Shown: one piece after another, positions 1 to 64,000 of the stretch
How positions within the stretch are numbered: the stretch's first letter is position 1
How the letters are laid out: every line of letters starts with the position of its first letter
Assembly (NCBI RefSeq): GCF_008520305.1
Contig: NZ_ML703258.1
Span: forward strand, 62,001-126,000
Origin: Mesorhizobium sp. SARCC-RB16n
GTDB lineage: Bacteria; Pseudomonadota; Alphaproteobacteria; Rhizobiales; Rhizobiaceae
Length of the DNA: 64,000 bases
Reading direction: 5' to 3'
Translations under genes and position numbers: made by a program
The notes under the pieces: model-generated
Database searches by the model: none
What the model saw: only the letters and a program-made list of their open reading frames with translations
What the model was told of the DNA's origin: nothing

Positions 1-361
1 ATGCCAGGCCAATTGAAGAGCCACCGTTCCTCAACGCGCGCAACTGAAGTGCGATTTTGGATGGAGCCCAAAGATCATCGGCGTCGACAAACGCCAGAAA
101 CTCTGCGTCGGTAGAAGCGGCACCCCTATTGCGAGCGTGCGCAACGCCGCCATTTGACTGCCCTACGAGGCGTATGCGCCGATCTTTCTCGGCGCAGGAG
201 GCCACGATCGCTGCGGACCCGTCCGTCGATCCATCGTCGACCACGATAATATCCAATGTCTGGTAGCTCTGCCGGCAGATACTGGTCAGGGTAGAGCGAA
301 TGGTTCGCTCGGCATTGAACATCGGTACCACGACGCCTACTGTGGCTTTGTCCGAGATCAT
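1..361 (-). CDS. Glycosyltransferase family 2, N-terminal part (runs off the window)
   Basis: Reading from 361 towards 1 the frame gives an N-terminus of the GT-A type: VGVVVPMFNAERTIRSTLTS, then IIVVDDGSTDGSA, then a NGGVAHARNRG segment and FVDADDLW, the metal-binding DXD region. These are the standard family-2 blocks in order and spacing, so a nucleotide-sugar transferase acting on a cell-surface polysaccharide, lipid or protein is likely. Only about 120 residues are visible; the acceptor-binding half is outside the window. The ATG at 359-361 is the first start after an in-frame TAG at 461-463; a weak GGAG lies 13 bases upstream. Acceptor and sugar cannot be told. Confidence 0.85.
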   Translation of the reverse strand, partial: MISDKATVGVVVPMFNAERTIRSTLTSICRQSYQTLDIIVVDDGSTDGSAAIVASCAEKDRRIRLVGQSNGGVAHARNRGAASTDAEFLAFVDADDLWAPSKIALQLRALRNGGSSIGLA

Positions 362-1063
362 CGGGACTTCGTTTTCTCCGCAAGGGTTGATAAAAGTTAT
401 GCGGGCATAGTCGTCGGTACCGCTCTCTTCAAAGATCGGGGCGAATTCGCGGCAAAACCGCTATTCCATTAGCTTCTCCTTAATAAGCCAGTCAACCAGC
501 AGGCTCTGACCGCCGGGGCCGACCTGTCGCGAAGGCCGTTCTAAAAGTCGCTTGGCGTTGTCTCGCCAGGCAGGGGCCTCAACCAGGCAACTTATGGATG
601 TGCCGGGTCACGATGACATTGAACACGCGGAACTCTATTCACGCGAGGCATCTTGGGTTCGTCCGGCGGTATAGGGGTATGGATCGGGTCGTAAGGCCAG
701 TGAGCCGCAAGCCGCTGCTTGGCGAACCTTTTGACGAAATTATCCGTAAGATACTGATAAATAACAATAATGGTGGTGGATACAGTCTGAAGCGAACCTG
801 TCTCCGGCAAATTCCCTGCTAGACGGCGAAAAACAGGGAGATTTCGTGAAAAGTAGCGAAATTGGCCAAATTCAAAATGTGATTAGTACGCTATTTCAAT
901 CGCTTAGCTATCAAATTCCTGATATATCAGGAAATTTATCACAACAAACAGGCATGCCGTTGGGATATCGACGGCGGCGCGACGACAGAAGAACTGACGC
1001 AAGTTCGGGAGGGATGCACATCAAACGTTTGCTCGTCCACCCGCTACAGAGGCGCGTAACGCC
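362..1063. other. Intergenic stretch with an ORF tail and a palindrome
   Basis: No convincing complete gene. On the minus strand an open frame of about 49 codons without a start (607-461) ends VGPGGQSLLVDWLIKEKLME and looks like the C-terminal tail of a lost gene, in the same frame as the glycosyltransferase but closed by TAG at 461-463. The composition around 760-960 is clearly more AT-rich than the neighbours. A perfect 18-base palindrome at 916-933 is listed separately. No tRNA or repeat array seen. Confidence 0.4.
916..933. promoter_or_regulatory. Perfect 18-base palindrome, operator candidate
   Basis: TTCCTGATATATCAGGAA is its own reverse complement, in an AT-rich patch between two genes. 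Length and symmetry suit a dimeric regulator site (LuxR-type lux boxes are of this size). No gene starts directly beside it, so the regulated unit is unknown; a short hairpin in RNA is the alternative. Confidence 0.35.
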
Positions 1064-1459
1064 CTATTTGTAGCGTCCGTGGCGCTGCAGCACCTCGATC
1101 TGGTAGCCGTCGGGGTCGGCCACGAAAAAGAACCGCGCAAGCAGCGCGCCTTCGCGGTTGAACTCGACAATTTTTCGCGGATTGAAACCTGCGGCCGCTA
1201 GGCGCTTGTATTCTGCGTAGAGATCGTCAACGCAAAGGGCCAAGTGGCCATAGCCGTCGCCAAGCGCGTAAGGCTCTCCCCTGCCCTTGTTGATCGTCAG
1301 TTCAAGCTCGAAATCGGCTTCCGCATTGCGCAGATAGACCAGTGTGAATGTGTCGAAATCCAATCGGTCCGCAACATCGAGTCCGAATGCGCCTTTGTAG
1401 AAACTGACCGACAGGTTCTCGTCCACCACCCGGATCATCGAATGAATTGCTTTCGCCAA
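1064..1459 (-). CDS. gloA: Lactoylglutathione lyase (glyoxalase I)
   Basis: A 131-residue VOC-superfamily protein. It converts the methylglyoxal-glutathione hemithioacetal to S-lactoylglutathione. The four metal-ligand positions known in E. coli GloA are present: His in AIHSMIRV, Glu in ELELT, His in GYGHLAL and Glu in YQIEVLQ. Length matches bacterial GloA. The start chosen is TTG at 1459-1457 because GGAGG lies five bases upstream and the product then begins LAKAIHSM, as in the family; a longer frame to 1519 adds a Pro/Arg-rich stretch not typical of it. It stands alone. Related VOC dioxygenases or bleomycin-type binding proteins are less likely given ELT and GYGH. Confidence 0.85.
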   Translation of the reverse strand: MAKAIHSMIRVVDENLSVSFYKGAFGLDVADRLDFDTFTLVYLRNAEADFELELTINKGRGEPYALGDGYGHLALCVDDLYAEYKRLAAAGFNPRKIVEFNREGALLARFFFVADPDGYQIEVLQRHGRYK

Positions 1460-1696
1460 AGGAACCTCCAGTCTGCCGGGTGGTCTCGGATGCCGCCGAC
1501 GATGGCCCATTGGTGGCAAAAGGGGTGGCAGCCGGTTACCACGTTAGGAAATTGGCGTGAGGCTGGTTCACGCACCAAGGTCCGATTGTAGTCACTGCAA
1601 ATTGAGCGGAAAATGCGCTTCGGGTTGGTATCATATCGGCGTATGGGCTCAGAAACCCCGCTTCGCCCAGACCAACATCAAACGGGAGGTCTTCGC

Positions 1697-2002
1697 ATGT
1701 GTAAGGTCTTTGCCGGGCAGGATCCGGAAGGGTATCGCCTAATCAATCGCTCAGTTCGAATAGGTGGCCATTCGACGAGCATCCAGCTCGAGGCCACTTT
1801 TTGGACCCTGTTGGACGAGATCGCCCATGGACAGGGGATGACGGCGCCGAAATTCCTCTCGACGCTTTACGATGAAGCGCTGGAGATCAACGGCCATATC
1901 CCGAACTTTGCCTCTATGCTGCGCACCACGTGCGCACTCTACCTGCGCAACAGGCAACCACTTGACAGCGACCGCTCGGAATTGACGAACAAGGCAGCCT
2001 GA
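1697..2002 (+). CDS. Ribbon-helix-helix domain protein
   Basis: A 101-residue protein beginning MCKVFAGQDPEGY, with RSVRIGGHSTSIQLEATFW (the beta-strand of an RHH fold), a helix pair LLDEIAHGQGMTAPKFLSTLYDE, and an end NFASMLRTTCALYLRNRQ. This is the RHH_4 type found widely in alphaproteobacteria, thought to bind DNA as a dimer; targets are unknown. The start ATG at 1697 has GGGAGGT six bases upstream, so an in-frame start at 1613 is not needed. It stands alone between glyoxalase (divergent) and the next hypothetical gene; GTAGCAG...CTGCTAC after the stop could form a weak hairpin. Confidence 0.75.
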   Translation: MCKVFAGQDPEGYRLINRSVRIGGHSTSIQLEATFWTLLDEIAHGQGMTAPKFLSTLYDEALEINGHIPNFASMLRTTCALYLRNRQPLDSDRSELTNKAA

Positions 2003-2174
2003 CACGGGCATGACTCAAAACGCCCGATCCCGTGTAGCAGCCGCCTGCTACCGACCACCCGAATTTTGGCGCTATGGGATAGGAATGGCGAACTTCGCCG
2101 AGGCGGTGTAGAGTTCACCTCAAAAGAGGAACAAGCCGTACTAACGGCGACGCCAAGCGAATCTGGGAGGATTC

Positions 2175-2648
2175 ATGGTTGAAATTATCTCCAAGCGGGA
2201 TGGCCCGCGGCGCGAGGACGTACAAGTCAAGAGACTGATTGAGCAAAACCGCTCGACCATCGTTCGCCTTGCCGACCAGATCAGCGGCGGCGGCTATTCG
2301 GCTTCCAGGAAGCCGCGCCAGCAACCGAAGGCGGAAGGCCTGATCATCCATGTTGCCGGCAGTGCCGCGCCTGTGGCCGAAGCCAAGCCGTCCATCCAGG
2401 TCACCATCAACGGCCGCGTGATCTCGAAGGATCAGAACACGGGCCGCCAACTTCATCACATCGGCGATATCCGCAACCGAGGCGGAGACCAGATCTTCGT
2501 GCTGGCCACGAAGCAGAATGGCTTCTTCTCGCCGGTCGACGAAACGGTCGCCGAAGCACTTGCTGAGTTGGACGGATCCCGCCTCGCCGCCACCTATACC
2601 GAAGAACAGCTTGCCGTCGATATCGGCGCGAAACTCGGCATCGACTGA
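2175..2648 (+). CDS. Conserved-looking hypothetical protein
   Basis: A 157-residue protein that I do not recognise. The first 50 residues are basic and polar (MVEIISKRDGPRREDVQVKR), the middle contains a beta-rich block GLIIHVAG...IQVTINGRVI, and the end is acidic and helical. No signal peptide or membrane segment. GGGAGGATTC before the ATG is a strong ribosome site and codon use is normal, so it is probably real. It lies 91 bases upstream of the sigma-54 activator on the same strand and may be co-transcribed with it; a link to the monooxygenase regulon is only inference. Confidence 0.6.
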   Translation: MVEIISKRDGPRREDVQVKRLIEQNRSTIVRLADQISGGGYSASRKPRQQPKAEGLIIHVAGSAAPVAEAKPSIQVTINGRVISKDQNTGRQLHHIGDIRNRGGDQIFVLATKQNGFFSPVDETVAEALAELDGSRLAATYTEEQLAVDIGAKLGID

Positions 2649-2739
2649 TGAGGCAGACGCCCGGGCGTGCTTGTGCGCGTCCAATCCGCGTCAGCTTACG
2701 AACCCGACAGCATACCCCAAAAGGTTCTGTGATGACTGA

Positions 2740-4827
2740 ATGAAACGCGAGATAGGCCCCAATCAGATGAAGATCGATACTCTTCCGGCGCGTGCGTCGC
2801 TGGCCGCCGGGCAAATTGTTCTGGGCAACATCGACTATGACGAGCGCGCCACTATGCGCGCCTGGGAAGATTTTCTGGCTGACGAACCCAAATGTGCCCG
2901 TGACCCAGTCCACCCAAGCCACGTCCGCTCCCTCATTCACGATTCCTGGTATCGCAGCGTCACCGGCGGCATCAACGCCCAGGGGATTGAAGCGCCGCTG
3001 AGCAGTGATCGCGATGAGATCGAATATCTGACCCGGGCCAATGCGGAACTGCTTTCGGCGGCTCGGCGGTCGTTCGCCTCCCTTGGCCAGTTGTTGCAAG
3101 GGACAGGCGCGATGCTGGTGCTTGCCGACAGTGACGGCGTGCTGATCGACGCCATCGGCGACAAGAAGACCCTGCACGACGGCATGGATATCCATCTGGG
3201 CATCGGCGGCAAATGGAACGAGGACGCCGTCGGCACCAACGGCATCGGCACGGCGCTGTGGACCGGTGAGCCGACTTTCGTCCACGCGGCAGAGCATTTC
3301 TGCGCCGGCATCAAATCCTGGACCTGCGCTGGCGCGCCGATCCGCGACCCGCTCGACGGCAAGATCATCGGGGTCGTCGACCTCTCAGGCTATTCGCCGA
3401 TCTTCCGGCCGCACAACACCGCGCTCGTCGCCGCTACCGCCCGGCAGATCGAAAAGGCATTGGCCGAACAGCAGCAGGAGCAGCGCACGCGCCTGCTCGA
3501 AGCCTTCATTTCCTCGGCTCCCAGCTACCGCCGGAAGGACGGGCTGGTGATCGTCGATCACCGTGGCCGGGCGATCTTCTGCAACAATGTGCCCAACGGC
3601 GACACGACGGATATGATGGACGGCCCGATGGAACCGGGCCGCGGTCGTTGGCTCATGAACCTGCCGGCGTCCGGCTCCGACGCCGATCTCGCCAAGGCGC
3701 TGCCGGCGCATCTGCGATCCTGCCACGTTACGCCGCTGAAGCTCGACGGCGACCTTCGCGGCGCAGCTCTGGTGTTCCCCTCCGTGCCGATCGTCTCCAG
3801 CGCGATGACAATAAGCCGAGAGGTGAACAAGCACCTGCAGACAGCCGCGGAGATGATCGTCGGTGAAAGCGAGAAGCTGCTCGCCGCCGTCGATGTGGCC
3901 TCCCGCGTGGCGCGGTCGAACGGCGTCACGTCACTGCTCATAGAGGGTGAAACCGGCGTTGGAAAAGAGCTGTTCGCGCGGCTTGTCCATGCCGGCAGCC
4001 GGCGCACCGAAAACGATCCGTTCGTCGCAATCAATTGTGGGGCGATAACCAAGGAATTGTTTGGCAGCGAATTGTTCGGCCATGTGGCCGGAGCCTTCAC
4101 CGGAGCCTCGCGTGAGGGCAAGCCGGGCGTCTTCGAAATGGCCAATGGCGGAGTGCTCAGTCTAGACGAAATCGGCGAGTTGCCGCTGGAGATTCAGCCA
4201 TTCCTATTGCGCGTCCTGGAAGAGCGTGTGGTCCACCGCATCGGCGACTCAAGGGGCCGGCCGGTGGACGTGCGACTGGTTGCCTCGACCAACCGCGACC
4301 TCAAGCAGGAAGTGGCGGCCGGACGCTTCCGTAGTGACCTCTACTACCGCATCGGCGCCGTCTCGATTCAAGTCCCGGCCTTGCGTGAGCGCGGCGACGA
4401 CGTGCTGTTGCTGATCGAGCATTTCAATCGCCGGATCGCTGCGCTGGCAGGCAATGATCCCCTGGAATTTTCAAACGACGCATTGGACGCGCTGCTCGCC
4501 TATCGATGGCCGGGCAATGTGCGCGAACTGAAGAACCTAGTGGAGCGCCTGCACATCCTGGCGCGCGGCAGCTCTATCGAGCTCCAGGACCTTCCCGAGG
4601 AGATCAATGCGGGCAATCGCAACGACATCGCCATGCACAGCGATCATCCCGCAGCCATGCTCGAAGCACCAGTGTACACTTTCGAGGATGCGGAACGCCA
4701 GGCGATCAAGAACGCGCTGGCGGCAGAGAGCGGCAATCTCAGCAAGGTCGCCGTCAGGCTCGGTATCTCGCGACCGACGCTCTATCGCAAGCTCGGCCAA
4801 TACGGCATTCGGCGGGGCTTTCTCTAG
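2740..4827 (+). CDS. prmR: Sigma-54-dependent activator of the AcoR family, probable regulator of the propane monooxygenase operon
   Basis: A 695-residue bacterial enhancer-binding protein. A GAF-type sensor region spans about residues 98-242, a PAS-like segment follows (KDGLVIVDHRGRAIFCNN near 267), then the AAA+ domain from about 370 to 595 with Walker A GETGVGKE (403-410), the sigma-54 contact loop GAFTGA (451-456) and Walker B GGVLSLDE (470-477), and a Fis-type helix-turn-helix at the end (NLSKVAVRLGISRPTLYRKL). The order is that of AcoR/MimR regulators found with propane and aromatic monooxygenases. It converges on the operon's last gene. A consensus sigma-54 promoter in front of prmA is the evident target. 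Effector unknown, presumably propane, propanol, acetone or phenol. An alternative start is ATG 2767. Confidence 0.9.
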   Translation: MKREIGPNQMKIDTLPARASLAAGQIVLGNIDYDERATMRAWEDFLADEPKCARDPVHPSHVRSLIHDSWYRSVTGGINAQGIEAPLSSDRDEIEYLTRANAELLSAARRSFASLGQLLQGTGAMLVLADSDGVLIDAIGDKKTLHDGMDIHLGIGGKWNEDAVGTNGIGTALWTGEPTFVHAAEHFCAGIKSWTCAGAPIRDPLDGKIIGVVDLSGYSPIFRPHNTALVAATARQIEKALAEQQQEQRTRLLEAFISSAPSYRRKDGLVIVDHRGRAIFCNNVPNGDTTDMMDGPMEPGRGRWLMNLPASGSDADLAKALPAHLRSCHVTPLKLDGDLRGAALVFPSVPIVSSAMTISREVNKHLQTAAEMIVGESEKLLAAVDVASRVARSNGVTSLLIEGETGVGKELFARLVHAGSRRTENDPFVAINCGAITKELFGSELFGHVAGAFTGASREGKPGVFEMANGGVLSLDEIGELPLEIQPFLLRVLEERVVHRIGDSRGRPVDVRLVASTNRDLKQEVAAGRFRSDLYYRIGAVSIQVPALRERGDDVLLLIEHFNRRIAALAGNDPLEFSNDALDALLAYRWPGNVRELKNLVERLHILARGSSIELQDLPEEINAGNRNDIAMHSDHPAAMLEAPVYTFEDAERQAIKNALAAESGNLSKVAVRLGISRPTLYRKLGQYGIRRGFL

Positions 4828-5278
4828 ATCAGGCCTGCCACCGGCAAAAAACCCGCGGCATTCGCGCCACGGGCTGGGGAATGTTCGGCGACTGAGTTGC
4901 CCGCAAGCAGCGGTCGCCAAGCATAGGCCGACCAGCCATTCTGGGTGAAGCCGTTGGCCGCCACGTCGTAGCCGCCGCCTTTGCCTTGATTAGGTAGAGC
5001 ACCGCCGATGCAACGATCACCCCCGCGCATTGCGCAACCACATAGCCGATGAAATCATTGGATTTCAGTCTGCCGGCGACGAAGAGCCGAGGCTTACCGC
5101 CGGACTGAGATGGGCGCCTGAAATTGGTCCGATCGAATAGGCCATCGCCACCACCGAAAGGCCGAATGCCATGGCCACGCCGAGTTGACCGACCTCGGAG
5201 CGCATGAACAGAACCGTCGCGCAGCCGAAGAAGACCAACCCGAAGGTTCCGATGAATTCACAGACGTATTTTGTTCAT
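4824..5278 (-). pseudogene. aqpZ: Decayed aquaporin Z gene
   Basis: Read in three frames on the minus strand this is an aquaporin: KYVCEFIGTFGLVFFGCA, then GLSVVAMAYSIGPISGAHLS with PAVSLG (first NPA box changed to SPA), then NDFIGYVVAQCAGVIVASAV and GGGYDVAANGFTQNGW. Three single-base indels break it: an extra A in the AAAA run directly after ATG-AAC (near 5270), a lost base after SLG (near 5080) and another before GGGYDV (near 4995). Homology stops near 4925, so the second half including the second NPA box is missing. GGGAGAG before the ATG shows it was once a proper gene. It cannot make a channel as written. Confidence 0.8.
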
Positions 5279-5350
5279 ATTTTTCTCTCCCTCTGGATGA
5301 TGGTGTGAACCGGACACCGCACATGCTCGCGCGAAGTCCGGTTCAATGTT

Positions 5351-6394
5351 TCAAGGCACGATGACGCCGCGGCCGGTGAATCGCCGGTTCTTGAAATCGT
5401 CGAGCGCGGTGTTGATGCTGGCGAGGTTGTATTCGGTGTAGTGCATCTTCACCTTGCCGTCGGCGTTGAGTTCCATCAGTTCGACAAGCTCGGTGAAATT
5501 GCCGACCAAGCTGCCGCCGATGTTGATCTCCTCGATGACGAGATGCGCGGTCGGCACGTTGATATTGCCGCCATAGCCGACGACGAACAGTTGCCCGCCC
5601 TTGCGCACCATCTTCCAGCAGATGTTCTCGACGCCGAGCTCGCCGACGAAGTCGATGACCACATGGGCCCCGCCGCCGGTGATCTGGCTGACCTCCTCGA
5701 CGACATTTGGTCCGCCATCGAGGACGAAGTCGGCGCCCAGATCCTTGGCCAGCACGCGCGCCGCCGGCTCTCGGTCGACGGCAATGATGCGGCAGCCTGA
5801 AATCGCATGCAGAGATTGCAGCGCAATGTGCCCGAGCCCACCGATGCCGAGCAGGACGCAATAGCTGCCCGGCCGCAAAAGCTTCGCCGCTCGTTTGGCT
5901 GCCCGATAGGCGGTGATGCCGGCGTCGGCCAACGGCGCCACTTCGATCGGCGTGACATTGGCGTTCAGCTTGATCAGCGAGCGCTCGCTGGTGATGAAGT
6001 ACTCGGCGAAACCGCCGTTCATGCCAAGGCCGGGGAACTGGCCATTGTCGCAGTACATGTCCTCGCCGTGTCGGCAGTTGAGGCAGATGCCGCACGAGCG
6101 GAAGGGATGGCAGATCACGGCGTCACCACGCTTGACCGACCTGACGCCGCTGCCGACCTCCTCGACCCAACCGGCATTCTCGTGGCCCATGATGTAAGGC
6201 AAGAGGGTGCCTTCGGGATCCATGGTTGGTTTCCACACACCCTCGATGATGTGCAGGTCGGTGCGGCAGAGGCCGGCGGCACCGACCCGCACGATAACCT
6301 CATCGGGGGAAGTGATCGTCGGCGCCTTGACCTCCTCGATCTTGAGCTGGACGTTCATCTTCGGGTCGTATTCGTAGAGTCTGGCAGCTTTCAT
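5351..6394 (-). CDS. Zinc-dependent NAD(P) alcohol dehydrogenase of the propane monooxygenase operon
   Basis: A 347-residue medium-chain dehydrogenase. Catalytic zinc region GLCRTDLHIIEG and GHENAGWVEEVG, structural-zinc cysteines in CGICLNCRHGEDMYC, and the nucleotide fold GIGGLGHIALQS are all present, and length is normal. As last gene of the prm operon it most likely oxidises the alcohol made by the monooxygenase (propanol to aldehyde or 2-propanol to acetone); substrate preference cannot be read from sequence. Good ribosome site AAAGGA before ATG 6394. It ends 70 bases from the aquaporin remnant, which separates it from the convergent activator. Confidence 0.9.
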   Translation of the reverse strand: MKAARLYEYDPKMNVQLKIEEVKAPTITSPDEVIVRVGAAGLCRTDLHIIEGVWKPTMDPEGTLLPYIMGHENAGWVEEVGSGVRSVKRGDAVICHPFRSCGICLNCRHGEDMYCDNGQFPGLGMNGGFAEYFITSERSLIKLNANVTPIEVAPLADAGITAYRAAKRAAKLLRPGSYCVLLGIGGLGHIALQSLHAISGCRIIAVDREPAARVLAKDLGADFVLDGGPNVVEEVSQITGGGAHVVIDFVGELGVENICWKMVRKGGQLFVVGYGGNINVPTAHLVIEEINIGGSLVGNFTELVELMELNADGKVKMHYTEYNLASINTALDDFKNRRFTGRGVIVP

Positions 6395-6432
6395 CGTCGT
6401 ATCCTTTCGACGTCGAGAATGTTCGGATTGCT

Positions 6433-8064
6433 TCAGGCGCGGCCGAGCTTTTCAGAGCCGCCGCCGCGAGCTGGGCCGGCTGTCGGGTCCTCGTCCTCGG
6501 CGAGATGGCCGATCAGCGTTTCGGTGGTCAGGATCAGCGTCGCCACCGAAGCTGCGTTGGCGAGTGCTGTGTAGGTGACGCGCACCGGATCGATGATCCC
6601 CGCCTCGAACATGTTCTGGTAGCTGCCGGCAGACGCGTTGTAGCCGTAGCCGCCGTTGATGCGCGTGACTTCCGCCACGACCGCTTCGGGATCGGCACCG
6701 GCATTGACGGCTATGCGCCAGAGCGGCCGCGACAGCACCGACCGCACCAGGCGCACGCCTTCGGCGACGTCGCCGCCGACATCGGCCGCCACCTTGTCGA
6801 GCAGCGGTGCGATCTGGGCAAGCGCCGAGCCGCCGCCGGCGACCACGCCCTCCTCGGACGCGGCGCGCACCGCATTGAGCGAATCCTCGATGAGCTGAAT
6901 GGTTCGCTTCTGCTCGACCGGCGTGACACCGCCGGCATAAAGGATCGCGGTGCCGCCAGAGAGCTTGGCCAGACGTTCGCGCAGCTTGTCCTGGTCGATG
7001 TTCGGCGGCGAGGCTTCATACTGCCGCTGCACCTGGGCGCGGCGCGATGCGATTGCGGCATGGTCGCCGCCGCCCCGAATAATCGAGGTGTAGGACGAAC
7101 TGGTCTTCACCCGATCAGCCGTTCCGAGATCGTCGGCGGTGATGTCCTCCAACCGACCGCCGAGGTCGCGAGCGATCACCTTGCCCCCGGTGATGATGGC
7201 CAGGTCCTCCATCATCGCCTTGCGCCAATGGCCGTATTCCGGCGGATGGACAACGAGGTATTTTCCAGGCCCCTGCTTGCCGAGCAGTGTCACCACCACT
7301 TCCGGCGACATTTCCTCGGACACGATCAGCAGCGGTCGACCGTCCTCGTCGGCAATGCGGCGCGCCGCATCGAGCGCCTCGGGTTCCTTGATCTTGAGAT
7401 CGGTCATCAGGATGTAGGGGCGCTCGAGAACAGCCTCCATCTTCTCCGGGTCGGTCACCATGTGGTGAGAGAGATAGCCGCGTTCGAAGGACATGCCCTC
7501 GACAACGTCTAGCGTGGTCTCGGTGGTGACGCTGAAGTCGGTGGTGATGACGCCTTCGGCTCCGACGCGCTGATGGGCTTCCGCCACCAGTGCGCCAAGC
7601 TTGGTGTTGGTCGCCGCGATGTTAGCGACCGAAGCCAGGATGCCGTTGCCCTTTGCCGGCTTGGCCGAAGCCTTGAGGGCGGCCACCACCGCGGCCACCG
7701 CAAGATCGATGCCCTTGCACAGATCGACCGATTTGGCGCCTCGCTCATTCGCCTCGATGCCACCCTGGATGAGCGCGTTGGCGAGCACGATGGCAGTCGT
7801 GGTCCCGTCGCCGGCGACCTCGTTGGTCTGCATCGACACTTCGCGGACGACCTGCGCACCCATGTTTTCGAAACGATCGTGCAGCTCGATCTCGGAGGCA
7901 ATGCTGACGCCGTCGCGGGTCACCATCGGCGTGCCGATCGGCCGGTCGATCATGGCGTTCATGCCTTTGGGGCCGAGCGTCGGCTCGACGGCGGCTGCAA
8001 GCCGAAAGACGCCACGGGCGAGAGCCCGGCGGGCCTCGGAATTGTGAAGCATTATCTTGGGCAT
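6433..8064 (-). CDS. groEL: Operon-encoded GroEL-type chaperonin
   Basis: A 543-residue group I chaperonin subunit. It has the ATP-binding motif AGDGTTTAIVLANAL, TLGPKGMNAMIDRP and EEGVVAGGGSAL, so it should hydrolyse ATP. It is a divergent paralogue: the end reads AGPARGGGSEKLGRA and lacks the GGM repeats of housekeeping GroEL, and no groES stands beside it. Dedicated GroEL paralogues (MimG) in propane monooxygenase clusters are known to be required for folding the hydroxylase large subunit, which fits its place here between the DUF59 protein and the dehydrogenase. AAGGAGGAAT precedes ATG 8064. Confidence 0.93.
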   Translation of the reverse strand: MPKIMLHNSEARRALARGVFRLAAAVEPTLGPKGMNAMIDRPIGTPMVTRDGVSIASEIELHDRFENMGAQVVREVSMQTNEVAGDGTTTAIVLANALIQGGIEANERGAKSVDLCKGIDLAVAAVVAALKASAKPAKGNGILASVANIAATNTKLGALVAEAHQRVGAEGVITTDFSVTTETTLDVVEGMSFERGYLSHHMVTDPEKMEAVLERPYILMTDLKIKEPEALDAARRIADEDGRPLLIVSEEMSPEVVVTLLGKQGPGKYLVVHPPEYGHWRKAMMEDLAIITGGKVIARDLGGRLEDITADDLGTADRVKTSSSYTSIIRGGGDHAAIASRRAQVQRQYEASPPNIDQDKLRERLAKLSGGTAILYAGGVTPVEQKRTIQLIEDSLNAVRAASEEGVVAGGGSALAQIAPLLDKVAADVGGDVAEGVRLVRSVLSRPLWRIAVNAGADPEAVVAEVTRINGGYGYNASAGSYQNMFEAGIIDPVRVTYTALANAASVATLILTTETLIGHLAEDEDPTAGPARGGGSEKLGRA

Positions 8065-8141
8065 GATTCCTCCTTCCGCCTTACGGGCGGGTTGTTGGTT
8101 AGGGGCCTCGTGCGAGGGAGGCCGTTGCTGTCAGTTCTGAG

Positions 8142-8939
8142 TCAGGCGGCCGGTGCGGTCCCGGCCGGCACGCGATCCATGATGAAATCGACCAGCGTCG
8201 GTTCGCCGTCGATCACATCCAGTTCCTTGTATCGGGTCTGCTTGAGCCCCCGGCATAGCGCGCCGTTGAACTCCATGTTGATGCGCACACCGCGCAGCTC
8301 GGCGAGGTGGGCATTGAGTGCGCTCGGCGGGATTTTCTGCCCTTCCCAGGTCACGAACACAGGGGCGTCGGCCCGGCGGTCGGGAAAACGCTCGAGCAGA
8401 GCCGCCCGGTACCGCGGCTGCTGTTTGGCCGCCTCGCCCGGTTCGAACCGCGCGACGTCGTATGCCGGCAGGTCCATCCCGATGATTTCGCGATCGGTCA
8501 GACCGTGCTGCCGCAAGCCGCGCAAGACTGCCTCCTGGCGCCGCTTGAATGCCTTCATCCTGAAGGTCTCACGCAAAGCGCCAAGATCCTGATCCTCGGC
8601 AAGCACGGCAAAGATGTCGCCGAAGGTCTTGCCTTCGGCCATGCCGCGATTGACCTCTTCCGCGAACATGTGATCATGCAGCTTGACGCGATAGGCGGGC
8701 GCCCAGGAAAGCTGGTCGAGCGCCTTGCGGACGCCGTCTAGCATCAGGAACGCAAAGTTGGGTGAGCACCAATAGGTCGGCAGGCGGAAATCTATCTCCA
8801 CGCTGCCATCGCTCGTCACCTCGGCCCGCTCGACGAAGCCCATCTCGGTAATCGGTTCGTCGAGCTCGGGGTCGTTGACCTCGCCAAGGCGCCGCCAGAG
8901 TTCCTTCTCGCGGCTGCTGGAAACGCTGGCGGTTGCCAT
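8142..8939 (-). CDS. DUF59/MIP18-type iron-sulfur assembly protein
   Basis: A 265-residue protein. Its first 110 residues carry a DUF59 (PaaD/SufT-like) domain: EVNDPELDEPITEMGFVE, the IDFRLPTYWCSPNFAFLML strand with the conserved Cys, then a helix. The remaining 150 residues have no domain I recognise. DUF59 proteins help load metal clusters; here it probably assists the reductase's 2Fe-2S centre or the di-iron hydroxylase. The frame remains open to 9326 inside the amidohydrolase, but the ATG at 8939, five bases after the amidohydrolase stop, gives the family N-terminus. Such a gene is a regular partner in propane monooxygenase operons. Confidence 0.8.
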   Translation of the reverse strand: MATASVSSSREKELWRRLGEVNDPELDEPITEMGFVERAEVTSDGSVEIDFRLPTYWCSPNFAFLMLDGVRKALDQLSWAPAYRVKLHDHMFAEEVNRGMAEGKTFGDIFAVLAEDQDLGALRETFRMKAFKRRQEAVLRGLRQHGLTDREIIGMDLPAYDVARFEPGEAAKQQPRYRAALLERFPDRRADAPVFVTWEGQKIPPSALNAHLAELRGVRINMEFNGALCRGLKQTRYKELDVIDGEPTLVDFIMDRVPAGTAPAA

Positions 8940-8944
8940 GGCCC

Positions 8945-9967
8945 CTACTCCGCCGCGATGCTGAAGTGCGAACTGGCGAGCGCCTTCTTCTTGGCTTCGA
9001 TGTCGATGTTGTAGAGGCGCGCGGCGTTGAGGCCGAGGATCTTCTCCTTGATCTCGTCGGTCAGCTGCACACCGCGTTCCGCGGCGATGTCGTCCGGGAT
9101 CTGATAGGCCCAGAATTTCTCGACCAGCCAGCGCGGCGTCCAGATCGCGTAGTCCGAACCGAACAGGATCTTCTCCGGGCCGAGCCAGAACAGCAGTTCG
9201 GCGATCACCTCGCCGAAATAGCGGGGGCGCGCGTGGATGAAGGGCAGCGCCACGGCCAGGCCGCCGTAGACATTGGTTTCCTGCGTCGCGATCCAGCAGA
9301 AATCGTCGAGGCGCGGCAGGCCGCAATGCTCGATGATCCAGTTGAGGCCCTGGAAATCCGTCGCTGCGTGATCGACGTCATGGACGTCGAACGCATCCTT
9401 CGAGAGCGGCAGGATGGTTGGACCCTTGTGTACGTGGATGTTCCTGATGCCGAGCTTGTCGCAGAGTTCGAAGCATTTGTAGGCATCGGGATCGGTGAGC
9501 TTCCAGCCCTTGGAAGCGCCGTTCCACTCGGCCGTGTACATCTTCACGCCCTTGACGTTGTAGGTCTCCTTGAGGAAGTGGATGTACTCAAGTGCCTTCT
9601 CGCCATCGCGCGGATCGAAGGCGCCGTTGACGATGAAACGCTCCGGATAGCGCTTGGCCACCTCGGCGTTGCGCTCGATCGTGTTGAAGCCGTTCTTGTA
9701 GAAGTCCTTGAGATAGGTCGACTGGACGATCGCCACATCGTCGGGACCGTCGATGAACAGGTCGCGATAGAGGTCGTCGGCACTGTATTTCTCGAACTTC
9801 GACTTCTCCCACAGCTGCTCCTTGGGGCTCAGCCCGGTATGATAGGCATAGAAGCACTCGATGAACTGCTTGCCGTGGATGTTCTTCTGGTTCTCGGGGC
9901 TGCCGTCCCAGAAATGGGTGTGGCCGTCGACCACGAAAATATCCTTGCCTTCCGGTGTCCTAAACAT
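8945..9967 (-). CDS. Amidohydrolase-2 family protein of the monooxygenase operon
   Basis: A 340-residue TIM-barrel metal hydrolase or decarboxylase. Metal ligands are visible: DGHTHFW near the start (HxH), IHVHKGP and IIEHCGLPRLDD in the middle, and GSDYAIWTP near the end, where the Asp is catalytic. The family includes uronate isomerase-like and aminocarboxymuconate decarboxylase-like enzymes. Homologues sit at this position in other propane monooxygenase clusters, where their role is not settled; a part in assembly or in acetone/hydroxyacetone handling is guesswork. GGAGGGAAG precedes ATG 9967. The next gene starts five bases after its stop, so the two are translated together. Confidence 0.85.
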   Translation of the reverse strand: MFRTPEGKDIFVVDGHTHFWDGSPENQKNIHGKQFIECFYAYHTGLSPKEQLWEKSKFEKYSADDLYRDLFIDGPDDVAIVQSTYLKDFYKNGFNTIERNAEVAKRYPERFIVNGAFDPRDGEKALEYIHFLKETYNVKGVKMYTAEWNGASKGWKLTDPDAYKCFELCDKLGIRNIHVHKGPTILPLSKDAFDVHDVDHAATDFQGLNWIIEHCGLPRLDDFCWIATQETNVYGGLAVALPFIHARPRYFGEVIAELLFWLGPEKILFGSDYAIWTPRWLVEKFWAYQIPDDIAAERGVQLTDEIKEKILGLNAARLYNIDIEAKKKALASSHFSIAAE

Positions 9968-9999
9968 TCTTCCCTCCGCGAGATGGCGTTGATCGGTTC

Positions 10000-10026
10000 G
10001 GCGCGCCGCAACCAGGGCGGCGCGCC
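10000..10026 (-). other. GC-only stem-loop after prmD
   Basis: Two copies of the palindrome GGCGCGCC (10000-10007 and 10019-10026) enclose an 11-base loop. In the transcript this 8-bp stem lies between the prmD stop (10040) and the amidohydrolase start (9967). There is no U tract downstream on the minus strand, so it is more likely an mRNA-stabilising or processing hairpin than a terminator. Confidence 0.45.
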
Positions 10027-10039
10027 CAATTTTTGGCGG

Positions 10040-10411
10040 CTATTCGATGTATTCGAACATCTCATCCATGTTGCCGAATAGGATCACGGTGTTGTCGTCG
10101 ACGCGAACCATGCGGCCATAGTGGGTGGAGGTGTTGACCTCGAAGGTCTCGGCCGAAATCTCGCGGCCGAGATACTCGCCGATCGCGTCCATCTTGAAGA
10201 TCAGCTTGCCGTCACCGTCGATACGGATCAGCGCCGGTTGGTAGGTGATCGTCACCCCAGGCTTCTTGCCCATGAATTCGGCGATGGCCCTGGCTTCGAC
10301 GGAGTCGTTCATGGTGACGCCGCACTGGTGCGAAATCGTCTGTTCGAAGGTGATGTCCTTCATCTCCTTGAAGATGTTGGAATGCGTTGCGTCGCGTGCT
10401 GCTAGTGACAT
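10040..10411 (-). CDS. prmD: Propane monooxygenase coupling (effector) protein
   Basis: A 123-residue protein of the MmoB/DmpM effector family, cofactor-free, which binds the hydroxylase and tunes oxygen activation. Seen: VGVTMNDS-like segment (CGVTMNDSVEARAIAEFMG), ITYQPALIRIDGDGKLIFKM and the terminal acidic NMDEMFEYIE. Length fits. The start at ATG 10411 is preceded by AAGGGGAAATTG. It lies 17 bases after the small hydroxylase subunit, in the fixed A-B-C-D order of group-5 soluble di-iron monooxygenases. Confidence 0.9.
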   Translation of the reverse strand: MSLAARDATHSNIFKEMKDITFEQTISHQCGVTMNDSVEARAIAEFMGKKPGVTITYQPALIRIDGDGKLIFKMDAIGEYLGREISAETFEVNTSTHYGRMVRVDDNTVILFGNMDEMFEYIE

Positions 10412-10428
10412 GACAATTTCCCCTTTTT

Positions 10429-11487
10429 TCAGCGCTTGAGGCCGAGTTCGCCGAGGATCTGGCCAATCCGTTCCTCGGATTTGGCGCGAACGTCGGCGAA
10501 CGCGACTGGCTTGGAATGCGGCATAGACCAGATCGGCTGCAGGCCGATGGCTGCCTTGTCGGCGAGCGCGCCGTGCTTCTTGACCCAGCCCTGGAAGAGC
10601 TTCTTGTTTGCCGCGCCGTGTTTCTCGTCGTTGGCGAGCAAGTGCATGAGGTCGATCGTGTTGGCGAGGTTGCGCTCGTAGTCGGCCTCGGCTGCCGAGA
10701 TCACCGCAGGCGTGATGAAGTCGTGGTTGGCGGCGGCGATCTGCATGAGGAAGCCGGAGCGGAACACTTCCCCGACCAGCGGTTCGAAGACGATGTTGAT
10801 GGCGAAGTACTGTTCGAGATAGTCGGTCGCGCCCATGATGGTCTCGACCGCTTCGCGGGTGCCTTGCCAGTTCTTGTCCTCGAGCCAGGTCTTCTTGCCG
10901 AGTTCGTCGTCCCAGCCGGGCAAGTCCATGCCGATCTCGGCAAGGTAGAGCGTGATGTCCTGAGCAAGCCGCAGCTTGTACGATGAATTGGTCAGCGTCG
11001 CGTTGTTGATCATTTGGGTATAGCCGTAACGCTGCGCCTGCATCAGCGAGGTGCCGAGCCCGAATTCGGCATGCTTCCAGGCGCCGAGCTGGGCCTGAAG
11101 GATCTTGACCCAAGCCTTGTCGAAGGTCTTCGGTGCACCGGACTTGCGCGCATTGTTAATGACGCTCTGCACCATCGTCTCGATCCTCGACTGGCGCTGG
11201 TAGTGCGTGCGCTCCCATTCCTGATCGGGAGCGCGGAAGGCATGCCAGTTGGAGCTCTGCGCGGCAGTGTTCTGCTTGACATAGGCGCCCTTGCCGTCGG
11301 CGAAGGAGATGATCCAGTCCTGGATAAGGTAACGCTCGGGATCGGGCTGCACGTCGACCGTCATATCCTCATAGTGGGTGGCACGCTGGCCTTTCGGCTC
11401 GAAATACCGGTACTTGCGGCTGTCGGAGTCGGCGAAGAGCGCCGCGCCGGCGGCTCCGGATCCGACTGAACTCGAGGTTGCAGGCAT
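10429..11487 (-). CDS. prmC: Propane monooxygenase hydroxylase small (beta) subunit
   Basis: A 352-residue ferritin-like subunit that lacks the di-iron EXXH pairs and supports the large subunit. Typical blocks are KYRYFEPKGQRATHYEDMTV near the start, SSNWHAFRAPDQEWERTHYQ, and the helical core ending QPIWSMPHSKP. The start ATG 11487 has GGGAGAG ahead of it; an in-frame extension to 11556 adds Gln/Arg-rich sequence unlike the family. It forms the hydroxylase with prmA; reductase and coupling protein genes flank it. Confidence 0.9.
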   Translation of the reverse strand: MPATSSSVGSGAAGAALFADSDSRKYRYFEPKGQRATHYEDMTVDVQPDPERYLIQDWIISFADGKGAYVKQNTAAQSSNWHAFRAPDQEWERTHYQRQSRIETMVQSVINNARKSGAPKTFDKAWVKILQAQLGAWKHAEFGLGTSLMQAQRYGYTQMINNATLTNSSYKLRLAQDITLYLAEIGMDLPGWDDELGKKTWLEDKNWQGTREAVETIMGATDYLEQYFAINIVFEPLVGEVFRSGFLMQIAAANHDFITPAVISAAEADYERNLANTIDLMHLLANDEKHGAANKKLFQGWVKKHGALADKAAIGLQPIWSMPHSKPVAFADVRAKSEERIGQILGELGLKR

Positions 11488-11536
11488 AGTCTCTCTCCCT
11501 TGTTGCAGTTGTGGTTGGCTGTGCGTCGACAGCCCT

Positions 11537-12598
11537 TCAATGGGCCGGCGCTGCACCTGCCGATGTGGTGAACTTGTCGAAGAAGATCCGCTCCGTCTCG
11601 AACCCGTTCATGAACAGGACCGGCTGCAGCGCATCGATCATCGGCGGTGGGCCACAGGCATGGATATCGCCCTGCCCGTCGACCGCCAGTTGCTTGAGTT
11701 TTGCGTCGACACTCTGGTGCACGAAGCCACGCTCGCCTTGCCATTCGGCGTCGTCGTTCGCGTGCGACAGCACGGGAATGAAGGTGACGTCGGAATGATT
11801 GCCGACCAGCTCGGCGATCCTGTCGAGATAGAACAGATCGTTGCGGGTGCGGGCGCCGTAGAAGAAATAGACCGGACGTTTCTCGCCGCTCTTCAGGTGG
11901 TCGTTGAGGATCGACCAGATCGGCGACATGCCCGAGCCGGCGCCGACCAGGATCAGGGGTCCTTGCCGTTTTTCCCGACGGAAACAGGTGCCATAGGGTC
12001 CGACGACGGTGACCTCGGCTCCGACCTTGATGCCTCCGGAATCGAGTTCCCCGGAGAATTTTCCCTCAGGGTATTTTTTGATGATGAAGCAGAGTTTTTC
12101 GGTTTGGTCCGGCGTATTTGCCATGGAGAACGAGCGCGTAATCGTCTCCCCTTTTTGCGTGGTAACCGTGATGTCGACATATTGCCCCGCCCAGAACTTT
12201 ATCGGGGAGCCGAGTTCGATCTCGATGCCGCGAATGTCGTGGGTCAAATGCTCGATCCGAGCAATCCGGCCCTTGAACGTCTTTACGGCGATGGCTTTCG
12301 CCAAAATCTCCTCGTCGTAGTTGAGAAGCTCGACTTCCAGATCGGAGTAGGCGATGCAGCGGCACAAAAGGACGTGGCCGCTCTCCTTCTCCATGTCGTT
12401 CAGTGCGAAGGTTGAGTATTTCAGCATGTCGACTTCGCCATCGAGCAACACGCTTTTGCAGGCCGAGCATTGCCCTTCCTTGCAGCCATGCGGCAGGGCG
12501 ATGCCTTGGCGGAAGGCGGCGTTGAGCACCGTTTCGCCATGCTCGACGTCAAATTCGACGCCGACCGGACTGAGCCTGACCGTGTGGGTTTCCGACAT
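11537..12598 (-). CDS. prmB: Propane monooxygenase reductase (2Fe-2S/FAD)
   Basis: A 353-residue oxidoreductase that passes electrons from NAD(P)H to the hydroxylase. The N-terminal 100 residues are a plant-type ferredoxin with CKEGQCSACKS and a fourth Cys in LLCRCIAY. An FAD-binding domain (RSFSMANTP) and an NAD-binding domain (LVGAGSGMSPIWSIL, then HACGPPPMIDAL) follow. Length and order fit the MmoC/DmpP class. Start ATG 12598 follows TGGAGGTCCGT. A stem-loop lies directly upstream, between it and prmA. Confidence 0.93.
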   Translation of the reverse strand: MSETHTVRLSPVGVEFDVEHGETVLNAAFRQGIALPHGCKEGQCSACKSVLLDGEVDMLKYSTFALNDMEKESGHVLLCRCIAYSDLEVELLNYDEEILAKAIAVKTFKGRIARIEHLTHDIRGIEIELGSPIKFWAGQYVDITVTTQKGETITRSFSMANTPDQTEKLCFIIKKYPEGKFSGELDSGGIKVGAEVTVVGPYGTCFRREKRQGPLILVGAGSGMSPIWSILNDHLKSGEKRPVYFFYGARTRNDLFYLDRIAELVGNHSDVTFIPVLSHANDDAEWQGERGFVHQSVDAKLKQLAVDGQGDIHACGPPPMIDALQPVLFMNGFETERIFFDKFTTSAGAAPAH

Positions 12599-12616
12599 AC
12601 GGACCTCCAGTGAAAA

Positions 12617-12643
12617 GAGAGGGCGGGGCGAACCCGCCCCCTC
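12617..12643 (-). terminator. Stem-loop between prmA and prmB, attenuator candidate
   Basis: On the minus strand GAGGGGGCGGG, a short UUCGC loop and CCCGCCCTC form a strong GC stem with a small bulge, followed by TCTTTTC. It lies eight bases after the prmA stop and just before the prmB ribosome site. Partial termination or 3'-end protection that leaves more prmA than prmBCD message is plausible; the U tract is short, so full termination is not expected. Confidence 0.5.
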
Positions 12644-12650
12644 GGCCTGA

Positions 12651-14318
12651 TCAGTTGCAGGGATTGATCGTGAAGCCCGCGCGATACTCGGCGAGGTGCT
12701 TTTCACGGTCCTGCGGCGACATCGCACGCAGCGCCATCAGCGGCGAGCGGATGACGTTGCCGCGCACATCGTCCAGCGTCCACATCGACTTGTCGTCGAA
12801 GCGCAGATGTGGCTGCGGGATCAGGGTCTTGCCGTCGGATCGCACGAAATTCAGGTCGACGATCGCGTCGGCCAGATCCCAACCGTCATAGAGCGACTCC
12901 CACTCGCGCTTGCCGCTGAAGCGGCCCATCGCAGGTGTCGGGCGACCCTGATATTCGTCGGCAAAGGCTTCGACCGCGGTCCAGCGGTCGATCTCGTGGG
13001 CGAAAGTGTGCAACTGGCCGTCGATCTCGTCGACCACGATATCCTCGCGGATCAGACAGGGGACCAGGCAAGACCAGCAACGATGCGGATAGACATATCC
13101 GGTTTCCGCGTTGAAGGTGATGATCTGCTGACCCGGATGGCTGAGCTTCCCATGCCATTTCCAGAAATCACCAAATTCTGCATACCAGCCCGGATACTTG
13201 TGCTCGAACCACTCGAAGTCCTTGTCGGTCTGGGCCTCGATGCGCCAGAAATTCAACGGCCAGCCGTCAGTGAAGAACTGCGCGACCTTGTGGACGTAGT
13301 TCTTCTTGGTGATGCGTTCCCAGGCCGCCTGGACGTCGTCGTGATGGACCTTGATGCCGTATTTCTCGAGCGGCAGCATGTAGGTGCGGTAGTAGTCCTC
13401 ATAGATCCAGCGGTGCCACATTTCCGCGTAAGACTCCTTGTTCTTGTCGCGGTTGGTGGTGCCGTATTCGATGAAGGTGCCGATGGCGGCATCGACGATC
13501 GCGTGGTTCTGCCAGAAGGCGTAGCGCAGGTCGCGCTCGAGCAGCAGGTGGTTTTCCGGTTCCTTGAGCGCCGCCATCAGCAGGGAGTGGCCGTTGCCGA
13601 TATGCCGGCTCTCGTCCGATTGCACCGATAGGAAGACGGTCGGAAGCGCATAGTCACCGTTGCGGGCGGCTTCCGAAGGCATGGCGACGAACAGGGTGTT
13701 GGTGAAAGCGGTTTCGGCCACCACGGTCAGGTACATGCAGGCGGCGGTCATGGTGTCGCCGGTGATGAAGCCTTCGGCGAACTGCCGGCCGATGGTGGTG
13801 GCGTAGCACTTTCCGAAGGCTTCTTCGGTGATGTCGAAGCCGGCCGGATCGATGTAGTTCTCCATGTACCATTTCTTCAGGTTCATCTGGATCGTCGAGT
13901 GACGGAACTCGTCGATCATCTGCATGGTGAAGCCGGTTCTGAGTTCCTCGCCGGGCGCGATGCGGGCGACCATCGCCATCGAGCGCGCGGCGGAGATTTC
14001 CGGGAAGGGAATGATGGCCAGGAAGAGTTTCATCCACTCGACCCAGCGAGGTTCCACATTGCGGAACATGTCGCCGCGCAACGCTGCATCCAGCGCGCCA
14101 TAGACACGGTTGTCCTTCTCTTCCTGCATTGGGAAATAGGACCGCAGGACCTGCTTCATCGGGTCGCGCGGCGTCTTGTTGATCTTGTAGTCGGTCGGAA
14201 ACGTCATCGCTTCCTGGACGTAGGAAGGATTCCAGCCGAGGTCGGCGATCTTCTTGGTTGCTTCGCCCACGGAGATTCCGCGTTGCGAGGTGATCTTGTT
14301 GAGCGTCAGAGACGTCAT
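12651..14318 (-). CDS. prmA: Propane monooxygenase hydroxylase large (alpha) subunit
   Basis: A 555-residue catalytic subunit of a group-5 soluble di-iron monooxygenase. Di-iron ligands are visible as two E-x-x-H motifs, MIDEFRHSTIQMNLKK and SVQSDESRHIGNG, within the four-helix core. The blocks YFPMQEEKDNRVYGA, GRQFAEGFITGD and PHRCWSCLVPCLIRED are those of MimA/PrmA. The protein oxidises propane (often also acetone or phenol) with O2, using electrons from prmB. GGAGG gives a nine-base spacing to ATG 14318; ATG 14324 is possible but only three bases away. First gene of an eight-gene operon, transcribed from the sigma-54 promoter about 300 bases upstream. Confidence 0.95.
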   Translation of the reverse strand: MTSLTLNKITSQRGISVGEATKKIADLGWNPSYVQEAMTFPTDYKINKTPRDPMKQVLRSYFPMQEEKDNRVYGALDAALRGDMFRNVEPRWVEWMKLFLAIIPFPEISAARSMAMVARIAPGEELRTGFTMQMIDEFRHSTIQMNLKKWYMENYIDPAGFDITEEAFGKCYATTIGRQFAEGFITGDTMTAACMYLTVVAETAFTNTLFVAMPSEAARNGDYALPTVFLSVQSDESRHIGNGHSLLMAALKEPENHLLLERDLRYAFWQNHAIVDAAIGTFIEYGTTNRDKNKESYAEMWHRWIYEDYYRTYMLPLEKYGIKVHHDDVQAAWERITKKNYVHKVAQFFTDGWPLNFWRIEAQTDKDFEWFEHKYPGWYAEFGDFWKWHGKLSHPGQQIITFNAETGYVYPHRCWSCLVPCLIREDIVVDEIDGQLHTFAHEIDRWTAVEAFADEYQGRPTPAMGRFSGKREWESLYDGWDLADAIVDLNFVRSDGKTLIPQPHLRFDDKSMWTLDDVRGNVIRSPLMALRAMSPQDREKHLAEYRAGFTINPCN

Positions 14319-14620
14319 CGTCATAAGCCTCCACCAGGTTTGAGCCGCGGGTCCCTTGACCCCGGCATGAAGCGGCGCACGGCACCGCCAGTGAGAGTGC
14401 GAACGGCACGACAAAGGGTTGCGCATTCAGGCGCGACTCATGGTCCGGCCATTCAAGTGGATCGCGGCAAAGGTTTTCGAGGTGTCTGGCAGGGGGCCGC
14501 GGACGCCAACCGCATTTTGCGATGGCGTATCGAAGCGGATGTCCCTGTCCCTGCTTCCTCCGGTCCTTCGTTCTTTTGGCACCGCGTCAAGCGCGATGGG
14601 CTTCTTATGCAAATAGGTAA

Positions 14621-14636
14621 AGCAATCGCCGTGCCA
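14621..14636 (-). promoter_or_regulatory. Sigma-54 (-24/-12) promoter of the propane monooxygenase operon
   Basis: Read on the minus strand the site is TGGCACGGCGATTGCT, an exact match to the consensus TGGCACG-N4-TTGCW. Transcription would start near 14610 and run towards prmA, leaving a leader of about 290 bases. An activator with a GAFTGA loop is encoded at the operon's far end, which supports the assignment. Confidence 0.85.
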
Positions 14637-14710
14637 GTTTGAAAACAGGGGCCGTGAGCCACGCACTGAGCGAAATCTCAGCTTGTTCCGCTCATAAACG
14701 CATGGGCAAC

Positions 14711-14750
14711 TGTAACGATATTTTACACATGTATATTACGACTGTAACAT
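14711..14750. promoter_or_regulatory. Upstream activator sites (TGTAAC repeats)
   Basis: TGTAACGATATTTTACA at 14711-14727 is an inverted repeat TGTAA-N7-TTACA. A second TGTAAC starts at 14744, about three helical turns away, preceded by TTACG so that TTAC-N4-GTAA is again symmetric. They lie 75-110 bases upstream of the -24 element, where enhancer-binding proteins normally bind. They could also serve the divergent gene cluster. Confidence 0.5.
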
Positions 14751-14764
14751 TTAATCATGTTTGC

Positions 14765-14799
14765 ACTGCAATATATCCAGTTAGCTACTGCAATATAAT
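14765..14799 (+). promoter_or_regulatory. Direct repeat and -10-like box before the divergent cluster
   Basis: ACTGCAATATA occurs at 14765-14775 and again at 14787-14797, 22 bases apart (two helical turns). The second copy runs into TATAAT (14794-14799), a perfect -10 box, with no good -35 seventeen bases upstream. This looks like an activator-dependent promoter for the rightward genes, or a second pair of activator sites for the leftward operon. Confidence 0.4.
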
Positions 14800-14883
14800 C
14801 AAATTCTTTCGAGATCTATTCATTTTATGATCATTCTCTACTATCTGGAGGCAGGCGTTGGACGGGCGCGGTGCCAGAGAAAG

Positions 14884-15363
14884 ATGATGCCAAACGACAA
14901 AGACAGCCGGGGCCCAGCCCCGCCAATCTCCAACCAGGCCGACGGGGTGACCGGAGATCTGGTCAGGTTGATGCCGCGCGACCTGGTTTTCGTCATGCGT
15001 TTCATGGGCGAAAGCCAGTACCGGCTGCAAAGCCATTTCCAGGACTTCATCCGGGCCGAGCTTGCTGCCGGTGGCGTCACCCCGCAAACCCATCCGATGA
15101 TCCATCTGTTCATCGAGAGCCATGCGATCCTGCTACGCGACTTCGTGTTTTCCGGCGTTTCGCTGACGCGCCAGTTCCGCGTCGATGAGATCGAGCGCCT
15201 CACCGGCGACACCACATCGATGATCCGCGTCGACATTTGGGATCAACTCAAGAGCCACATCGAAACGGCCGAGAAGCAGTTCCAATCGCAGGCTGACACT
15301 CTGCCTAAGCTGCTTTCGGCTTTCGAAAACCCGACCGGGCCGGCAGCCGGGAAGGACAAATGA
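14884..15363 (+). CDS. Unknown helical protein, first of four genes divergent from prmA
   Basis: About 159 residues, no family recognised. After a polar, proline-rich start the sequence is helical: DLVFVMRFMGESQYRLQSHF, FIRAELAAGG, MIHLFIESHAILLRDFVFSG, and a charged C-terminal helix with IETAEKQFQSQADTLPKLLS. No signal peptide or membrane segment. The start is uncertain: ATG 14884 or 14887 follows AGAGAAAG, while an in-frame ATG at 14827 would add IILYYLEAGV. It overlaps the next gene by four bases (ATGA), so the cluster is translationally coupled. It shares its control region with the propane monooxygenase operon. Confidence 0.7.
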   Translation: MMPNDKDSRGPAPPISNQADGVTGDLVRLMPRDLVFVMRFMGESQYRLQSHFQDFIRAELAAGGVTPQTHPMIHLFIESHAILLRDFVFSGVSLTRQFRVDEIERLTGDTTSMIRVDIWDQLKSHIETAEKQFQSQADTLPKLLSAFENPTGPAAGKDK

Positions 15364-15692
15364 TGGCGGGTTCGGTGAACAGGCAAGCCACTACGCGAGA
15401 GGCGCTGCTCAAGCGCCGGCTGGCTCTTGTCGGAAACGTCTCGGCGCTCACCGCCGAGGCATTGCGGCTCAATCAGAAACTCGCTGGTCTCGAGATGGAT
15501 CTGCTGCGCGTGGAGCTGGAGATCGGCAGGAGCGGCGCCAGCGCGCAACTGGTGCAGGATTTGCATGAAGCGGAAGAGAGCGCCGAGGCGATCATGAACG
15601 CGCGCGCGGCGTGCGAGAATCGCATCGCCACTGCCGAAGGCCAGATCGCGGATGTCGATCGCGAGCTTGCAGCGACAGAGAACGAAGACTGA
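15360..15692 (+). CDS. Small coiled-coil protein
   Basis: A 110-residue protein, almost all predicted helix with heptad-like spacing of leucines and many Ala, Glu and Arg: LALVGNVSALTAEALRLNQK, LDLLRVELEIGR-like and a second helix ADVDRELAATENED near the end. This suggests a two-helix coiled coil that binds a partner. No family recognised. Its start overlaps the preceding stop by four bases and its stop is 14 bases before the propeller gene, so it belongs to the same transcript. Confidence 0.7.
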   Translation: MMAGSVNRQATTREALLKRRLALVGNVSALTAEALRLNQKLAGLEMDLLRVELEIGRSGASAQLVQDLHEAEESAEAIMNARAACENRIATAEGQIADVDRELAATENED

Positions 15693-15706
15693 TGGGAGAG
15701 ACACAA

Positions 15707-16834
15707 ATGAACCAGCAGACAATGCAAAACCTGACCCTGTTCGACCTGCTGGCACGCAGCTGGCGTCGACCGTCGGGGGTCGCTGATCTGTGCTTCAGCG
15801 CCGATGGTTCGACCGTTGCTTTCACATCCGTGGACGGAACCGTCGCCATAGCCGCGGTTGCTGACCGGGAACCGCCGGAGTCGCGCATCAGGGTAAGCGG
15901 CGATCTCGGCCAGACGACCATCCGCCCGCGCGAGACACCGCCGGTGCCGTTGATCGCCTCCGCGGCATTTGGCGAAGGCGATGCCCCCCTCGCCACCTAT
16001 CTGGATTCCAGCTTTCTCATCGGAACGGCGGCCGGCAAAGCAGTGCATCTGACGGCTGACGGCGAAGCTACGGAGATGCCGATCAAGATCGAAGGGCCCA
16101 TCGTCGCCATCGATCATAGTGCCCGGACAGCCCTGACGGCGGTCAGCGACGGGCGCGATGTCTTCCTGTCCGGCGATCTCGGCGATGTGACGAAACTGGA
16201 ACGCGGTGCAACATCGTCGACGGACGCGCTGGCCTTCTCCCCCGGTGGACGCCGCCTCGCCTGCGGCTTGGGCAATGGGCTGTCGATCTGGGCGGTCGAA
16301 GGGCCTGCCAGCCTGATACGAGACTTTGCCTTTCCGGCGCGCCCGACATCGATCCGTTGGAGCGGCGATGGCACATGGCTGGCCAGCGGGCTCGAAACGG
16401 GCGGCTTTGCCCTGATCAACATCGCCGATGGTCTTAGCGGCGTCATCGCGGGATTTCCCTCCCCGGTCCGTACAGTGTGCTGGAGCCAGTCGGCGAACGC
16501 GCTGCTTGCCTCGGGTGCGTTCCGGATTGCCGGTTGGTCGATGACCGCGCCGCCGCTTGATGGCGAGAACGCCGGAGCCCTGGAAACCGGTCGCGCTGGT
16601 CTCGTTCTTGTCGAGACGGTGGCGGCGCATCCTCAGAAGAAACTTGTCGCGGCGGGTTACGCCAACGGCCGGATCACTGTCGCCCAGATCGGCGGACGCG
16701 ACGAGCTTCTCGTCAGGCCCTTGGGCAGTGGGGTAACCGCGCTTGCCTGGTCCGGCGACGGACGGCACCTGGCTGCGGGTATGGCCGACGGCACCGCTGC
16801 GATCATCACCTTTCCAGCGCAGATGTTCAAATAG
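15707..16834 (+). CDS. WD40-like beta-propeller protein
   Basis: A 375-residue protein made of repeated four-strand units. Repeats can be followed by phrases such as GVADLCFSADGSTVAFTSVD, DALAFSPGGRRLACGLGNG, SIRWSGDGTWLASGLETG, TVCWSQSANALLASGA and ALAWSGDGRHLAAGMADGTA. This spacing (about 40-50 residues) fits a seven-bladed propeller, usually a protein-interaction platform. No signal peptide, so cytoplasmic. ATG 15707 has GGGAGAG six bases upstream; an ATG at 15692 is inside that ribosome site. Together with its coiled-coil neighbours it looks like a structural scaffold rather than an enzyme. Confidence 0.8.
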   Translation: MNQQTMQNLTLFDLLARSWRRPSGVADLCFSADGSTVAFTSVDGTVAIAAVADREPPESRIRVSGDLGQTTIRPRETPPVPLIASAAFGEGDAPLATYLDSSFLIGTAAGKAVHLTADGEATEMPIKIEGPIVAIDHSARTALTAVSDGRDVFLSGDLGDVTKLERGATSSTDALAFSPGGRRLACGLGNGLSIWAVEGPASLIRDFAFPARPTSIRWSGDGTWLASGLETGGFALINIADGLSGVIAGFPSPVRTVCWSQSANALLASGAFRIAGWSMTAPPLDGENAGALETGRAGLVLVETVAAHPQKKLVAAGYANGRITVAQIGGRDELLVRPLGSGVTALAWSGDGRHLAAGMADGTAAIITFPAQMFK

Positions 16835-16865
16835 CGGGGCAATCCGCGCGAAATAGGAGGATAGA

Positions 16866-17039
16866 ATGCAGACTGAAATCACCACAGAGGAAGAGAGCAA
16901 GGACGCCTTCTTCGAACAACTCGCCAAATTGTCGGAAGAGATGGTCGCCAAGCACGGTAAGGATTTCAGCATGGGCGCGCTGGTGCTCGCTGCACGCTGG
17001 ATCGCCGAAAACCGGATTGGTCAATTGAAGACGAACTAG
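16866..17039 (+). CDS. 57-residue protein, last of the divergent cluster
   Basis: Reading from ATG 16866, with TAGGAGGATAG just ahead, the protein starts MQTEITTEEESKDAFFEQLA, continues LSEEMVAKHGKDFSMGALVL and ends AARWIAENRIGQLKTN. It is acidic at the front, amphipathic in the middle and has no signal or membrane segment. The strong ribosome site, spacing of 31 bases from the propeller gene and sensible codon use argue that it is real. Function unknown; small helical adaptor is the most one can say. Confidence 0.65.
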   Translation: MQTEITTEEESKDAFFEQLAKLSEEMVAKHGKDFSMGALVLAARWIAENRIGQLKTN

Positions 17040-17574
17040 GATCGGCGGCAACAGGACCGACGATGACTGACCATGTCAGGGCGTCGACCTGGCGCGGTAC
17101 GTATCGCGGAAATTGACGCGAATGGCGCGGGTGCTCGATTGCTTTTTGAGCCCCGTCCGACCTCAAGCTTTCCGAGTTTACGACAGCTCTCCAAGCGCTT
17201 TATCCGCACGGTCTGCTTCCAGGAAGCGCTCGTCGGTAAGCTGCCGTTCGAGTTCACAGTCATCGGGCAAAGTTTACCTTGTCAACTGACGACCCCATCC
17301 TCGTCGTTCGCGAGCACACCGTTCCGATACCGGCCGTTCATCAGGCGGACGACGAATTGGGCGCGAAGTCGGCCTGGAACCTGTGCTGCGGTTAAGGCAT
17401 CCGACGTGTTGATCGCGATCGACAACTGGGTCGGCGAATTGGACATGAACCGCAACTCCAGCAACTCTGCGTTAGAGCAAAAATTGCACGCCGGCTTTGC
17501 TGAGCGCGGCAGAGCCAATTCCCTTGCGATGTCGCCCCGCTTACGACAGGATTGCCGCAACTGGAGGTTAGCCT
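17040..17574. other. Intergenic, no supported gene
   Basis: Open frames exist but none has a ribosome site with sensible composition. A short frame from TTG 17281 reads STDDPILVVREHTVPIPAVH and stops at 17395; it looks protein-like and may be a remnant, but I cannot assign it. The promoter of the Rieske oxygenase gene must be in the last part. Confidence 0.3.
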
Positions 17575-18636
17575 ATGATGCCAGATGCCTTGCGACGCGA
17601 CCACCCGCCACTCGACACTCCGCACGTGCAATACCTGAACTTGGACCCGTCGCTTTATGTCCGCGATGATATCTGGCAGCAGGAACGGCGCAGCATCTTC
17701 GCGCACACCTGGCAGTTCATGGGGCCTGTCGCCTCGGTCGCGACGTCCGGTCAATACCTTGCCATCGACATCGCCGGCACGCCGATCTTCGCCATCCGGG
17801 GCCGGGACGGGACCTTGCGCGGATTTAAGAATGTCTGCCGCCACCGGGGGGCGAAACTTCTGGCCGATGGCGCGGGCAAATGTGGGCTGATCGTTTGTCC
17901 CTATCACAAATGGTCCTTTGCCGACACCGGACGGCTGGTGCAGGCCCCATGGTATGGCAAGGATCCCTCGATCATCGCCGAAGACTGGCCGCTGGAGACG
18001 GTGCAGTTGTCCGAATGGCGCGGGCTGCTCTTCGCGGCACTCGACCCGAAGGAAAGTCTTCTGGATCAACTTGGCTCTCTGCCCGCCGAACTGGCGGACG
18101 AGCCGTTGGAGACCTATGCCGCCACCGATCAGGCCACTGTCAGCTTCGCGGCGAACTGGAAGATCTACACCGACAATTTCGTCGAAGGCTATCACATCCC
18201 TGGCACGCATCCCTCGTTCTACGCTGCCATCGACTTCGAAGCTTTCCAGACCACCGCCCATCCCGGTTATGTCCGGATGACCGCACCGCCGAAAGACGGT
18301 CTGTTCTATCGCGGCAAATGGCTTTGGATGTGGCCGAACTGGACGCTGTCGCTTTTCGATGGCGGCATGAACGTTAGCCGGATCAATCCGACCTCACCGC
18401 ATCACACAGACCAGCATTACCATTTCTTCTTTGCCGATATCGCTGCTGAAGCATCCGAGAGCAGGGCGAAATCTGTGCAAGGCACTCTGGCCGTGGTACG
18501 CGAGGACTACACCATCTGCGCCGATACGCATCGCAATTATGCCGCAGGGGCCTATAGCTCCGGCCCGCTATCGGGGCGGCATGAGCGGGGAGTGCAGTAT
18601 TTTCAGGAACGGGTCGCTGCGGCACTGGGGCTGTGA
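17575..18636 (+). CDS. Rieske non-heme iron oxygenase, alpha subunit type
   Basis: A 353-residue ring-hydroxylating or demethylating oxygenase. The Rieske 2Fe-2S motif is NVCRHRGAKL followed by CPYHKWSF (C-x-H...C-x2-H). The mononuclear iron site is TDNFVEGYHIPGTHPSF (two His) with a later Asp in the catalytic domain. Length and the GYHIPGTH phrase fit the group that acts on quaternary amines and aromatic acids (GbcA/CntA-like), but substrate is not readable. GGAGGTTAGCCT precedes ATG 17575. No reductase or ferredoxin gene lies beside it, so electrons must come from elsewhere. Confidence 0.88.
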   Translation: MMPDALRRDHPPLDTPHVQYLNLDPSLYVRDDIWQQERRSIFAHTWQFMGPVASVATSGQYLAIDIAGTPIFAIRGRDGTLRGFKNVCRHRGAKLLADGAGKCGLIVCPYHKWSFADTGRLVQAPWYGKDPSIIAEDWPLETVQLSEWRGLLFAALDPKESLLDQLGSLPAELADEPLETYAATDQATVSFAANWKIYTDNFVEGYHIPGTHPSFYAAIDFEAFQTTAHPGYVRMTAPPKDGLFYRGKWLWMWPNWTLSLFDGGMNVSRINPTSPHHTDQHYHFFFADIAAEASESRAKSVQGTLAVVREDYTICADTHRNYAAGAYSSGPLSGRHERGVQYFQERVAAALGL

Positions 18637-19280
18637 GCGCCCCTGGCGTCCCTGTCCGCCGGATAGTGCTCCGGCTCGGTGCCGGCACGAGAGCCCCCCG
18701 GCCAGTCGAGGCTACAAGGCGGGCACGGTAAGACGAGTTACGAGCGTCGCGGCAATCGGAGCTCGCTCAATGCGGAGAGCAGATCGGCGAACGCGGCTTT
18801 GACGACCAAGTTTAGCGGGCGCTCTTACCGGCCGGACCCTTGACGGCTGGAACGGGGCCAGAGCAGCCCGTCCGCTAAGCCAGAGTTTCGTCCATAAGCT
18901 GCCAGTCACTGTGACCAAGAATCCGCTTGCAATCCGCTTCGATAACCGTCCTGACGCGTGGCGCTTGAAAGACGGCAGCGGCACTGCCCTTTTGCAGAGC
19001 TTTGCGTTGCACCTTAACGGCAAGGCGAGCCGACGATGCCGGGTGCTGAGGGTTGGACGCTCAAATCGTTCGAGTGCGCCTGGCGCTCAAATTGGCGTCT
19101 TGGAATACCCTATTGAAATGAGCGCTCGACTGCTCCCCAAGCGCCAGTGAAGTGTGCACGGCGCGCAACCGGATAGCCTGACAAATGATCCGCGTGTCGG
19201 ACTAAAGGACGCCAAGAGTGACAAGGCGACGACGGTGCCCTTCGGCATGAAGCGCGACATCAACCTTCTGGCATCGCATT
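18637..19280. other. Intergenic, no supported gene
   Basis: Both strands were read; only short frames without ribosome sites are present. Fragments such as NPLAIRFDNRPDAWRLKDGS (from about 18918) look protein-like but break up at once, so the stretch may hold decayed coding sequence. No repeat, tRNA or terminator with a T run. Confidence 0.3.
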
Positions 19281-19892
19281 TCACCGCCTCGGCAGTAGGA
19301 CTAAGTCAGCCGCTTCCTCTGCGTCCTTGAGCAGCGTCTTGCGCGGCATGCCCATCTGCGCACGCATGGTCAGACCGCGCGACAGGTCGAGGACCTGGCT
19401 CGCGCGCGCGGATACCGGAAAGTCAGACGGTACCTCTCCCGCGCTGATCGCGTCGTAGAATCGCCGTTCTACTAGCGCCATGCCGGCAGCCACGGCGTCC
19501 TGTAGGAACTGCCGGACCTCAGCATCATCCACAAGCGGCGCAACGCACACCAGAAGACACCCCGGGGCTGATCCTTCCTCGGTCGCACTTTCTACGGCGT
19601 GCCTCATGAAACCGACGAGCGAGTCGCGAAGAGTCGTTGGCGAGAAGAGCGCCTTCGCAGCGCGAGCGCCCTTCGCTTCAGCGTACGCCCGAAGGGCACG
19701 CAAGAATATCGTCCGCTTGTCGCCGAAGACGGCATACAGGCTTGGCCGCCCCACACCCATGCCTGCGACGAGATCGTCGATCGTCGCGCCGTCGTAGCCT
19801 TTCGACCGGAACACCCGGGTTGCCTTTTCCAGCGCGTCCCTCTCGTCGAAACTACGGGGGCGCCCACGAGGCCTCTCAGCATTTTGAAACAT
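19281..19892 (-). CDS. TetR-family transcriptional repressor
   Basis: A 203-residue regulator. The N-terminus has the TetR helix-turn-helix: FDERDALEKATRVFRSKGYD, then GATIDDLVAGMGVGRPSLYA and VFGDKRTIF. The ligand-binding half resembles the AcnR/YfiR-like C-terminal type, with APGCLLVCVAPL. It is divergent from the SDR gene at 20014; the intergenic region holds a repeated sequence also found before the second SDR gene, the probable operator. It likely senses the substrate of these dehydrogenases, possibly a reactive carbonyl or quinone compound. Confidence 0.88.
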   Translation of the reverse strand: MFQNAERPRGRPRSFDERDALEKATRVFRSKGYDGATIDDLVAGMGVGRPSLYAVFGDKRTIFLRALRAYAEAKGARAAKALFSPTTLRDSLVGFMRHAVESATEEGSAPGCLLVCVAPLVDDAEVRQFLQDAVAAGMALVERRFYDAISAGEVPSDFPVSARASQVLDLSRGLTMRAQMGMPRKTLLKDAEEAADLVLLPRR

Positions 19893-19956
19893 TTAGTTCT
19901 AAATTCCTTGACCCCAATCTCGACACCAATATATAATCGAACAGTTCAAAAATGAC
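19891..19956 (+). promoter_or_regulatory. Promoter and operator of the first SDR gene (copy 1)
   Basis: -35 TTGACC (19908-19913) and -10 TATAAT (19932-19937) are 18 bases apart. Just upstream is TTTAGTTCTAAA, a palindrome with a two-base centre (19892-19903), and just downstream CAGTTCAAAAATGAC (19942-19956). The same arrangement recurs at 21007-21073. The flanking AGTTC boxes are the likely binding sites of the adjacent TetR protein. Confidence 0.65.
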
Positions 19957-20013
19957 AAGGCGGCCCTACCCCGTGGGACTCCTTCGACCTTAACCTTCAC
20001 CAAGGAGCCGCCC

Positions 20014-21006
20014 ATGAAACATTCGATCGCACTCGTCACCGGCGCCACCTCCGGGCTCGGTTATGCAGCAGCCCGCTCCCTTGCCGAAGAGGGCTGGGTC
20101 GAGATCATCATCACCGGACGCAGCCTGGCTCGGGCCAAGGAAGCGGCCGCTCAACTCGCAGCGGAAACCAAAAGACCGATCTTCACGCCGCTGGAGCTGG
20201 AGTTGGACACGCCGGCCAGCGTCCAGTCCGCGCTCGCCGAGCTGGTCAATCAAGGTCGGGCGGTCGATTTCCTGCTGCTCAATGCCGGATTGGTCCCAAC
20301 CAAGAAGCGCGTGATCACTGCGGCAGGCATTGAGGCCTCTCAGGCCCCGCTGATCGGCCATCATCAACTGACTGTCGGGTTGCTTCGCGCCGACCTTCTT
20401 AGCCCCAACGCGCGGATTGTTATCACCAGCGCGGAGCCTGCCCGCGGGGGCGTACCGATGTTCAAGTACACCGACCTGCCAGCCTTCGCGGCCAAGAGTT
20501 ACCAGGGTAACCGAACCGCCGCCGTTGAAGCCCTGATTCGCAACGGGCCGAACGTGAAGTACGCGCCCAACAATGCGTATGCCGACGCGAAGCTCATCAT
20601 CGCTTGGTGGGTCGCGGCGCTGGCGCGCAGGCTACCCTCCGGCATGGCCGTGTACGCTGTCTCGCCCGGTGCGTCGAACGACACCAAGGTGGCGCGAAAC
20701 GTTGGCCCGTTGTTGAAGTACCTGATGATTCCAATCGTGAACCTCATTCCCGGCATGAATCAGACGCCGGAGACCGCGGCCCGTCGGTACCTCCAGGCGT
20801 CGGAGTTCGGAACCGACGTCTCAGGGCAATTCTTCGCGTCGGCTCAAGGGAAGTTCTCAGGCCCAATGGAGGTGCAGCGCCAGCCACACCTCCACGATCG
20901 CGCCAGCCAGGAAGCCGCGTGGCAGGCCGTCGTCAAGGTCTCCGGTGTCGACTTGTCGAACCCAGCACTCTTGCGTCCACAGGACCCCAACAGAGTTTTG
21001 TACTAA
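20014..21006 (+). CDS. Short-chain dehydrogenase/reductase
   Basis: A 330-residue SDR with the cofactor motif TGATSGLGYAAAR at the N-terminus, LLNAGLVP (NAG motif), and an active-site YADAKLIIAW (Y-x-x-x-K) near residue 190. The length is above the classical 250 residues and resembles the WW-domain oxidoreductase or retinol dehydrogenase-like type. ATG 20014 follows AAGGAGCCGCCC. It is the first gene behind the duplicated promoter and probably repressed by the divergent TetR protein. Substrate unknown. Confidence 0.87.
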   Translation: MKHSIALVTGATSGLGYAAARSLAEEGWVEIIITGRSLARAKEAAAQLAAETKRPIFTPLELELDTPASVQSALAELVNQGRAVDFLLLNAGLVPTKKRVITAAGIEASQAPLIGHHQLTVGLLRADLLSPNARIVITSAEPARGGVPMFKYTDLPAFAAKSYQGNRTAAVEALIRNGPNVKYAPNNAYADAKLIIAWWVAALARRLPSGMAVYAVSPGASNDTKVARNVGPLLKYLMIPIVNLIPGMNQTPETAARRYLQASEFGTDVSGQFFASAQGKFSGPMEVQRQPHLHDRASQEAAWQAVVKVSGVDLSNPALLRPQDPNRVLY

Positions 21007-21073
21007 ATAGTTCAAAATCTTCTTGACTGCCGTCTCTGCGCCTATTTATCATACAAAGCAGTTCAAAAATGAC
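21007..21073 (+). promoter_or_regulatory. Promoter and operator of the second SDR gene (copy 2)
   Basis: -35 TTGACT (21023-21028) and -10 TATCAT (21047-21052), again 18 bases apart, framed by TAGTTCAAAATC (21009-21020) and CAGTTCAAAAATGAC (21059-21073). The last 15 bases are identical to those at 19942-19956. One regulator therefore most likely controls both SDR genes. Confidence 0.65.
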
Positions 21074-21105
21074 CAGACGCCCCTGGCGTCGCAAGGCGAG
21101 TACGC

Positions 21106-21852
21106 ATGGAACGATACCAAGATAAAAAAGCAGTGGTTATCGGCGGCACGAGCGGCATGGGGCTTGCGACAGCGAAGATGCTCCTCGATGGGGGCGCGCG
21201 GGTCCTGGTGACGGGTCGCTCGCAGGCGGGCCTTGAATCGGCGCGGCAAGAGCTTGGCAACGACGCCATCGTGGTTTCGAGCGACGCGCGGTCGTTGACC
21301 GACATCGACGCCCTCGCCGCTCATGTGAAGACCGAGTTCGACACCATCGACCTGCTTTTCGTCAACGCCGGGTTCAGCACTCCAACGCCTGTCGCGAACG
21401 TGACAGAGGCCATCTACGACGAGATGTTCAACCTCAATGCCAAGGGACCGTTTTTCGCGGTCCAGAAGCTCGCGCCGCTGATCAATCGGGGCGGCTCGGT
21501 CGTCCTCACGACCTCTGTCGCCAACGTCAAGGGACTCCCCGGACAAGCCACCTACGGCGCCGCCAAGGCTGCGCTGCGATCCTTCGCCCGCGTGCTCGCA
21601 GCCGAGATCCTTCCGCAGGACATCCGCGTCAACGCGGTGTCGCCCGGTCCCATCGACACCGGCATCCTCGAAAAGGTGTTTCCCACGGAGGAGATGCGGG
21701 CCCACGTGAGGGGGCACACACTCGGCATCATCCCGATGAAGCGCTTCGGGACCTCGGAGGAGATCGCGAAGGCCGTCCTCTTCCTCGCGTTCGACGCGAC
21801 CTTCACGACCGGCCTTGAGATTCCGGTCGATGGGGGTTGGTCACAACTCTGA
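21106..21852 (+). CDS. Short-chain dehydrogenase/reductase (classical)
   Basis: A 248-residue classical SDR: VIGGTSGMGLATAKML (glycine-rich cofactor loop), NAGFSTP, catalytic Ser in LTTSVANVKG, ATYGAAKAALRS (Y-x-x-x-K) and the closing GLEIPVDGGWSQL. NADP preference is suggested by VTGRSQ with an Arg at the end of the second strand. It has its own copy of the TetR-linked promoter and operator, so it is co-regulated with the preceding SDR gene but separately transcribed. Confidence 0.9.
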   Translation: MERYQDKKAVVIGGTSGMGLATAKMLLDGGARVLVTGRSQAGLESARQELGNDAIVVSSDARSLTDIDALAAHVKTEFDTIDLLFVNAGFSTPTPVANVTEAIYDEMFNLNAKGPFFAVQKLAPLINRGGSVVLTTSVANVKGLPGQATYGAAKAALRSFARVLAAEILPQDIRVNAVSPGPIDTGILEKVFPTEEMRAHVRGHTLGIIPMKRFGTSEEIAKAVLFLAFDATFTTGLEIPVDGGWSQL

Positions 21853-22223
21853 AGGCATTATCGACTGCAAGCTTCGTCGCGGACGGTCTTCAATGTCTCT
21901 CCATGGCGGGCTGAATAGGTGCGTGTCCCAAAGGCCCGCCATGCAGCGCCGGAAATCGCACGTGGACGTTCTGCGACGATGGCGACAACGTCCGGATTCA
22001 TGCGCCGCAAATCTGAGCTGAAGGTCCGATATAAGGCGCATTGCCGCCCAGCAGCTATGGGGCCGGGTACGGTCGGACCACTTTGAGATGAACGGTGGCG
22101 AGAAGCAGACGTTAGTTCGGGAAATGTGTCTGCGGCAGGTTGCGACCAATCTCCGCCATTCGCGGTTGGACCGCAAAGTCCTCAAAGCGGTTGTTTAGGG
22201 GCCACCCTCTATATGAGCAGCGT
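21853..22223. other. Intergenic, no supported gene
   Basis: No frame with a ribosome site and protein-like composition. It separates the rightward SDR gene from the leftward SRPBCC gene, so both transcripts should end here, but no hairpin with a T run is evident. Confidence 0.3.
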
Positions 22224-22703
22224 TCAACCATCCAGCCACGTGGCGAGGCCGTCCAGCGTCTGCAACCCAAACTCGACCGCGCCGAAACCGACGACCACCT
22301 GGCGACGTTCGCGGCTTGGGTGAAGCTGGCGCATGGTCAGCACGGTCTTGCCGTCGGTCTGCTCATCCAAGGTAATAGTCATGTAGAAGCGGTCCGGGTC
22401 GTTGAGGTCCGGGGTACCATAGTCCACCACGATCAGCTCGTTCGGAACGACCTTCAAGAAGCGCATGAGATTGGGGAAGCGCTGCTGTTGGCCTTCGAAT
22501 ACTCCCACCATGTCGAAGCGCCATTCCCCGCCCTCGCGGATATCAGCCTCTTGGTTCTCGATGCTGAGGCCGGCCGGGCCATACCATTGCGCCAGCGCTT
22601 CCGGGTCCATCCAGGCGGCGAAGACCTTGTGCCGCGGGTGCTTCAGCACCTTGACCAGCACGATTTCACGGTCGAGCGACCAGGTTTCAAATAGCCTTTG
22701 CAT
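22224..22703 (-). CDS. SRPBCC/AHSA1-type protein
   Basis: A 159-residue START-like fold protein of the AHSA1 type: VLKHPRHKVFAAWMDPEALA, QWYGPAGL, then the beta sheet with GGEWRFDMVG and a final helix. These are found as the second gene after an ArsR regulator in many proteobacteria, as here, with a 17-base overlap. A ligand-binding or carrier role is inferred from the fold; no enzyme activity can be assigned. Confidence 0.85.
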   Translation of the reverse strand: MQRLFETWSLDREIVLVKVLKHPRHKVFAAWMDPEALAQWYGPAGLSIENQEADIREGGEWRFDMVGVFEGQQQRFPNLMRFLKVVPNELIVVDYGTPDLNDPDRFYMTITLDEQTDGKTVLTMRQLHPSRERRQVVVGFGAVEFGLQTLDGLATWLDG

Positions 22704-23037
22704 CGTCGTCCTCTTCCGTCTTGTCTAAATAGGCTTCCAGCCGGTCGAGCCGCTCGGCCCAGCGTCGTCGCTCCGCTTCCATCCAGTTTGCCGCCTCGTC
22801 GAAGCGCGTCCGCTCCAGCCGGCACCAGCGGCTGCGCCCGCGCTTCTCGCTTGCGATCAATCCGCAATCCTCTAGCACCTTGAGATGCTGGGCAAAGGAG
22901 GGCAACGCCATGTCGAAAGGCTCGGCCAGTGCGGTCACCGGCAGCTCACCCTCGACCAGCCGCGATACCACCGCGCGGCGGGTCGGGTCGCTGAGGGCGT
23001 AAAAGGCGAGGTCGAGGGGAGTCGAGTGGTAGGGCAT
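22687..23037 (-). CDS. ArsR-family winged-helix repressor
   Basis: A 116-residue regulator: DLAFYALSDPTRRAVVSRLV, then the recognition helix region FDMALPSFAQHLKVLEDCGL and the wing IASEKRGRSRWCRLE. No CVC metal motif in the alpha-3 helix, so probably not a metal sensor; this subgroup normally pairs with an SRPBCC gene, as here. Two perfect operators stand in the region shared with the divergent DHFR-like gene, suggesting control of both itself and that gene. Confidence 0.88.
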   Translation of the reverse strand: MPYHSTPLDLAFYALSDPTRRAVVSRLVEGELPVTALAEPFDMALPSFAQHLKVLEDCGLIASEKRGRSRWCRLERTRFDEAANWMEAERRRWAERLDRLEAYLDKTEEDDDAKAI

Positions 23038-23078
23038 ATAACTTGGTAAAGCTGCCGGCAGTGCCGGTCAAGGATAAA

Positions 23079-23126
23079 AAGGCACTTGCCTTAGTGTTGC
23101 GGTTCAATTATAAAGGCAATTACCTT
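23079..23126. promoter_or_regulatory. Twin operators AAGGCAnnTnCCTT between the ArsR and DHFR-like genes
   Basis: AAGGCACTTGCCTT (23079-23092, arms AAGGCA/TGCCTT perfect) and AAGGCAATTACCTT (23113-23126) are 34 bases apart centre to centre, and both continue with AGTNTTG. They fill the divergent gap and are the natural binding sites for the adjacent ArsR repressor. Confidence 0.7.
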
Positions 23127-23145
23127 AGTATTGAGGAGCGCTTCA

Positions 23146-23787
23146 GTGGCAGTTCGTGTCGACCTTGTTATCTCGCTCGATGGTTTCGCAACAACGACGG
23201 ACCAGACGCCTGAAAACCCGTTCGGCCCCGACTGGTCGCGCCTGGTCGGTGCGTATGTCGCCACAAGAACATTCAGAGAGCGAGTGCTCAAGGACACCAG
23301 CGGCAAAGGCACCACGGGCATCGACAACGATTATGCGATGGATTACTTCGCCAACATTGGCGCCGAGATCATGGGGGCCGGCAAGTTCGGGCTGCACAAC
23401 TTTCCCGATGATCCGAACTGGAAAGGGTGGTGGGGCAACGAGCCGCCATTCCACTGCCCGGTCTTCGTCCTAACGCACACGCCACGGCCTTCCATCGAGA
23501 TGGCTGGAGGCACCACGTTTCACTTCCTCGCGGCGGATCCGGATGATGCGCTGCAGCAGGCCGTGAGAGCCGCAAACGGCAAGGATGTGCGGATAGGTGG
23601 CGGACCAACCATGGTTCGCGACTACCTCAAGACCGGACTTGTGGACCGCCTGCATGTTGCCATCGCTCCAATTCTGCTGGGGCGGGGCATCCGCCTCTGG
23701 GACGAGTTGCGCGGGTTGGAAGCCGGCTACGCCGTCAAGACAGAAACGGCCGAGAGCGGCACTGTACACCTCACGTTTCAGCGCTAG
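23146..23787 (+). CDS. Dihydrofolate reductase family protein (RibD C-terminal type)
   Basis: A 213-residue protein starting VAVRVDLVISLDGFATTTDQ, with GAGKFG, CPVFVLTHTPRP, VRIGGGPTMVRDYL and a C-terminal RLHVAIAPILLGRGIRLWDE. This is the RibD_C/DHFR-like fold seen in many small proteobacterial oxidoreductases of unknown substrate. GTG 23146 is chosen because GAGGAG lies seven bases upstream; TTG 23131 overlaps that site. It diverges from the ArsR gene and shares its twin operators. Confidence 0.85.
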   Translation: MAVRVDLVISLDGFATTTDQTPENPFGPDWSRLVGAYVATRTFRERVLKDTSGKGTTGIDNDYAMDYFANIGAEIMGAGKFGLHNFPDDPNWKGWWGNEPPFHCPVFVLTHTPRPSIEMAGGTTFHFLAADPDDALQQAVRAANGKDVRIGGGPTMVRDYLKTGLVDRLHVAIAPILLGRGIRLWDELRGLEAGYAVKTETAESGTVHLTFQR

Positions 23788-24651
23788 TCGCCATCTCGTG
23801 ACTTACGGCGATCATGGACTGCCCACACTTGGTCCATGACTGCCTTCCCCGTTCTGCCCTCGCCCAATGTCCACTTTTCCACAACAGAAGGCAGACCGAC
23901 CGGTTTCCACCCATCCATGTTCCCCCATCGCGCCTGAGACGCGGCGAACGACTGCTCCAGGGGATCGCTATTTTGACCGGGAGCGGCGTGAATGAGGCGC
24001 GAAGCGGTCGTTCAACAGGCGCGGCGAGAACGACGGACATAAAAAACGGTACGGCGGAAGCCCGCTTCCAAGTCAGGATAACGCAGCTGCAATGACCATT
24101 GGGACACGGTTGCTGTTTTCACACCAGCTTACTCACAGCCGAGGCCTATCAATGTAGCGCTCCAAACCATCCCGATCGCACGCCGTTACCGCCTTTCGCC
24201 GCCCCTATCGTCCAGTGGTCTTTTCAGCCTTGAAACAACTGGGCTATGAATGGCTGTGCGCAACCCGATTGACGAACCGGAGCAAGGGTAAAAGATAGAG
24301 CTAGCCATAGATTGTCCCCGCGCATGGATCATGTTCATGCCAGAACAATCGAGCTGAGTCCTGCGCAGAACAAAGCGAATTGGCCCACTTCAGAACGAAG
24401 TTTGCCATAACTAATTGATATTAAAAGGTTTTGGTGGGCCCGGAGGATGTAATAAAATCATTGATTTCATTGAGTTTTTCGTGGGCCAAAATCAGAATTC
24501 TTCCCGTATCATTCCGCATGATCTCGCCGCTGATTTGGGTCGAGCTCGCGTTTCTGGAGACGACTAAGAGATATGATGCCCATACGGAGGCCGCGACGTA
24601 TGTAATGGAAGTTCCAGTCATCCGAGCAGCAGACGCGCACAAGCCCGAAAC
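23788..24651. other. Long intergenic stretch without supported genes
   Basis: About 860 bases between a rightward and a leftward gene. A minus-strand frame at 24642-24421 (73 codons) has a hydrophobic patch TSITYVAASVWASYLLVV but no ribosome site; I do not call it. A short plus-strand phrase VRNPIDEPEQG near 24256 looks like a coding remnant. No tRNA, repeat or clear terminator. Confidence 0.3.
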
Positions 24652-26034
24652 TCAAGCAATCTCGGCGTCTCCGTTAGCCGGACAGAGCAGTTCCACATTC
24701 AAACCGCCGCTGTCGGAATCGCGCAGGCTCAAGGGAAACTGGTGCAGCCGCGCTATCGCCGAGACCAGGCTCAGTCCCAGGCCCGTTCCGGGCGTCTGGC
24801 GGCTCGGGTCGAGCCGATAGAAGCGGCGAAGCACGTTGCCGCGCTCCTCGGCTGGAATTCCGGAGCCAGTATCCCAAACCCGCACGATGGACCCTGTAGG
24901 CGCCGCAACCAGTTCTAGTCCGACCCGCCCGTCCGCCGGCGTGAATTTGATGGCGTTGTCGACCAGATTGGCCAAGGCCTCGAAAAGCAGGTCGCCATCC
25001 GCGTCAACCAGCGCGACTGGTTGACAGACGACAACGAAGTCGAGGCCGCGCTCTTCCGCAATCGGCTGGTAGAATTCGGCCAGGGCGGTCACGATCTCGC
25101 CAAGATCGACCTTGGAAAAATTCTCCCGACGGCGGCTCTGCTCGACCTCGGCAATGCGCATCAGAGCGGCGATGGTCGCGAGCAACTGGTCGATATCGCC
25201 CAGGGACTTTTGCATCGCCTCCTTGACAGGTCCGTCGTCCGAAATCGCACGCATGCTGCGCTCGAGGCGCGAGCGCAAGCGCGTCAGCGGGGTTCTGAGA
25301 TCGTGGGCAATTGCGTCCCCTGCCCCTTTCACGTCGCCGACGAGCCGCTCGATCTCGTCGAGCATAGCGTTGACGATCACCGACAGTTTGTCGAACTCGT
25401 CCTGACGCTTGTGAACCGGCAATCGCCGGTCGAAATGGCCCTGCATGATGGAACTGCAGGCGCGGCGCACGGCTTCGACGCGCCGCAACATTGCCCGGCT
25501 CATCCCAACCCCACCGATCAGCGATATGGCCAAGGCCGGGAACACTGCGAGCAACAAGGCCCGAACGATGATCTCCCTTATCTCGTCGACCGATTCCGTC
25601 GCGTGGCCGAGGACGAGCAGGTTGCCGTTCTTGAGAGTGGCCGAGACGATACGCACGTGCTCGGAAGTCGAGCCTCCCCCATCGTTGAGGGAAAGCGTCA
25701 AAGTTTGCGGATTGTCGAGGCCTGGCAATATTGGCGGCAACACCGCCATATTGCCGGCCAGGCGCGTGCGATCGATGGCGAAGATCCCGAACGCCTTTTC
25801 CCGGCGCCGGTCGTCGGCCAATGCCTTCTGGATGCGGGCCGGAAGCGAGGCCGGATCGCTGTTGGCAAAGGAGCGGGCATCGGCGATCAGAGCATCGTCG
25901 ATCTGGCGTGTGAGGTAGCCGACGGTCTCCCGGTAGAGGAAGCCGGCCATCGACAAGAGCGCAACAGCCAGGATCGCCGCTGCCCCGATGGTACGGCGGA
26001 AGCTTGCTGTCTCCAAAATCCTAATTTTGTGCAC
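24652..26034 (-). CDS. Sensor histidine kinase of the RND pump operon
   Basis: A 460-residue membrane kinase. Two membrane helices (residues about 14-34, AAILAVALLSMAGFL, and about 162-182, LLLAVFPALAISLIGGVG) enclose a periplasmic sensor; a HAMP linker, the phosphoacceptor box AIAHDLRTPLTRLRSRLE, and the ATPase blocks LVDNAIKFTP, VWDTGSGIP and GTGLGLSLVSA follow. It overlaps the regulator gene by 14 bases. Its partners in the operon are a response regulator, an RND permease and an adaptor, so it probably senses a toxic compound or envelope stress and induces the pump. Confidence 0.92.
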   Translation of the reverse strand: MHKIRILETASFRRTIGAAAILAVALLSMAGFLYRETVGYLTRQIDDALIADARSFANSDPASLPARIQKALADDRRREKAFGIFAIDRTRLAGNMAVLPPILPGLDNPQTLTLSLNDGGGSTSEHVRIVSATLKNGNLLVLGHATESVDEIREIIVRALLLAVFPALAISLIGGVGMSRAMLRRVEAVRRACSSIMQGHFDRRLPVHKRQDEFDKLSVIVNAMLDEIERLVGDVKGAGDAIAHDLRTPLTRLRSRLERSMRAISDDGPVKEAMQKSLGDIDQLLATIAALMRIAEVEQSRRRENFSKVDLGEIVTALAEFYQPIAEERGLDFVVVCQPVALVDADGDLLFEALANLVDNAIKFTPADGRVGLELVAAPTGSIVRVWDTGSGIPAEERGNVLRRFYRLDPSRQTPGTGLGLSLVSAIARLHQFPLSLRDSDSGGLNVELLCPANGDAEIA

Positions 26035-26695
26035 GAAGGACGAATCCCCGGCCGCGAACCGTATGGATCAATGGCACTTCACCCGGCTGATCGATCTTGC
26101 GGCGCAGGCGACCGAGGTGAACGTCGACGAGGTTGGTTCCCGGGTCGAAGCGATAGTGCCAGACCTGCTCGAACAGCATGGCCCGCGTGACGACCTGGTT
26201 TGCATGACGAAGCATGTATTCAAGCAGCTTGATCTCGCGCGGCACGAGATCGACTTCGCGCGAGCCGCGTCGCACCGTGCGCGTCAAAAGGTCGAGTTCC
26301 AGATCGTGGAGTCGAAGGATCGTCAGGCGCGGATCGGGAGATCGGCGCGCCAGAACTTCGACGCGCGTCCGCAGTTCCGCCGGAGAGAATGGCTTCACGA
26401 GGTAGTCGTCTCCTCCTGCCCTCAATCCTCTGATGCGTTCATCGACACTGGACAGCGCGCTGAGGACAAGAACCGGCGTATCCACGCCGCCCCCGCGCAA
26501 GATTTCGAGCAGGCTCAGACCGTCAAGACCGGGCAGGAGGCGATCGAGCGTAATGACGTCAAAGACCTGGGTTTGAGCCTTGGCCAACCCATCGGGGCCT
26601 GTCGCCGCGCGCACAACGTCAAACCCCGCCGCACTGAACTCGTCGACGATCTCTTCCGCTGTCTCCGCATCGTCTTCGACGACAAGGACCTTCAT
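26021..26695 (-). CDS. OmpR/PhoB-type response regulator
   Basis: A 224-residue regulator starting MKVLVVEDDAETAEEIVDE. Phosphoacceptor Asp is in VITLDRLLPGLDG, the conserved Lys in DDYLVKPFSPAEL, and the C-terminal winged helix ends RRKIDQPGEVPLIHTVRGRG. The frame is open to 26821 but the ATG at 26695 gives the canonical N-terminus. It sits between the permease (85 bases) and kinase (overlap), all on the minus strand, so it likely activates the whole pump operon. Confidence 0.93.
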   Translation of the reverse strand: MKVLVVEDDAETAEEIVDEFSAAGFDVVRAATGPDGLAKAQTQVFDVITLDRLLPGLDGLSLLEILRGGGVDTPVLVLSALSSVDERIRGLRAGGDDYLVKPFSPAELRTRVEVLARRSPDPRLTILRLHDLELDLLTRTVRRGSREVDLVPREIKLLEYMLRHANQVVTRAMLFEQVWHYRFDPGTNLVDVHLGRLRRKIDQPGEVPLIHTVRGRGFVLRAQN

Positions 26696-26780
26696 CACCG
26701 CAGCGGGTCCTCTTTCCTGGCTGGCGGCTGGCGCAGCCGCGCACTCATTCGGGGCGGGAGCGAGCATGGCCGGCACACCG

Positions 26781-29700
26781 CTATTGCGCCGGCACAGGGG
26801 GATCGGCCGGCCGACGCCCAATAATCTGCTGTTTGACAGCTGTTATCAATCCGGCAAACCGTTGCATATAGAGGTAGATGACCGGCGTGGTGTAAAGGGT
26901 CAGCATCTGTGAGACGCAGAGTCCGCCGACAATGGCGATGCCGAGTGGGCGCCTCAGTTCCGAGCCAACGCCCGTGCCCAGGGCAAGCGGCAGAGCGCCG
27001 AGCAAGGCGCAGAGCGTGGTCATGGTGATCGGGCGAAACCGCAGGATGCAAGCCTCGATGATGGCTTCCTTCGGCGACAAACCTCTTTGCCGCTCGGCCG
27101 ACACCGCGAAGTCGATCATCATGATCGCGTTCTTCTTGACGATGCCGATGAGAAGGATGATGCCGACGAGCCCCATGACGTCGAGCTGACCTCCGAGGAC
27201 CATGAGCGCGGCAAGCGCGCCGACACCTGCCGAGGGCAAGGTCGACAGAATGGTGAGCGGGTGGATCACGCTCTCATAGAGCACGCCAAGGACGATGTAG
27301 ACGGCAACCAGTGCGGCCGCGATCAGCATCGGCTGCGTCCCCAGCGAAGCTTGAAACGCCTGCGCCGTGCCCTGAAAACCAGTCTGCACCGTTGCCGGCA
27401 TGCCCAGGCGCGCCTGCATGGCATCGACGGCGGTGACGGCGTCCCCGAGGGCAACGTTCGGCGCGAGGTTGAAGCTCAGCGTAACCGAGGGGTACAAGCC
27501 CTGGTGATTGATCGCCAGAGGCGCGACGGAAGCACCCACCTTGGCAAAGGTGCTGAGCGGGATCTGTTTTGCCGCATTGTTGCCGACATAGAGAGCATCC
27601 AGCGCGCCGGCATCGACCCGGTATTGGGGATCGACTTCCATGATGATCTTGTGCTGGTCAAGTTGGGTGAAGATGGTCGCGATCTGACGCTGACCGAACG
27701 CATCATAAAGCGTGTCGTCTATGGCCTGAGGGGTGACGCCGAGGCGGGACGCCGTGTCGCGGTCGATGACAATGTCGGCGTGCGGCGCCGCTGATTGCAG
27801 ATCGCTGGCAACGTCACGGACCTGAGGCAGCTTGCGCAGCTCGGCGGTCATTGTGTCCGCCCATTTGTACAGCTCAGGCAGATTGGGGTCCTGCAGGGTG
27901 TACTGGAACTGGGTCTGGGAACTGCGTCCGCCGACGTTGATGCCCTGCACCGCCTGCATCGCGACGCTGATGCCAGACACCCCCGCCGTTTCCTTGCGAA
28001 GGCGCGAGATCACCTGATCGGCGGAGAGCGACCGTTGGGAAAACGGCTTGAGGGCGATCTGCAGGTTGCCGGAGTTCATGCGCCCCGACCCGCCGAGGGT
28101 GGACCGGACAGTCTCGATGGCCGGATCCTTCAGGATGAGATCGACCACCTGCTGCTGCTTGGCTGCCATGGCCTGAAAGGAGATGTCCTGCGCGGCCTGT
28201 GTCGATCCGGAAATCAATCCGAGATCCTGCTGCGGGAAGAACCCCTTCGGAATTGCGAGGAACAGTTGCGCCGTCAGCGCCAGGGTCGCCAAGAAGCAGA
28301 CTAGGACAAGCCTTGGATGTCCGACCGCGACGTGCAGCGAACGGCTGTAGCCCTGCTGTACGAACTCGAAGCCGCGCTCGAGCAGCCGGGACAGCCGGTT
28401 GGGCCTGGCCTCTTCTTCGTGGCCCTTGATCATCAAGGCGCACATCATCGGTGTCAGGGTAAGCGAAACGACTGCCGAGATGATCAGCGCCACGGCGACC
28501 GTGACCGAGAACTCACGGAACAGCCTGCCGACCATGCCGCTCATCAGCAGCAGCGGGATGAAGACCGCGATCAGCGAGACCGTCATGGAAACGACCGTGA
28601 AGCCGATCTCGCTCGCCCCCTTCAAGGTGGCCTGCAACGGCGATAGGCCGTCCTCGACATGCCGGACGATGTTCTCGATCACGACGATAGCGTCGTCGAC
28701 GACGAAGCCGACGGCGATGGTCAGTCCCATCAGCGAGATGTTGTCGAGCGTATAGCCCAGCATGTACATCACGCCGAACGTGCCGATCAGGGAGACGGGA
28801 ATGGTGACGGCCGGAATCATGGTCGCGCTGAAACTCTTCAGGAAGACGAAAATGGTGAGAACGACCAACCCGATCGTGATCATGAGCGTGAATTGAACGT
28901 CGGCGACGGCGGCCCGAACGGCGACGGTGGAATCGCCCACCGTGGCGATACTGACCGAAGGCGGCAGCCGCGATCGCAGTCCGGGCAGCGCGTCCCTCAC
29001 ACCCTTGACGACATCGACGGCATTGGCGCCCGCCTGCAGATGCACGTCGATCAGCACGGCCTTCTGGTTGTTGTACCAGGCGCCCAGCGTCGTGTTTTCA
29101 ACGCTGTTTATTGCGCTGCCGATGTCGCTGATGCGTACGGGAGATCCATTGCGGTACGCGATGATCGCCGAATTGACGTTGCCGGGCGTCAGGAGCTGGT
29201 CGTTGGCGTCCAGGGTCACTGAGCGCTGCGCGCCGTCAAGCGTGCCCTTCGGGCCGTTGGTAGTCGCCAGCGTCAGCGCGGAGCGAACATCTTCGAGACT
29301 CATGCCGAGAGCCGCGAGTTTGGTCGGATCGACCTGGATTCGCATGGCGGATTTCGAGGAGCCAGGCATGTCGACAAAGCCGGCGCCCGGGATTTGCGAC
29401 AAGGTCTGGGCAACCGTGTTGGCCGCGGCATCCATGACCAAGGGCAGCGGAATCGTGTCCGACTGCATCACGATGGAGATGACGGTGAACAGCGCCGGAT
29501 TGATCTTGTGGTAGGTGGGCGGACTCTGCATGGTTTTGGGCAGCGAGCCGCTGGCCGCCGTGATCGCCGTCTGAACGTCCTGAGCCGCGCTATCGATATT
29601 GCGACTGAGATCGAACTGCAGCGTCAGGTTCGAGTTGCCCAGGGTACTCGTGGAGGTCATCTGGGCCATGCCGGGGATGGTCGCGAATTGCTGCTCGAGC

Positions 29701-29897
29701 GGGCTCGCGACCGTGCTCGCCATGGTTTCGGCATTGGCACCGGGCAACGTGGCCTGCACCGAGACGGTGGGGAAGTCGACCTGCGGCAGCGAGGAGATGG
29801 GCAGCAGCATGTAGGCGACCAGGCCGACGAGCACGATGCCAAGTGTCAGCAATCCGGTTGCCACGGGTCGCTGGACGAAGATGCTGGAGATGTTCAA
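26781..29897 (-). CDS. RND multidrug efflux permease (AcrB/MdtBC family)
   Basis: A 1038-residue inner-membrane proton-driven pump. N-terminal ISSIFVQRPVATGLLTLGIV, the proton-relay pair in LTIAVGFVVDDAIVVIEN, two large periplasmic loops and twelve membrane segments in the usual layout. Sequence style is closest to MdtB/MdtC. Start is TTG 29897 with GAAGGA upstream, giving LNISSIFVQRP; the longer frame to 29969 carries unrelated sequence. It follows its adaptor gene by 100 bases and precedes a two-component pair. No outer-membrane factor is in this operon. Confidence 0.92.
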   Translation of the reverse strand: MNISSIFVQRPVATGLLTLGIVLVGLVAYMLLPISSLPQVDFPTVSVQATLPGANAETMASTVASPLEQQFATIPGMAQMTSTSTLGNSNLTLQFDLSRNIDSAAQDVQTAITAASGSLPKTMQSPPTYHKINPALFTVISIVMQSDTIPLPLVMDAAANTVAQTLSQIPGAGFVDMPGSSKSAMRIQVDPTKLAALGMSLEDVRSALTLATTNGPKGTLDGAQRSVTLDANDQLLTPGNVNSAIIAYRNGSPVRISDIGSAINSVENTTLGAWYNNQKAVLIDVHLQAGANAVDVVKGVRDALPGLRSRLPPSVSIATVGDSTVAVRAAVADVQFTLMITIGLVVLTIFVFLKSFSATMIPAVTIPVSLIGTFGVMYMLGYTLDNISLMGLTIAVGFVVDDAIVVIENIVRHVEDGLSPLQATLKGASEIGFTVVSMTVSLIAVFIPLLLMSGMVGRLFREFSVTVAVALIISAVVSLTLTPMMCALMIKGHEEEARPNRLSRLLERGFEFVQQGYSRSLHVAVGHPRLVLVCFLATLALTAQLFLAIPKGFFPQQDLGLISGSTQAAQDISFQAMAAKQQQVVDLILKDPAIETVRSTLGGSGRMNSGNLQIALKPFSQRSLSADQVISRLRKETAGVSGISVAMQAVQGINVGGRSSQTQFQYTLQDPNLPELYKWADTMTAELRKLPQVRDVASDLQSAAPHADIVIDRDTASRLGVTPQAIDDTLYDAFGQRQIATIFTQLDQHKIIMEVDPQYRVDAGALDALYVGNNAAKQIPLSTFAKVGASVAPLAINHQGLYPSVTLSFNLAPNVALGDAVTAVDAMQARLGMPATVQTGFQGTAQAFQASLGTQPMLIAAALVAVYIVLGVLYESVIHPLTILSTLPSAGVGALAALMVLGGQLDVMGLVGIILLIGIVKKNAIMMIDFAVSAERQRGLSPKEAIIEACILRFRPITMTTLCALLGALPLALGTGVGSELRRPLGIAIVGGLCVSQMLTLYTTPVIYLYMQRFAGLITAVKQQIIGRRPADPPVPAQ

Positions 29898-29997
29898 CTT
29901 GCGGTCCTTCGCTTGATAAGCGCATCGATTGGCCTGGATCCAGGCGCCGCCCAATCGGCTGCAGTCCAATTGCGCGCAGGGGATTGTCCGTGCTGCT

Positions 29998-31257
29998 TCA
30001 TGGGGTCTGGCTGGTCGCCACGATCGCGGGCGAAGCCGCAGCGTTTTGCGATACAGCGCTGTCCGGCAGCGTCGACACCTTCATCCCTGGCTTCAGGCTG
30101 TATTGCCCGTCGGTTACCACCGTATCGCCGGCGCTCAAGCCCGATGCGATGACGGTGACGCCACCAGCTACTCGCTTGACCGTCACCGGCTGCTGAACCA
30201 GCGTCGAGTCTCCAGGCTTGATCAGATAAACATAGGTGCCATTGGTCGATTGTTGAACGGCGGTAGAGGGAACGGAGGTCGCCTGGGATAGGAGTGCGCT
30301 CTGAAACAGAGCCTTGACGAACTGGCCCGGCTTCAACTGATGATCCTTGTTCGGGAAAGTCGCCTTCAATCTGACGGTCGCCGTTGCCGGATCGATGTGA
30401 TTGTCTACGAGGCTCAACGTTCCCGTGCCGAGCGGTCTGTCATCGTTTGCCGCCAAGGCGGTGATGGCGACCGCGGAGGCCGGCGCTCCGACCGGCCAGT
30501 CGCCAATGGCTTCTGACGGAACCGTAAAGACGACCGAGATCGGCTCGAGCTGGTTGATGGTGACGATCCCGGGATCGCTCGGGGTGATCATGTTGCCCTC
30601 ATCGATCATCCGGATACCGGCCACGCCATCGATCGGTGAGGAGATCGTGGCATAATCGAGCTGGGTCTGCGCGCTTTCGATGGCGGCCTTGTCCACCAGG
30701 ATCATGGCCTCGGTCTGGGCGATCTGCGCCTTCTGCGTATCGAGCGTCTGGCTGGACGCGAAGCCCTTCTGTGCCAGTTGCGAAATGCGTTGCAGATCGG
30801 CCTGGGTATTGGCGAGCAGAGCCTGGTCCTTGGCCAGATTGGCCTCGGCCTGATGCAGGGGTCCGATCAGGGCTTTCGGGTCCAGATGCGCAAGCACGTC
30901 GTTGGCATGCACCGCCTGGCCTTCCGTGAACACGATGTCGTTGATCTGCCCGCTGACACGAGGCTTGACCGTCACGCTGTTGAAGGGCTGTACCGTTCCG
31001 AGCCCGGTGACCTGGATCGGAACGTTTCCCAACTGTGCCTGAGCCGTGTTGACCGGCGTGGGAGGCATCGGTGCCGCAGATGCGACTGCCGCCGCTGAAG
31101 GACGCGCACCGGCATAGGTAAAGGCGCCGTAAGCGCCGCCGCTACATAGGGCGATCGCCAGCAACAGGCGGAAGAAACGCGAGCGGCGAGGCCGCGTCGT
31201 AGGAACGAGTTCCGGCCCCATCGGCTCCTGCCGCTTGTCTGAAAGCTGTTCGCTCAT
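29998..31257 (-). CDS. RND efflux periplasmic adaptor (membrane fusion protein)
   Basis: A 419-residue MdtA-like adaptor. One N-terminal membrane anchor (FFRLLLAIALCSGGAYGAF), lipoyl halves VKPRVSGQINDIVFTEGQAV and GVAGIRMIDEGNMITPSDPG, a coiled-coil hairpin between them and a beta-barrel ending DTVVTDGQYSLKPGMKVSTL. It links the inner-membrane pump to an outer-membrane channel. First gene of the adaptor-permease-regulator-kinase operon; GGAGAGCTC precedes ATG 31257. Confidence 0.92.
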   Translation of the reverse strand: MSEQLSDKRQEPMGPELVPTTRPRRSRFFRLLLAIALCSGGAYGAFTYAGARPSAAAVASAAPMPPTPVNTAQAQLGNVPIQVTGLGTVQPFNSVTVKPRVSGQINDIVFTEGQAVHANDVLAHLDPKALIGPLHQAEANLAKDQALLANTQADLQRISQLAQKGFASSQTLDTQKAQIAQTEAMILVDKAAIESAQTQLDYATISSPIDGVAGIRMIDEGNMITPSDPGIVTINQLEPISVVFTVPSEAIGDWPVGAPASAVAITALAANDDRPLGTGTLSLVDNHIDPATATVRLKATFPNKDHQLKPGQFVKALFQSALLSQATSVPSTAVQQSTNGTYVYLIKPGDSTLVQQPVTVKRVAGGVTVIASGLSAGDTVVTDGQYSLKPGMKVSTLPDSAVSQNAAASPAIVATSQTP

Positions 31258-31716
31258 TGAGCTCTCCTGGTCGAAACCGCGGTGGTACTGCTGCCTTGTT
31301 GCACTGCAGCATTACGCCGACGGGCCGGCTACGCTATTAAAATCCTTGTTAAGAATGGGGTGCCTACCGCGACGTGCCTTCGCCACCCCGATCCGCCGAC
31401 ATAAGCGGTAAGAAATGACTAGGATCGGGCAGGCGCCGACGTGCAGTCCTTCAGCCGGGATCGCGGCGAGTTGTTTCGCGCCCTCTTAGACCTTACCAGC
31501 CTCACCCAATACCTGACGCCGAGGTTTCGATGCACCAGGGGCAGGCGGAATGCTCAAACGGAAGAGTTAGCTGCCACACCGGAAGAGATAAATTGCCTCA
31601 CTGCTAGCCACATAACATCTTTGGCAAACCGGGAGGTCGCAACTCCGCAAGGGCCCGACTTCCTCCCGCTGCGCAGTCGGGCCAGCTTTAACAGGTGCGC
31701 TGCCAGGAGATTTACG
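31258..31716. other. Divergent intergenic region upstream of the RND operon
   Basis: Holds the promoter of the leftward pump operon, not clearly recognisable, and the leader of the small secreted protein at 31717. An open plus-strand frame from 31441 runs into that gene but has no ribosome site of its own and odd composition, so it is left out. Confidence 0.3.
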
Positions 31717-31938
31717 ATGAGACTAGCGATTGTTTGCGCATCAATTGTGTTTGCCGGATCCGGCTTCGCAATTGCCCACGAGAAAAAAGCCATAACCCAA
31801 CAGTGCGCCGCAGTTGCTGGGTTGGACTGCCGTTCGACAGGATCTGTACCGACTTCGCCGCATTACCGGGCAAAAGGTAGGTCCGAGCCGCGCCTGGGAT
31901 ACGATGATGATCCCTGGATCATTCCATCCTTTCACTGA
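31717..31938 (+). CDS. Small secreted protein
   Basis: A 73-residue protein with a clear signal peptide (MRLAIVCASIVFAGSGFAIA, cleavage probably before HEKK), then a Cys pair in QQCAAVAGLDCRS and a polar tail ending DDDPWIIPSFH. CAGGAGA lies six bases before ATG 31717. It may form one disulfide in the periplasm. No family recognised. One of several tiny exported proteins around the efflux genes in this window. Confidence 0.6.
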   Translation: MRLAIVCASIVFAGSGFAIAHEKKAITQQCAAVAGLDCRSTGSVPTSPHYRAKGRSEPRLGYDDDPWIIPSFH

Positions 31939-32097
31939 CCACGGGGCACGAAGGCTAAGCAGGCCAGCGCCGGCCTGCCACGCTCTCCGCGGACCAGCCT
32001 TGGAAGAGGAAAAAACGGGCTCTTCATTCTCGAACCTTGCAATGCCAATCATGTTCAGATCCAGCGTTGACGCACCCACGCCAAACGGCGGAACACC

Positions 32098-32285
32098 ATG
32101 AACGAACAGCGCGTCCATCAGATTTTCGTGGTCAGCTTGCTGCTTAAGGGCGCACATGCCCTGGTCGAATGCATCGGCGGCCTGGTGCTACGCCTTTGTC
32201 AGCAGCAGCACGTTTCGGCTGGTCAATTGGCTGACGAAGGGAGAGCTGGGCGAGGATCGTCCTCAGGCGCGCCCGATCAGTGATG
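32098..32285 (+). pseudogene. Remnant of a DUF2127 membrane protein gene
   Basis: The frame from ATG 32098 begins MNEQRVHQIFVVSLLLKGAH and ALVECIGGLVL, the start of DUF2127 proteins. Near 32190 the match jumps to another frame (VSSSTFRLVNWLTKGELGED) and then ends. A one-base shift and loss of the remaining membrane segments leave a non-functional fragment. Recognition of the family rests on memory of its N-terminal phrase. Confidence 0.55.
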
Positions 32286-32624
32286 TGCGACATGGCCTGG
32301 AAGATTTCACAGGGAGCGCCTGGACGAGAGAGGGTCGACCGATTGTCATCGGCAGGGACATCGGTCCATGCTCCCCACGTTTCCAATTCGTTCGCGCGTC
32401 GGCGGGAGCGATTGCCCGCCCGGTCATGCACTCACTGAAACCCCGTGCTGCGCCGGCTCCATCGTCGACGACGAAAAGGAGGCAATACAGATCGCCCTCT
32501 GGCTTACGGTTCGACCCCGCGCAGCTCGCCCGCTGCCCATGCTGCTAAGTTGTTCTGAGATGCACCTGCGGGCGAGCGCAGCACCTGCTTGAACGGCAGA
32601 CCCGGATTGGTCGAGAAGCGCATG

Positions 32625-32654
32625 ATCGAATCCGGGCTCAGGCCCGGATTCGAT
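32625..32654 (-). terminator. Strong stem-loop after the 53-residue protein gene
   Basis: ATCGAATCCGGGC (32625-32637), loop TCAG, and GCCCGGATTCGAT (32642-32654) form a perfect 13-bp stem, 13 bases beyond the stop of the leftward small gene. No T run follows on either strand, so termination would be weak or Rho-assisted. Confidence 0.5.
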
Positions 32655-32667
32655 TGAAACTCCCCCA

Positions 32668-32829
32668 TTAGCAGGGAACATGACCCCCGTGGGTGACGTT
32701 GGGGATCCCATCGATGCAGGACTTGTTGGGCCAGTCCAAAGCGCTGTCGCCACGAGCTGCCAGCGCAGCAGTCCCGGTCGTCAACATTGTCCCAATGGCA
32801 ATTGCCAAGAGTACGGTTCGTTTGGTCAT
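32668..32829 (-). CDS. 53-residue secreted peptide
   Basis: Read leftward from ATG 32829, preceded by AAGGAGAATACA, the product begins MTKRTVLLAIAIGTMLTTGT, continues AALAARGDSALDWPNKSC and ends IDGIPNVTHGGHVPC. The first 24 residues are a signal peptide with an ALA cleavage site. The mature part of about 30 residues has two Cys that could pair and a THGGH segment that could bind metal. The ribosome site and signal make it credible despite its size; a strong hairpin follows. No family known to me. Confidence 0.6.
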   Translation of the reverse strand: MTKRTVLLAIAIGTMLTTGTAALAARGDSALDWPNKSCIDGIPNVTHGGHVPC

Positions 32830-32939
32830 TGTATTCTCCTTTTGGTCGACATCGAATATGTCGTTACCAAACCTAATATAATGTGAGTGATGTTGAGTTG
32901 GTATAATACACTCGTTTTACAGAATTGTCCCCATGTATG

Positions 32940-33204
32940 CGATACTAATACTCTCCGGGCCTGTTCTTCCGGATTAGCCGCGACCCTAAGCAAATTCTGA
33001 AGCTGGAGACCGGTCATGACCGGCAATCTGCAGATCGGTAAGGATACAGGCCGCTATGTCGAGCCAAGTCGAATCCAGGAGTTCCCTGCCAGTTGCGAAC
33101 GCAACAGCGTCGTAACCAGCCGAACGCATCAGACTGACGGTAGACATTCGGACGGCCTCGTCGTCGTCGACGATGGCAACCATTGGAATTTGTGCCTTCG
33201 GCAT
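32940..33204 (-). pseudogene. Truncated FixJ-type response regulator
   Basis: From ATG 33204 the frame gives PKAQIPMVAIVDDDEAVRMS and SLMRSAGYDAVAFATGRELL, the receiver domain of a FixJ/NodW-type regulator, up to ACILTDLQI with the phospho-Asp. Near 33015 the frame shifts: the expected next phrase MPVMTGLQLQNLLRVA is found in another frame and homology ends by about 32940. The output domain is missing, so it is a remnant. Confidence 0.65.
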
Positions 33205-34187
33205 CTTTTGAATAACCCGGGAAAATTCTATCCCATATTGGACACATACAACGCATCCACCATGGTCGGACCTATACAGAGGTTTGCCTTGCTGGAATTT
33301 ACGATCGTAGTGGCCTGGAGCTCCGCCACTATTTATCGGCAGGAGGTACATCTATGTGGTCGGTACCTTCACTCGACTTGGGTCACTTCAGTAGCCTGGT
33401 GTGGAATTAAAACCACCCGGTCGTCGCATCAGCGCCAGGCCAGCTGGCAAAGTCTCTGGATGTCCCATCCCCCTAAAATTGAGGCAATTGAAACACAAAC
33501 TCGGCAATAGCGGACAAGCATATTTAGGGCAACGAAGTAGTCTCTTGATCGGCGCTGCGCCGATGTTGATTTCGGCCATCGGTTCGAAAACTCATCTGCC
33601 GCAGACCATCTCGTGTCAAAGCTGATCGCCAAAGGCCCTCTCCCCCTCGGTCGGTCTTGGCGGGCGCCTTGCTCCCCCCGGGGCGCTCGTCGCGGCACGG
33701 GTTCGTTGGGCCGGTGACGCCTCGTCATCGGCCCATTTTTTTGCTTGGCGAGGGCGCGATCAGACCTCCCATACAGGCGCGAGAAGCTAGACCCGGCGAT
33801 GTCATGATGCCGATGGTCAGGCCCGACGTGAGCGCACATTGTTGCCAGGTACCCGTCGTGAGGCTCTTGCGACCCATTCAGGGCTGTGGTCGCGTTGCTT
33901 GGAAGCCGGGCCCGTGCGGCAAGCATACCAAAGTATGAGCCCTTCAGACCGACACTCTATCCACGCATACGTAGGTCGGATTGGAGAGACCCAACACGGC
34001 CAACTACACTGGCTTCAATGGAGAGGCAGCCGGTCATCGGATACACCGCCGGCCACGCGAGAGCACCCACCACGCGTTTTGAAATGCAAACGGCCTCTAC
34101 GGCCGGCGAGGACCCCGACCGTTGACCGAACACGGCGGGCTTCCAGCCGGTTTGCATGACAAACGGTTTGCATAAGAGAGATGAAAC
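33205..34187. other. Long intergenic stretch with an orphan terminator
   Basis: Almost 1 kb without a supported gene. Frames of 60-165 codons exist on both strands but are rich in Arg, Ser and Pro and lack ribosome sites. ATCGGCGC-T-GCGCCGAT at 33548-33564 is a perfect palindrome. The intrinsic terminator at 33708-33742 is listed separately. The promoter of the EmrA-like gene must lie near 34100-34170. Confidence 0.3.
33708..33742 (+). terminator. Intrinsic terminator without an obvious gene
   Basis: GGGCCGGTGACG (33708-33719), loop CCT, CGTCATCGGCCC (33723-33734), then A and seven Ts. The 12-bp stem has one G-T pair and is followed by a proper T tract on the plus strand. No protein gene ends just before it, so either a lost gene or an unannotated RNA is terminated here. 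Confidence 0.65.
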
Positions 34188-35477
34188 ATGTCGCAGACCG
34201 ACACCATCAAGCCCAGCGCACCGGACCCAGCCGAAGTCAACAGAGCGCTGGCAGGAACCCGCAGTGGGCTGCACATCCCCCTCCTAAACAGCCGGGAGGC
34301 GGTTGCGGGCAGCGCCGTGAGGTTGACTGCCGCGCCAGGACGTAGAGATCCTGTCGCCGATGCGAGCCCAGCCGAGCACGACCCAGCTGTCGAAGAGGCG
34401 GGGCAAGGGAGCGGTTCACCGGATCCGTACGCAATGCACGCAGGGCGACGGCCGGCGGTCCTTATAATCGGATTCCTCACCGTGGCAGCTCTCGTCATCG
34501 GCGGGTTCTATTTCTGGTATGTGAACCGAAACATCGTGAGCACGGATGACGCCTATACGGATGGGCGAGTTGTCACCGTCGCCCCGCAGGTTACCGGCCT
34601 CGTCGTTTCGCTGGATGTAAGGGACAACCAGTATGTCCATAAGGGCGATCCGCTGGCTCACATCGATCCGCGCCCGTACACGATCGAACGGGACAGGGCC
34701 CAGGGCACACTCGACAGCGCCAGGGCGCAAGCTGCCGGCGAACGCCTGATTGCCGAAATCGCCCGCAAGAACTTCCCGGCTTTGCTGGAGCAGGCCCAGG
34801 CCCAACTGGTGACGGCCAAGGCCAATCTGAATCGAGCGCAAGCCGACTACGACCGGCAACACAACCTTCCCAAGGCTGCGACCACCCAGCAGCAGGTCGA
34901 TGCGGCGTTGGACGCGCTGCGCCAGGGCGAGGCGCAGGTTACTCAAGCTGAAGCCCAGGTTCAACTGAGTTCTCCTGTGGAGCAGCATATCGGCCAGAGC
35001 GATATGCAAGTCAAACAACTAACGGCACAAGTCGAGCAGGCTCAGGCCCAGCTTGATCAGCAGGCGCTCAACCTGTCCTGGACGGTGGTCACCGCACCGC
35101 AGGACGGCTGGATTACCCGGCGCAACGTGGAAATGGGCAACTACGTCACGCCCGGCCAGCAGATATTCTCGATCGTTTCACCGGACGTGTGGGTTACCGC
35201 CAACTTTAAGGAGAACCAGCTCGACGCTCTTCGGGCTGGGCAGAGCGTGAAGATCGACATAGATGCCTATCCCGATCTCGACCTGCACGGTCATGTCGAC
35301 AGTGTCCAGATGGGATCCGGTTCGAAGTTCACGGCCTTTCCGCCCGAGAACGCCACCGGCAATTTCGTGAAGATCGTTCAGCGCGTGCCAGTCAAGATCG
35401 TCATCGACCGCGGACTTGATCCCAAATTTCCGCTGCCACTCGGGATATCGGTGACTCCGACGGTGACCGTTCGATGA
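34188..35477 (+). CDS. emrA: HlyD/EmrA-family secretion adaptor
   Basis: A 429-residue membrane fusion protein. About 85 residues of cytoplasmic, disordered sequence precede one membrane helix (VLIIGFLTVAALVIGGFYFW); then the biotinyl-lipoyl blocks DDAYTDGRVVTVAPQVTGLV and DGWITRRNVEMGNYVTPGQQ, a long Gln/Ala-rich coiled coil, and a beta-barrel. The unusual long N-terminal extension is notable. It overlaps the pump gene by four bases and pairs with it to export drugs or fatty-acid-like compounds across both membranes together with the third gene. Confidence 0.9.
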   Translation: MSQTDTIKPSAPDPAEVNRALAGTRSGLHIPLLNSREAVAGSAVRLTAAPGRRDPVADASPAEHDPAVEEAGQGSGSPDPYAMHAGRRPAVLIIGFLTVAALVIGGFYFWYVNRNIVSTDDAYTDGRVVTVAPQVTGLVVSLDVRDNQYVHKGDPLAHIDPRPYTIERDRAQGTLDSARAQAAGERLIAEIARKNFPALLEQAQAQLVTAKANLNRAQADYDRQHNLPKAATTQQQVDAALDALRQGEAQVTQAEAQVQLSSPVEQHIGQSDMQVKQLTAQVEQAQAQLDQQALNLSWTVVTAPQDGWITRRNVEMGNYVTPGQQIFSIVSPDVWVTANFKENQLDALRAGQSVKIDIDAYPDLDLHGHVDSVQMGSGSKFTAFPPENATGNFVKIVQRVPVKIVIDRGLDPKFPLPLGISVTPTVTVR

Positions 35478-37063
35478 GCAGCGCTCCAACCGATGCCGGC
35501 GCCGACTGGAAGCCCCGCTACAATCCCTGGCTGATTGCGGTTTGCGTAACGCTTGCCGCCTTCATGGAAGTCCTCGACACCACGATCGTCAATGTCGCAT
35601 TGCCGCACATCGCCGGCACTCTTTCTGCGAGCAATGACGAGGCAACCTGGGCGCTGACCTCGTACCTGGTTGCGAACGGAATCGTGCTGACCATTTCGGG
35701 ATGGCTGAGCGATCTATTCGGACGCAAACGTTACTTTCTGATCTGCATCGGCATGTTCACGGTCTGCTCGTTCCTGTGCGGAATGTCGACGAGTCTGGGC
35801 GAGTTGATCGTGTTCCGGCTGCTGCAAGGTTTCTTTGGCGGCGGCCTGCAGCCGAGCCAACAATCGATCATACTGGATACGTTTCCTCCGGCCAGGCGCG
35901 CAGCTGCATTCGGCGTCACCGCGATCGCTACGATCGTCGCTCCGATCCTGGGTCCGACGCTTGGCGGCTTCATCACCGATCAGTGGAGCTGGCCCTGGAT
36001 ATTCTTCATCAATGTACCCGTGGGCATCCTCGCAGTGATTTTGAACTCGATCCTGGTCGAAGACCCGCCGTGGGTGAAGAGCCGAAAGCGTCGGGGTCTC
36101 GACTACGTTGGCCTTTCCCTCATCACGGTTGGGCTCGGAGCCCTGCAGATCATGATGGACCGGGGCACCGACGACGATTGGTTCGGTTCGTCGGTCATCA
36201 TAGTCATGGCGCTTCTCGCCTTCCTCGGCATTGCGGGCGCCATTGGCTGGCTCCTCATTGCCCGGAAGCCGATCGTCAATCTCGATGTGTTCAGGGACAG
36301 GAATTTCGCCGGCGGCAGCGCACTGATCGCGGCGACGGGGTGCATTCTCTACGCCAGCGCCGTCGTCATTCCGCAATTCGCGCAACAGGTCCTTGGCTAT
36401 ACCGCGACCTGGGCGGGGCTCATTCTCTCCCCCGGTGGCGTTGTCATCATCCTCCTTATTCCGATCGTCGGGCGCCTCTTGACCATCATCCAGGCGCGCT
36501 TCGTCATCGCCGCTGGCTTTCTCATTATGGGATCGGCGCTGCTCTTTTCGACCCACCTGACGCCGAACATAGATTTTTCGACGCTTGTCATCATGCGCAG
36601 CTTGCAGACTGCCGGCCTCGCATTCCTTTTCGTGCCGATCAGTACGATCACTTATTCCACCTTGCCGCGCGAACTGAGCGGCGACGGGGCAGCACTATTT
36701 TCAATGCTTCGCAATCTGTTCGGTTCGATCGGCATTTCTGCCGCGACGTCGCTCGTCACGGAGCAAAGCCAGGTTCGGCAGTCCTATCTGTCGGAATGGG
36801 CTTCGCCCTTTCATCAACCCTATAATGCGCTGGTCACCCAGTACGGGCGAGCGCTGGAGTCAGTTGGAAATCCTGCTGGGATCGCGCACGAAATGGCGGT
36901 TGGGGGTGTGTACCAAAGCTTCCGATCGCAAGTTGCCGTCCTGGCGTATTCCGATGTGTTTCTGTTCTTCTCATGCCTAGCCTTCCTTGCCGTTCCCTTC
37001 TGCCTCCTCCTGTCGGGCAGGATGGTGTCGAGCGGCGGCGTTGGCGCCGGCCACGGAGCTTGA
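35474..37063 (+). CDS. emrB: MFS drug transporter of the DHA2/EmrB family
   Basis: A 529-residue proton antiporter with fourteen predicted membrane segments. Seen: the family motif LDTTIVNVALPHIAGTLSAS, GWLSDLFGRKRYF (motif A) and LQGFFGGGLQPSQQ, then GPTLGGFI (motif C). It starts within the end of emrA (ATGA overlap) and the outer-membrane factor begins three bases after its stop, so the three are one translationally coupled operon making a tripartite pump. Confidence 0.93.
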   Translation: MSSAPTDAGADWKPRYNPWLIAVCVTLAAFMEVLDTTIVNVALPHIAGTLSASNDEATWALTSYLVANGIVLTISGWLSDLFGRKRYFLICIGMFTVCSFLCGMSTSLGELIVFRLLQGFFGGGLQPSQQSIILDTFPPARRAAAFGVTAIATIVAPILGPTLGGFITDQWSWPWIFFINVPVGILAVILNSILVEDPPWVKSRKRRGLDYVGLSLITVGLGALQIMMDRGTDDDWFGSSVIIVMALLAFLGIAGAIGWLLIARKPIVNLDVFRDRNFAGGSALIAATGCILYASAVVIPQFAQQVLGYTATWAGLILSPGGVVIILLIPIVGRLLTIIQARFVIAAGFLIMGSALLFSTHLTPNIDFSTLVIMRSLQTAGLAFLFVPISTITYSTLPRELSGDGAALFSMLRNLFGSIGISAATSLVTEQSQVRQSYLSEWASPFHQPYNALVTQYGRALESVGNPAGIAHEMAVGGVYQSFRSQVAVLAYSDVFLFFSCLAFLAVPFCLLLSGRMVSSGGVGAGHGA

Positions 37064-37065
37064 TC

Positions 37066-38595
37066 ATGCGCTACAAATTGCCCACTGTTGCAGCGATTTC
37101 CGGCACTTTGGCCCTGGCAGCATGCAGTGTCCCAGATTTCGATCAGCCGGACCCGGCCCTGCCCAAACGCTGGTTCACCAGCGGCACGGCTGCCGCGCCT
37201 GCGAGTACCGCGGGATTCAGCGCGGCGGCTCAGCAGCCTGTCGACTCCGCCTGGTGGCAGGTTTTTCACGATCCTACCCTTACCTCTCTGATGAAGAGAG
37301 TCGCTGAGGCCAACCTCGACGTAAGGACTGCGACCGTCCATCTCGCTGAAAGCCGTTCTCAGCGCGGCGCCGTGGCTTCCGCCCAACTGCCTGATCTGAA
37401 TGGCAGCGCTAGATACCAACATGAGAAACTGAGCGACCCTAGTATCAAAGGCAGTCTGATCGATGGTCTCGCTGGGTCGAGCACCATTTCTGCCACAGGG
37501 CCGACGGACCTGTTTACCAGCGGTTTCGATGCATCATGGGAACTCGATCTTTGGGGGCACGTCCGCCGCCAGGTTGAAGCGGCGGATGCGCAAGTGCAGT
37601 CTTCCGAGGAGCAGCGGCGTGGCGCGCTCCTGTCGAGCCTGGCGGAAACCGCGCGCGACTATATCCAGCTGCGCGGCACGCAGACCTTGATCAAGATCGC
37701 GACTGACAACCTTGTAACCCAGCAGGGTATTCTGCAGTTGACGCAAACGCGCCAGCAGAGGGGCCTGACGACCAGTCTCGACGTCGACAATGCATCCGCC
37801 CAGGTCGAAGCCGTCCGGGCGGAACTGCCCAGCCTGGAACAGCAGGAAGCGCAGCAGATCAACGCCTTGAGCTTTCTGCTCGACATGCCGCCCGATGCCT
37901 TGCGCGGCGAACTCGCCACCACGAAACCGGTGCCGCCGTCGCCCGCCAGCATTCCAATCGGCATTCCCTCCGAGTTGGCGCGCCGCCGTCCGGATATTCG
38001 CGCAGCCGAGGCGCAGCTTCACGCCGCCACCGCGGACATTGGAGTGGCGGTCGCCGAATTCTACCCAACGATCAAATTGAACGGAGCGGTGGGCTTCGAC
38101 GCCCTCAAGGCCGGGAGTTTACTGACGAGCAGTGCGATCCTGACCAATGTCGGACCCAGCGTTTCGATGCCGATCTTCGAGGGTGGCCGGCTGAAGGCGA
38201 CATTGGAGCTTCGCAAGGCGCAACAGGTGGAGGCGGCGATCGCCTATGACAAGACAGTTCTGCAAGCCTGGCACGATGTCGTGAATGCCCTCGTCGCCCA
38301 CCGGACCGAACAACAACGCCGGGACCGGCTGGCAGCGCAGGTCAAGCGCTCGCGAGAAGCCTTGTCGCTAGCCCGCGTCCGCTACAATGACGGCGTCGCC
38401 GACTTCACCACTGTGCTCGACACGGAGCGCACGCTTCTGCAAGCCGAACAGAATTATGCGCAGAGCACCACCAACATCTCGATCGATCTCGTCCAGTTGT
38501 ACAAAGCGCTTGGTGGCGGATGGGAATTGACCTACCCCGAGCCCGCCGCCCGAGCCACCGATCAGCGCTCGAAGAAGACTGACATGAGCCTGTAG
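37066..38595 (+). CDS. Outer-membrane efflux channel lipoprotein (NodT/OprM family)
   Basis: A 509-residue outer-membrane factor. The lipobox LALAAC follows a short signal, then two outer-membrane-efflux repeats: SAWWQVFHDPTLTSLMKRVA, RGLTTSLDVDNASAQVEAVR and RYNDGVADFTTVLDTERTLL, the last a hallmark of the family. ATG 37066 is chosen over upstream starts inside emrB, because it gives the lipoprotein signal. It completes the EmrAB-type pump and may also serve the RND operon nearby, which lacks its own channel. Confidence 0.92.
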   Translation: MRYKLPTVAAISGTLALAACSVPDFDQPDPALPKRWFTSGTAAAPASTAGFSAAAQQPVDSAWWQVFHDPTLTSLMKRVAEANLDVRTATVHLAESRSQRGAVASAQLPDLNGSARYQHEKLSDPSIKGSLIDGLAGSSTISATGPTDLFTSGFDASWELDLWGHVRRQVEAADAQVQSSEEQRRGALLSSLAETARDYIQLRGTQTLIKIATDNLVTQQGILQLTQTRQQRGLTTSLDVDNASAQVEAVRAELPSLEQQEAQQINALSFLLDMPPDALRGELATTKPVPPSPASIPIGIPSELARRRPDIRAAEAQLHAATADIGVAVAEFYPTIKLNGAVGFDALKAGSLLTSSAILTNVGPSVSMPIFEGGRLKATLELRKAQQVEAAIAYDKTVLQAWHDVVNALVAHRTEQQRRDRLAAQVKRSREALSLARVRYNDGVADFTTVLDTERTLLQAEQNYAQSTTNISIDLVQLYKALGGGWELTYPEPAARATDQRSKKTDMSL

Positions 38596-38752
38596 ATGTT
38601 CTGAAGTGCCGCTCGTCTCCCGGTGCTTGCTTTGTCAGCATGCCTGCCGACGAACCACATCGGGCGGGCGCTGCCTTGGCAGGGATCGTCGCGTCATCGG
38701 CACGACTTTGCTCCAATCCGAAGCAGTAGGTCTCTATTTTGGCGAGTTTGGA

Positions 38753-39037
38753 TCACGGGCAAGAGTGCCACATTCCGCTGGATCCATAGTAGCTCGAGTT
38801 TACGGCATCGAACGAGCAGTAAGCAGCATCGGTATCGTAGTTCCACCAAGGTTGGTAGTGATATCCTGGATCGCTAAAAAAGATCTCGTGGTGCCGGTGA
38901 CTGTTGATAGTGCCTCTTCCGCTAAAGTCTATGCCATGACCATCACTACCGCCGCCGCGCGCGATCGAGACCGTCGCCGACCCGCTCACCAGGAGTGCGC
39001 CCAAAGCGATCTTCGCCAGTATTCTTGCCAGTCTCAT
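38753..39037 (-). CDS. Small secreted Gly/Tyr-rich protein
   Basis: A 94-residue protein. Signal peptide MRLARILAKIALGALLVSGS followed by ATVSIARGGG; the mature part has INSHRHHEIFFSDPGYHYQP and ends in aromatic, Ser and Cys residues. GTAGGAGAATATTGTG precedes ATG 39037. The signal-peptide end SATVSIARGGG closely resembles SATESMARGGG of the next gene, so the two are probably related. Exported to the periplasm or surface; function unknown. Confidence 0.6.
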   Translation of the reverse strand: MRLARILAKIALGALLVSGSATVSIARGGGSDGHGIDFSGRGTINSHRHHEIFFSDPGYHYQPWWNYDTDAAYCSFDAVNSSYYGSSGMWHSCP

Positions 39038-39276
39038 CACAATATTCTCCTACAATTTATCTTCGTTGCAAGTCTGTAATTAAGTAGCTGCTTTATATAA
39101 GAATCAAGATAGTACGCATGGTCAGCATGTTTATATCTTGTGGTTATAGGTATGGACCGTCGAGCGTATGCCGATGCCGTGCTCCACAGTGCGGCAGGAG
39201 CAAGCCAAACCTTTCGTCGTTCAAATCTGGCCTCCACTCGTACTGTGGAGGCCGGATTCGAAGAGGGTGTCGTGGT

Positions 39277-39708
39277 TCACGGGCAGTATGGGTCGTATGC
39301 GTACGGATCGTATGGATAATCGTAGCCATATGGGTACGGGTAACCGCAGAAGTAGTCCGAACCATAGTATCCGTGGCGATCATGGGGGCGCCCCACCGAT
39401 CCAGCGTAATGGGTCACTCCGAATGAATGGTGGCTGCTGAGGCCGTGGGCGGTGCTATGGCTACCGAGGCCGCCGGCGATGCCATGGCTGCCGAAACCGC
39501 TCCCTATGCCGTGGCCGCCGAAACCGCCCCCGATGCCATGGCCGCCGCCGAAGCCACCGCCATGGCCGCCGCCGAAGCCACCGCCATGACCGCCGCCAAA
39601 GCCGCCGCCATGACCGCCGCCTCCGCGCGCCATTGATTCCGTCGCCGAGCCCGCTGCCAGCACTGCACTTAGTGCCACGATTATAAGTATTGTTTTGGAC
39701 CTTCTCAT
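39277..39708 (-). CDS. Secreted glycine/histidine-rich repeat protein
   Basis: A 143-residue protein. Signal peptide (MRRSKTILIIVALSAVLAAG) ends near ESMA-RGGG; then about five units of GHGGGFGG, followed by looser GHGIGSGFGSHG units, and a C-terminal Tyr/Pro/Asp-rich tail (YPYPYGYDYPYDPYAYDP). Such proteins are common in rhizobia and are annotated only as hypothetical; metal binding through His or surface adhesion through Tyr is speculation. AAGGAG precedes ATG 39708; an upstream in-frame start at 39750 has no ribosome site. Confidence 0.65.
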   Translation of the reverse strand: MRRSKTILIIVALSAVLAAGSATESMARGGGGHGGGFGGGHGGGFGGGHGGGFGGGHGIGGGFGGHGIGSGFGSHGIAGGLGSHSTAHGLSSHHSFGVTHYAGSVGRPHDRHGYYGSDYFCGYPYPYGYDYPYDPYAYDPYCP

Positions 39709-40047
39709 AGTAAACTCCTTATCTTTAGCTCTCACGATCTTGAAAGCCAAATTGATATGGAGAGAGGGCGCCCATTTAAATATAATACGTTTCGGCTATC
39801 TGTAGCATACGTTGCAGCTACCGTTCCGATCTTTATGAATGCCACGAAGAACCTATGGTCTTCAGCAGGCAACGCTTGTTCAAGAACTCAGCCGCACCGG
39901 CGCCGAACGCTGGCCGAAGAACCGAGACTGCCATTTAATGAGCGGGCATATGCCCCGCGTCGGATCATGTCCCGCACGCCATCGGATCGCGATGGTGGAG
40001 ATAGCACAGGTTGATGGCGCATCAGTTTGGCGGCTTCGCGGTAGATG
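39709..40047. other. Intergenic before an insertion-sequence remnant
   Basis: Promoter region of the Gly-rich gene (AT-rich near 39740-39800), then sequence without a gene up to the IS3 end at 40048. Nothing else supported. Confidence 0.3.
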
Positions 40048-40214
40048 TGTCCTGCCGCCGGTTTTCGGACACCAGGTTAAGCTAGCATTGCTTTTTCCGC
40101 GAACTCCACAGCGTTCAGATAGCCCAGAGTGGAGTGCCGCCGCCGAGGATTGTAGAAGCGCTCGATGGAATCGAACACATCCGCTTTGGCGTCATCTCTC
40201 GTCCTGTAGACCTT
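40048..40214 (-). mobile_element. IS3-family insertion sequence remnant (transposase C-terminus and right end)
   Basis: Read leftward from 40214: KVYRTRDDAKADVFDSIERF, YNPRRRHSTLGYLNAVEFAE, KAMLA, stop at 40077. This is the end of an IS3-type OrfB integrase, with the YNPRRRHSTLGY hallmark. The stop is followed by a GC-rich stretch ending in TGTCCTGCCGCC (revcomp) at 40048, as at an IS right end. The rest of the element, including OrfA and the catalytic DDE, is absent. Confidence 0.8.
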
Positions 40215-40557
40215 GCGGGCTGTCCTTCACGCTTGCATTCTTTGATGTTGCAGCCCCGTCTAGCACCAATAGGCCATCATTAATGTAGCTGCCGCCTTGC
40301 TGCGGTATAGCCCGGTCATCCAAAATCCAAAAAAGTCTCCATGCCTTTCGCACCAAACCCCTGACGATCGCCTCTGGCTCGCGCAGCAACTCATCATCGC
40401 TTACCCGGAGCACAACCACTCCAGGAAATGCGGCATGAGACAGAGTTATCATGAGCCCGTAATTCTTACGTCGTAGTTGGAAGCTTCCTGGCCACATTTG
40501 CTTAAGGCCGACCGAAAGCAGGCCGCGTGGAGAGAGCACAGGATATTCTAAGATCAT
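40192..40557 (-). CDS. Hypothetical protein truncated at an IS remnant
   Basis: A 121-residue frame, not recognised: VSDDELLREPEAIVRGLVRK and AWRLFWILDDRAIPQQGGSY look like genuine coding sequence. The last seven residues come from the IS3 remnant (junction near 40215), so the true C-terminus has been lost. AAGG lies ten bases before ATG 40557, a weak ribosome site. Probably a broken gene; function unknown. Confidence 0.4.
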   Translation of the reverse strand: MILEYPVLSPRGLLSVGLKQMWPGSFQLRRKNYGLMITLSHAAFPGVVVLRVSDDELLREPEAIVRGLVRKAWRLFWILDDRAIPQQGGSYINDGLLVLDGAATSKNASVKDSPQGLQDER

Positions 40558-40902
40558 TTCGAGAGACCTTCGGACTCTTGCAGATATCCAGAACTTACCT
40601 CCCAGCTCGTCAGCCGCTCAATTGTACGCAAGTGGACGGCAATAAGGTCTCGGTTTGTCGAATTTGACGCTTACGTATGATTCTCATTTCTTGACACGGC
40701 GGCCAACTCAGTCCCGGCTCGCAAAGCCGATACCGAGCCGGACGATGTCATCGCAGGACGGCAAAGTGCGCCATTAGGGGCTACCGTTGAGCAGTCCTGG
40801 CATGCGGAGTCACGGCTCCATTGGCCAGGCCTGTAAACTCTCTCGAGGCTCCCCAACTAGAGCCGTTGCCCTGTGACGTCTTGAATTCTGCAGTCGCAGC
40901 CG
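40558..40902. other. Intergenic downstream of hemA
   Basis: No supported gene. A minus-strand phrase near 40745-40715 (DIVRLGIGFASRD, in one frame) looks like a coding remnant. No clear terminator for hemA. Confidence 0.25.
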
Positions 40903-42117
40903 TCAGGCAACGGCCCGCGCCAATGCACATCGCGACCACAGGTCGGAGAGTGCGCCGACCAGATGGTCAATATCGGCGTCTGTGTGCAAGGGCGACGGCG
41001 TGATCCGAAGCCGTTCGCTTTTCCTCGGCACCGTGGGGTAATTGATCGGCTGGACGTAAATGCGATAGCTATCCAGCATGGTATCGCTGATCCATTTGCA
41101 TTTCACGGGATCGCCCACCATCACCGGCACGATGTGGCTGAGGTTCGGCAGATACGGGATCCCGATTCTCTCCAGACGACCGCGCACGCTGGCGACCCGG
41201 TCGCGATGCAGCTCACGCTCCGCATTGCTCGTCTTGAGATGACGTACGGCCGCAAGCGCTCCCGCCGCGACATGCGGCGGCAGCGAGGTCGTGAAGATGA
41301 GTCCAGAAGCAAAGCTGCGGATGAAGTCGCAGAGCGCGGCCGAGCCAGCGATATAGCCGCCGACCACGCCGAAAGCCTTGCCGAGCGTCCCCTCTATGAT
41401 GGTAATGCGGTCCATCAGCCCCTCACGTTCGGCTAAACCGCCACCGCGCGGCCCATACATGCCGACCGCGTGCACCTCGTCGAGATAGGTCAGGGCGCCA
41501 TGCTTGTCGGCGACGTCGCATATCTCCTTGATCGGCGCAATGTCGCCATCCATGGAGTAGACGCTCTCGAAGGCGACGATCTTCGGTGCCTCGCGGCCAT
41601 ATTCCGACAGTAGCCGGTCGAGGTCCTTCGGGTCGTTATGCCTCCAGATCCGCTTCTCCACCTTCGAATGGCGGATGCCCTCAATTATCGAGGCGTGGTT
41701 CTTCTGGTCGGAAAAGATAACGGCACCCGGAAGGTGAGCGCCCAGCGTGCCGAGTGTGGTCCAGTTCGAGACATAGCCCGAGGTGAACAGCAGCGCTGCC
41801 TGCTTGCCGTGCAGGTCGGCAAGCTCATGCTCGAGCAGCACGTGATAGTGGTTAGTGCCGGAAATGTTGCGCGTGCCGCCCGCGCCCGCGCCGCAACGGT
41901 CGAGCGCTTCGTGCATGGCAGCGATCACCGGCGAATGCTGGCCCATGCCCAGATAGTCGTTCGAGCACCAGACCGTCACTTCGCTCCGAGTGCCATTGGC
42001 ATACCGGATCGCCCGCGGAAAGTCGCCCTTTCTGCGCTCCAGATCGGCAAAGACCCGATAGCGTCCCTCCTTGTGAAGGCTATCGAGCTTCGCGGCGAAA
42101 AATGCTTCAATGTCCAT
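40903..42117 (-). CDS. hemA: 5-aminolevulinate synthase
   Basis: A 404-residue PLP enzyme that condenses glycine and succinyl-CoA to 5-aminolevulinate, the first step of heme synthesis in alphaproteobacteria (C4 pathway). Seen: [13 protein letters not shown]-like start ([20 protein letters not shown]), [29 protein letters not shown], the PLP lysine in [16 protein letters not shown], and the closing [19 protein letters not shown]. Length is that of the family. GAGGAGCATGC precedes ATG 42117. It is monocistronic here; being next to a citrate lyase and oxidase island, it may be an accessory copy. Confidence 0.95.
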
Positions 42118-42334
42118 GCATGCTCCTCGGCGCAGGCCTTAGGCTTGAACTCCGACCTTCTATCGGGTCAGCACGGCGCAACCGCCTAGAAAGGGGAATC
42201 GAAGGGCGTGCCAATGCCGCCCTTACACAGGGGCGTGGTGTTTTGGCGGGGTTCTCAAGAGTCACTGTTGCCTAGGTGATGCTTGCGCGCTTTGTCGGTG
42301 TTGCGGCGCCTTGCCCGATCTTGCCCTGAAATGA

Positions 42335-42648
42335 TTAGGCCGGATCGTTGTCGATGACCGGCTGAGCATCATGTTGACGAGCAAGCCGGCTTCACTCACG
42401 ACCCGGCGGCATTTGCCAGCCAGGGCATCGACGTCGCGAGCCAGGATTTCCTCGTCGTGAAATCCGGCTGTCACTACAAGCTGAATTTGGCGTTGGCACC
42501 CCGCTCAGTAGCGACGCCGGGAATTGGCTATTACACGCGCGGACTGCTGCATTGGAAGAAAACGCGGTTCTGGCCTGAACACGAAGTCGCTGTCCCCGAG
42601 ATCAGGCCCGTTGTGCATGGCAGATCCATCCACACACCGGCCGCTTAG
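42335..42648 (+). pseudogene. C-terminal remnant of an MlrC-type (M81) metallopeptidase gene
   Basis: In one frame RIVVDDRLSIMLTSKP, then after a frame change HDPAAFASQGIDVASQDFLV and VKSGCHYKLNL, then GIGYYTRGLLHWKKTRFWPE. The order and the KS-x-x-HY phrase resemble the C-terminal domain of MlrC proteins. No 5' part is present and there is a frameshift near 42395, so it is a fragment. Family assignment is from memory of the motif. Confidence 0.5.
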
Positions 42649-43088
42649 TGATCGTTGGAATATCGCCCGGGACGTCAGCCCCCGGCTTCCTTCAGCCGCG
42701 CCAGACGAGCACGCCAGATCTCTTCGACGAGCATGTGCAATTGAAGGTGCGCTCGCCGAACCAACCAAGGGCCTCCTCACCGATCGTGTAATAGTCAGCA
42801 AGGTGCCAGCGGTTAAGAGCCTTCGAAAGGCCTCCGGAACGAAAAATGACAAGAGGAGGAAGTCTGATGGCCCAAACCATCAAACGTGACGCACTGCTTA
42901 CCGGCCGGCTCGAACTTATCGGGCAGTTTTCGGGGATCGTCTTCGACTAATACCGCAAAGGCAAACCACTCACGGCAAGGCTGCGCAAGTCATCCCAGGC
43001 CCCAGCGGGTAGCTTTGTCTCGTCCGAACGAACTCACTTTGGAAGCGACCGTAGCATTGGGAGCCTCCGTTTGCGGAATGGTGACGAT
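42649..43088. other. Intergenic before the citrate lyase island, with gene debris
   Basis: On the minus strand NRWHLADYYTIGEEALGWFG (about 42815-42755) followed in another frame by LVEEIWRARLARLKEAGG looks like the end of a lost gene. On the plus strand AGGAGGAAGTCTG precedes a 27-codon frame at 42867-42950 (MAQTIKRDALLTGRLELIGQ...), either a leader peptide of the island or a fragment. Promoter not recognised. Confidence 0.35.
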
Positions 43089-44123
43089 ATGACAGCGGTT
43101 AACAAGTCCAATTCTGCAACTGAAAAAGGGTTCGAGGGGACCAGTGTAAGCTGGAGCCATAGTACATCCCGGTGCAACGGGACAGCGAGCACTGGTACAG
43201 AGCAAAGTGCGCCGCACGATCCTAACCTGCTCCAAACCCCCGAGCTTAGTTCGTTTAACACCAGGCTCCGTGCATGCCGCAGCTTTCTGCTCACACCTGC
43301 CTCGCGCCCCGATCTCTTCTCGGTGGCTGGTGGTGCTGGCGGCGATGCTCTCATCCTCGATCTCGAGTCCACCGTCGCCCCAGTGGACAAGCAGCGAGCG
43401 CGTGAGGCTGCGCTGGCGTTCTTACGCCAGCCAACCGAGACGGACTCGGTGCGCATCCTACGCATTAACAGCCCACGGTCGGCGGAAGGACTTCGTGACC
43501 TGCTCGCCCTCTACGAAGCAGCAAGCTGTCCCGACGCAATCATTATCCCAAAGTGCCGGTCCGCGGATGAAGTCCGGATGGTGGCCGACATACTGGACCG
43601 CTCGCAATCCGGAATCGGCATCATCCCGATGATCGAACTTGCACGAGCAGTCTTCGTTGCCAACCTGATAGCGGAAGCCGATAGACGAGTTTGCGGGGTC
43701 TTCCTCGGCGGCGGCGACCTGGCGGCCGACCTTGGCGCCGTGGGTTCTTGGGAGAACCTGCTGTTTGCACGATCTCAGGTCGTGGCGGCAGCAGCCACAA
43801 CCGGCATTGCCTCGATCGACGCGCCGTACTTCAAGAGCGACAGTGAGGGCCTTCACCGCGAAGCAGAAGCGAGTCGAAGGCTCGGGATGACAGGCAAGGC
43901 CGCTCTCCATGCAGAGCAGCTGGCCGCGATTGACGCCGCTTTCACACCATCACCGGACGCCGTAGCCGATGCCCGTTCGGTCATCGCCGCTGGCGCCTCG
44001 GCCGGCACTGACCTGCCCGTCTTGAACGGTCACGTGGTGGAACCGGCAATGATCCGAGAGGCGATGCGGGTGCTGACAATCACAGACCGACTGCGCAGCA
44101 GCTCAGGTGCGCCGGCATGTTAA
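43089..44123 (+). CDS. CitE-like CoA-ester lyase (HpcH/HpaI fold)
   Basis: A 344-residue protein of the citrate lyase beta-subunit/malyl-CoA lyase superfamily. Seen: RSFLLTPASRPDLF, GDALILDLESTVAPVDKQRA (metal and substrate region), RILRINSP, IIPKCRSADEVR, and GIIPMIELARAVF (catalytic Glu). It is a distant paralogue of citE three genes downstream, so it may cleave or hydrolyse another acyl-CoA such as citramalyl- or malyl-CoA, or supply a variant beta subunit. ATG 43089 is the first good start; its stop overlaps the carrier gene by seven bases. Confidence 0.8.
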   Translation: MTAVNKSNSATEKGFEGTSVSWSHSTSRCNGTASTGTEQSAPHDPNLLQTPELSSFNTRLRACRSFLLTPASRPDLFSVAGGAGGDALILDLESTVAPVDKQRAREAALAFLRQPTETDSVRILRINSPRSAEGLRDLLALYEAASCPDAIIIPKCRSADEVRMVADILDRSQSGIGIIPMIELARAVFVANLIAEADRRVCGVFLGGGDLAADLGAVGSWENLLFARSQVVAAAATTGIASIDAPYFKSDSEGLHREAEASRRLGMTGKAALHAEQLAAIDAAFTPSPDAVADARSVIAAGASAGTDLPVLNGHVVEPAMIREAMRVLTITDRLRSSSGAPAC

Positions 44124-45064
44124 ACACCATCGCCGTGACGCTTGTGCCCGTAGCCTTTGTGATCTTTCTCGGATATCGCGCGGCGCGCCTGAAGTTCTTC
44201 GGAGGCGCCGACCGGGCAATGCTGACCCGGCTCGTGCTGACCTGGCTCCTGCCGCCTCTGCTTCTGGCCGGAATCTTACAGACGCCCCGCTCAGACCTCA
44301 TGGACTACAGGATACCCCTGCTGTTCGTGGTGGGGCTTACGGTTCCCTATCTCGCCATCCTGCTCGGCAGCCTCTTTGTCCTTCGCTACGACTTGCGCAC
44401 TTCTACACTGAGGGCGAGCCTTCTCGCCTTCCCCGATATGGTATTCATGGGCGTTCCGGTCCTCGGGCAGTTATTCGGCCCTTCAAGCCTCTACCCAATT
44501 CTCATCGCGAACCTGATCCCATCGCTGATCATCGTTCCACTTACCACCGTGCTCCTCGAAATCGGCTCCAACAGCGGCAAGAGCGCTGGGGCTCGGAGAT
44601 TCTTCATCACGCTGCTGAAAGCGATACGCGAGCCGAGAGTCTGGGTCCCATTCATCGGCATCGTGGTGATGCTCCTTGACTTGCCTGTGCCGGCGTTCGC
44701 CATCGACTCTCTCAAACTCATAGGCAATTCCACCACGGGGATTTCTCTTTTCCTTGCCGGGCTCATCATTGCTGAGGAAAAGGTCGAGCTAACAAAGGCA
44801 GTGGCCATCGACTGCCTGATCAAGAACCTGGTGCATCCTGTCGCGATGCTCGGGGCCGTCCTGGCGTTGGGGATTACCGGCGTCGTCGCGCGGGAAGCAA
44901 TCCTGCTCGCCGCACTGCCCTCGGCGGTCATCACAACCATGTTCGCCGAAGAGCACCATGTTCTCGAGTCAGAATCCTCGACCACCATTCTCGCAACGAG
45001 GGTGCTCGCCTTCGCAACGATCCCGCTCATGATCGTAGCGACACAACACCTGATGATATCGTGA
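44117..45064 (+). CDS. AEC-family (malate permease-like) transporter
   Basis: A 315-residue integral membrane protein with about ten membrane segments: VTLVPVAFVIFLGYRAARLK, LVLTWLLPPLLLAGIL, and a second half containing VWVPFIGIVVMLLDLPVPA. This is the auxin-efflux-carrier family, which includes MleP and MdcF carriers for malate and malonate. Sitting between two CitE-type genes and citC, it takes the place of citT/citS in enterobacterial clusters and is probably the citrate or C4-dicarboxylate carrier. Confidence 0.85.
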   Translation: MLNTIAVTLVPVAFVIFLGYRAARLKFFGGADRAMLTRLVLTWLLPPLLLAGILQTPRSDLMDYRIPLLFVVGLTVPYLAILLGSLFVLRYDLRTSTLRASLLAFPDMVFMGVPVLGQLFGPSSLYPILIANLIPSLIIVPLTTVLLEIGSNSGKSAGARRFFITLLKAIREPRVWVPFIGIVVMLLDLPVPAFAIDSLKLIGNSTTGISLFLAGLIIAEEKVELTKAVAIDCLIKNLVHPVAMLGAVLALGITGVVAREAILLAALPSAVITTMFAEEHHVLESESSTTILATRVLAFATIPLMIVATQHLMIS

Positions 45065-45077
45065 GAGGGGGTCAGCT

Positions 45078-46124
45078 ATGAACGCCGCAGGTGATTTCTA
45101 TGATTTTCATAGTGTGCGGCCCCACGAGGCGCCGCACGAGATAGAGGATGTAGAGCGGCTGCTGGCTGCCAATAACCTGGAACTGGACAGCCAAATCGAG
45201 ATTTTCGTTGTCTGCCGACAACAAGGGACCGTCGTCGCCTGCGCTGGTCTTGACCACTGCACAATAAAGTGTGTCGCAGTCGCCGAACATCTACGCGGCG
45301 AGGCGCTCAGCCTGCGGCTGGGCAGCGAAGTCGTCAGCCTGGCGGCAGAGAGAGGGCAATTCCACCTATTCCTCTACTCCCCACCGCATAACCAAAGCTT
45401 ATTCCGAGGCTGGGGCTTCTACCCACTGGTCGAGGTTCCCCGGCAGATCGTGCTGATGGAGAATAGTACTGTCGCGATTCAAAGATATTGCGACAGGCTG
45501 CGTGAGCAACGCCGGCCGGGCGCCACGATCGGCGGCATTGTCCTGAACGCGAACCCATTCACGCTTGGCCATCGCTATCTGGTCGAACAGGCGGCGACCG
45601 CTTGCGACTGGATCCATCTCTTCCTCGTCAGGGAAGATGCATCGTCAATATCCTATGCCGATCGCTTCGCCCTCGTTGCGGCGGGCGTAAAGGATATCGA
45701 CAACCTGACGCTGCACCAGGGCTCCGACTACATAATCTCGCGCGCCACTTTCCCGGGCTATTTTCTGAAGGATAAAGCGCTCGTCGATCATAGCTGGGCC
45801 GCTATCGATCTACTTCTGTTCCGGGAATACATCGCACCGGCCCTTGGCATCACCCACCGCTACGTGGGCACTGAGCCGTTCGACCTGGTCACGAATAGCT
45901 ACAACAGTGAGATGAGACACTGGCTGCAGCAACCAGCCTCGCCGGCTCCTCCGATCAAGGTGGTCGAGGTGCCCAGAGTATCGATCCATGGGACCCCGGT
46001 CTCCGCGACCGAGGTCCGAAGATTGCTCGCGCACCGGAATTTCAAGGCTATCGAGGAACTGGTGCCAGCGACAACCATGAAGTTTCTGGAGCAAGACTAT
46101 CCGCAAATTGTGCAAGGGGCATGA
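45078..46124 (+). CDS. citC: [Citrate (pro-3S)-lyase] ligase
   Basis: A 348-residue enzyme that acetylates the prosthetic group of citrate lyase, using ATP and acetate. The N-terminal 120 residues are GNAT-like; the C-terminal domain is a nucleotidyltransferase with GGIVLNANPFTLGHRYLVEQ (the T-x-GH motif) and VSATEVRRLLA. Length fits CitC. AGAGGGGG lies ten bases before ATG 45078. First of the citC-D-E-F-X-G series, in the enterobacterial order. Confidence 0.92.
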   Translation: MNAAGDFYDFHSVRPHEAPHEIEDVERLLAANNLELDSQIEIFVVCRQQGTVVACAGLDHCTIKCVAVAEHLRGEALSLRLGSEVVSLAAERGQFHLFLYSPPHNQSLFRGWGFYPLVEVPRQIVLMENSTVAIQRYCDRLREQRRPGATIGGIVLNANPFTLGHRYLVEQAATACDWIHLFLVREDASSISYADRFALVAAGVKDIDNLTLHQGSDYIISRATFPGYFLKDKALVDHSWAAIDLLLFREYIAPALGITHRYVGTEPFDLVTNSYNSEMRHWLQQPASPAPPIKVVEVPRVSIHGTPVSATEVRRLLAHRNFKAIEELVPATTMKFLEQDYPQIVQGA

Positions 46125-46141
46125 TGAAAGGTCGAAATTCA

Positions 46142-46432
46142 ATGAAGATCGTCAAAGAAGCTATAGCCGGCACGCTGGAATCTAGTGATCTGCTGGTCAA
46201 GGTTGCGCCAAGCGATACACGCGAAATCGTGATCAAGAGCGAAGTATTCAAGCAGTTCGGCAAGCAGATCGCGCGTGTCGTTGAAGAGACCCTGGATCAG
46301 CTTTCTGTGAAGGCCGGATCCGTCGTGATCGAAGACAAGGGCGCGCTGGATTGTGTCATCCGGGCACGGGTTCAGGCCGCGACGTTGCGTGGCTCCGGGT
46401 CCGAGGACCTGGATTGGCGGAGGCTGTCATGA
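46142..46432 (+). CDS. citD: Citrate lyase acyl carrier protein (gamma subunit)
   Basis: A 96-residue carrier protein: [20 protein letters not shown], with Ser14 in TLESSD the site of the phosphoribosyl-dephospho-CoA arm, and [20 protein letters not shown] near the end. Start at 46142 makes the N-terminus match the family; ATG 46121 overlapping citC would add seven residues. Overlaps citE by four bases. Confidence 0.92.
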
Positions 46433-47295
46433 AATTGCGTCGCAGCATGCTCTTCGTCCCCGGCGACAATGCCGCAATGCTGAGCACCTCATTCATCTAC
46501 AAACCCGATTCGATCATGTTTGATCTCGAAGACGCGGTTTCACCACGCGAGAAAGATTCGGCGCGGTTGCTCGTTTTTCAGGCGCTCCAGCACCCCGTTT
46601 ATCGAGATATCGAGACCGTCGTGCGCATCAACAGCCTCAGCACGGAGTTCGGCAGGAAGGATCTGGAGGCCGCCATCAGAGGGGGCGCCAACGTGGTGCG
46701 GCTACCGAAGACAGAAAGCCCAGAGGCGATCCGTGAGCTCGACACACACGTGACGCGGATCGAAATCGCGTGCGGACGCCCTGTCGGAGACACAAAGCTG
46801 ATGGCAGCGATCGAATCGGCCTCGGGTGTTGTCAATGCCGTGGCGATCGCAACTGCATCGCCGCGCATGATTGCGATCGCCATGGCCGGGTTCGACTACT
46901 TGGTCGACATGCATACGCGCCGCAGCGACGACTGGCAGCCCGAGCTGTTCTATGCGCGAGCTGCGGTCCTGCACGCCGCGCGAGCGGCGCATATCGACGC
47001 CTTCGATGTCGTCTATGGCAATGTGAACGATGACGAGGGTTTCATGCGCGAGGTCAAGATCGCCAAGCAGCTCGGCTTCAATGGAAAATCGCTGATTCAC
47101 CCGAAGCAAGTTTACCTTCTTCACAGGGCATACGCGCCGACGCAGGACGAAGTCGATCACGCCAGACGCGTGATTGCAGCGGCAGAGGAAGCGCTCCGCA
47201 ACGGATTGGGGGTCGTCTCACTCGATGGCAAGATGATCGACCCACCAGTGCTCAAAGAGGCTGAAATGACATTGCAGCTTGCCGAAGCGGCCTGA
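46429..47295 (+). CDS. citE: Citrate lyase beta subunit (citryl-ACP lyase)
   Basis: A 288-residue TIM-barrel lyase that splits citryl-carrier into oxaloacetate and acetyl-carrier. Seen: [79 protein letters not shown] and [13 protein letters not shown]. Length and motifs are those of CitE. Coupled by ATGA overlap to citD and 29 bases before citF. Confidence 0.94.
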
Positions 47296-47324
47296 AACCA
47301 ACACTTCATTGAGGACGACACTTT

Positions 47325-48845
47325 ATGACCAGTTCGCTCACGCCACTGCAATCGCCGGATTCCGTACTTGGCCAATCGCAGCCTTTCACGGGAGCGACGG
47401 CCCAGACCCCTTATCTCGATGCCGTCGATACGAAATTGCACCGCAAGCTTTGCGGGTCGATCGAGGAAGCCATCGAGCGATCGGGGCTGAAGGATGGGAT
47501 GACCATCTCTTTCCATCATGCCTTCCGAGAGGGCGACAAAGTGGTCAACAGGGTCGTCGACACTCTGGCCCGGCTCGGCTTCAAAAACCTTACGCTGGCG
47601 TCGAGTTCCCTGCTGAGCTGCCACGATCCTCTCGTCGACCACGTCAAGAGCGGTGTCATCACCCAAATCTACACTTCGGGCATGCGCGGCAAGCTCGCGG
47701 AAGCCATTTCGAACGGCCTTATGGCGCGGCCCGTACAGGTCCACTCGCATGGCGGCCGTGTCCATTTGCTGCAGACGGGAGAGTTGCAGATCGACGTGGC
47801 CTTCCTGGCAGTAGCCTGCTGCGACGAGTTCGGAAACGCCAATGGAACTCATGGCAGGCTGAATTGCGGTTCGCTTGGCTACGCGAAGGTCGATGCGCAA
47901 TTCGCTCGCCAGGTCGTAGTGTTGACAGAAGAAGTGGTCGACTTTCCGAACCACCCGGCCAGCATTTCGCAGGATCGCGTCGACTGGATCGTCAAGCTCG
48001 ACGAAGTAGGTGACCCGTCGAAGATCAGCGCGGGCGCCGCGCGCGTCACGAACAATGCACGCGAATTGCTGATTGCCCGAAATGCAACGGACGTGATCGA
48101 GCACTCGGGCTATTTCGTTGATGGCTTCTCAATGCAAACCGGTTCGGGAGCGGCGGCCACTGCTGCTACCCGGTTCCTGGAGGAGCGCATGACGCGCAGG
48201 GGAATCAAAGCAAGCTTCGCGTTGGGCGGCGTTACTGGTGGCATTGCGGATCTGCACAAGAAGGGGCTGATCAAGACCGTCGTCGATGTGCAGTCATTCG
48301 ACCAGGATGCCGCGGAGTCGCTGCGTACCTCAAGCGGACATCTGGAGATCTCGGCAAACGAATATGCCAATCCCACCTCCAAGGCGGCATACGTCGATCG
48401 CGTGAACATGGTAATCTTGAGTGCCTTGGAGATCGATCTTGATTTCAACGTCAACGTGATCACCGGTTCCGACGGCGTCATGCGAGGCGCATCTGGCGGG
48501 CATTGCGACGTGGCTGCGGCGGCCGACTTGACCATCATTGTGGCCCCTTTGGTGCGCAGCCGGATTCCCACAGTTGTTCGACGCGTCACGACAAGGCTGA
48601 CCCCCGGCGAATCGGTCGATGTTGTCGTGACGGATCAGGGCATCGCGGTAAACCGGAACCGTCCCGAAGTCGAACAGCGCCTCCGCGATGCTCGGTTGCC
48701 GGTCATGACAATCGAAGAGTTGCACGAGCGGGCGGTGACACTGACCGGGGAGCCCGAACCGCTCGAATTCACCGACCGCATTGTGGGCGTTGTTCGCTAT
48801 CGCGACGGCAGCGTGATCGATGTCGTGCGGCAGGTGAAGGGCTGA
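47325..48845 (+). CDS. citF: Citrate lyase alpha subunit (citrate CoA-transferase)
   Basis: A 506-residue subunit that moves the carrier from acetate to citrate. It starts close to the citE stop and contains DGMTISFHHAFREGDKVVNR, NGTHGRLNCGSLGYA, RASFALGGVTGGI-like and VTDQGIAVNRNRPEVEQRL. Length fits CitF. Together with citD and citE it forms the lyase that converts citrate to acetate and oxaloacetate in the cytoplasm. Confidence 0.95.
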   Translation: MTSSLTPLQSPDSVLGQSQPFTGATAQTPYLDAVDTKLHRKLCGSIEEAIERSGLKDGMTISFHHAFREGDKVVNRVVDTLARLGFKNLTLASSSLLSCHDPLVDHVKSGVITQIYTSGMRGKLAEAISNGLMARPVQVHSHGGRVHLLQTGELQIDVAFLAVACCDEFGNANGTHGRLNCGSLGYAKVDAQFARQVVVLTEEVVDFPNHPASISQDRVDWIVKLDEVGDPSKISAGAARVTNNARELLIARNATDVIEHSGYFVDGFSMQTGSGAAATAATRFLEERMTRRGIKASFALGGVTGGIADLHKKGLIKTVVDVQSFDQDAAESLRTSSGHLEISANEYANPTSKAAYVDRVNMVILSALEIDLDFNVNVITGSDGVMRGASGGHCDVAAAADLTIIVAPLVRSRIPTVVRRVTTRLTPGESVDVVVTDQGIAVNRNRPEVEQRLRDARLPVMTIEELHERAVTLTGEPEPLEFTDRIVGVVRYRDGSVIDVVRQVKG

Positions 48846-48847
48846 TT

Positions 48848-49399
48848 ATGGATTCCCATGCCGAAATGATCGGTGAGACCAGTATCAGCCTCGAGCAGAT
48901 GCTGGTCGCAAGGGAGCAGCGGGTTGCGCGCCAAGCCGTTGCTCTCGCGCGATTCGGCAGACCTTTGATTTCCGTGACGGTCGTGATCCCCGGCCCGATC
49001 AAGGATGGCCAACTACCGCGACGTTTGATGACCCAAGCGCTTCGAGAATTGGATGCCCTCGCGTTCAGGCGGGGCTGGAGCGTCCTGTCGCACGAAGCCT
49101 TGTGGCAGGAGACCGGCCCGGAGGCGCTCTACGTCATCGACACGGACGCAGGGACCCTCAAATCGGCTGCCATCGAGCTTGAAGACCGCCACCCCATCGG
49201 GCGCTTGTGGGACCTGGATGTCATCGCTCCCGGGACGGGTTCACTATCCCGCCGAACCCTTGGCCTTCCTCCGCGCCCCTGCCTCGTCTGCCCACAGCCG
49301 GCGCACGTCTGCGGCCGCTCGCGCAGGCACCCGCTGGAAGAGCTGTTGAGCACGTTGAGAAAGATCGTCCATGAATATGATCTACGGACAGCCATATAG
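48848..49399 (+). CDS. citX: Holo-citrate lyase synthase (apo-citrate lyase phosphoribosyl-dephospho-CoA transferase)
   Basis: A 183-residue transferase that attaches the prosthetic group to CitD. Seen: LEQMLVAREQRVARQAVALA, IGRLWDLDVIAPGTG (the GRLWDxDV signature) and CLVCPQPAHVCGRSRRHPLE at the C-terminus. ATG 48848 lies two bases after the citF stop. The end overlaps citG by 29 bases. In some bacteria citX and citG are fused; here they are separate. Confidence 0.92.
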   Translation: MDSHAEMIGETSISLEQMLVAREQRVARQAVALARFGRPLISVTVVIPGPIKDGQLPRRLMTQALRELDALAFRRGWSVLSHEALWQETGPEALYVIDTDAGTLKSAAIELEDRHPIGRLWDLDVIAPGTGSLSRRTLGLPPRPCLVCPQPAHVCGRSRRHPLEELLSTLRKIVHEYDLRTAI

Positions 49400-50300
49400 C
49401 AGTCCGTCGCGCGCTTCGCAGGACAAAGCGCAACAGACGATTGGCGCTGCCGCGATTGCGGACTATGTCAACAGGGCATTGCTCACAGAGGTGATGCTCA
49501 CCCCCAAGCCCGGGCTGGTCGACACGCGTAATTGCGGCGCCCACTACGACATGGACATAAATACGTTCCTGGCGAGTGCGCGGGCTATTGCTCCCTGGTG
49601 GCCGCGCTTCCTGGAGATGGGCCATGAATCCGCTGGAATCGCTGCTTGTCTCTCGCTGCCGCTGGTGCGGCCGATCGGACTCCAGTGCGAACAAGCGATG
49701 CTTCAGGCGACACACGGCATTAACACGCATAAGGGCGCCATATTTTCCTTCGGCTTGCTCTGTTTCGCTGCGGGTCGGCTTTTGACGAATGGGTTCGATT
49801 TGACCCGAGAGAGCATGTGCGCCGAGGTGGGAGGCATTTGCGCCGGACTCGTTGATCGGGAGCTTAGGGGCACACCGGAGGCGCGGACGGCGGGCGAAAG
49901 GGCCTTCCTTCGCTTCGGCTTCCCCGGTGCCAGAGGAGAAGCAGCGTCTGGTTTCGCGACAGTGCGCACGGCGGCGTTGCCAGTGTACGACGGCTTACGG
50001 TTCGACGGCGTAAGCGAAGAAATGGCGCTTCTACAGGCGTTATTACATCTGCTGGCCGTCAACGACGATACCAATCTCGTTTCCCGAGGCGGTCTTGCTG
50101 GCCTTGGCTACGTCCGCACATACGCCACGAAGCTTCTGCAGGCGGGCGGCGCCTTGGCACCGGATGGTGCTGCGAAAATGGCAGCCTTCGATGACGCCCT
50201 GATCAGCCGCCACCTCAGCCCAGGAGGCACCGCAGATCTGCTAGGCCTCACATGGTTCATCGCGCAGTTTCCCGCTGTTAACGAAGACGCGCGGATCTGA
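49371..50300 (+). CDS. citG: Triphosphoribosyl-dephospho-CoA synthase
   Basis: A 309-residue enzyme that makes the citrate lyase prosthetic group precursor from dephospho-CoA and ATP. Seen: LLTEVMLTPKPGLVDTRNCG, HYDMDINTFLASARAI, TNTHKGAIF-like (GINTHKGAIFSFGLLCFAAG) and NDDTNLVSRGGLAGLGYVR. Last gene of the island. The complete set for an active enzyme (C, D, E, F, X, G) is thus present. Confidence 0.93.
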   Translation: MNMIYGQPYSSPSRASQDKAQQTIGAAAIADYVNRALLTEVMLTPKPGLVDTRNCGAHYDMDINTFLASARAIAPWWPRFLEMGHESAGIAACLSLPLVRPIGLQCEQAMLQATHGINTHKGAIFSFGLLCFAAGRLLTNGFDLTRESMCAEVGGICAGLVDRELRGTPEARTAGERAFLRFGFPGARGEAASGFATVRTAALPVYDGLRFDGVSEEMALLQALLHLLAVNDDTNLVSRGGLAGLGYVRTYATKLLQAGGALAPDGAAKMAAFDDALISRHLSPGGTADLLGLTWFIAQFPAVNEDARI

Positions 50301-50595
50301 CTCGCTTTCGAGAACCTGCGTCTGACATCACCGAGATTAACGGCATGCGCGGCGGGGCTTGGTCTCGACCATTTTAGCATTGAATTGAAGACGCTGCAGG
50401 GGGACATGGCGCGTCCTGTCTAGCCTGTTTCAGTTAGCGCAACATTGTCACAGGCGCGGCAAGAACGACGAAGCCAGTGGGTCATCGCATTCACTAATGT
50501 TGGGCCCTCGCGGATCGACGATGAGATCCGGCACTGAGACGGCAGCAGGCTGGAGCCGCTGCTACGGCCGGAACGCGTCAGGTAAGGAAACCCAA

Positions 50596-52329
50596 ATGGC
50601 AAAAACGGTGGCAGATCAGTTCGCGGAAATCCTCGCCGCCGCGGGTGTCAGGCGCATCTACGGCATCGTCGGGGACAGCCTGAACGGTCTGACCGACGCC
50701 ATCCGGCAACAAGGCAAGATCGAGTGGATCCACGTCCGGCACGAAGAAGTTGCTGCCTTTGCCGCCGGCGCCGAGGCGCATCTGACCGGCGAGCTCGCAG
50801 TGTGTGCGGGAAGCTGCGGACCCGGCAACCTGCACCTCATCAATGGTCTGTTCGATTGTCACCGCTCGCGCGTTCCCGTTCTTGGAATCGCCGCCCAGAT
50901 CCCCTCGGGCGAAATCGGCAGCGGCTATTTTCAGGAGACCCGTCCACAGGCGCTCTTCCAGGAATGCAGCCACTATTGCGAGTTGGTCTCCGGGCCTAAC
51001 CAAATGCCACGGGCTCTCGAGATCGCCATCCGCCAGGCCGTCGGCAAGCGCGGCGTTTCGGTGCTCGTTCTACCGGGTGATGTCGCCCTGCAGGCCGCTG
51101 CCGAAGCGCCAATCAAACTGGGCGGGCTGCTCCCACCCGCGCCGCTGGTAACGCCGTCGCCGAAGGACCTCGATCGTCTGGCAGCGCTCCTCAATGCCGA
51201 TGGCCGTGTGACGATCTTGTGTGGCTCGGGATGTCAGGGCGCTCACGACGAGCTGCTGGCGCTAGGCGAGCGCCTCAAGGCACCAATGGTTCATGCGCTC
51301 CGCGGCAAGGAGCATGTCGAGTGGGACAATCCTTACGACGTCGGCATGACCGGGTTGATCGGCTTCTCCTCCGGCTATCATGCAATGCGCGCCTGTGATG
51401 TCCTGCTCATGCTGGGGACCGATTTTCCCTACCGCCAATTCTACCCGGATGGTGGTGGCGCCCGCATTGCTCAGGTCGATCTGCGGGCAGAGAACATCGG
51501 CCGTCGCGCTGCAGTCGACCTCGGCGTTGTGGGAGACGTCCGTACCACCGTCACCGCCTTGCTGCCGCTGCTGACGGAGAAGCGCGACGATACGCACCTT
51601 ACCCAGGCACGGCAGCACTACGTCAGGACGCGTAAGGCACTCGACGGTCTCGCGATCGGCACGCCCGGAAAGCGGCTCATTCATCCGCAGCAGATCGCAC
51701 AGGCAATCAGCGACCAGGCCAGTAGGGACGCTGTCTTTACCTGTGACGTCGGTCTCCCGACGGTGTGGGCCGCGCGTTACCTCAGCATGAACGGCAAGCG
51801 GCGGCTGCTCGGGTCTTTCTGGCATGGCTCGATGGCGAATGCGATGGCGCAGGGGATCGGTGCCCAGGCCGCATTCCCCGATCGGCAAGTGATCTCGCTG
51901 TCCGGCGACGGTGGCTTCGCTATGTTGATGGGCGACTTTCTGACGCTGGCGCAGCATCGTCTTCCCGTGAAGGTGGTGGTGTTCAACAACAGCGCATTGG
52001 GCTTTATCGAACTCGAGCAAAAATCCACCGGCTTCCTCGATTTCGGGACAGAGCTGAAGAATCCGAACTTCGCCGCAATGGCCGAAGCTGTCGGTATCCG
52101 CGGGATCAGGCTCGAGGATCCGGCTGAGGTGGACGACGGAATCGCGGATGCCCTCGCCCACGACGGGCCGGTTCTGATCGATGCTGTGGTCAACCGGACC
52201 GAGCTCGCAATACCGCCTTCCATCACCATGGAGATGGCGAAAGGCTTCACCCTCTACATGGTGAAGGCTGTGATTAGCGGCCGAGGCGACGAGGTCATCG
52301 ACCTCGCGAAGACCAATGTGTTGCGCTGA
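50596..52329 (+). CDS. poxB: Pyruvate:quinone oxidoreductase (pyruvate dehydrogenase, cytochrome)
   Basis: A 577-residue peripheral membrane flavoenzyme with thiamine diphosphate that oxidises pyruvate to acetate and CO2, reducing ubiquinone. Very close to E. coli PoxB in phrases such as [40 protein letters not shown] and [17 protein letters not shown]; ThDP motif [17 protein letters not shown]...NN. The C-terminal membrane-activation segment ([16 protein letters not shown]) is kept. TAAGGAAA precedes ATG 50596. The cyo genes follow nine bases after its stop, so the quinol it makes can be used by the oxidase encoded in the same operon. Confidence 0.95.
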
Positions 52330-52337
52330 GATCGGCG

Positions 52338-53270
52338 ATGGAGATTGTGACCACCCTCTGCTCCCGGCTTCGGCTGACCTCATGGGTCTGTCAGCGAGAC
52401 CGCGTATCGGTTATTGTTTTGATCGGTGCCTCGACACTCAGCGGCTGTGCCGAGGGCGTGCTCGATCCAAAGGGACCGATCGCCGCCGGTGAGCGGCAAA
52501 TTCTGTTCAACTCGCTCGGTATCATGCTTGCCATCGTGATCCCGACGATCCTGGCCACGCTCGGCGTTGCATTCTGGTTTCGCCACTCGAATACGCGAGC
52601 CCGCTACCTGCCGGGTTTCACATATTCCGGTCGTCTCGAGATGCTGGTTTGGTCGATTCCAGCCATGACGGTGCTGCTGGTTGGCGGAGTGGCCTGGATC
52701 GGCTCACACGATCTCGATCCGGGCAAGCCAATTGCCGACACGATAAAACCCGTCACTATTCAGGTCGTCTCGCTCGACTGGAAATGGCTGTTCATCTACC
52801 CTGACCAAGGCATTGCGAGCGTCAATCAGCTGACAATTCCGGCCGGCACGCCAGTCAGCTTTGAGCTGACCTCGTCAGGTGTCATGAACAGCTTCTTCGT
52901 ACCGCAACTGGGCGGCCAGATCTACACGATGGCAGGGATGACGACCCGTCTTCACCTCCTGGCCGACCATCCTGGAACCTACCGAGGACTGTCGGCCCAG
53001 TTTAGCGGCGATGGCTTTGCGGATATGCGCTTCAATGTTGACGCGGTGCCTGCCGCAAATTTTGAGCAATGGCTAACCGCAACCCGCAATACTGGTCAGG
53101 TGCTCGACACACAGGCTTATGCCGAACTCGCCAAGCCCAGCATAGCGGTTGCGCCTTTCAGCTATCGCAACGTCGCTCCCAACCTGTTCAAAAGCATCTT
53201 GAGCACCAGACTACAGCCGGATGATCAATCGCGTCTCTCCCAGGCGGTTGAACAAAGGACGCAAAAATGA
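52338..53270 (+). CDS. cyoA: Cytochrome bo ubiquinol oxidase subunit II
   Basis: A 310-residue lipoprotein-type subunit: lipobox TLSGC, two membrane helices, then the cupredoxin-like domain [20 protein letters not shown] and [20 protein letters not shown]. The CuA ligands of cytochrome c oxidases are missing, as expected for a quinol oxidase. Stop overlaps cyoB by four bases. Confidence 0.94.
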
Positions 53271-55255
53271 ATGTTCTTGGCAAGCTTAGCTGGGACGCGA
53301 TCCCGTTCGACCAGCCGATCGTCATGGGCGCCTCGGCGGTCATGGGCTTAGCCGTGCTGGTCGTCCTCTCCTGGGTCACGTTGAAGGGGCATTGGCCTTA
53401 CCTGTGGCGTGAGTGGATCACATCCGTTGACCACAAGCGTATCGGAGTCATGTACTTCCTGTTGGCGCTGGTCATGCTGCTCCGCGGATTCTCCGATGCA
53501 ATCATGATGCGGGGGCAGCAAGCCGTCGCGGCTGGCGGCGCGCAAGGATATTTGCCGCCGGAGCATTTCGACCAGATCTTCTCAGCGCACGGCACTATAA
53601 TGATCTTCTTCGTGGCCATGCCGCTCGTAATCGGCCTCATGAACTTTGTCTTGCCACTGCAGCTCGGTGTCCGCGATGTGGCCTTCCCGACGTTGAATTC
53701 TGTTAGCTTCTGGCTGACGGCTTCAGGCGTTCTGTTGATCAACATCTCCCTGGTGGTCGGCGAGTTTGCCAAGACAGGGTGGGTCGCTTATCCGCCGCTC
53801 AGCGAGCTGCAGTTCTCGCCCGGCGTCGGTGTCGACTACTATCTTTGGGCGTTGCAGATCTCCGGCATCGGCACGTTGCTGACGGGAATAAATTTCGTCA
53901 CCACAATTCTCAAGATGCGCGCTCCGGGAATGGGTTACATGCGCATGCCGGTTTTCTGCTGGACCTCGCTTGCGGCGAACCTGCTCATTGTCGCGGCATT
54001 TCCGGTTCTGACCGCGACCTTTGCGATGCTCCTACTCGACCGCTATCTCGGCTTTCATTTCTTCACGGTCGGTGGGCAGGGCAACCCGATGATGTATGTC
54101 AATCTGTTCTGGGTGTGGGGTCACCCGGAGGTCTACATCCTCATCCTGCCGGTGTTCGGCGTCTTTTCGGAAGTTATCGCGACTTTTTCAGGCAAGCCGC
54201 TGTTCGGCTACCGTTCGATGGTGGCGGCCACCATGGCGATCTGCGTCCTCTCCTTCCTGGTATGGCTGCATCACTTCTTCACAATGGGCGCCAGCGCGGA
54301 CGTCAACGGCTTCTTCGGGGTCATGACCATGATTATCGCGGTGCCGACGGGCGTCAAAATCTTTAACTGGCTGTTCACGATGTGGGGCGGGCGCATCCGA
54401 TTCACGGTGCCTGTGCTGTGGACTATCGGTTTCATGGTGACGTTCGTCATCGGCGGGATGACCGGCGTATTGATGGCCGTGCCCCCCGCCGATTTTCAGC
54501 TGCACAACAGCCTCTTCCTCGTCGCGCATTTCCACAACGTGATCATTGGTGGCACCGTATTCGGGGCGATGGCAGGCTACAACTATTGGTTCCCGAAGGC
54601 GTTCGGCTTCAAGCTCGACGAACGCTGGGGCAAGGCCTCGTTCTGGTGCTGGCTGGTGGGGTTTTATATCGCATTCATGCCGCTTTATGCGTTGGGGCTC
54701 ATGGGCATGACCCGGCGCATGCAACATTACGACGATCTGAACTGGCAACCCTGGCTGTTGGTGGCGGCAGCCGGCGCCGTTGTCATTCTGGCCGGCATTG
54801 TCTGCCAGATTATCCAGCTCATCGTCTCGATCCGCAACCGCGAGCAGCTGCGCGACGCATCGGGCGACCCGTGGAATGGCCGCACGCTCGAATGGTCCAC
54901 TGCCTCGCCGCCACCGGCCTGGAACTTTGCAATCCTGCCGCATGTCGACGGGGCCGACGCATATTGGGCCCTCAAGGAAGGGAAGCCCGCAAATCAGGAT
55001 CAACCGGCGCGGCCGCGCAAGTACGAGCCGATCGAGATGCCGAATAACAGCGCGACAGGCTTCGTCACCGCATTCTTTGCTGTCGTTACCGGCTTCGCGT
55101 TGATCTGGCACATCTGGTGGATGGTCGGCCTGGGGCTGTTCGGCGCGTTCGTGACGGTGCTCCTTTTCGCCTTTCGCAATGACGAGGAAACGGAAGTACA
55201 GGCCGAGCAGATTGCGCGGTTTGATCGGACTCACCAGCTGGAGCTTGTGGTATGA
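53267..55255 (+). CDS. cyoB: Cytochrome bo ubiquinol oxidase subunit I
   Basis: A 662-residue heme-copper oxidase catalytic subunit with about fifteen membrane segments. Heme ligand in [15 protein letters not shown], the CuB His and cross-linked Tyr in [17 protein letters not shown], a His pair WLHHFFTMG and the heme ligands [11 protein letters not shown]. Length fits CyoB. It reduces O2 with quinol electrons and pumps protons. Confidence 0.95.
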
Positions 55256-55884
55256 ACCTCACCGTCGCTGTTGGCGAAGTGGATCGCCCGTCACTGCCGA
55301 GCACAAGCCAAGCCGGACCGGCTCCCAAGCGGATCGTCGTTGCCTACGGTTTTTGGATCTTCCTCCTTAGCGACGTCGTGATGTTCGCAGCGCTCTTTGC
55401 CGCTTACGCTGTGCTCGCGACCGCCACTTCGGGCGGCCCGACGGGCGCCGAGCTATTCGATCAGGTCAGCGTCGGGATCGAAACCGCTTGTCTTCTTGCC
55501 TCGAGCTACACATGTGGATTGATGTCCTTGGCAGTCGGCTCGCGACGCCGCGGGGCCACTTATCTGACTGCAGCGCTCACATTCGCCCTGGGCGCCGCTT
55601 TTCTAGTTTTCGAGCTGAGCGAGTTCACCGGTATGATCGCGCGTGGAGCGACCCCACAACGCAGCGCGTTTCTTTCAGCATTCTTCACCCTTGTCGGCTG
55701 TCACGGGCTGCACGTCAGCGCGGGGCTGATCTGGCTGTCGGTGATGATGGTGCAGGTAGCGGTCAAGGGCTTTCGCCCCACTGTGGAGCGTCGGCTGCAG
55801 TGCTTGTCCCTGTTCTGGCATGCGCTCGACATTATCTGGGTTGGGCTGTTCACGGTTGTCTATCTGATGGGAGTCCGACCATGA
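55252..55884 (+). CDS. cyoC: Cytochrome bo ubiquinol oxidase subunit III
   Basis: A 210-residue membrane protein of five helices: [20 protein letters not shown] and [20 protein letters not shown] are typical subunit III phrases. Four-base overlaps with cyoB and cyoD. Confidence 0.93.
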
Positions 55885-56276
55885 CGGAAATACGTTTCGA
55901 TCGCGCGCCCGGAGACAGGTCAGTCTTACCTGAAACGGAAGAGAAGACATCGGCCGGCGTGCTCGTCTACACCATCGGATTGGTTATCGCAGCGACCCTC
56001 ACGTCCATCTCCTTCTGGGTCGCCAACACTTCGCTGCTCTGGGCACCCGGGATCCCCCTCGGTCTCGCCGTCCTTGGCATCGCTCAAATGGGAGTACACC
56101 TGGTGTTCTTCCTGCACATTACGACGGGGCCGGACAACACGAACAACGTGCTGGCGCTTGCGTTCGGCGTACTCATAGTAATCCTCGTCGTCGCCGGCTC
56201 GCTGTGGATCATGGCCAACTTGAACAACAACATGATGCCTCCGCTCGAACTGATGGACTTGCACATGCAGCGCTGA
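55881..56276 (+). CDS. cyoD: Cytochrome bo ubiquinol oxidase subunit IV
   Basis: A 131-residue protein with three helices: GVLVYTIGLVIAATLTSISF, then GIAQMGVHLVFFLHITTGPD, then LAFGVLIVILVVAGSLWIMA. Starts within the cyoC stop. No cyoE (heme O synthase) follows, so heme O must be supplied from elsewhere. Confidence 0.93.
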   Translation: MTEIRFDRAPGDRSVLPETEEKTSAGVLVYTIGLVIAATLTSISFWVANTSLLWAPGIPLGLAVLGIAQMGVHLVFFLHITTGPDNTNNVLALAFGVLIVILVVAGSLWIMANLNNNMMPPLELMDLHMQR

Positions 56277-56458
56277 ACTATCGCATGCTGCGCCGACCAG
56301 CCGCGAGCTGCAGGCGGCCTATCTGAAAGGCCTCGACCCGGCACACGTTGTCGCCAACACTGACCGAAGCGGAGCGTCTCGCATCAGCGATGTCCGGCGG
56401 CAGTGACCGCTCACGTCCCCTATTTCGAGAGTGGTACACATCACATCGGAGCAATCAA

Positions 56459-58126
56459 ATGACCGCGCGCGCATCGATCCAGATTGAGGTGCCTACCACG
56501 GAACATCCCACCGGCCGCAGCTTGCTGCGCAATCCCCGCCTCAACAAAGGGACCGCATTCTCCGAGGCAGAGCGGGGAGCGTTGGGGCTGGAGGGTCTGC
56601 TGCCGCCCGCGGTGAGCACGATCGCTCTGCAGGTCGCTCGCCTGCATGAAGAGATCGCCGCTCTCGACGACGATTTGCAGAAGTATTTGGTGTTGTCGGA
56701 TCTGCAGACGCGCAACGAGACGCTCTATTACGCGCTCCTGATGTCGGACCCGGCCACCTACATGCCGCTTGTCTATACGCCGACAGTCGGCGAGGCTTGC
56801 CAGAAGTTCGGCCACATATTCCGTGCGCCGCGCGGTATATATCTGCCAATCAGTGCGCGCGGTCGGCTGAAAGAGCTGCTTGCCAATTGGCCGGAACGGG
56901 ATGTGCGCTTCATAGTTGTCACCGATGGCGAGCGCATCCTCGGACTTGGCGATCTTGGCGCTGGCGGTATGGGCATTCCGATCGGCAAACTGACGCTCTA
57001 CACCGCGTGCGCAGGAGTGCCGCCGCAACACTGTCTGCCAGTCGTCCTCGATGTCGGCACCAACAATCACGAACTCCTGGAGGACCCGCTGTATCTCGGC
57101 TTGCGTCGTGAGCGAATCCGGGGCGCGGAGTATGCGGCCTTCATCGACGAATTCGTCGATGCTGTGCAGGCGTGTTATCCCAGATGCTGTATCCAATGGG
57201 AAGACTTCGCAAACTTCAACGCTGTTCCCATTCTCGAGCGGTACCGCGACCGGATCTGCACTTTCAACGACGACATCCAGGGTACCGCAGGTGTCGCGCT
57301 GGCCGGCATCTACGCAGCGCTGCGCATCTCAGGGCAGCGGCTCTCCGAGCAAAGATTCCTGTTCCTCGGCGCAGGCTCGGCGGCTACCGGCATCGCCGAA
57401 CTGATCAGCCTCGCGATGGCGAGCGAGGGCACGGAGCTCACGGCGGCGCGGGGCCGCAACGCCCTGTTCGATGTCAATGGCCTGCTGGTGAAATCGCGCA
57501 CTGATCTGACCCACTTTCAGCAGCCGTTCGCCCTGGATCATGCGCCGGTAGCGACTTTCGTCGAGGCGGTAAAGGCGCTCAGGCCAACGGGCATCATCGG
57601 CGTCAGCACCACGCCGAACCTGTTTGATCAGCAGGTCATCGAGGCCATGGCCGAGATCAACGAACGGCCGATCGTCTTTCCCTACTCCAACCCGACTTCG
57701 CGCTCCGAGTGCACCGCCGCGGAGGCCTATGGCTGGTCGCAAGGTCGGGCAGTCTTCGCGAGCGGCAGCCCGTTCCCGCCAGTCGAGATCGACGGGCGGC
57801 GCTTTGTGCCGGGGCAAGGCAACAATGTCTACATCTTCCCGGCCTTGGGCTTAGCGGTCTTTGCCACCGACGCCACCCGGGTGACCGAGGACATGTTCAT
57901 CGTCGCCGCCAAGGCTGTGGCGGAGCAGGTTAGTGAGGAGCACCTCGCGACCGGACTGATCTATCCGCCGCAGGGCCGCATTCTCGAGGCATCGGTCCAT
58001 GTCGCCGAGCGGATCGCCGCCTACATTTTCGACCAGGGCTTGGCAAGGGTGCCGCGCCCGAACGATATCGGTGCGCTGATCAGTGCTTGCGCTTACCGAC
58101 CCATCTATTCGGATGAAGCCGGCTAA
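56459..58126 (+). CDS. sfcA: NAD-type malic enzyme
   Basis: A 555-residue enzyme that decarboxylates malate to pyruvate. Seen: TYMPLVYTPTVGEACQKFGH, LGLGDLGAGGMGIPIGKLTL (first site), RICTFNDDIQGTAGVALAGI (metal Asp), FLGAGSAATGIAEL (nucleotide fold) and IVFPYSNPTSRSECTAAEAY. Length is that of the SfcA/MaeA type rather than the 750-residue rhizobial DME/TME fusion. ATG 56459 with GGAG upstream; in-frame ATG 56348 would add 37 residues. It would feed pyruvate to poxB. Confidence 0.93.
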   Translation: MTARASIQIEVPTTEHPTGRSLLRNPRLNKGTAFSEAERGALGLEGLLPPAVSTIALQVARLHEEIAALDDDLQKYLVLSDLQTRNETLYYALLMSDPATYMPLVYTPTVGEACQKFGHIFRAPRGIYLPISARGRLKELLANWPERDVRFIVVTDGERILGLGDLGAGGMGIPIGKLTLYTACAGVPPQHCLPVVLDVGTNNHELLEDPLYLGLRRERIRGAEYAAFIDEFVDAVQACYPRCCIQWEDFANFNAVPILERYRDRICTFNDDIQGTAGVALAGIYAALRISGQRLSEQRFLFLGAGSAATGIAELISLAMASEGTELTAARGRNALFDVNGLLVKSRTDLTHFQQPFALDHAPVATFVEAVKALRPTGIIGVSTTPNLFDQQVIEAMAEINERPIVFPYSNPTSRSECTAAEAYGWSQGRAVFASGSPFPPVEIDGRRFVPGQGNNVYIFPALGLAVFATDATRVTEDMFIVAAKAVAEQVSEEHLATGLIYPPQGRILEASVHVAERIAAYIFDQGLARVPRPNDIGALISACAYRPIYSDEAG

Positions 58127-58162
58127 GATCGCTTTTCCCAAACCCATGCATGCGGATCAGGC

Positions 58163-58999
58163 ATGAGTGAGCGCGCAACTGTACATTCTGGGAAGGGGTC
58201 GTCCGCAGTCTGTGCTGAACCGGGCGTAGCCGTGTCGCATTCAGGCAGTGTTGAAACGGGTGTGATGGAAGGGTCCGAGATCGCGGACTGGGTCGACGAG
58301 TCGGCCGGTAGTAAACCGTTGCTGTTTGCGCTCAGTCTTATCGCAGGCAGCGTGGACGTCATCGGCTTCCTCGGGCTTGGCGGCCTGTTCATAGCCCATA
58401 TTACCGGAAATCTCGTTGTTCTTGCCGCCAGGCTCGTCGGGGACGGTAAAGCGCCGGTGGCTCATTTGATCGCGGTCCCGGTGTTCGTACTCGTAGTTGC
58501 CTTGGTGAAACTTCTCGTGATTGGATTGCAGCGTATGCGGATCCCCTCCCTGCAGCCTCTGCTTCTGCTGCAGTTCGCCCTCCTTTCTGCTTTCCTTGTC
58601 ACCTGTATCGATAACGGACCGCATGCGGATCCCGAGTCAGCGAACATGATTGTTGCGGGCATGCTGGGCGTTGCGGCCATGGCCGTCCAAAACGCTCTTG
58701 TGCAGCTGTTGAAGGGCGCGCCTTCCACTGCGGTCATGACAACCAACATAACGCGTTTCGTGGCCGATCTCAGCGATGCGCTGCTTGAGAGCAGTATCGG
58801 CGATCGGATCAACGCAAGGAAGCGTGCGCGCCGCGCGGGACTGGTGATTGCCGGCTTCTTCACCGGATGCGCACTCGGTGCAGCCTGCGAACAAGCAGCC
58901 GGCCTGTGGTCGCTCCTGCTGCCGGCTGGCGGCGCGCTCATCGCTGTCGCGCTGCGGACTCAGGCCAATCGTGATTTGTCGCTAAAAAGAACGCTTTAA
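58163..58999 (+). CDS. DUF1275 (YoaK-type) membrane protein
   Basis: A 278-residue protein with about six membrane segments: ALSLIAGSVDVIGFLGLGGL and FIAHITGNLVVLAARLVGDG are the family start, and MAVQNALVQLLKGAPSTAVM with TTNITRF the middle signature. The first 50 residues are cytoplasmic and polar. Role unknown; family members are presumed small-molecule carriers. 36 bases behind the malic enzyme gene and probably in its transcript. Confidence 0.85.
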   Translation: MSERATVHSGKGSSAVCAEPGVAVSHSGSVETGVMEGSEIADWVDESAGSKPLLFALSLIAGSVDVIGFLGLGGLFIAHITGNLVVLAARLVGDGKAPVAHLIAVPVFVLVVALVKLLVIGLQRMRIPSLQPLLLLQFALLSAFLVTCIDNGPHADPESANMIVAGMLGVAAMAVQNALVQLLKGAPSTAVMTTNITRFVADLSDALLESSIGDRINARKRARRAGLVIAGFFTGCALGAACEQAAGLWSLLLPAGGALIAVALRTQANRDLSLKRTL

Positions 59000-59548
59000 C
59001 AACGACTCAATTAAGAAAACATAAGGTCAAAATTTTCGAGAATCACGTTCGACTGAACGAAGAAAGAGTGATAGGTGGCATGGCGCCGCTGTCCCTTTTA
59101 GACTGCATAGATTTGTGGAAACGGCCGATGCCAAGCTTACATCGGCCGCATCGCCCGTGAAGCCGCTGTCCGGCCCCATAAGGTGGAACCGGATTGCGCC
59201 AGGTTATACTTAAGAGCAGTCTCGTAGAAACGGCTGAATCAAACCCTTCAACTACGACGCTGCTTCGAACACTAATTGCGTTAGGCCCGCAGCGGCAGAC
59301 GAACAATTCCGACTAGTCTGCCGGCTATGGGGCAATCTCTTTGCGCAAGGGCAAGCTAGTGGCAGCAGTAGCAATCAAGCCAGTTTCCGCTTGAAGCCTT
59401 AGATACTGAACGGGTGCTCTTCCGGCCCCTGTGTGGAGTATCCGTTCCACTCAGGGGCACGGACCAGCGACAGTCGATCACGAAGAAGTTCCCTCGCCTT
59501 AGCGCGCGGCACCGGGCGGAGCCCCTCGTGGAACCAACAGGAGATTCC
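59000..59548. other. Intergenic with a strong hairpin
   Basis: No supported gene. AT-rich at 59005-59045. At 59425-59458 GCCCCTG-T-GTGGA and TCCAC-T-CAGGGGC form a 12-pair stem with one mismatch, about 90 bases before the secreted protein gene; it may be a leader structure or an end signal for the upstream operon, but has no T run. Confidence 0.4.
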
Positions 59549-60181
59549 ATGCCACGGACGTCCATCATCGTTGCCCTCTTGTTCAGCTGCAGCGCAAGTT
59601 ATTCGCAAACGATGAGCACACAGCCATCAACAGCAACCTCCCCGCTCGGCATCCCAGGGTCCAGTGGCTCGGGCACGTCCACCACCGGCATTCCTCTGGG
59701 TGCGACCGAGATTGATCCAGGGGGAGTGAGCACAGCAATCGGCACGACCTGTTCGTCGTCAGTCTACTCGTCGGGCGTCTCGGGAGTGAGCAGTTCGAGA
59801 ATGGCGAGTGCCGGTATGGGCAGTTCCGGAACGTCGGCAGGCACCTTCGATGGAGGTGGACTGACGACGCCCTGCACGTCCTTGCCCAACTTATCTTCGA
59901 GTGGCACCGCCTCGCCTCTCTCAACTCCGGGTTCGAGCACAAGTTCTGCACTGAATGGCGGCTCAATTCCGCTGAGCTCGACTGAATTGAGCAATGCCGG
60001 CGTGAGCCCAATGATTACGACCCAGGCGCCGAGCAGCACGAGCAACGGCATCGGCAGTACTGCGATAAGCATCCCCTCGTCCGGCAGTGGTGCGTCGTGC
60101 AGTGGTCTGAGCAGCGGGAGCAGTTCCAACTCGGGCTTCGGATCGACGAGCACAGTCGCATCCCTTCCCGGGTGCTACTAA
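59549..60181 (+). CDS. Secreted Ser/Gly/Thr-rich low-complexity protein
   Basis: A 210-residue protein with a short signal peptide (MPRTSIIVALLFSCSASYSQ) and a mature region made of Ser, Gly, Thr and Pro, including GIPLGATEIDPGG, TSLPNLSSSGTASPLSTPGS and a later SIPLSSTELSNAGVSP that echoes the first. Four Cys residues are spread through it (GTTCSS, TPCTS, ASCSG, LPGCY), possibly two disulfides. AACAGGAGATTCC precedes ATG 59549. A frame from 59414 has no ribosome site. It lies just before the RND adaptor gene, 14 bases away, so it may be co-transcribed. Family function unknown. Confidence 0.7.
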   Translation: MPRTSIIVALLFSCSASYSQTMSTQPSTATSPLGIPGSSGSGTSTTGIPLGATEIDPGGVSTAIGTTCSSSVYSSGVSGVSSSRMASAGMGSSGTSAGTFDGGGLTTPCTSLPNLSSSGTASPLSTPGSSTSSALNGGSIPLSSTELSNAGVSPMITTQAPSSTSNGIGSTAISIPSSGSGASCSGLSSGSSSNSGFGSTSTVASLPGCY

Positions 60182-60195
60182 ATCGGAGTTTTTTT

Positions 60196-61368
60196 ATGCG
60201 CAAAAGATTCATGGTGCTCATCACGGCGGTAGCTGTCATTGGCGGCGCCGGGATGGCAGTGTTGTACGTCGGCGATACGACCCCACCGGCCCGGGCCGCC
60301 CTCCCACCTCCGGCCGTTCCAGTGGTCGCCGGAACAGTTGAGAGCGGCAACGTGCCCGTCTATCTGCGCGGGATGGGCACAGTCGTCGCTTACAACAATG
60401 TGATTGTCCAAAGCCAAATCACCGGACAGATCATCAAGATCGCCTTTATCCAGGGACAGACAGTGAAGAAAGGCGATCTTCTCGCCGAGATCGACCCACG
60501 GCCTTATCAGGCACAGCTCGACCAGGCGATCGCGACCCGCGATCGCGATCAGGCGCAGCTCCTCAACGCCCGGGCCGATCTAAACCGCTATACAGCACTG
60601 CAGCAGAAGGGGTTCGCCACCACCCAGCTGGTGGCAACCCAGAACGCTCAATTAAGCCAACTGCAGGCGCAAGTGAAATACGACGAAGGCGTTATCGCTC
60701 AGGCGCGAACGAACTTGAGCTATACGAGGCTGACGGCTCCGATCGACGGGGTGACAGGCGTTCGTCAGGTCGACGAAGGGAATATCATCACTCCGTCCAG
60801 CGCGAACGGTCTTGTCGATATCGCACAGATCCAGCCGGCCTCGCTGTTCTTCTTCCTGCCGCAGACCGACTTCGTTGAGATCCAGCAGCAAATGGCCACG
60901 GGACCGCTGACGGCCCTCGCATACAGTCAAGACGACAAGGTCAAGCTTGATACAGGCAAGCTCGATCTTATTGACAATCAAATCGTCCAGACCACCGGAA
61001 CGATTCGACTGCGTGCCAGCTTCCCCAATGCCAAGCGCACACTGTGGCCCGGCGAACTCCTCAATGTACGACTGCTTCTCGACACCCGCCAGGGCGGCCT
61101 GACGATCGCCGGTTCGGCCGTGCAGCAAGGGCCGCAAGGATCGTTTGTGTGGGTCATCGGCTCTGACGGAACAGTCCAGACGCGTCCGGTCGAGGTCGCG
61201 CAGATTGACGACGGCATAGCCCTGATAAATTCCGGTCTTCAGGCTGGAGAGAAGGTCGTCGTGGACGGCCAGTATAGACTGCAGCCGGGTGCCTCTATCC
61301 AGGAACTGACTGGACAGGCCGCTCGCGGCGCTCAGTTGCAGAGCTCCATCGAGCAGGAAATCCCATGA
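60196..61368 (+). CDS. RND efflux periplasmic adaptor (second system)
   Basis: A 390-residue MdtA/AcrA-like membrane fusion protein: N-terminal membrane anchor MVLITAVAVIGGAGMAVLYV, lipoyl halves GQIIKIAFIQGQTVKKGDLL and DGVTGVRQVDEGNIITPSSA, and a barrel part with AGEKVVVDGQYRLQPGAS. CGGAG lies before ATG 60196. It overlaps the permease gene by four bases. No regulator is visible beside it within the window. Confidence 0.92.
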   Translation: MRKRFMVLITAVAVIGGAGMAVLYVGDTTPPARAALPPPAVPVVAGTVESGNVPVYLRGMGTVVAYNNVIVQSQITGQIIKIAFIQGQTVKKGDLLAEIDPRPYQAQLDQAIATRDRDQAQLLNARADLNRYTALQQKGFATTQLVATQNAQLSQLQAQVKYDEGVIAQARTNLSYTRLTAPIDGVTGVRQVDEGNIITPSSANGLVDIAQIQPASLFFFLPQTDFVEIQQQMATGPLTALAYSQDDKVKLDTGKLDLIDNQIVQTTGTIRLRASFPNAKRTLWPGELLNVRLLLDTRQGGLTIAGSAVQQGPQGSFVWVIGSDGTVQTRPVEVAQIDDGIALINSGLQAGEKVVVDGQYRLQPGASIQELTGQAARGAQLQSSIEQEIP

Positions 61369-64000
61369 ATTTTTCGGCATTTTTCATCCGCCGCCCGATC
61401 GCGACGGCGCTGCTGATGCTGGCAGTGCTGCTGCTGGGGCTCGCGGCCTACCCGCTTCTGCCCGTGGCAGCCCTGCCGAACGTGAACTTCCCGACCATTC
61501 AGATCCAGGCGCAGCTTGCAGGCGCCGATCCGCAGACGATGGCATCCTCGGTCGCGACCCCACTCGAACAGCAGCTCTCGCTTATTCCTGGGGTCACGCA
61601 GCTGAGTTCTGCGAGTGGGCTCGGTACCACACAGCTCACGGTTCAGTTCGATCTGAGCCGTGACGTCGATAGTGCTGCCGCCGACGTGCTCGCAGCGATC
61701 AACGCCGCAAGCCCGTATTTGCCCCAAGGCATGCCCTACCCTCCCACGATCCGCAAGGTGAATCCGGCCGATACGCCTATCCTGGTCCTCGCCCTCACCT
61801 CCAAATCGGTCCCGCTCACTACAGTAGACGCGTATGTCGAAGGTATCCTGGTCCCCAAGCTCTCGCAAATCGCCGGCGTCGGACAGGTCGGGATCGGCGG
61901 CCAGCAAAAACCTACCGTCCGCGTTCAGGTCGACCCGCAAGCGCTCGCCAATCGCGGCATAAGCATGGAAGATGTACGCACCATACTCGGCCAGGCGAAT
62001 GTCGATCAGCCGAAGGGCACCCTAAACGGTCCGAAACAGAGTTATACGCTCAATACCAACGATCAAATCGTAAAACCAGACCAATACCAAAACCTTATCA
62101 TAGCTTACCGAAACGGCTCACCGGTTCGCATTCGCGACATCGGCAATGTGACAGCGGGGCCGGAAAACGTCTTCAACGCGGGCTGGAACAATGACCAGCG
62201 CGCGGTTTTCCTCACGATCCAGCGCCAGCCCGGCGCCAACGTGATCGACACGGTTGATCGCGTCAAGGCGTTGTTGCCGCAGCTCCAAGCCTCAATCCCC
62301 CCGGCGATCAAGCTCGATGTGCTTTCGGATCGAACTCAAACCATCCGCGCTTCCGTTAAGGACGTTCAGTTCACATTGATTCTCACGATTGCGCTCGTGG
62401 TCATGGTCATCTTCATCTTCCTGCGTAATGTCTGGGCGACTGTCATTCCGGCCGTGACAGTGCCGCTCTCGCTCATAGGAACATTCGCCGCCCTGTACGC
62501 AATGGGTTACGATCTCGACAATCTGTCGCTCATGGCGCTCTCGATCGCTGTCGGCTTCGTGGTTGATGACGCCGTTGTCGTGATCGAGAACATCACACGT
62601 CACCTCGAGGAGGGCCTTTCTCCGATGGAGGCCGCCCTCAAAGGCTCCGCCGAAATTGGCTTCACCATCGTATCAATAACGCTTTCGCTAATTGCGGTCT
62701 TCATTCCACTGTTCCTCATGGGTGGCTATATCGGCAAGCTGTTTCAGGAGTTTGCCATCACGGTCAGCGTCTCGCTCGTGCTGTCGCTTCTAGTCTCGCT
62801 GACGCTAACCCCCATGATGTGTGCCCGCCTCCTGAAGCGTCCAACCGAGACGCACGGGCGCCTTTATATGTTCTTCGAGCGCGGCTTCGATGGCTTACTT
62901 GGCGCGTATGAGCGGGCTCTTCGTCTAGCCCTGAAGCACCGGTTCATCACACTGCTCGTAATGCTCGCCACGATCGGGCTCACCGGCTACCTTTACTCTG
63001 TCGTTCCCAAGGGCTTCTTCCCGCAACAGGATACCGGAATGATAACCGGGATCGCGGAAGCAGCGCCGGATGTCTCATCTCAGGCGATGAGCGCGCGCAT
63101 ACAGGCAGCCATCCGCGTGGTGATCGCGGATCCGGCAGTCGCTTCGGTTGGGTCCAGCATCGGGCCTTCCGGTGCGACCTCCACCCTTAATCAAGGCCGC
63201 CTCTTCATCGCCCTGAAACCGCGCGAGCAGCGCGATGCTTCCGCCGACCAGGTCATCAATCGCCTGCAAGCTTCATTGGCTAAAATCGAGGGCATCAGGC
63301 TCTACATGCAAGCAGCGCAAGATATCACCGTCGGGGCACGTGTCGCCAAAACGCAATATCAGTACTCGTTGACGGATGCAGATTCCAACGAGTTGGATCA
63401 CTGGTCGGCCTTCTTCCTCGAAAAGCTGCAAGCGCTGCCCTTGATCTCGGACGTGGCAACGGACCAGGAAAGTGGCGGACCGCGGCTCAACGTGACCGTC
63501 AACCGCGAAGTCGCATCGAGCTTCGGCATCCTGCCTGGGACGATCGACAACATTCTGGACGATGCCTTCGGGCAGCGAATTGTCTCGACCATCTACACGC
63601 CGCTGAACCAATACCACGTCGTGCTCGAGGTCGACCCGCGCTTCCAAACCGGACCCGAGGCACTCAGCGACATCTATACACCCTCATCTGCCGGGCAGCA
63701 GGTACCGCTCGACACCCTGGTCAAGAAGGCGGTCACAACAGCGCCGAGCGTGGTCAACCATCAGGGCCTGTTCCCCTCGACTACGATCTCGTTCAACCTG
63801 AAAGCGGGCGTGGCACTCGGCGACGCGGTCAACGCCATTCACCAAATCGAACAGGAAAGCGGGAAGCCGGCGTCGCTCACGACCACTTTCCAAGGTAATG
63901 CGAACGCCTTCACGTCAGCCCTGTCGGGAGAAGTGATGCTGGTCTTGGTCGCGCTTGTGGTCATTTATATTATCCTCGGCGTCCTCTACGAGAGTCTGAT
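61365..64000 (+). CDS. RND efflux permease (second system), cut by the window end
   Basis: About 878 residues visible, no stop. NFSAFFIRRPIATALLMLAV, LSIAVGFVVDDAVVVIENIT with the proton-relay Asp pair, and the second membrane half starting at the end LVALVVIYIILGVLYESLI. Similar to MdtC/MuxB types and to the permease at 26781-29897. The last third lies outside, so further pump genes may follow. Confidence 0.92.
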   Translation, partial: MNFSAFFIRRPIATALLMLAVLLLGLAAYPLLPVAALPNVNFPTIQIQAQLAGADPQTMASSVATPLEQQLSLIPGVTQLSSASGLGTTQLTVQFDLSRDVDSAAADVLAAINAASPYLPQGMPYPPTIRKVNPADTPILVLALTSKSVPLTTVDAYVEGILVPKLSQIAGVGQVGIGGQQKPTVRVQVDPQALANRGISMEDVRTILGQANVDQPKGTLNGPKQSYTLNTNDQIVKPDQYQNLIIAYRNGSPVRIRDIGNVTAGPENVFNAGWNNDQRAVFLTIQRQPGANVIDTVDRVKALLPQLQASIPPAIKLDVLSDRTQTIRASVKDVQFTLILTIALVVMVIFIFLRNVWATVIPAVTVPLSLIGTFAALYAMGYDLDNLSLMALSIAVGFVVDDAVVVIENITRHLEEGLSPMEAALKGSAEIGFTIVSITLSLIAVFIPLFLMGGYIGKLFQEFAITVSVSLVLSLLVSLTLTPMMCARLLKRPTETHGRLYMFFERGFDGLLGAYERALRLALKHRFITLLVMLATIGLTGYLYSVVPKGFFPQQDTGMITGIAEAAPDVSSQAMSARIQAAIRVVIADPAVASVGSSIGPSGATSTLNQGRLFIALKPREQRDASADQVINRLQASLAKIEGIRLYMQAAQDITVGARVAKTQYQYSLTDADSNELDHWSAFFLEKLQALPLISDVATDQESGGPRLNVTVNREVASSFGILPGTIDNILDDAFGQRIVSTIYTPLNQYHVVLEVDPRFQTGPEALSDIYTPSSAGQQVPLDTLVKKAVTTAPSVVNHQGLFPSTTISFNLKAGVALGDAVNAIHQIEQESGKPASLTTTFQGNANAFTSALSGEVMLVLVALVVIYIILGVLYESL

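Follow-up and report, generated by a model that had tools for sequence, protein, structure and literature searches.

A four-gene module with a predicted WD40 propeller accompanies the propane monooxygenase genes of Mesorhizobium and related bacteria

The way in which soluble di-iron monooxygenases acquire their iron and fold is a gap that hinders their use in common hosts. Among their accessory proteins, DmpK of phenol hydroxylase is presumably comparable to the genes described here, being linked to the hydroxylase and suspected of a role in assembly, and to our knowledge no propeller is known among the accessory factors of di-iron monooxygenases. The folding and maturation of the soluble methane monooxygenase (sMMO) are called unfamiliar in the available portion of Zill et al. 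(2022, PMC9324122), which adds that its extra genes have no known function. The actinobacterial MimABCD/MimG and PrmABCD/GroEL systems combine the hydroxylase type considered here with a GroEL-like helper, and the chaperonin-like protein is required in the Mim/Prm-type enzyme, to judge by the title of Furuya et al. (2013) as cited in PMC8394569. On the side of metal chaperones, Haas et al. (2009, PMC2770081) describe a clustering of WD40 genes and znuABC with COG0523 subfamily 5, and the accessible part of the same article has the COG0523 activator of the iron-type nitrile hydratase as dispensable once GroESL is co-expressed. In the open-access literature we found no paper linking a propane or di-iron monooxygenase with a WD40 or beta-propeller module, which is weak evidence since most subscription journals lie outside it. 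Here we describe four genes, ORF1 to ORF4, in a stretch of 64,000 nucleotides from Mesorhizobium sp. SARCC-RB16n (contig NZ_ML703258.1, hereafter the window), which we rate as accessory genes, unusual in their make-up, of a soluble di-iron monooxygenase.

Gene content and control region of the locus

ORF1-4 (14884-17039) are divergent from prmA and the genes for the reductase, small subunit, coupling protein, amidohydrolase, DUF59 protein and GroEL-like protein (Table 1). The four genes, the ATGA overlap and the gaps between them have the coordinates and spacing given in the first-pass annotation. The closest locus found belongs to M. sp. WSM4306, with 96% identity in the propeller protein. 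Against seven relatives, dN/dS lies far under 1 for each of ORF1-4 and is lowest for ORF4; these are real genes under purifying selection. An antisense ORF of 499 amino acids was rejected as a gene, being open in just 2 of 11 sequences, as were membrane or secreted products of ORF1-4, in which hydrophobic segments are absent (maximum mean hydropathy over 19 residues, 1.39). Across all four products, the sole Pfam match above cut-off is that of ORF3 to the WD40 families; no family, the phenol hydroxylase accessory subunits included, reached it for ORF1 (13 copies) or ORF4 (16 copies). Profile searches of PDB sequences matched nothing for ORF1 and gave a single meaningless match (E 1.7) for ORF4, and the structure prediction of ORF1 has a pLDDT of 54.

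Table 1. Genes and elements of the locus (positions in the window)
Feature	Position	Strand	Remark
ORF1, 159 aa, family unassigned, probably helical	14884..15363	+	least constant member of the module
ORF2, 110 aa, predicted two-helix coiled coil	15360..15692	+	evolves fastest among ORF1-4
ORF3, 375-aa WD40 beta-propeller	15707..16834	+	eight blades in the model; sister of COG0523-GTPase WD40 partners
ORF4, 57 aa, constant prmA companion	16866..17039	+	12 residues invariant across 16 diverse copies
Predicted sigma-54 promoter of the prmA operon, TGGCAC-N5-TTGC	14621..14636	-	consensus match
TGTAA/TTACA block between both operons	14711..14749	.	25-sequence alignment
prmA, hydroxylase large subunit	12651..14324	-	Pfam Phenol_Hydrox 4.9e-62
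prm reductase	11537..12598, start approximate	-	annotation of relatives
prm hydroxylase small subunit	10429..11487, start approximate	-	annotation of relatives
Coupling protein, MmoB/DmpM-type	10040..10411, start approximate	-	annotation of relatives
Amidohydrolase-family protein	8945..9967	-	Amidohydro_2 4.8e-50
DUF59 / FeS_assembly_P protein	8142..8939	-	3.1e-8
GroEL-like chaperonin, prm cluster	6433..8064	-	Cpn60_TCP1 2.1e-63
Sigma-54-dependent activator gene	2740..4827	+	annotation of relatives

Scored against what we take to be the sigma-54 consensus, the site facing prmA agrees at 12 of 12 positions, is the best in the window, and is retained with 11 or 12 matching positions by all 45 loci compared. 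No site of at least 9/12 faces ORF1 in any of these 45 loci, and a strong sigma-54 promoter running the module in the window is therefore rejected. The control region that the first-pass annotation had assigned jointly to ORF1-4 and prmA thus carries a predicted sigma-54 site in the one direction and none in the other. Elsewhere, weaker sigma-54-like sites (10/12) lie upstream of ORF4 in genome G154 and upstream of the Caballeronia gene set, which has a stronger one (11/12) between ORF4 and prmA; sites of at least 9/12 are missing from genome G169, and from the sequence immediately 5' of ORF1 in Bradyrhizobium, G052 and G089. The TGTAA/TTACA block may be a binding site of the sigma-54 activator. 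A gene for a ribbon-helix-helix regulator recurs by the prm genes or the module (L046, 13462-13755; L047, 13330-13611; L052, 13768-14088; L056, 20633-20986). Four distant clusters also have an opposite-strand gene of about 90 amino acids just upstream of ORF2 (L047, 11358-11621; L048, 11343-11618; L050, 11358-11633; L051, 11289-11564), for which there is no space between ORF1 and ORF2 in the window.

Association of the module with prmA

The main co-occurrence sample comprised 347 genomes of the order, centred on G001, and was searched with PrmA and an ORF4 profile. Each gene was found in 21 genomes and both in 20, so that ORF4 is present in 20/21 prmA genomes and prmA in 20/21 ORF4 genomes, and the link to the monooxygenase, first drawn from position, holds in this sample. 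The hypergeometric P of 2.9e-30 for the overlap is overstated, given that the genomes are related and that G001 was picked as a holder of the module. In the sole prmA-only genome (G194) the contig stops just past ORF1, and the sole ORF4-only genome (G216) carries a remnant interrupted by four stop codons, the 6 kb examined there containing no prm gene. Of the 20 genomes having both, 18 have the propeller gene next to ORF4; in G154 and G169 ORF4 stands without a propeller, immediately upstream of prmA on the same strand. A sample of the phylum (398 genomes) had prmA in four, all of them also in the order sample, and strong ORF4 matches in five, the fifth being G647, where a broken prmA and propeller pieces lie alongside; two more ORF4 matches (E 0.001-0.003) look like chance. 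The decayed prm region of G647 (L114, 7594-10462) has its prmA and propeller fragments adjoining an ORF4-like frame. A chance neighbourhood of ORF1-4 and prm is rejected on the co-occurrence in the 347- and 398-genome samples. In a sample of the class (240 genomes), prmA was found in two, G001 again and G725, and neither ORF4 nor the propeller was found in the latter.

Searching the genome collection with ORF3 gave 45 distinct loci at 45-96% identity, all from close relatives, mainly Mesorhizobium, and thus not independent of each other; all 45 have prmA adjacent on the opposite strand and the full ORF1-4 set. One of them (L003, 1-7105) has a shortened prmA without its C-terminal end beside ORF1-4, and the other prm genes are absent within the stretch examined. 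ORF4 is thus encoded with hydroxylase genes in nearly all its holders, and ORF3 likewise in 45/45 loci. Homologues common away from any di-iron monooxygenase, against which the first-pass annotation had proposed to check, were not found for ORF4 in the 347 genomes, and prmA is also present in 10 of the 12 plasmid records matching ORF3 over 80% of its length.

Among plasmid records, ORF4 occurs in 13, prmA with an identity of at least 75% in 17 (the Shinella copy being partial) and both in 11; all ten records with prmA above 80% identity carry ORF4. The six prmA records without ORF4 are from Azospirillum (four) and Methylocella (two), and one of each, rechecked with the ORF4 and ORF3 profiles, gave no match. 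Plasmids of Phyllobacterium and Rhizobium CB3171 have ORF3 and ORF4 without a prmA match, the search covering the plasmid records. On a Skermanella mucosa plasmid ORF4 lies downstream of GroEL, and the propeller was not found on that plasmid. Caballeronia, a betaproteobacterium, has an alcohol dehydrogenase gene, an ORF2-like gene, the propeller, ORF4 and prmABCD on one strand; the sigma-54 activator gene immediately precedes the module in Bradyrhizobium, G052 and G089; in G154 ORF4 comes first, with about 60 bases between it and prmA. In G183, Ponticoccus, Paracoccus and Caballeronia the surroundings of the module yielded no ORF1. The arrangement of the module varies, yet its company with prm is retained, and ORF4 is its constant part, occurring with prm genes but without the propeller in G154, G169 and Skermanella. 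In Shinella pShin-04 (L047, 6991-10430) prmA is truncated beside an IS21 element and ORF1-4 persist. An rpoN gene lies near the module in three Rhodobacterales plasmids, of Gemmobacter, Ponticoccus and Paracoccus (L048, L050, L051), which suggests a dedicated sigma-54.

The module is not universally required for this hydroxylase type. With PrmA proteins 76-79% identical, Azospirillum B510, Methylocella tundrae and G725 carry prmABCD together with the GroEL gene and lack all four of ORF1-4; since they lack ORF4 and the propeller, the hydroxylase can apparently form without the module. A Rhodococcus plasmid (PrmA 63% identical) also has neither ORF4 nor the propeller, in a single actinobacterial locus whose prm set seems incomplete. 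In a tree of PrmA, 32 of 33 propeller holders and G194 form one branch with support 97/100, Caballeronia falling outside; the 41 rows were chosen and labelled by hand out of more loci, and the placement of the long rows is unsure. Several C-terminal cysteines are gone from PrmA in the propeller-holding rows examined, Caballeronia excepted, a YTYCSE.CRW type having become an HTFAHELDRW type, and are retained in Caballeronia, G154 and G169. Their disappearance from these sequences could possibly mean that a metal site was lost.

The propeller and its relatives

The AlphaFold model of ORF3 has a mean pLDDT of 86, and in Foldseek it matches WD40 propellers, of which eight-bladed ones rank first with nearly the whole chain covered. 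ORF3 is accordingly modelled as an eight-bladed WD40 propeller, which replaces the earlier estimate of about seven blades; the likeness in fold says nothing on function. A protein downstream of GroEL in G154, a weak match, was rejected as ORF3, since it is a distinct propeller that looks exported.

When six ORF3-holding genomes were searched with an ORF3 profile, five had one second-tier protein (146-165 bits), and all further WD40 matches scored 20-28 bits. All five second-tier proteins are encoded beside a CobW-type GTPase. The distant plasmid relatives of ORF3 comprise 11 records, of which seven were examined (L130 and L137 being near-copies), and six of these have an adjacent GTPase (L130, L131, L133, L135, L136 and L137, with L134 the exception); in both GTPases tested, Pfam identifies cobW plus CobW_C. 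A CobW GTPase thus adjoins 11 of 12 second-tier or distant relatives (5 genomic and 7 plasmid loci), and none of the seven third-tier WD40 loci (six distinct places, about 1.5 kb on each side). In the reverse test, a profile of the COG0523 partners gave 72-235 bits for 15 ORF3 copies, the Caballeronia copy scoring 235, and 33-60 bits for four third-tier frames, so the gap is narrower (60 against 72 for the lowest ORF3 copy). The separation of ORF3 from other WD40 proteins is nevertheless real, though narrower by this reverse profile.

These comparisons make ORF3, at the level of sequence, a sister of the WD40 proteins that partner the COG0523 metal-chaperone GTPases. A CobW-like GTPase is absent from the window and from every prm locus examined and, because the adjacent GTPase is missing, we do not class ORF3 as a member of the partner family itself. 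In Gemmobacter aquarius the WD40 gene of the COG0523-partner type is followed by two small genes without an assigned family (L136, 3804-4402), neither of which matches the profiles of ORF1, ORF2 or ORF4.

Hydroxylase maturation and its alternatives

We propose that ORF1-4 are a dedicated accessory module for PrmABCD, most likely serving hydroxylase maturation (metal loading and/or assembly) together with the GroEL-like protein, and we put the probability of this reading at about 0.5. Three observations favour maturation over a substrate sensor: the module is tied to prmA, ORF4 persists where the propeller is missing, and ORF3 is kin to partners of metal chaperones. It is on this presumed ancestry of ORF3 that a metal role would rest. 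Since ORF4 evolves most slowly of the four and is retained in the absence of the propeller, it may bind the hydroxylase or a folding intermediate, and ORF3, with the coiled-coil ORF2 and ORF1, could act as an adaptor through which ORF4, iron or the chaperonin is brought to the apo-hydroxylase. A more specific version, which we hold only tentatively, would be a cytosolic iron-insertion machine in which a propeller derived from a COG0523 system, a coiled coil and a 57-residue hydroxylase binder load or fold PrmA; ORF4 would be the older part, and the propeller module a later addition that spread with the enzyme, often on plasmids.

The alternative that survives best, unlikely as we consider it, is a structural scaffold or metabolon holding hydroxylase, reductase, coupling protein or downstream dehydrogenases together with no role in maturation. 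WD40 propellers and coiled coils serve in protein interactions generally, none of the four products has membrane segments and the module travels with the enzyme, all of which would suit a scaffold; however, intact-looking relatives do without the module, the ancestry of ORF3 indicates a metal-chaperone partner, and the module is independent of the DUF59 and amidohydrolase proteins. This independence is seen in G077, where the module is complete and the GroEL gene is kept, both of the other genes being missing, so that a holder for DUF59 or the amidohydrolase alone is rejected. A scaffold for assembly factors, as first suggested for this locus, therefore loses DUF59 as its necessary client, and gains from the partnership of ORF3's sister family with metal-chaperone GTPases.

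We doubt a little more that the propeller and its partners form a regulatory complex, which would sense substrate, product or the state of the hydroxylase and hold or release the sigma-54 activator of prm. The closeness of sigma-54 genes to the module, namely the activator gene directly upstream in Bradyrhizobium, G052 and G089 and rpoN beside it in Gemmobacter, Ponticoccus and Paracoccus, fits regulation equally, as does the control region common to the module and prmA in Mesorhizobium, with the TGTAA/TTACA block kept between them. Against this, Azospirillum and Methylocella have the activator gene without the module, the prm operon of G154 apparently begins with ORF4, which thus takes the place of a structural or assembly gene, and the family that is sister to ORF3 goes with metal chaperones; for substrate sensing, raised in the first-pass annotation, we found no positive evidence.

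Least probable is that ORF4 and its partners replace or modify a missing GroES of the prm GroEL-like protein: no GroES is listed in the annotated prm stretches with a GroEL-like gene (the gene tables being incomplete), propeller-positive clusters, including that of G077 which lacks both DUF59 and the amidohydrolase, retain the GroEL gene, apart from the broken Shinella and L003 clusters, and the available portion of Zill et al. (2022, PMC9324122) raises the same question for sMMO MmoG and the helical MmoE, but GroEL-like genes also occur in prm clusters without ORF4, and ORF4 has no Pfam match above cut-off.

A four-gene set that tracks one such enzyme and has a metal-chaperone-related member offers concrete candidates for co-expression, and ORF4 provides a small marker of this propane monooxygenase clade.

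Compared with described systems, the module finds its parallels in the unexplained MmoG, MmoD and MmoE of sMMO, which, in the part of PMC9324122 available, are like it small or chaperonin-like (MmoG being GroEL-like), linked to the hydroxylase and suspected of roles in assembly. It differs from the actinobacterial systems in that the single Rhodococcus plasmid locus examined has neither ORF4 nor a propeller. AztD, as described in the accessible text of PMC6689063, is an eight-bladed propeller that hands zinc to another protein and is often encoded near CobW genes; unlike ORF3 it is periplasmic or on the cell surface and has known zinc sites, and its likeness to ORF3 is one of fold type alone. 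The WD40 partners of COG0523 subfamily 5 are homologous to ORF3, which is nearer to them than to any other WD40 protein encoded in those genomes. In the alignment ORF3 is longer than these partners toward the N-terminus, where it may carry an extra blade, and it sits with prm and without an adjacent GTPase, whereas theirs is the company of metal-uptake genes.
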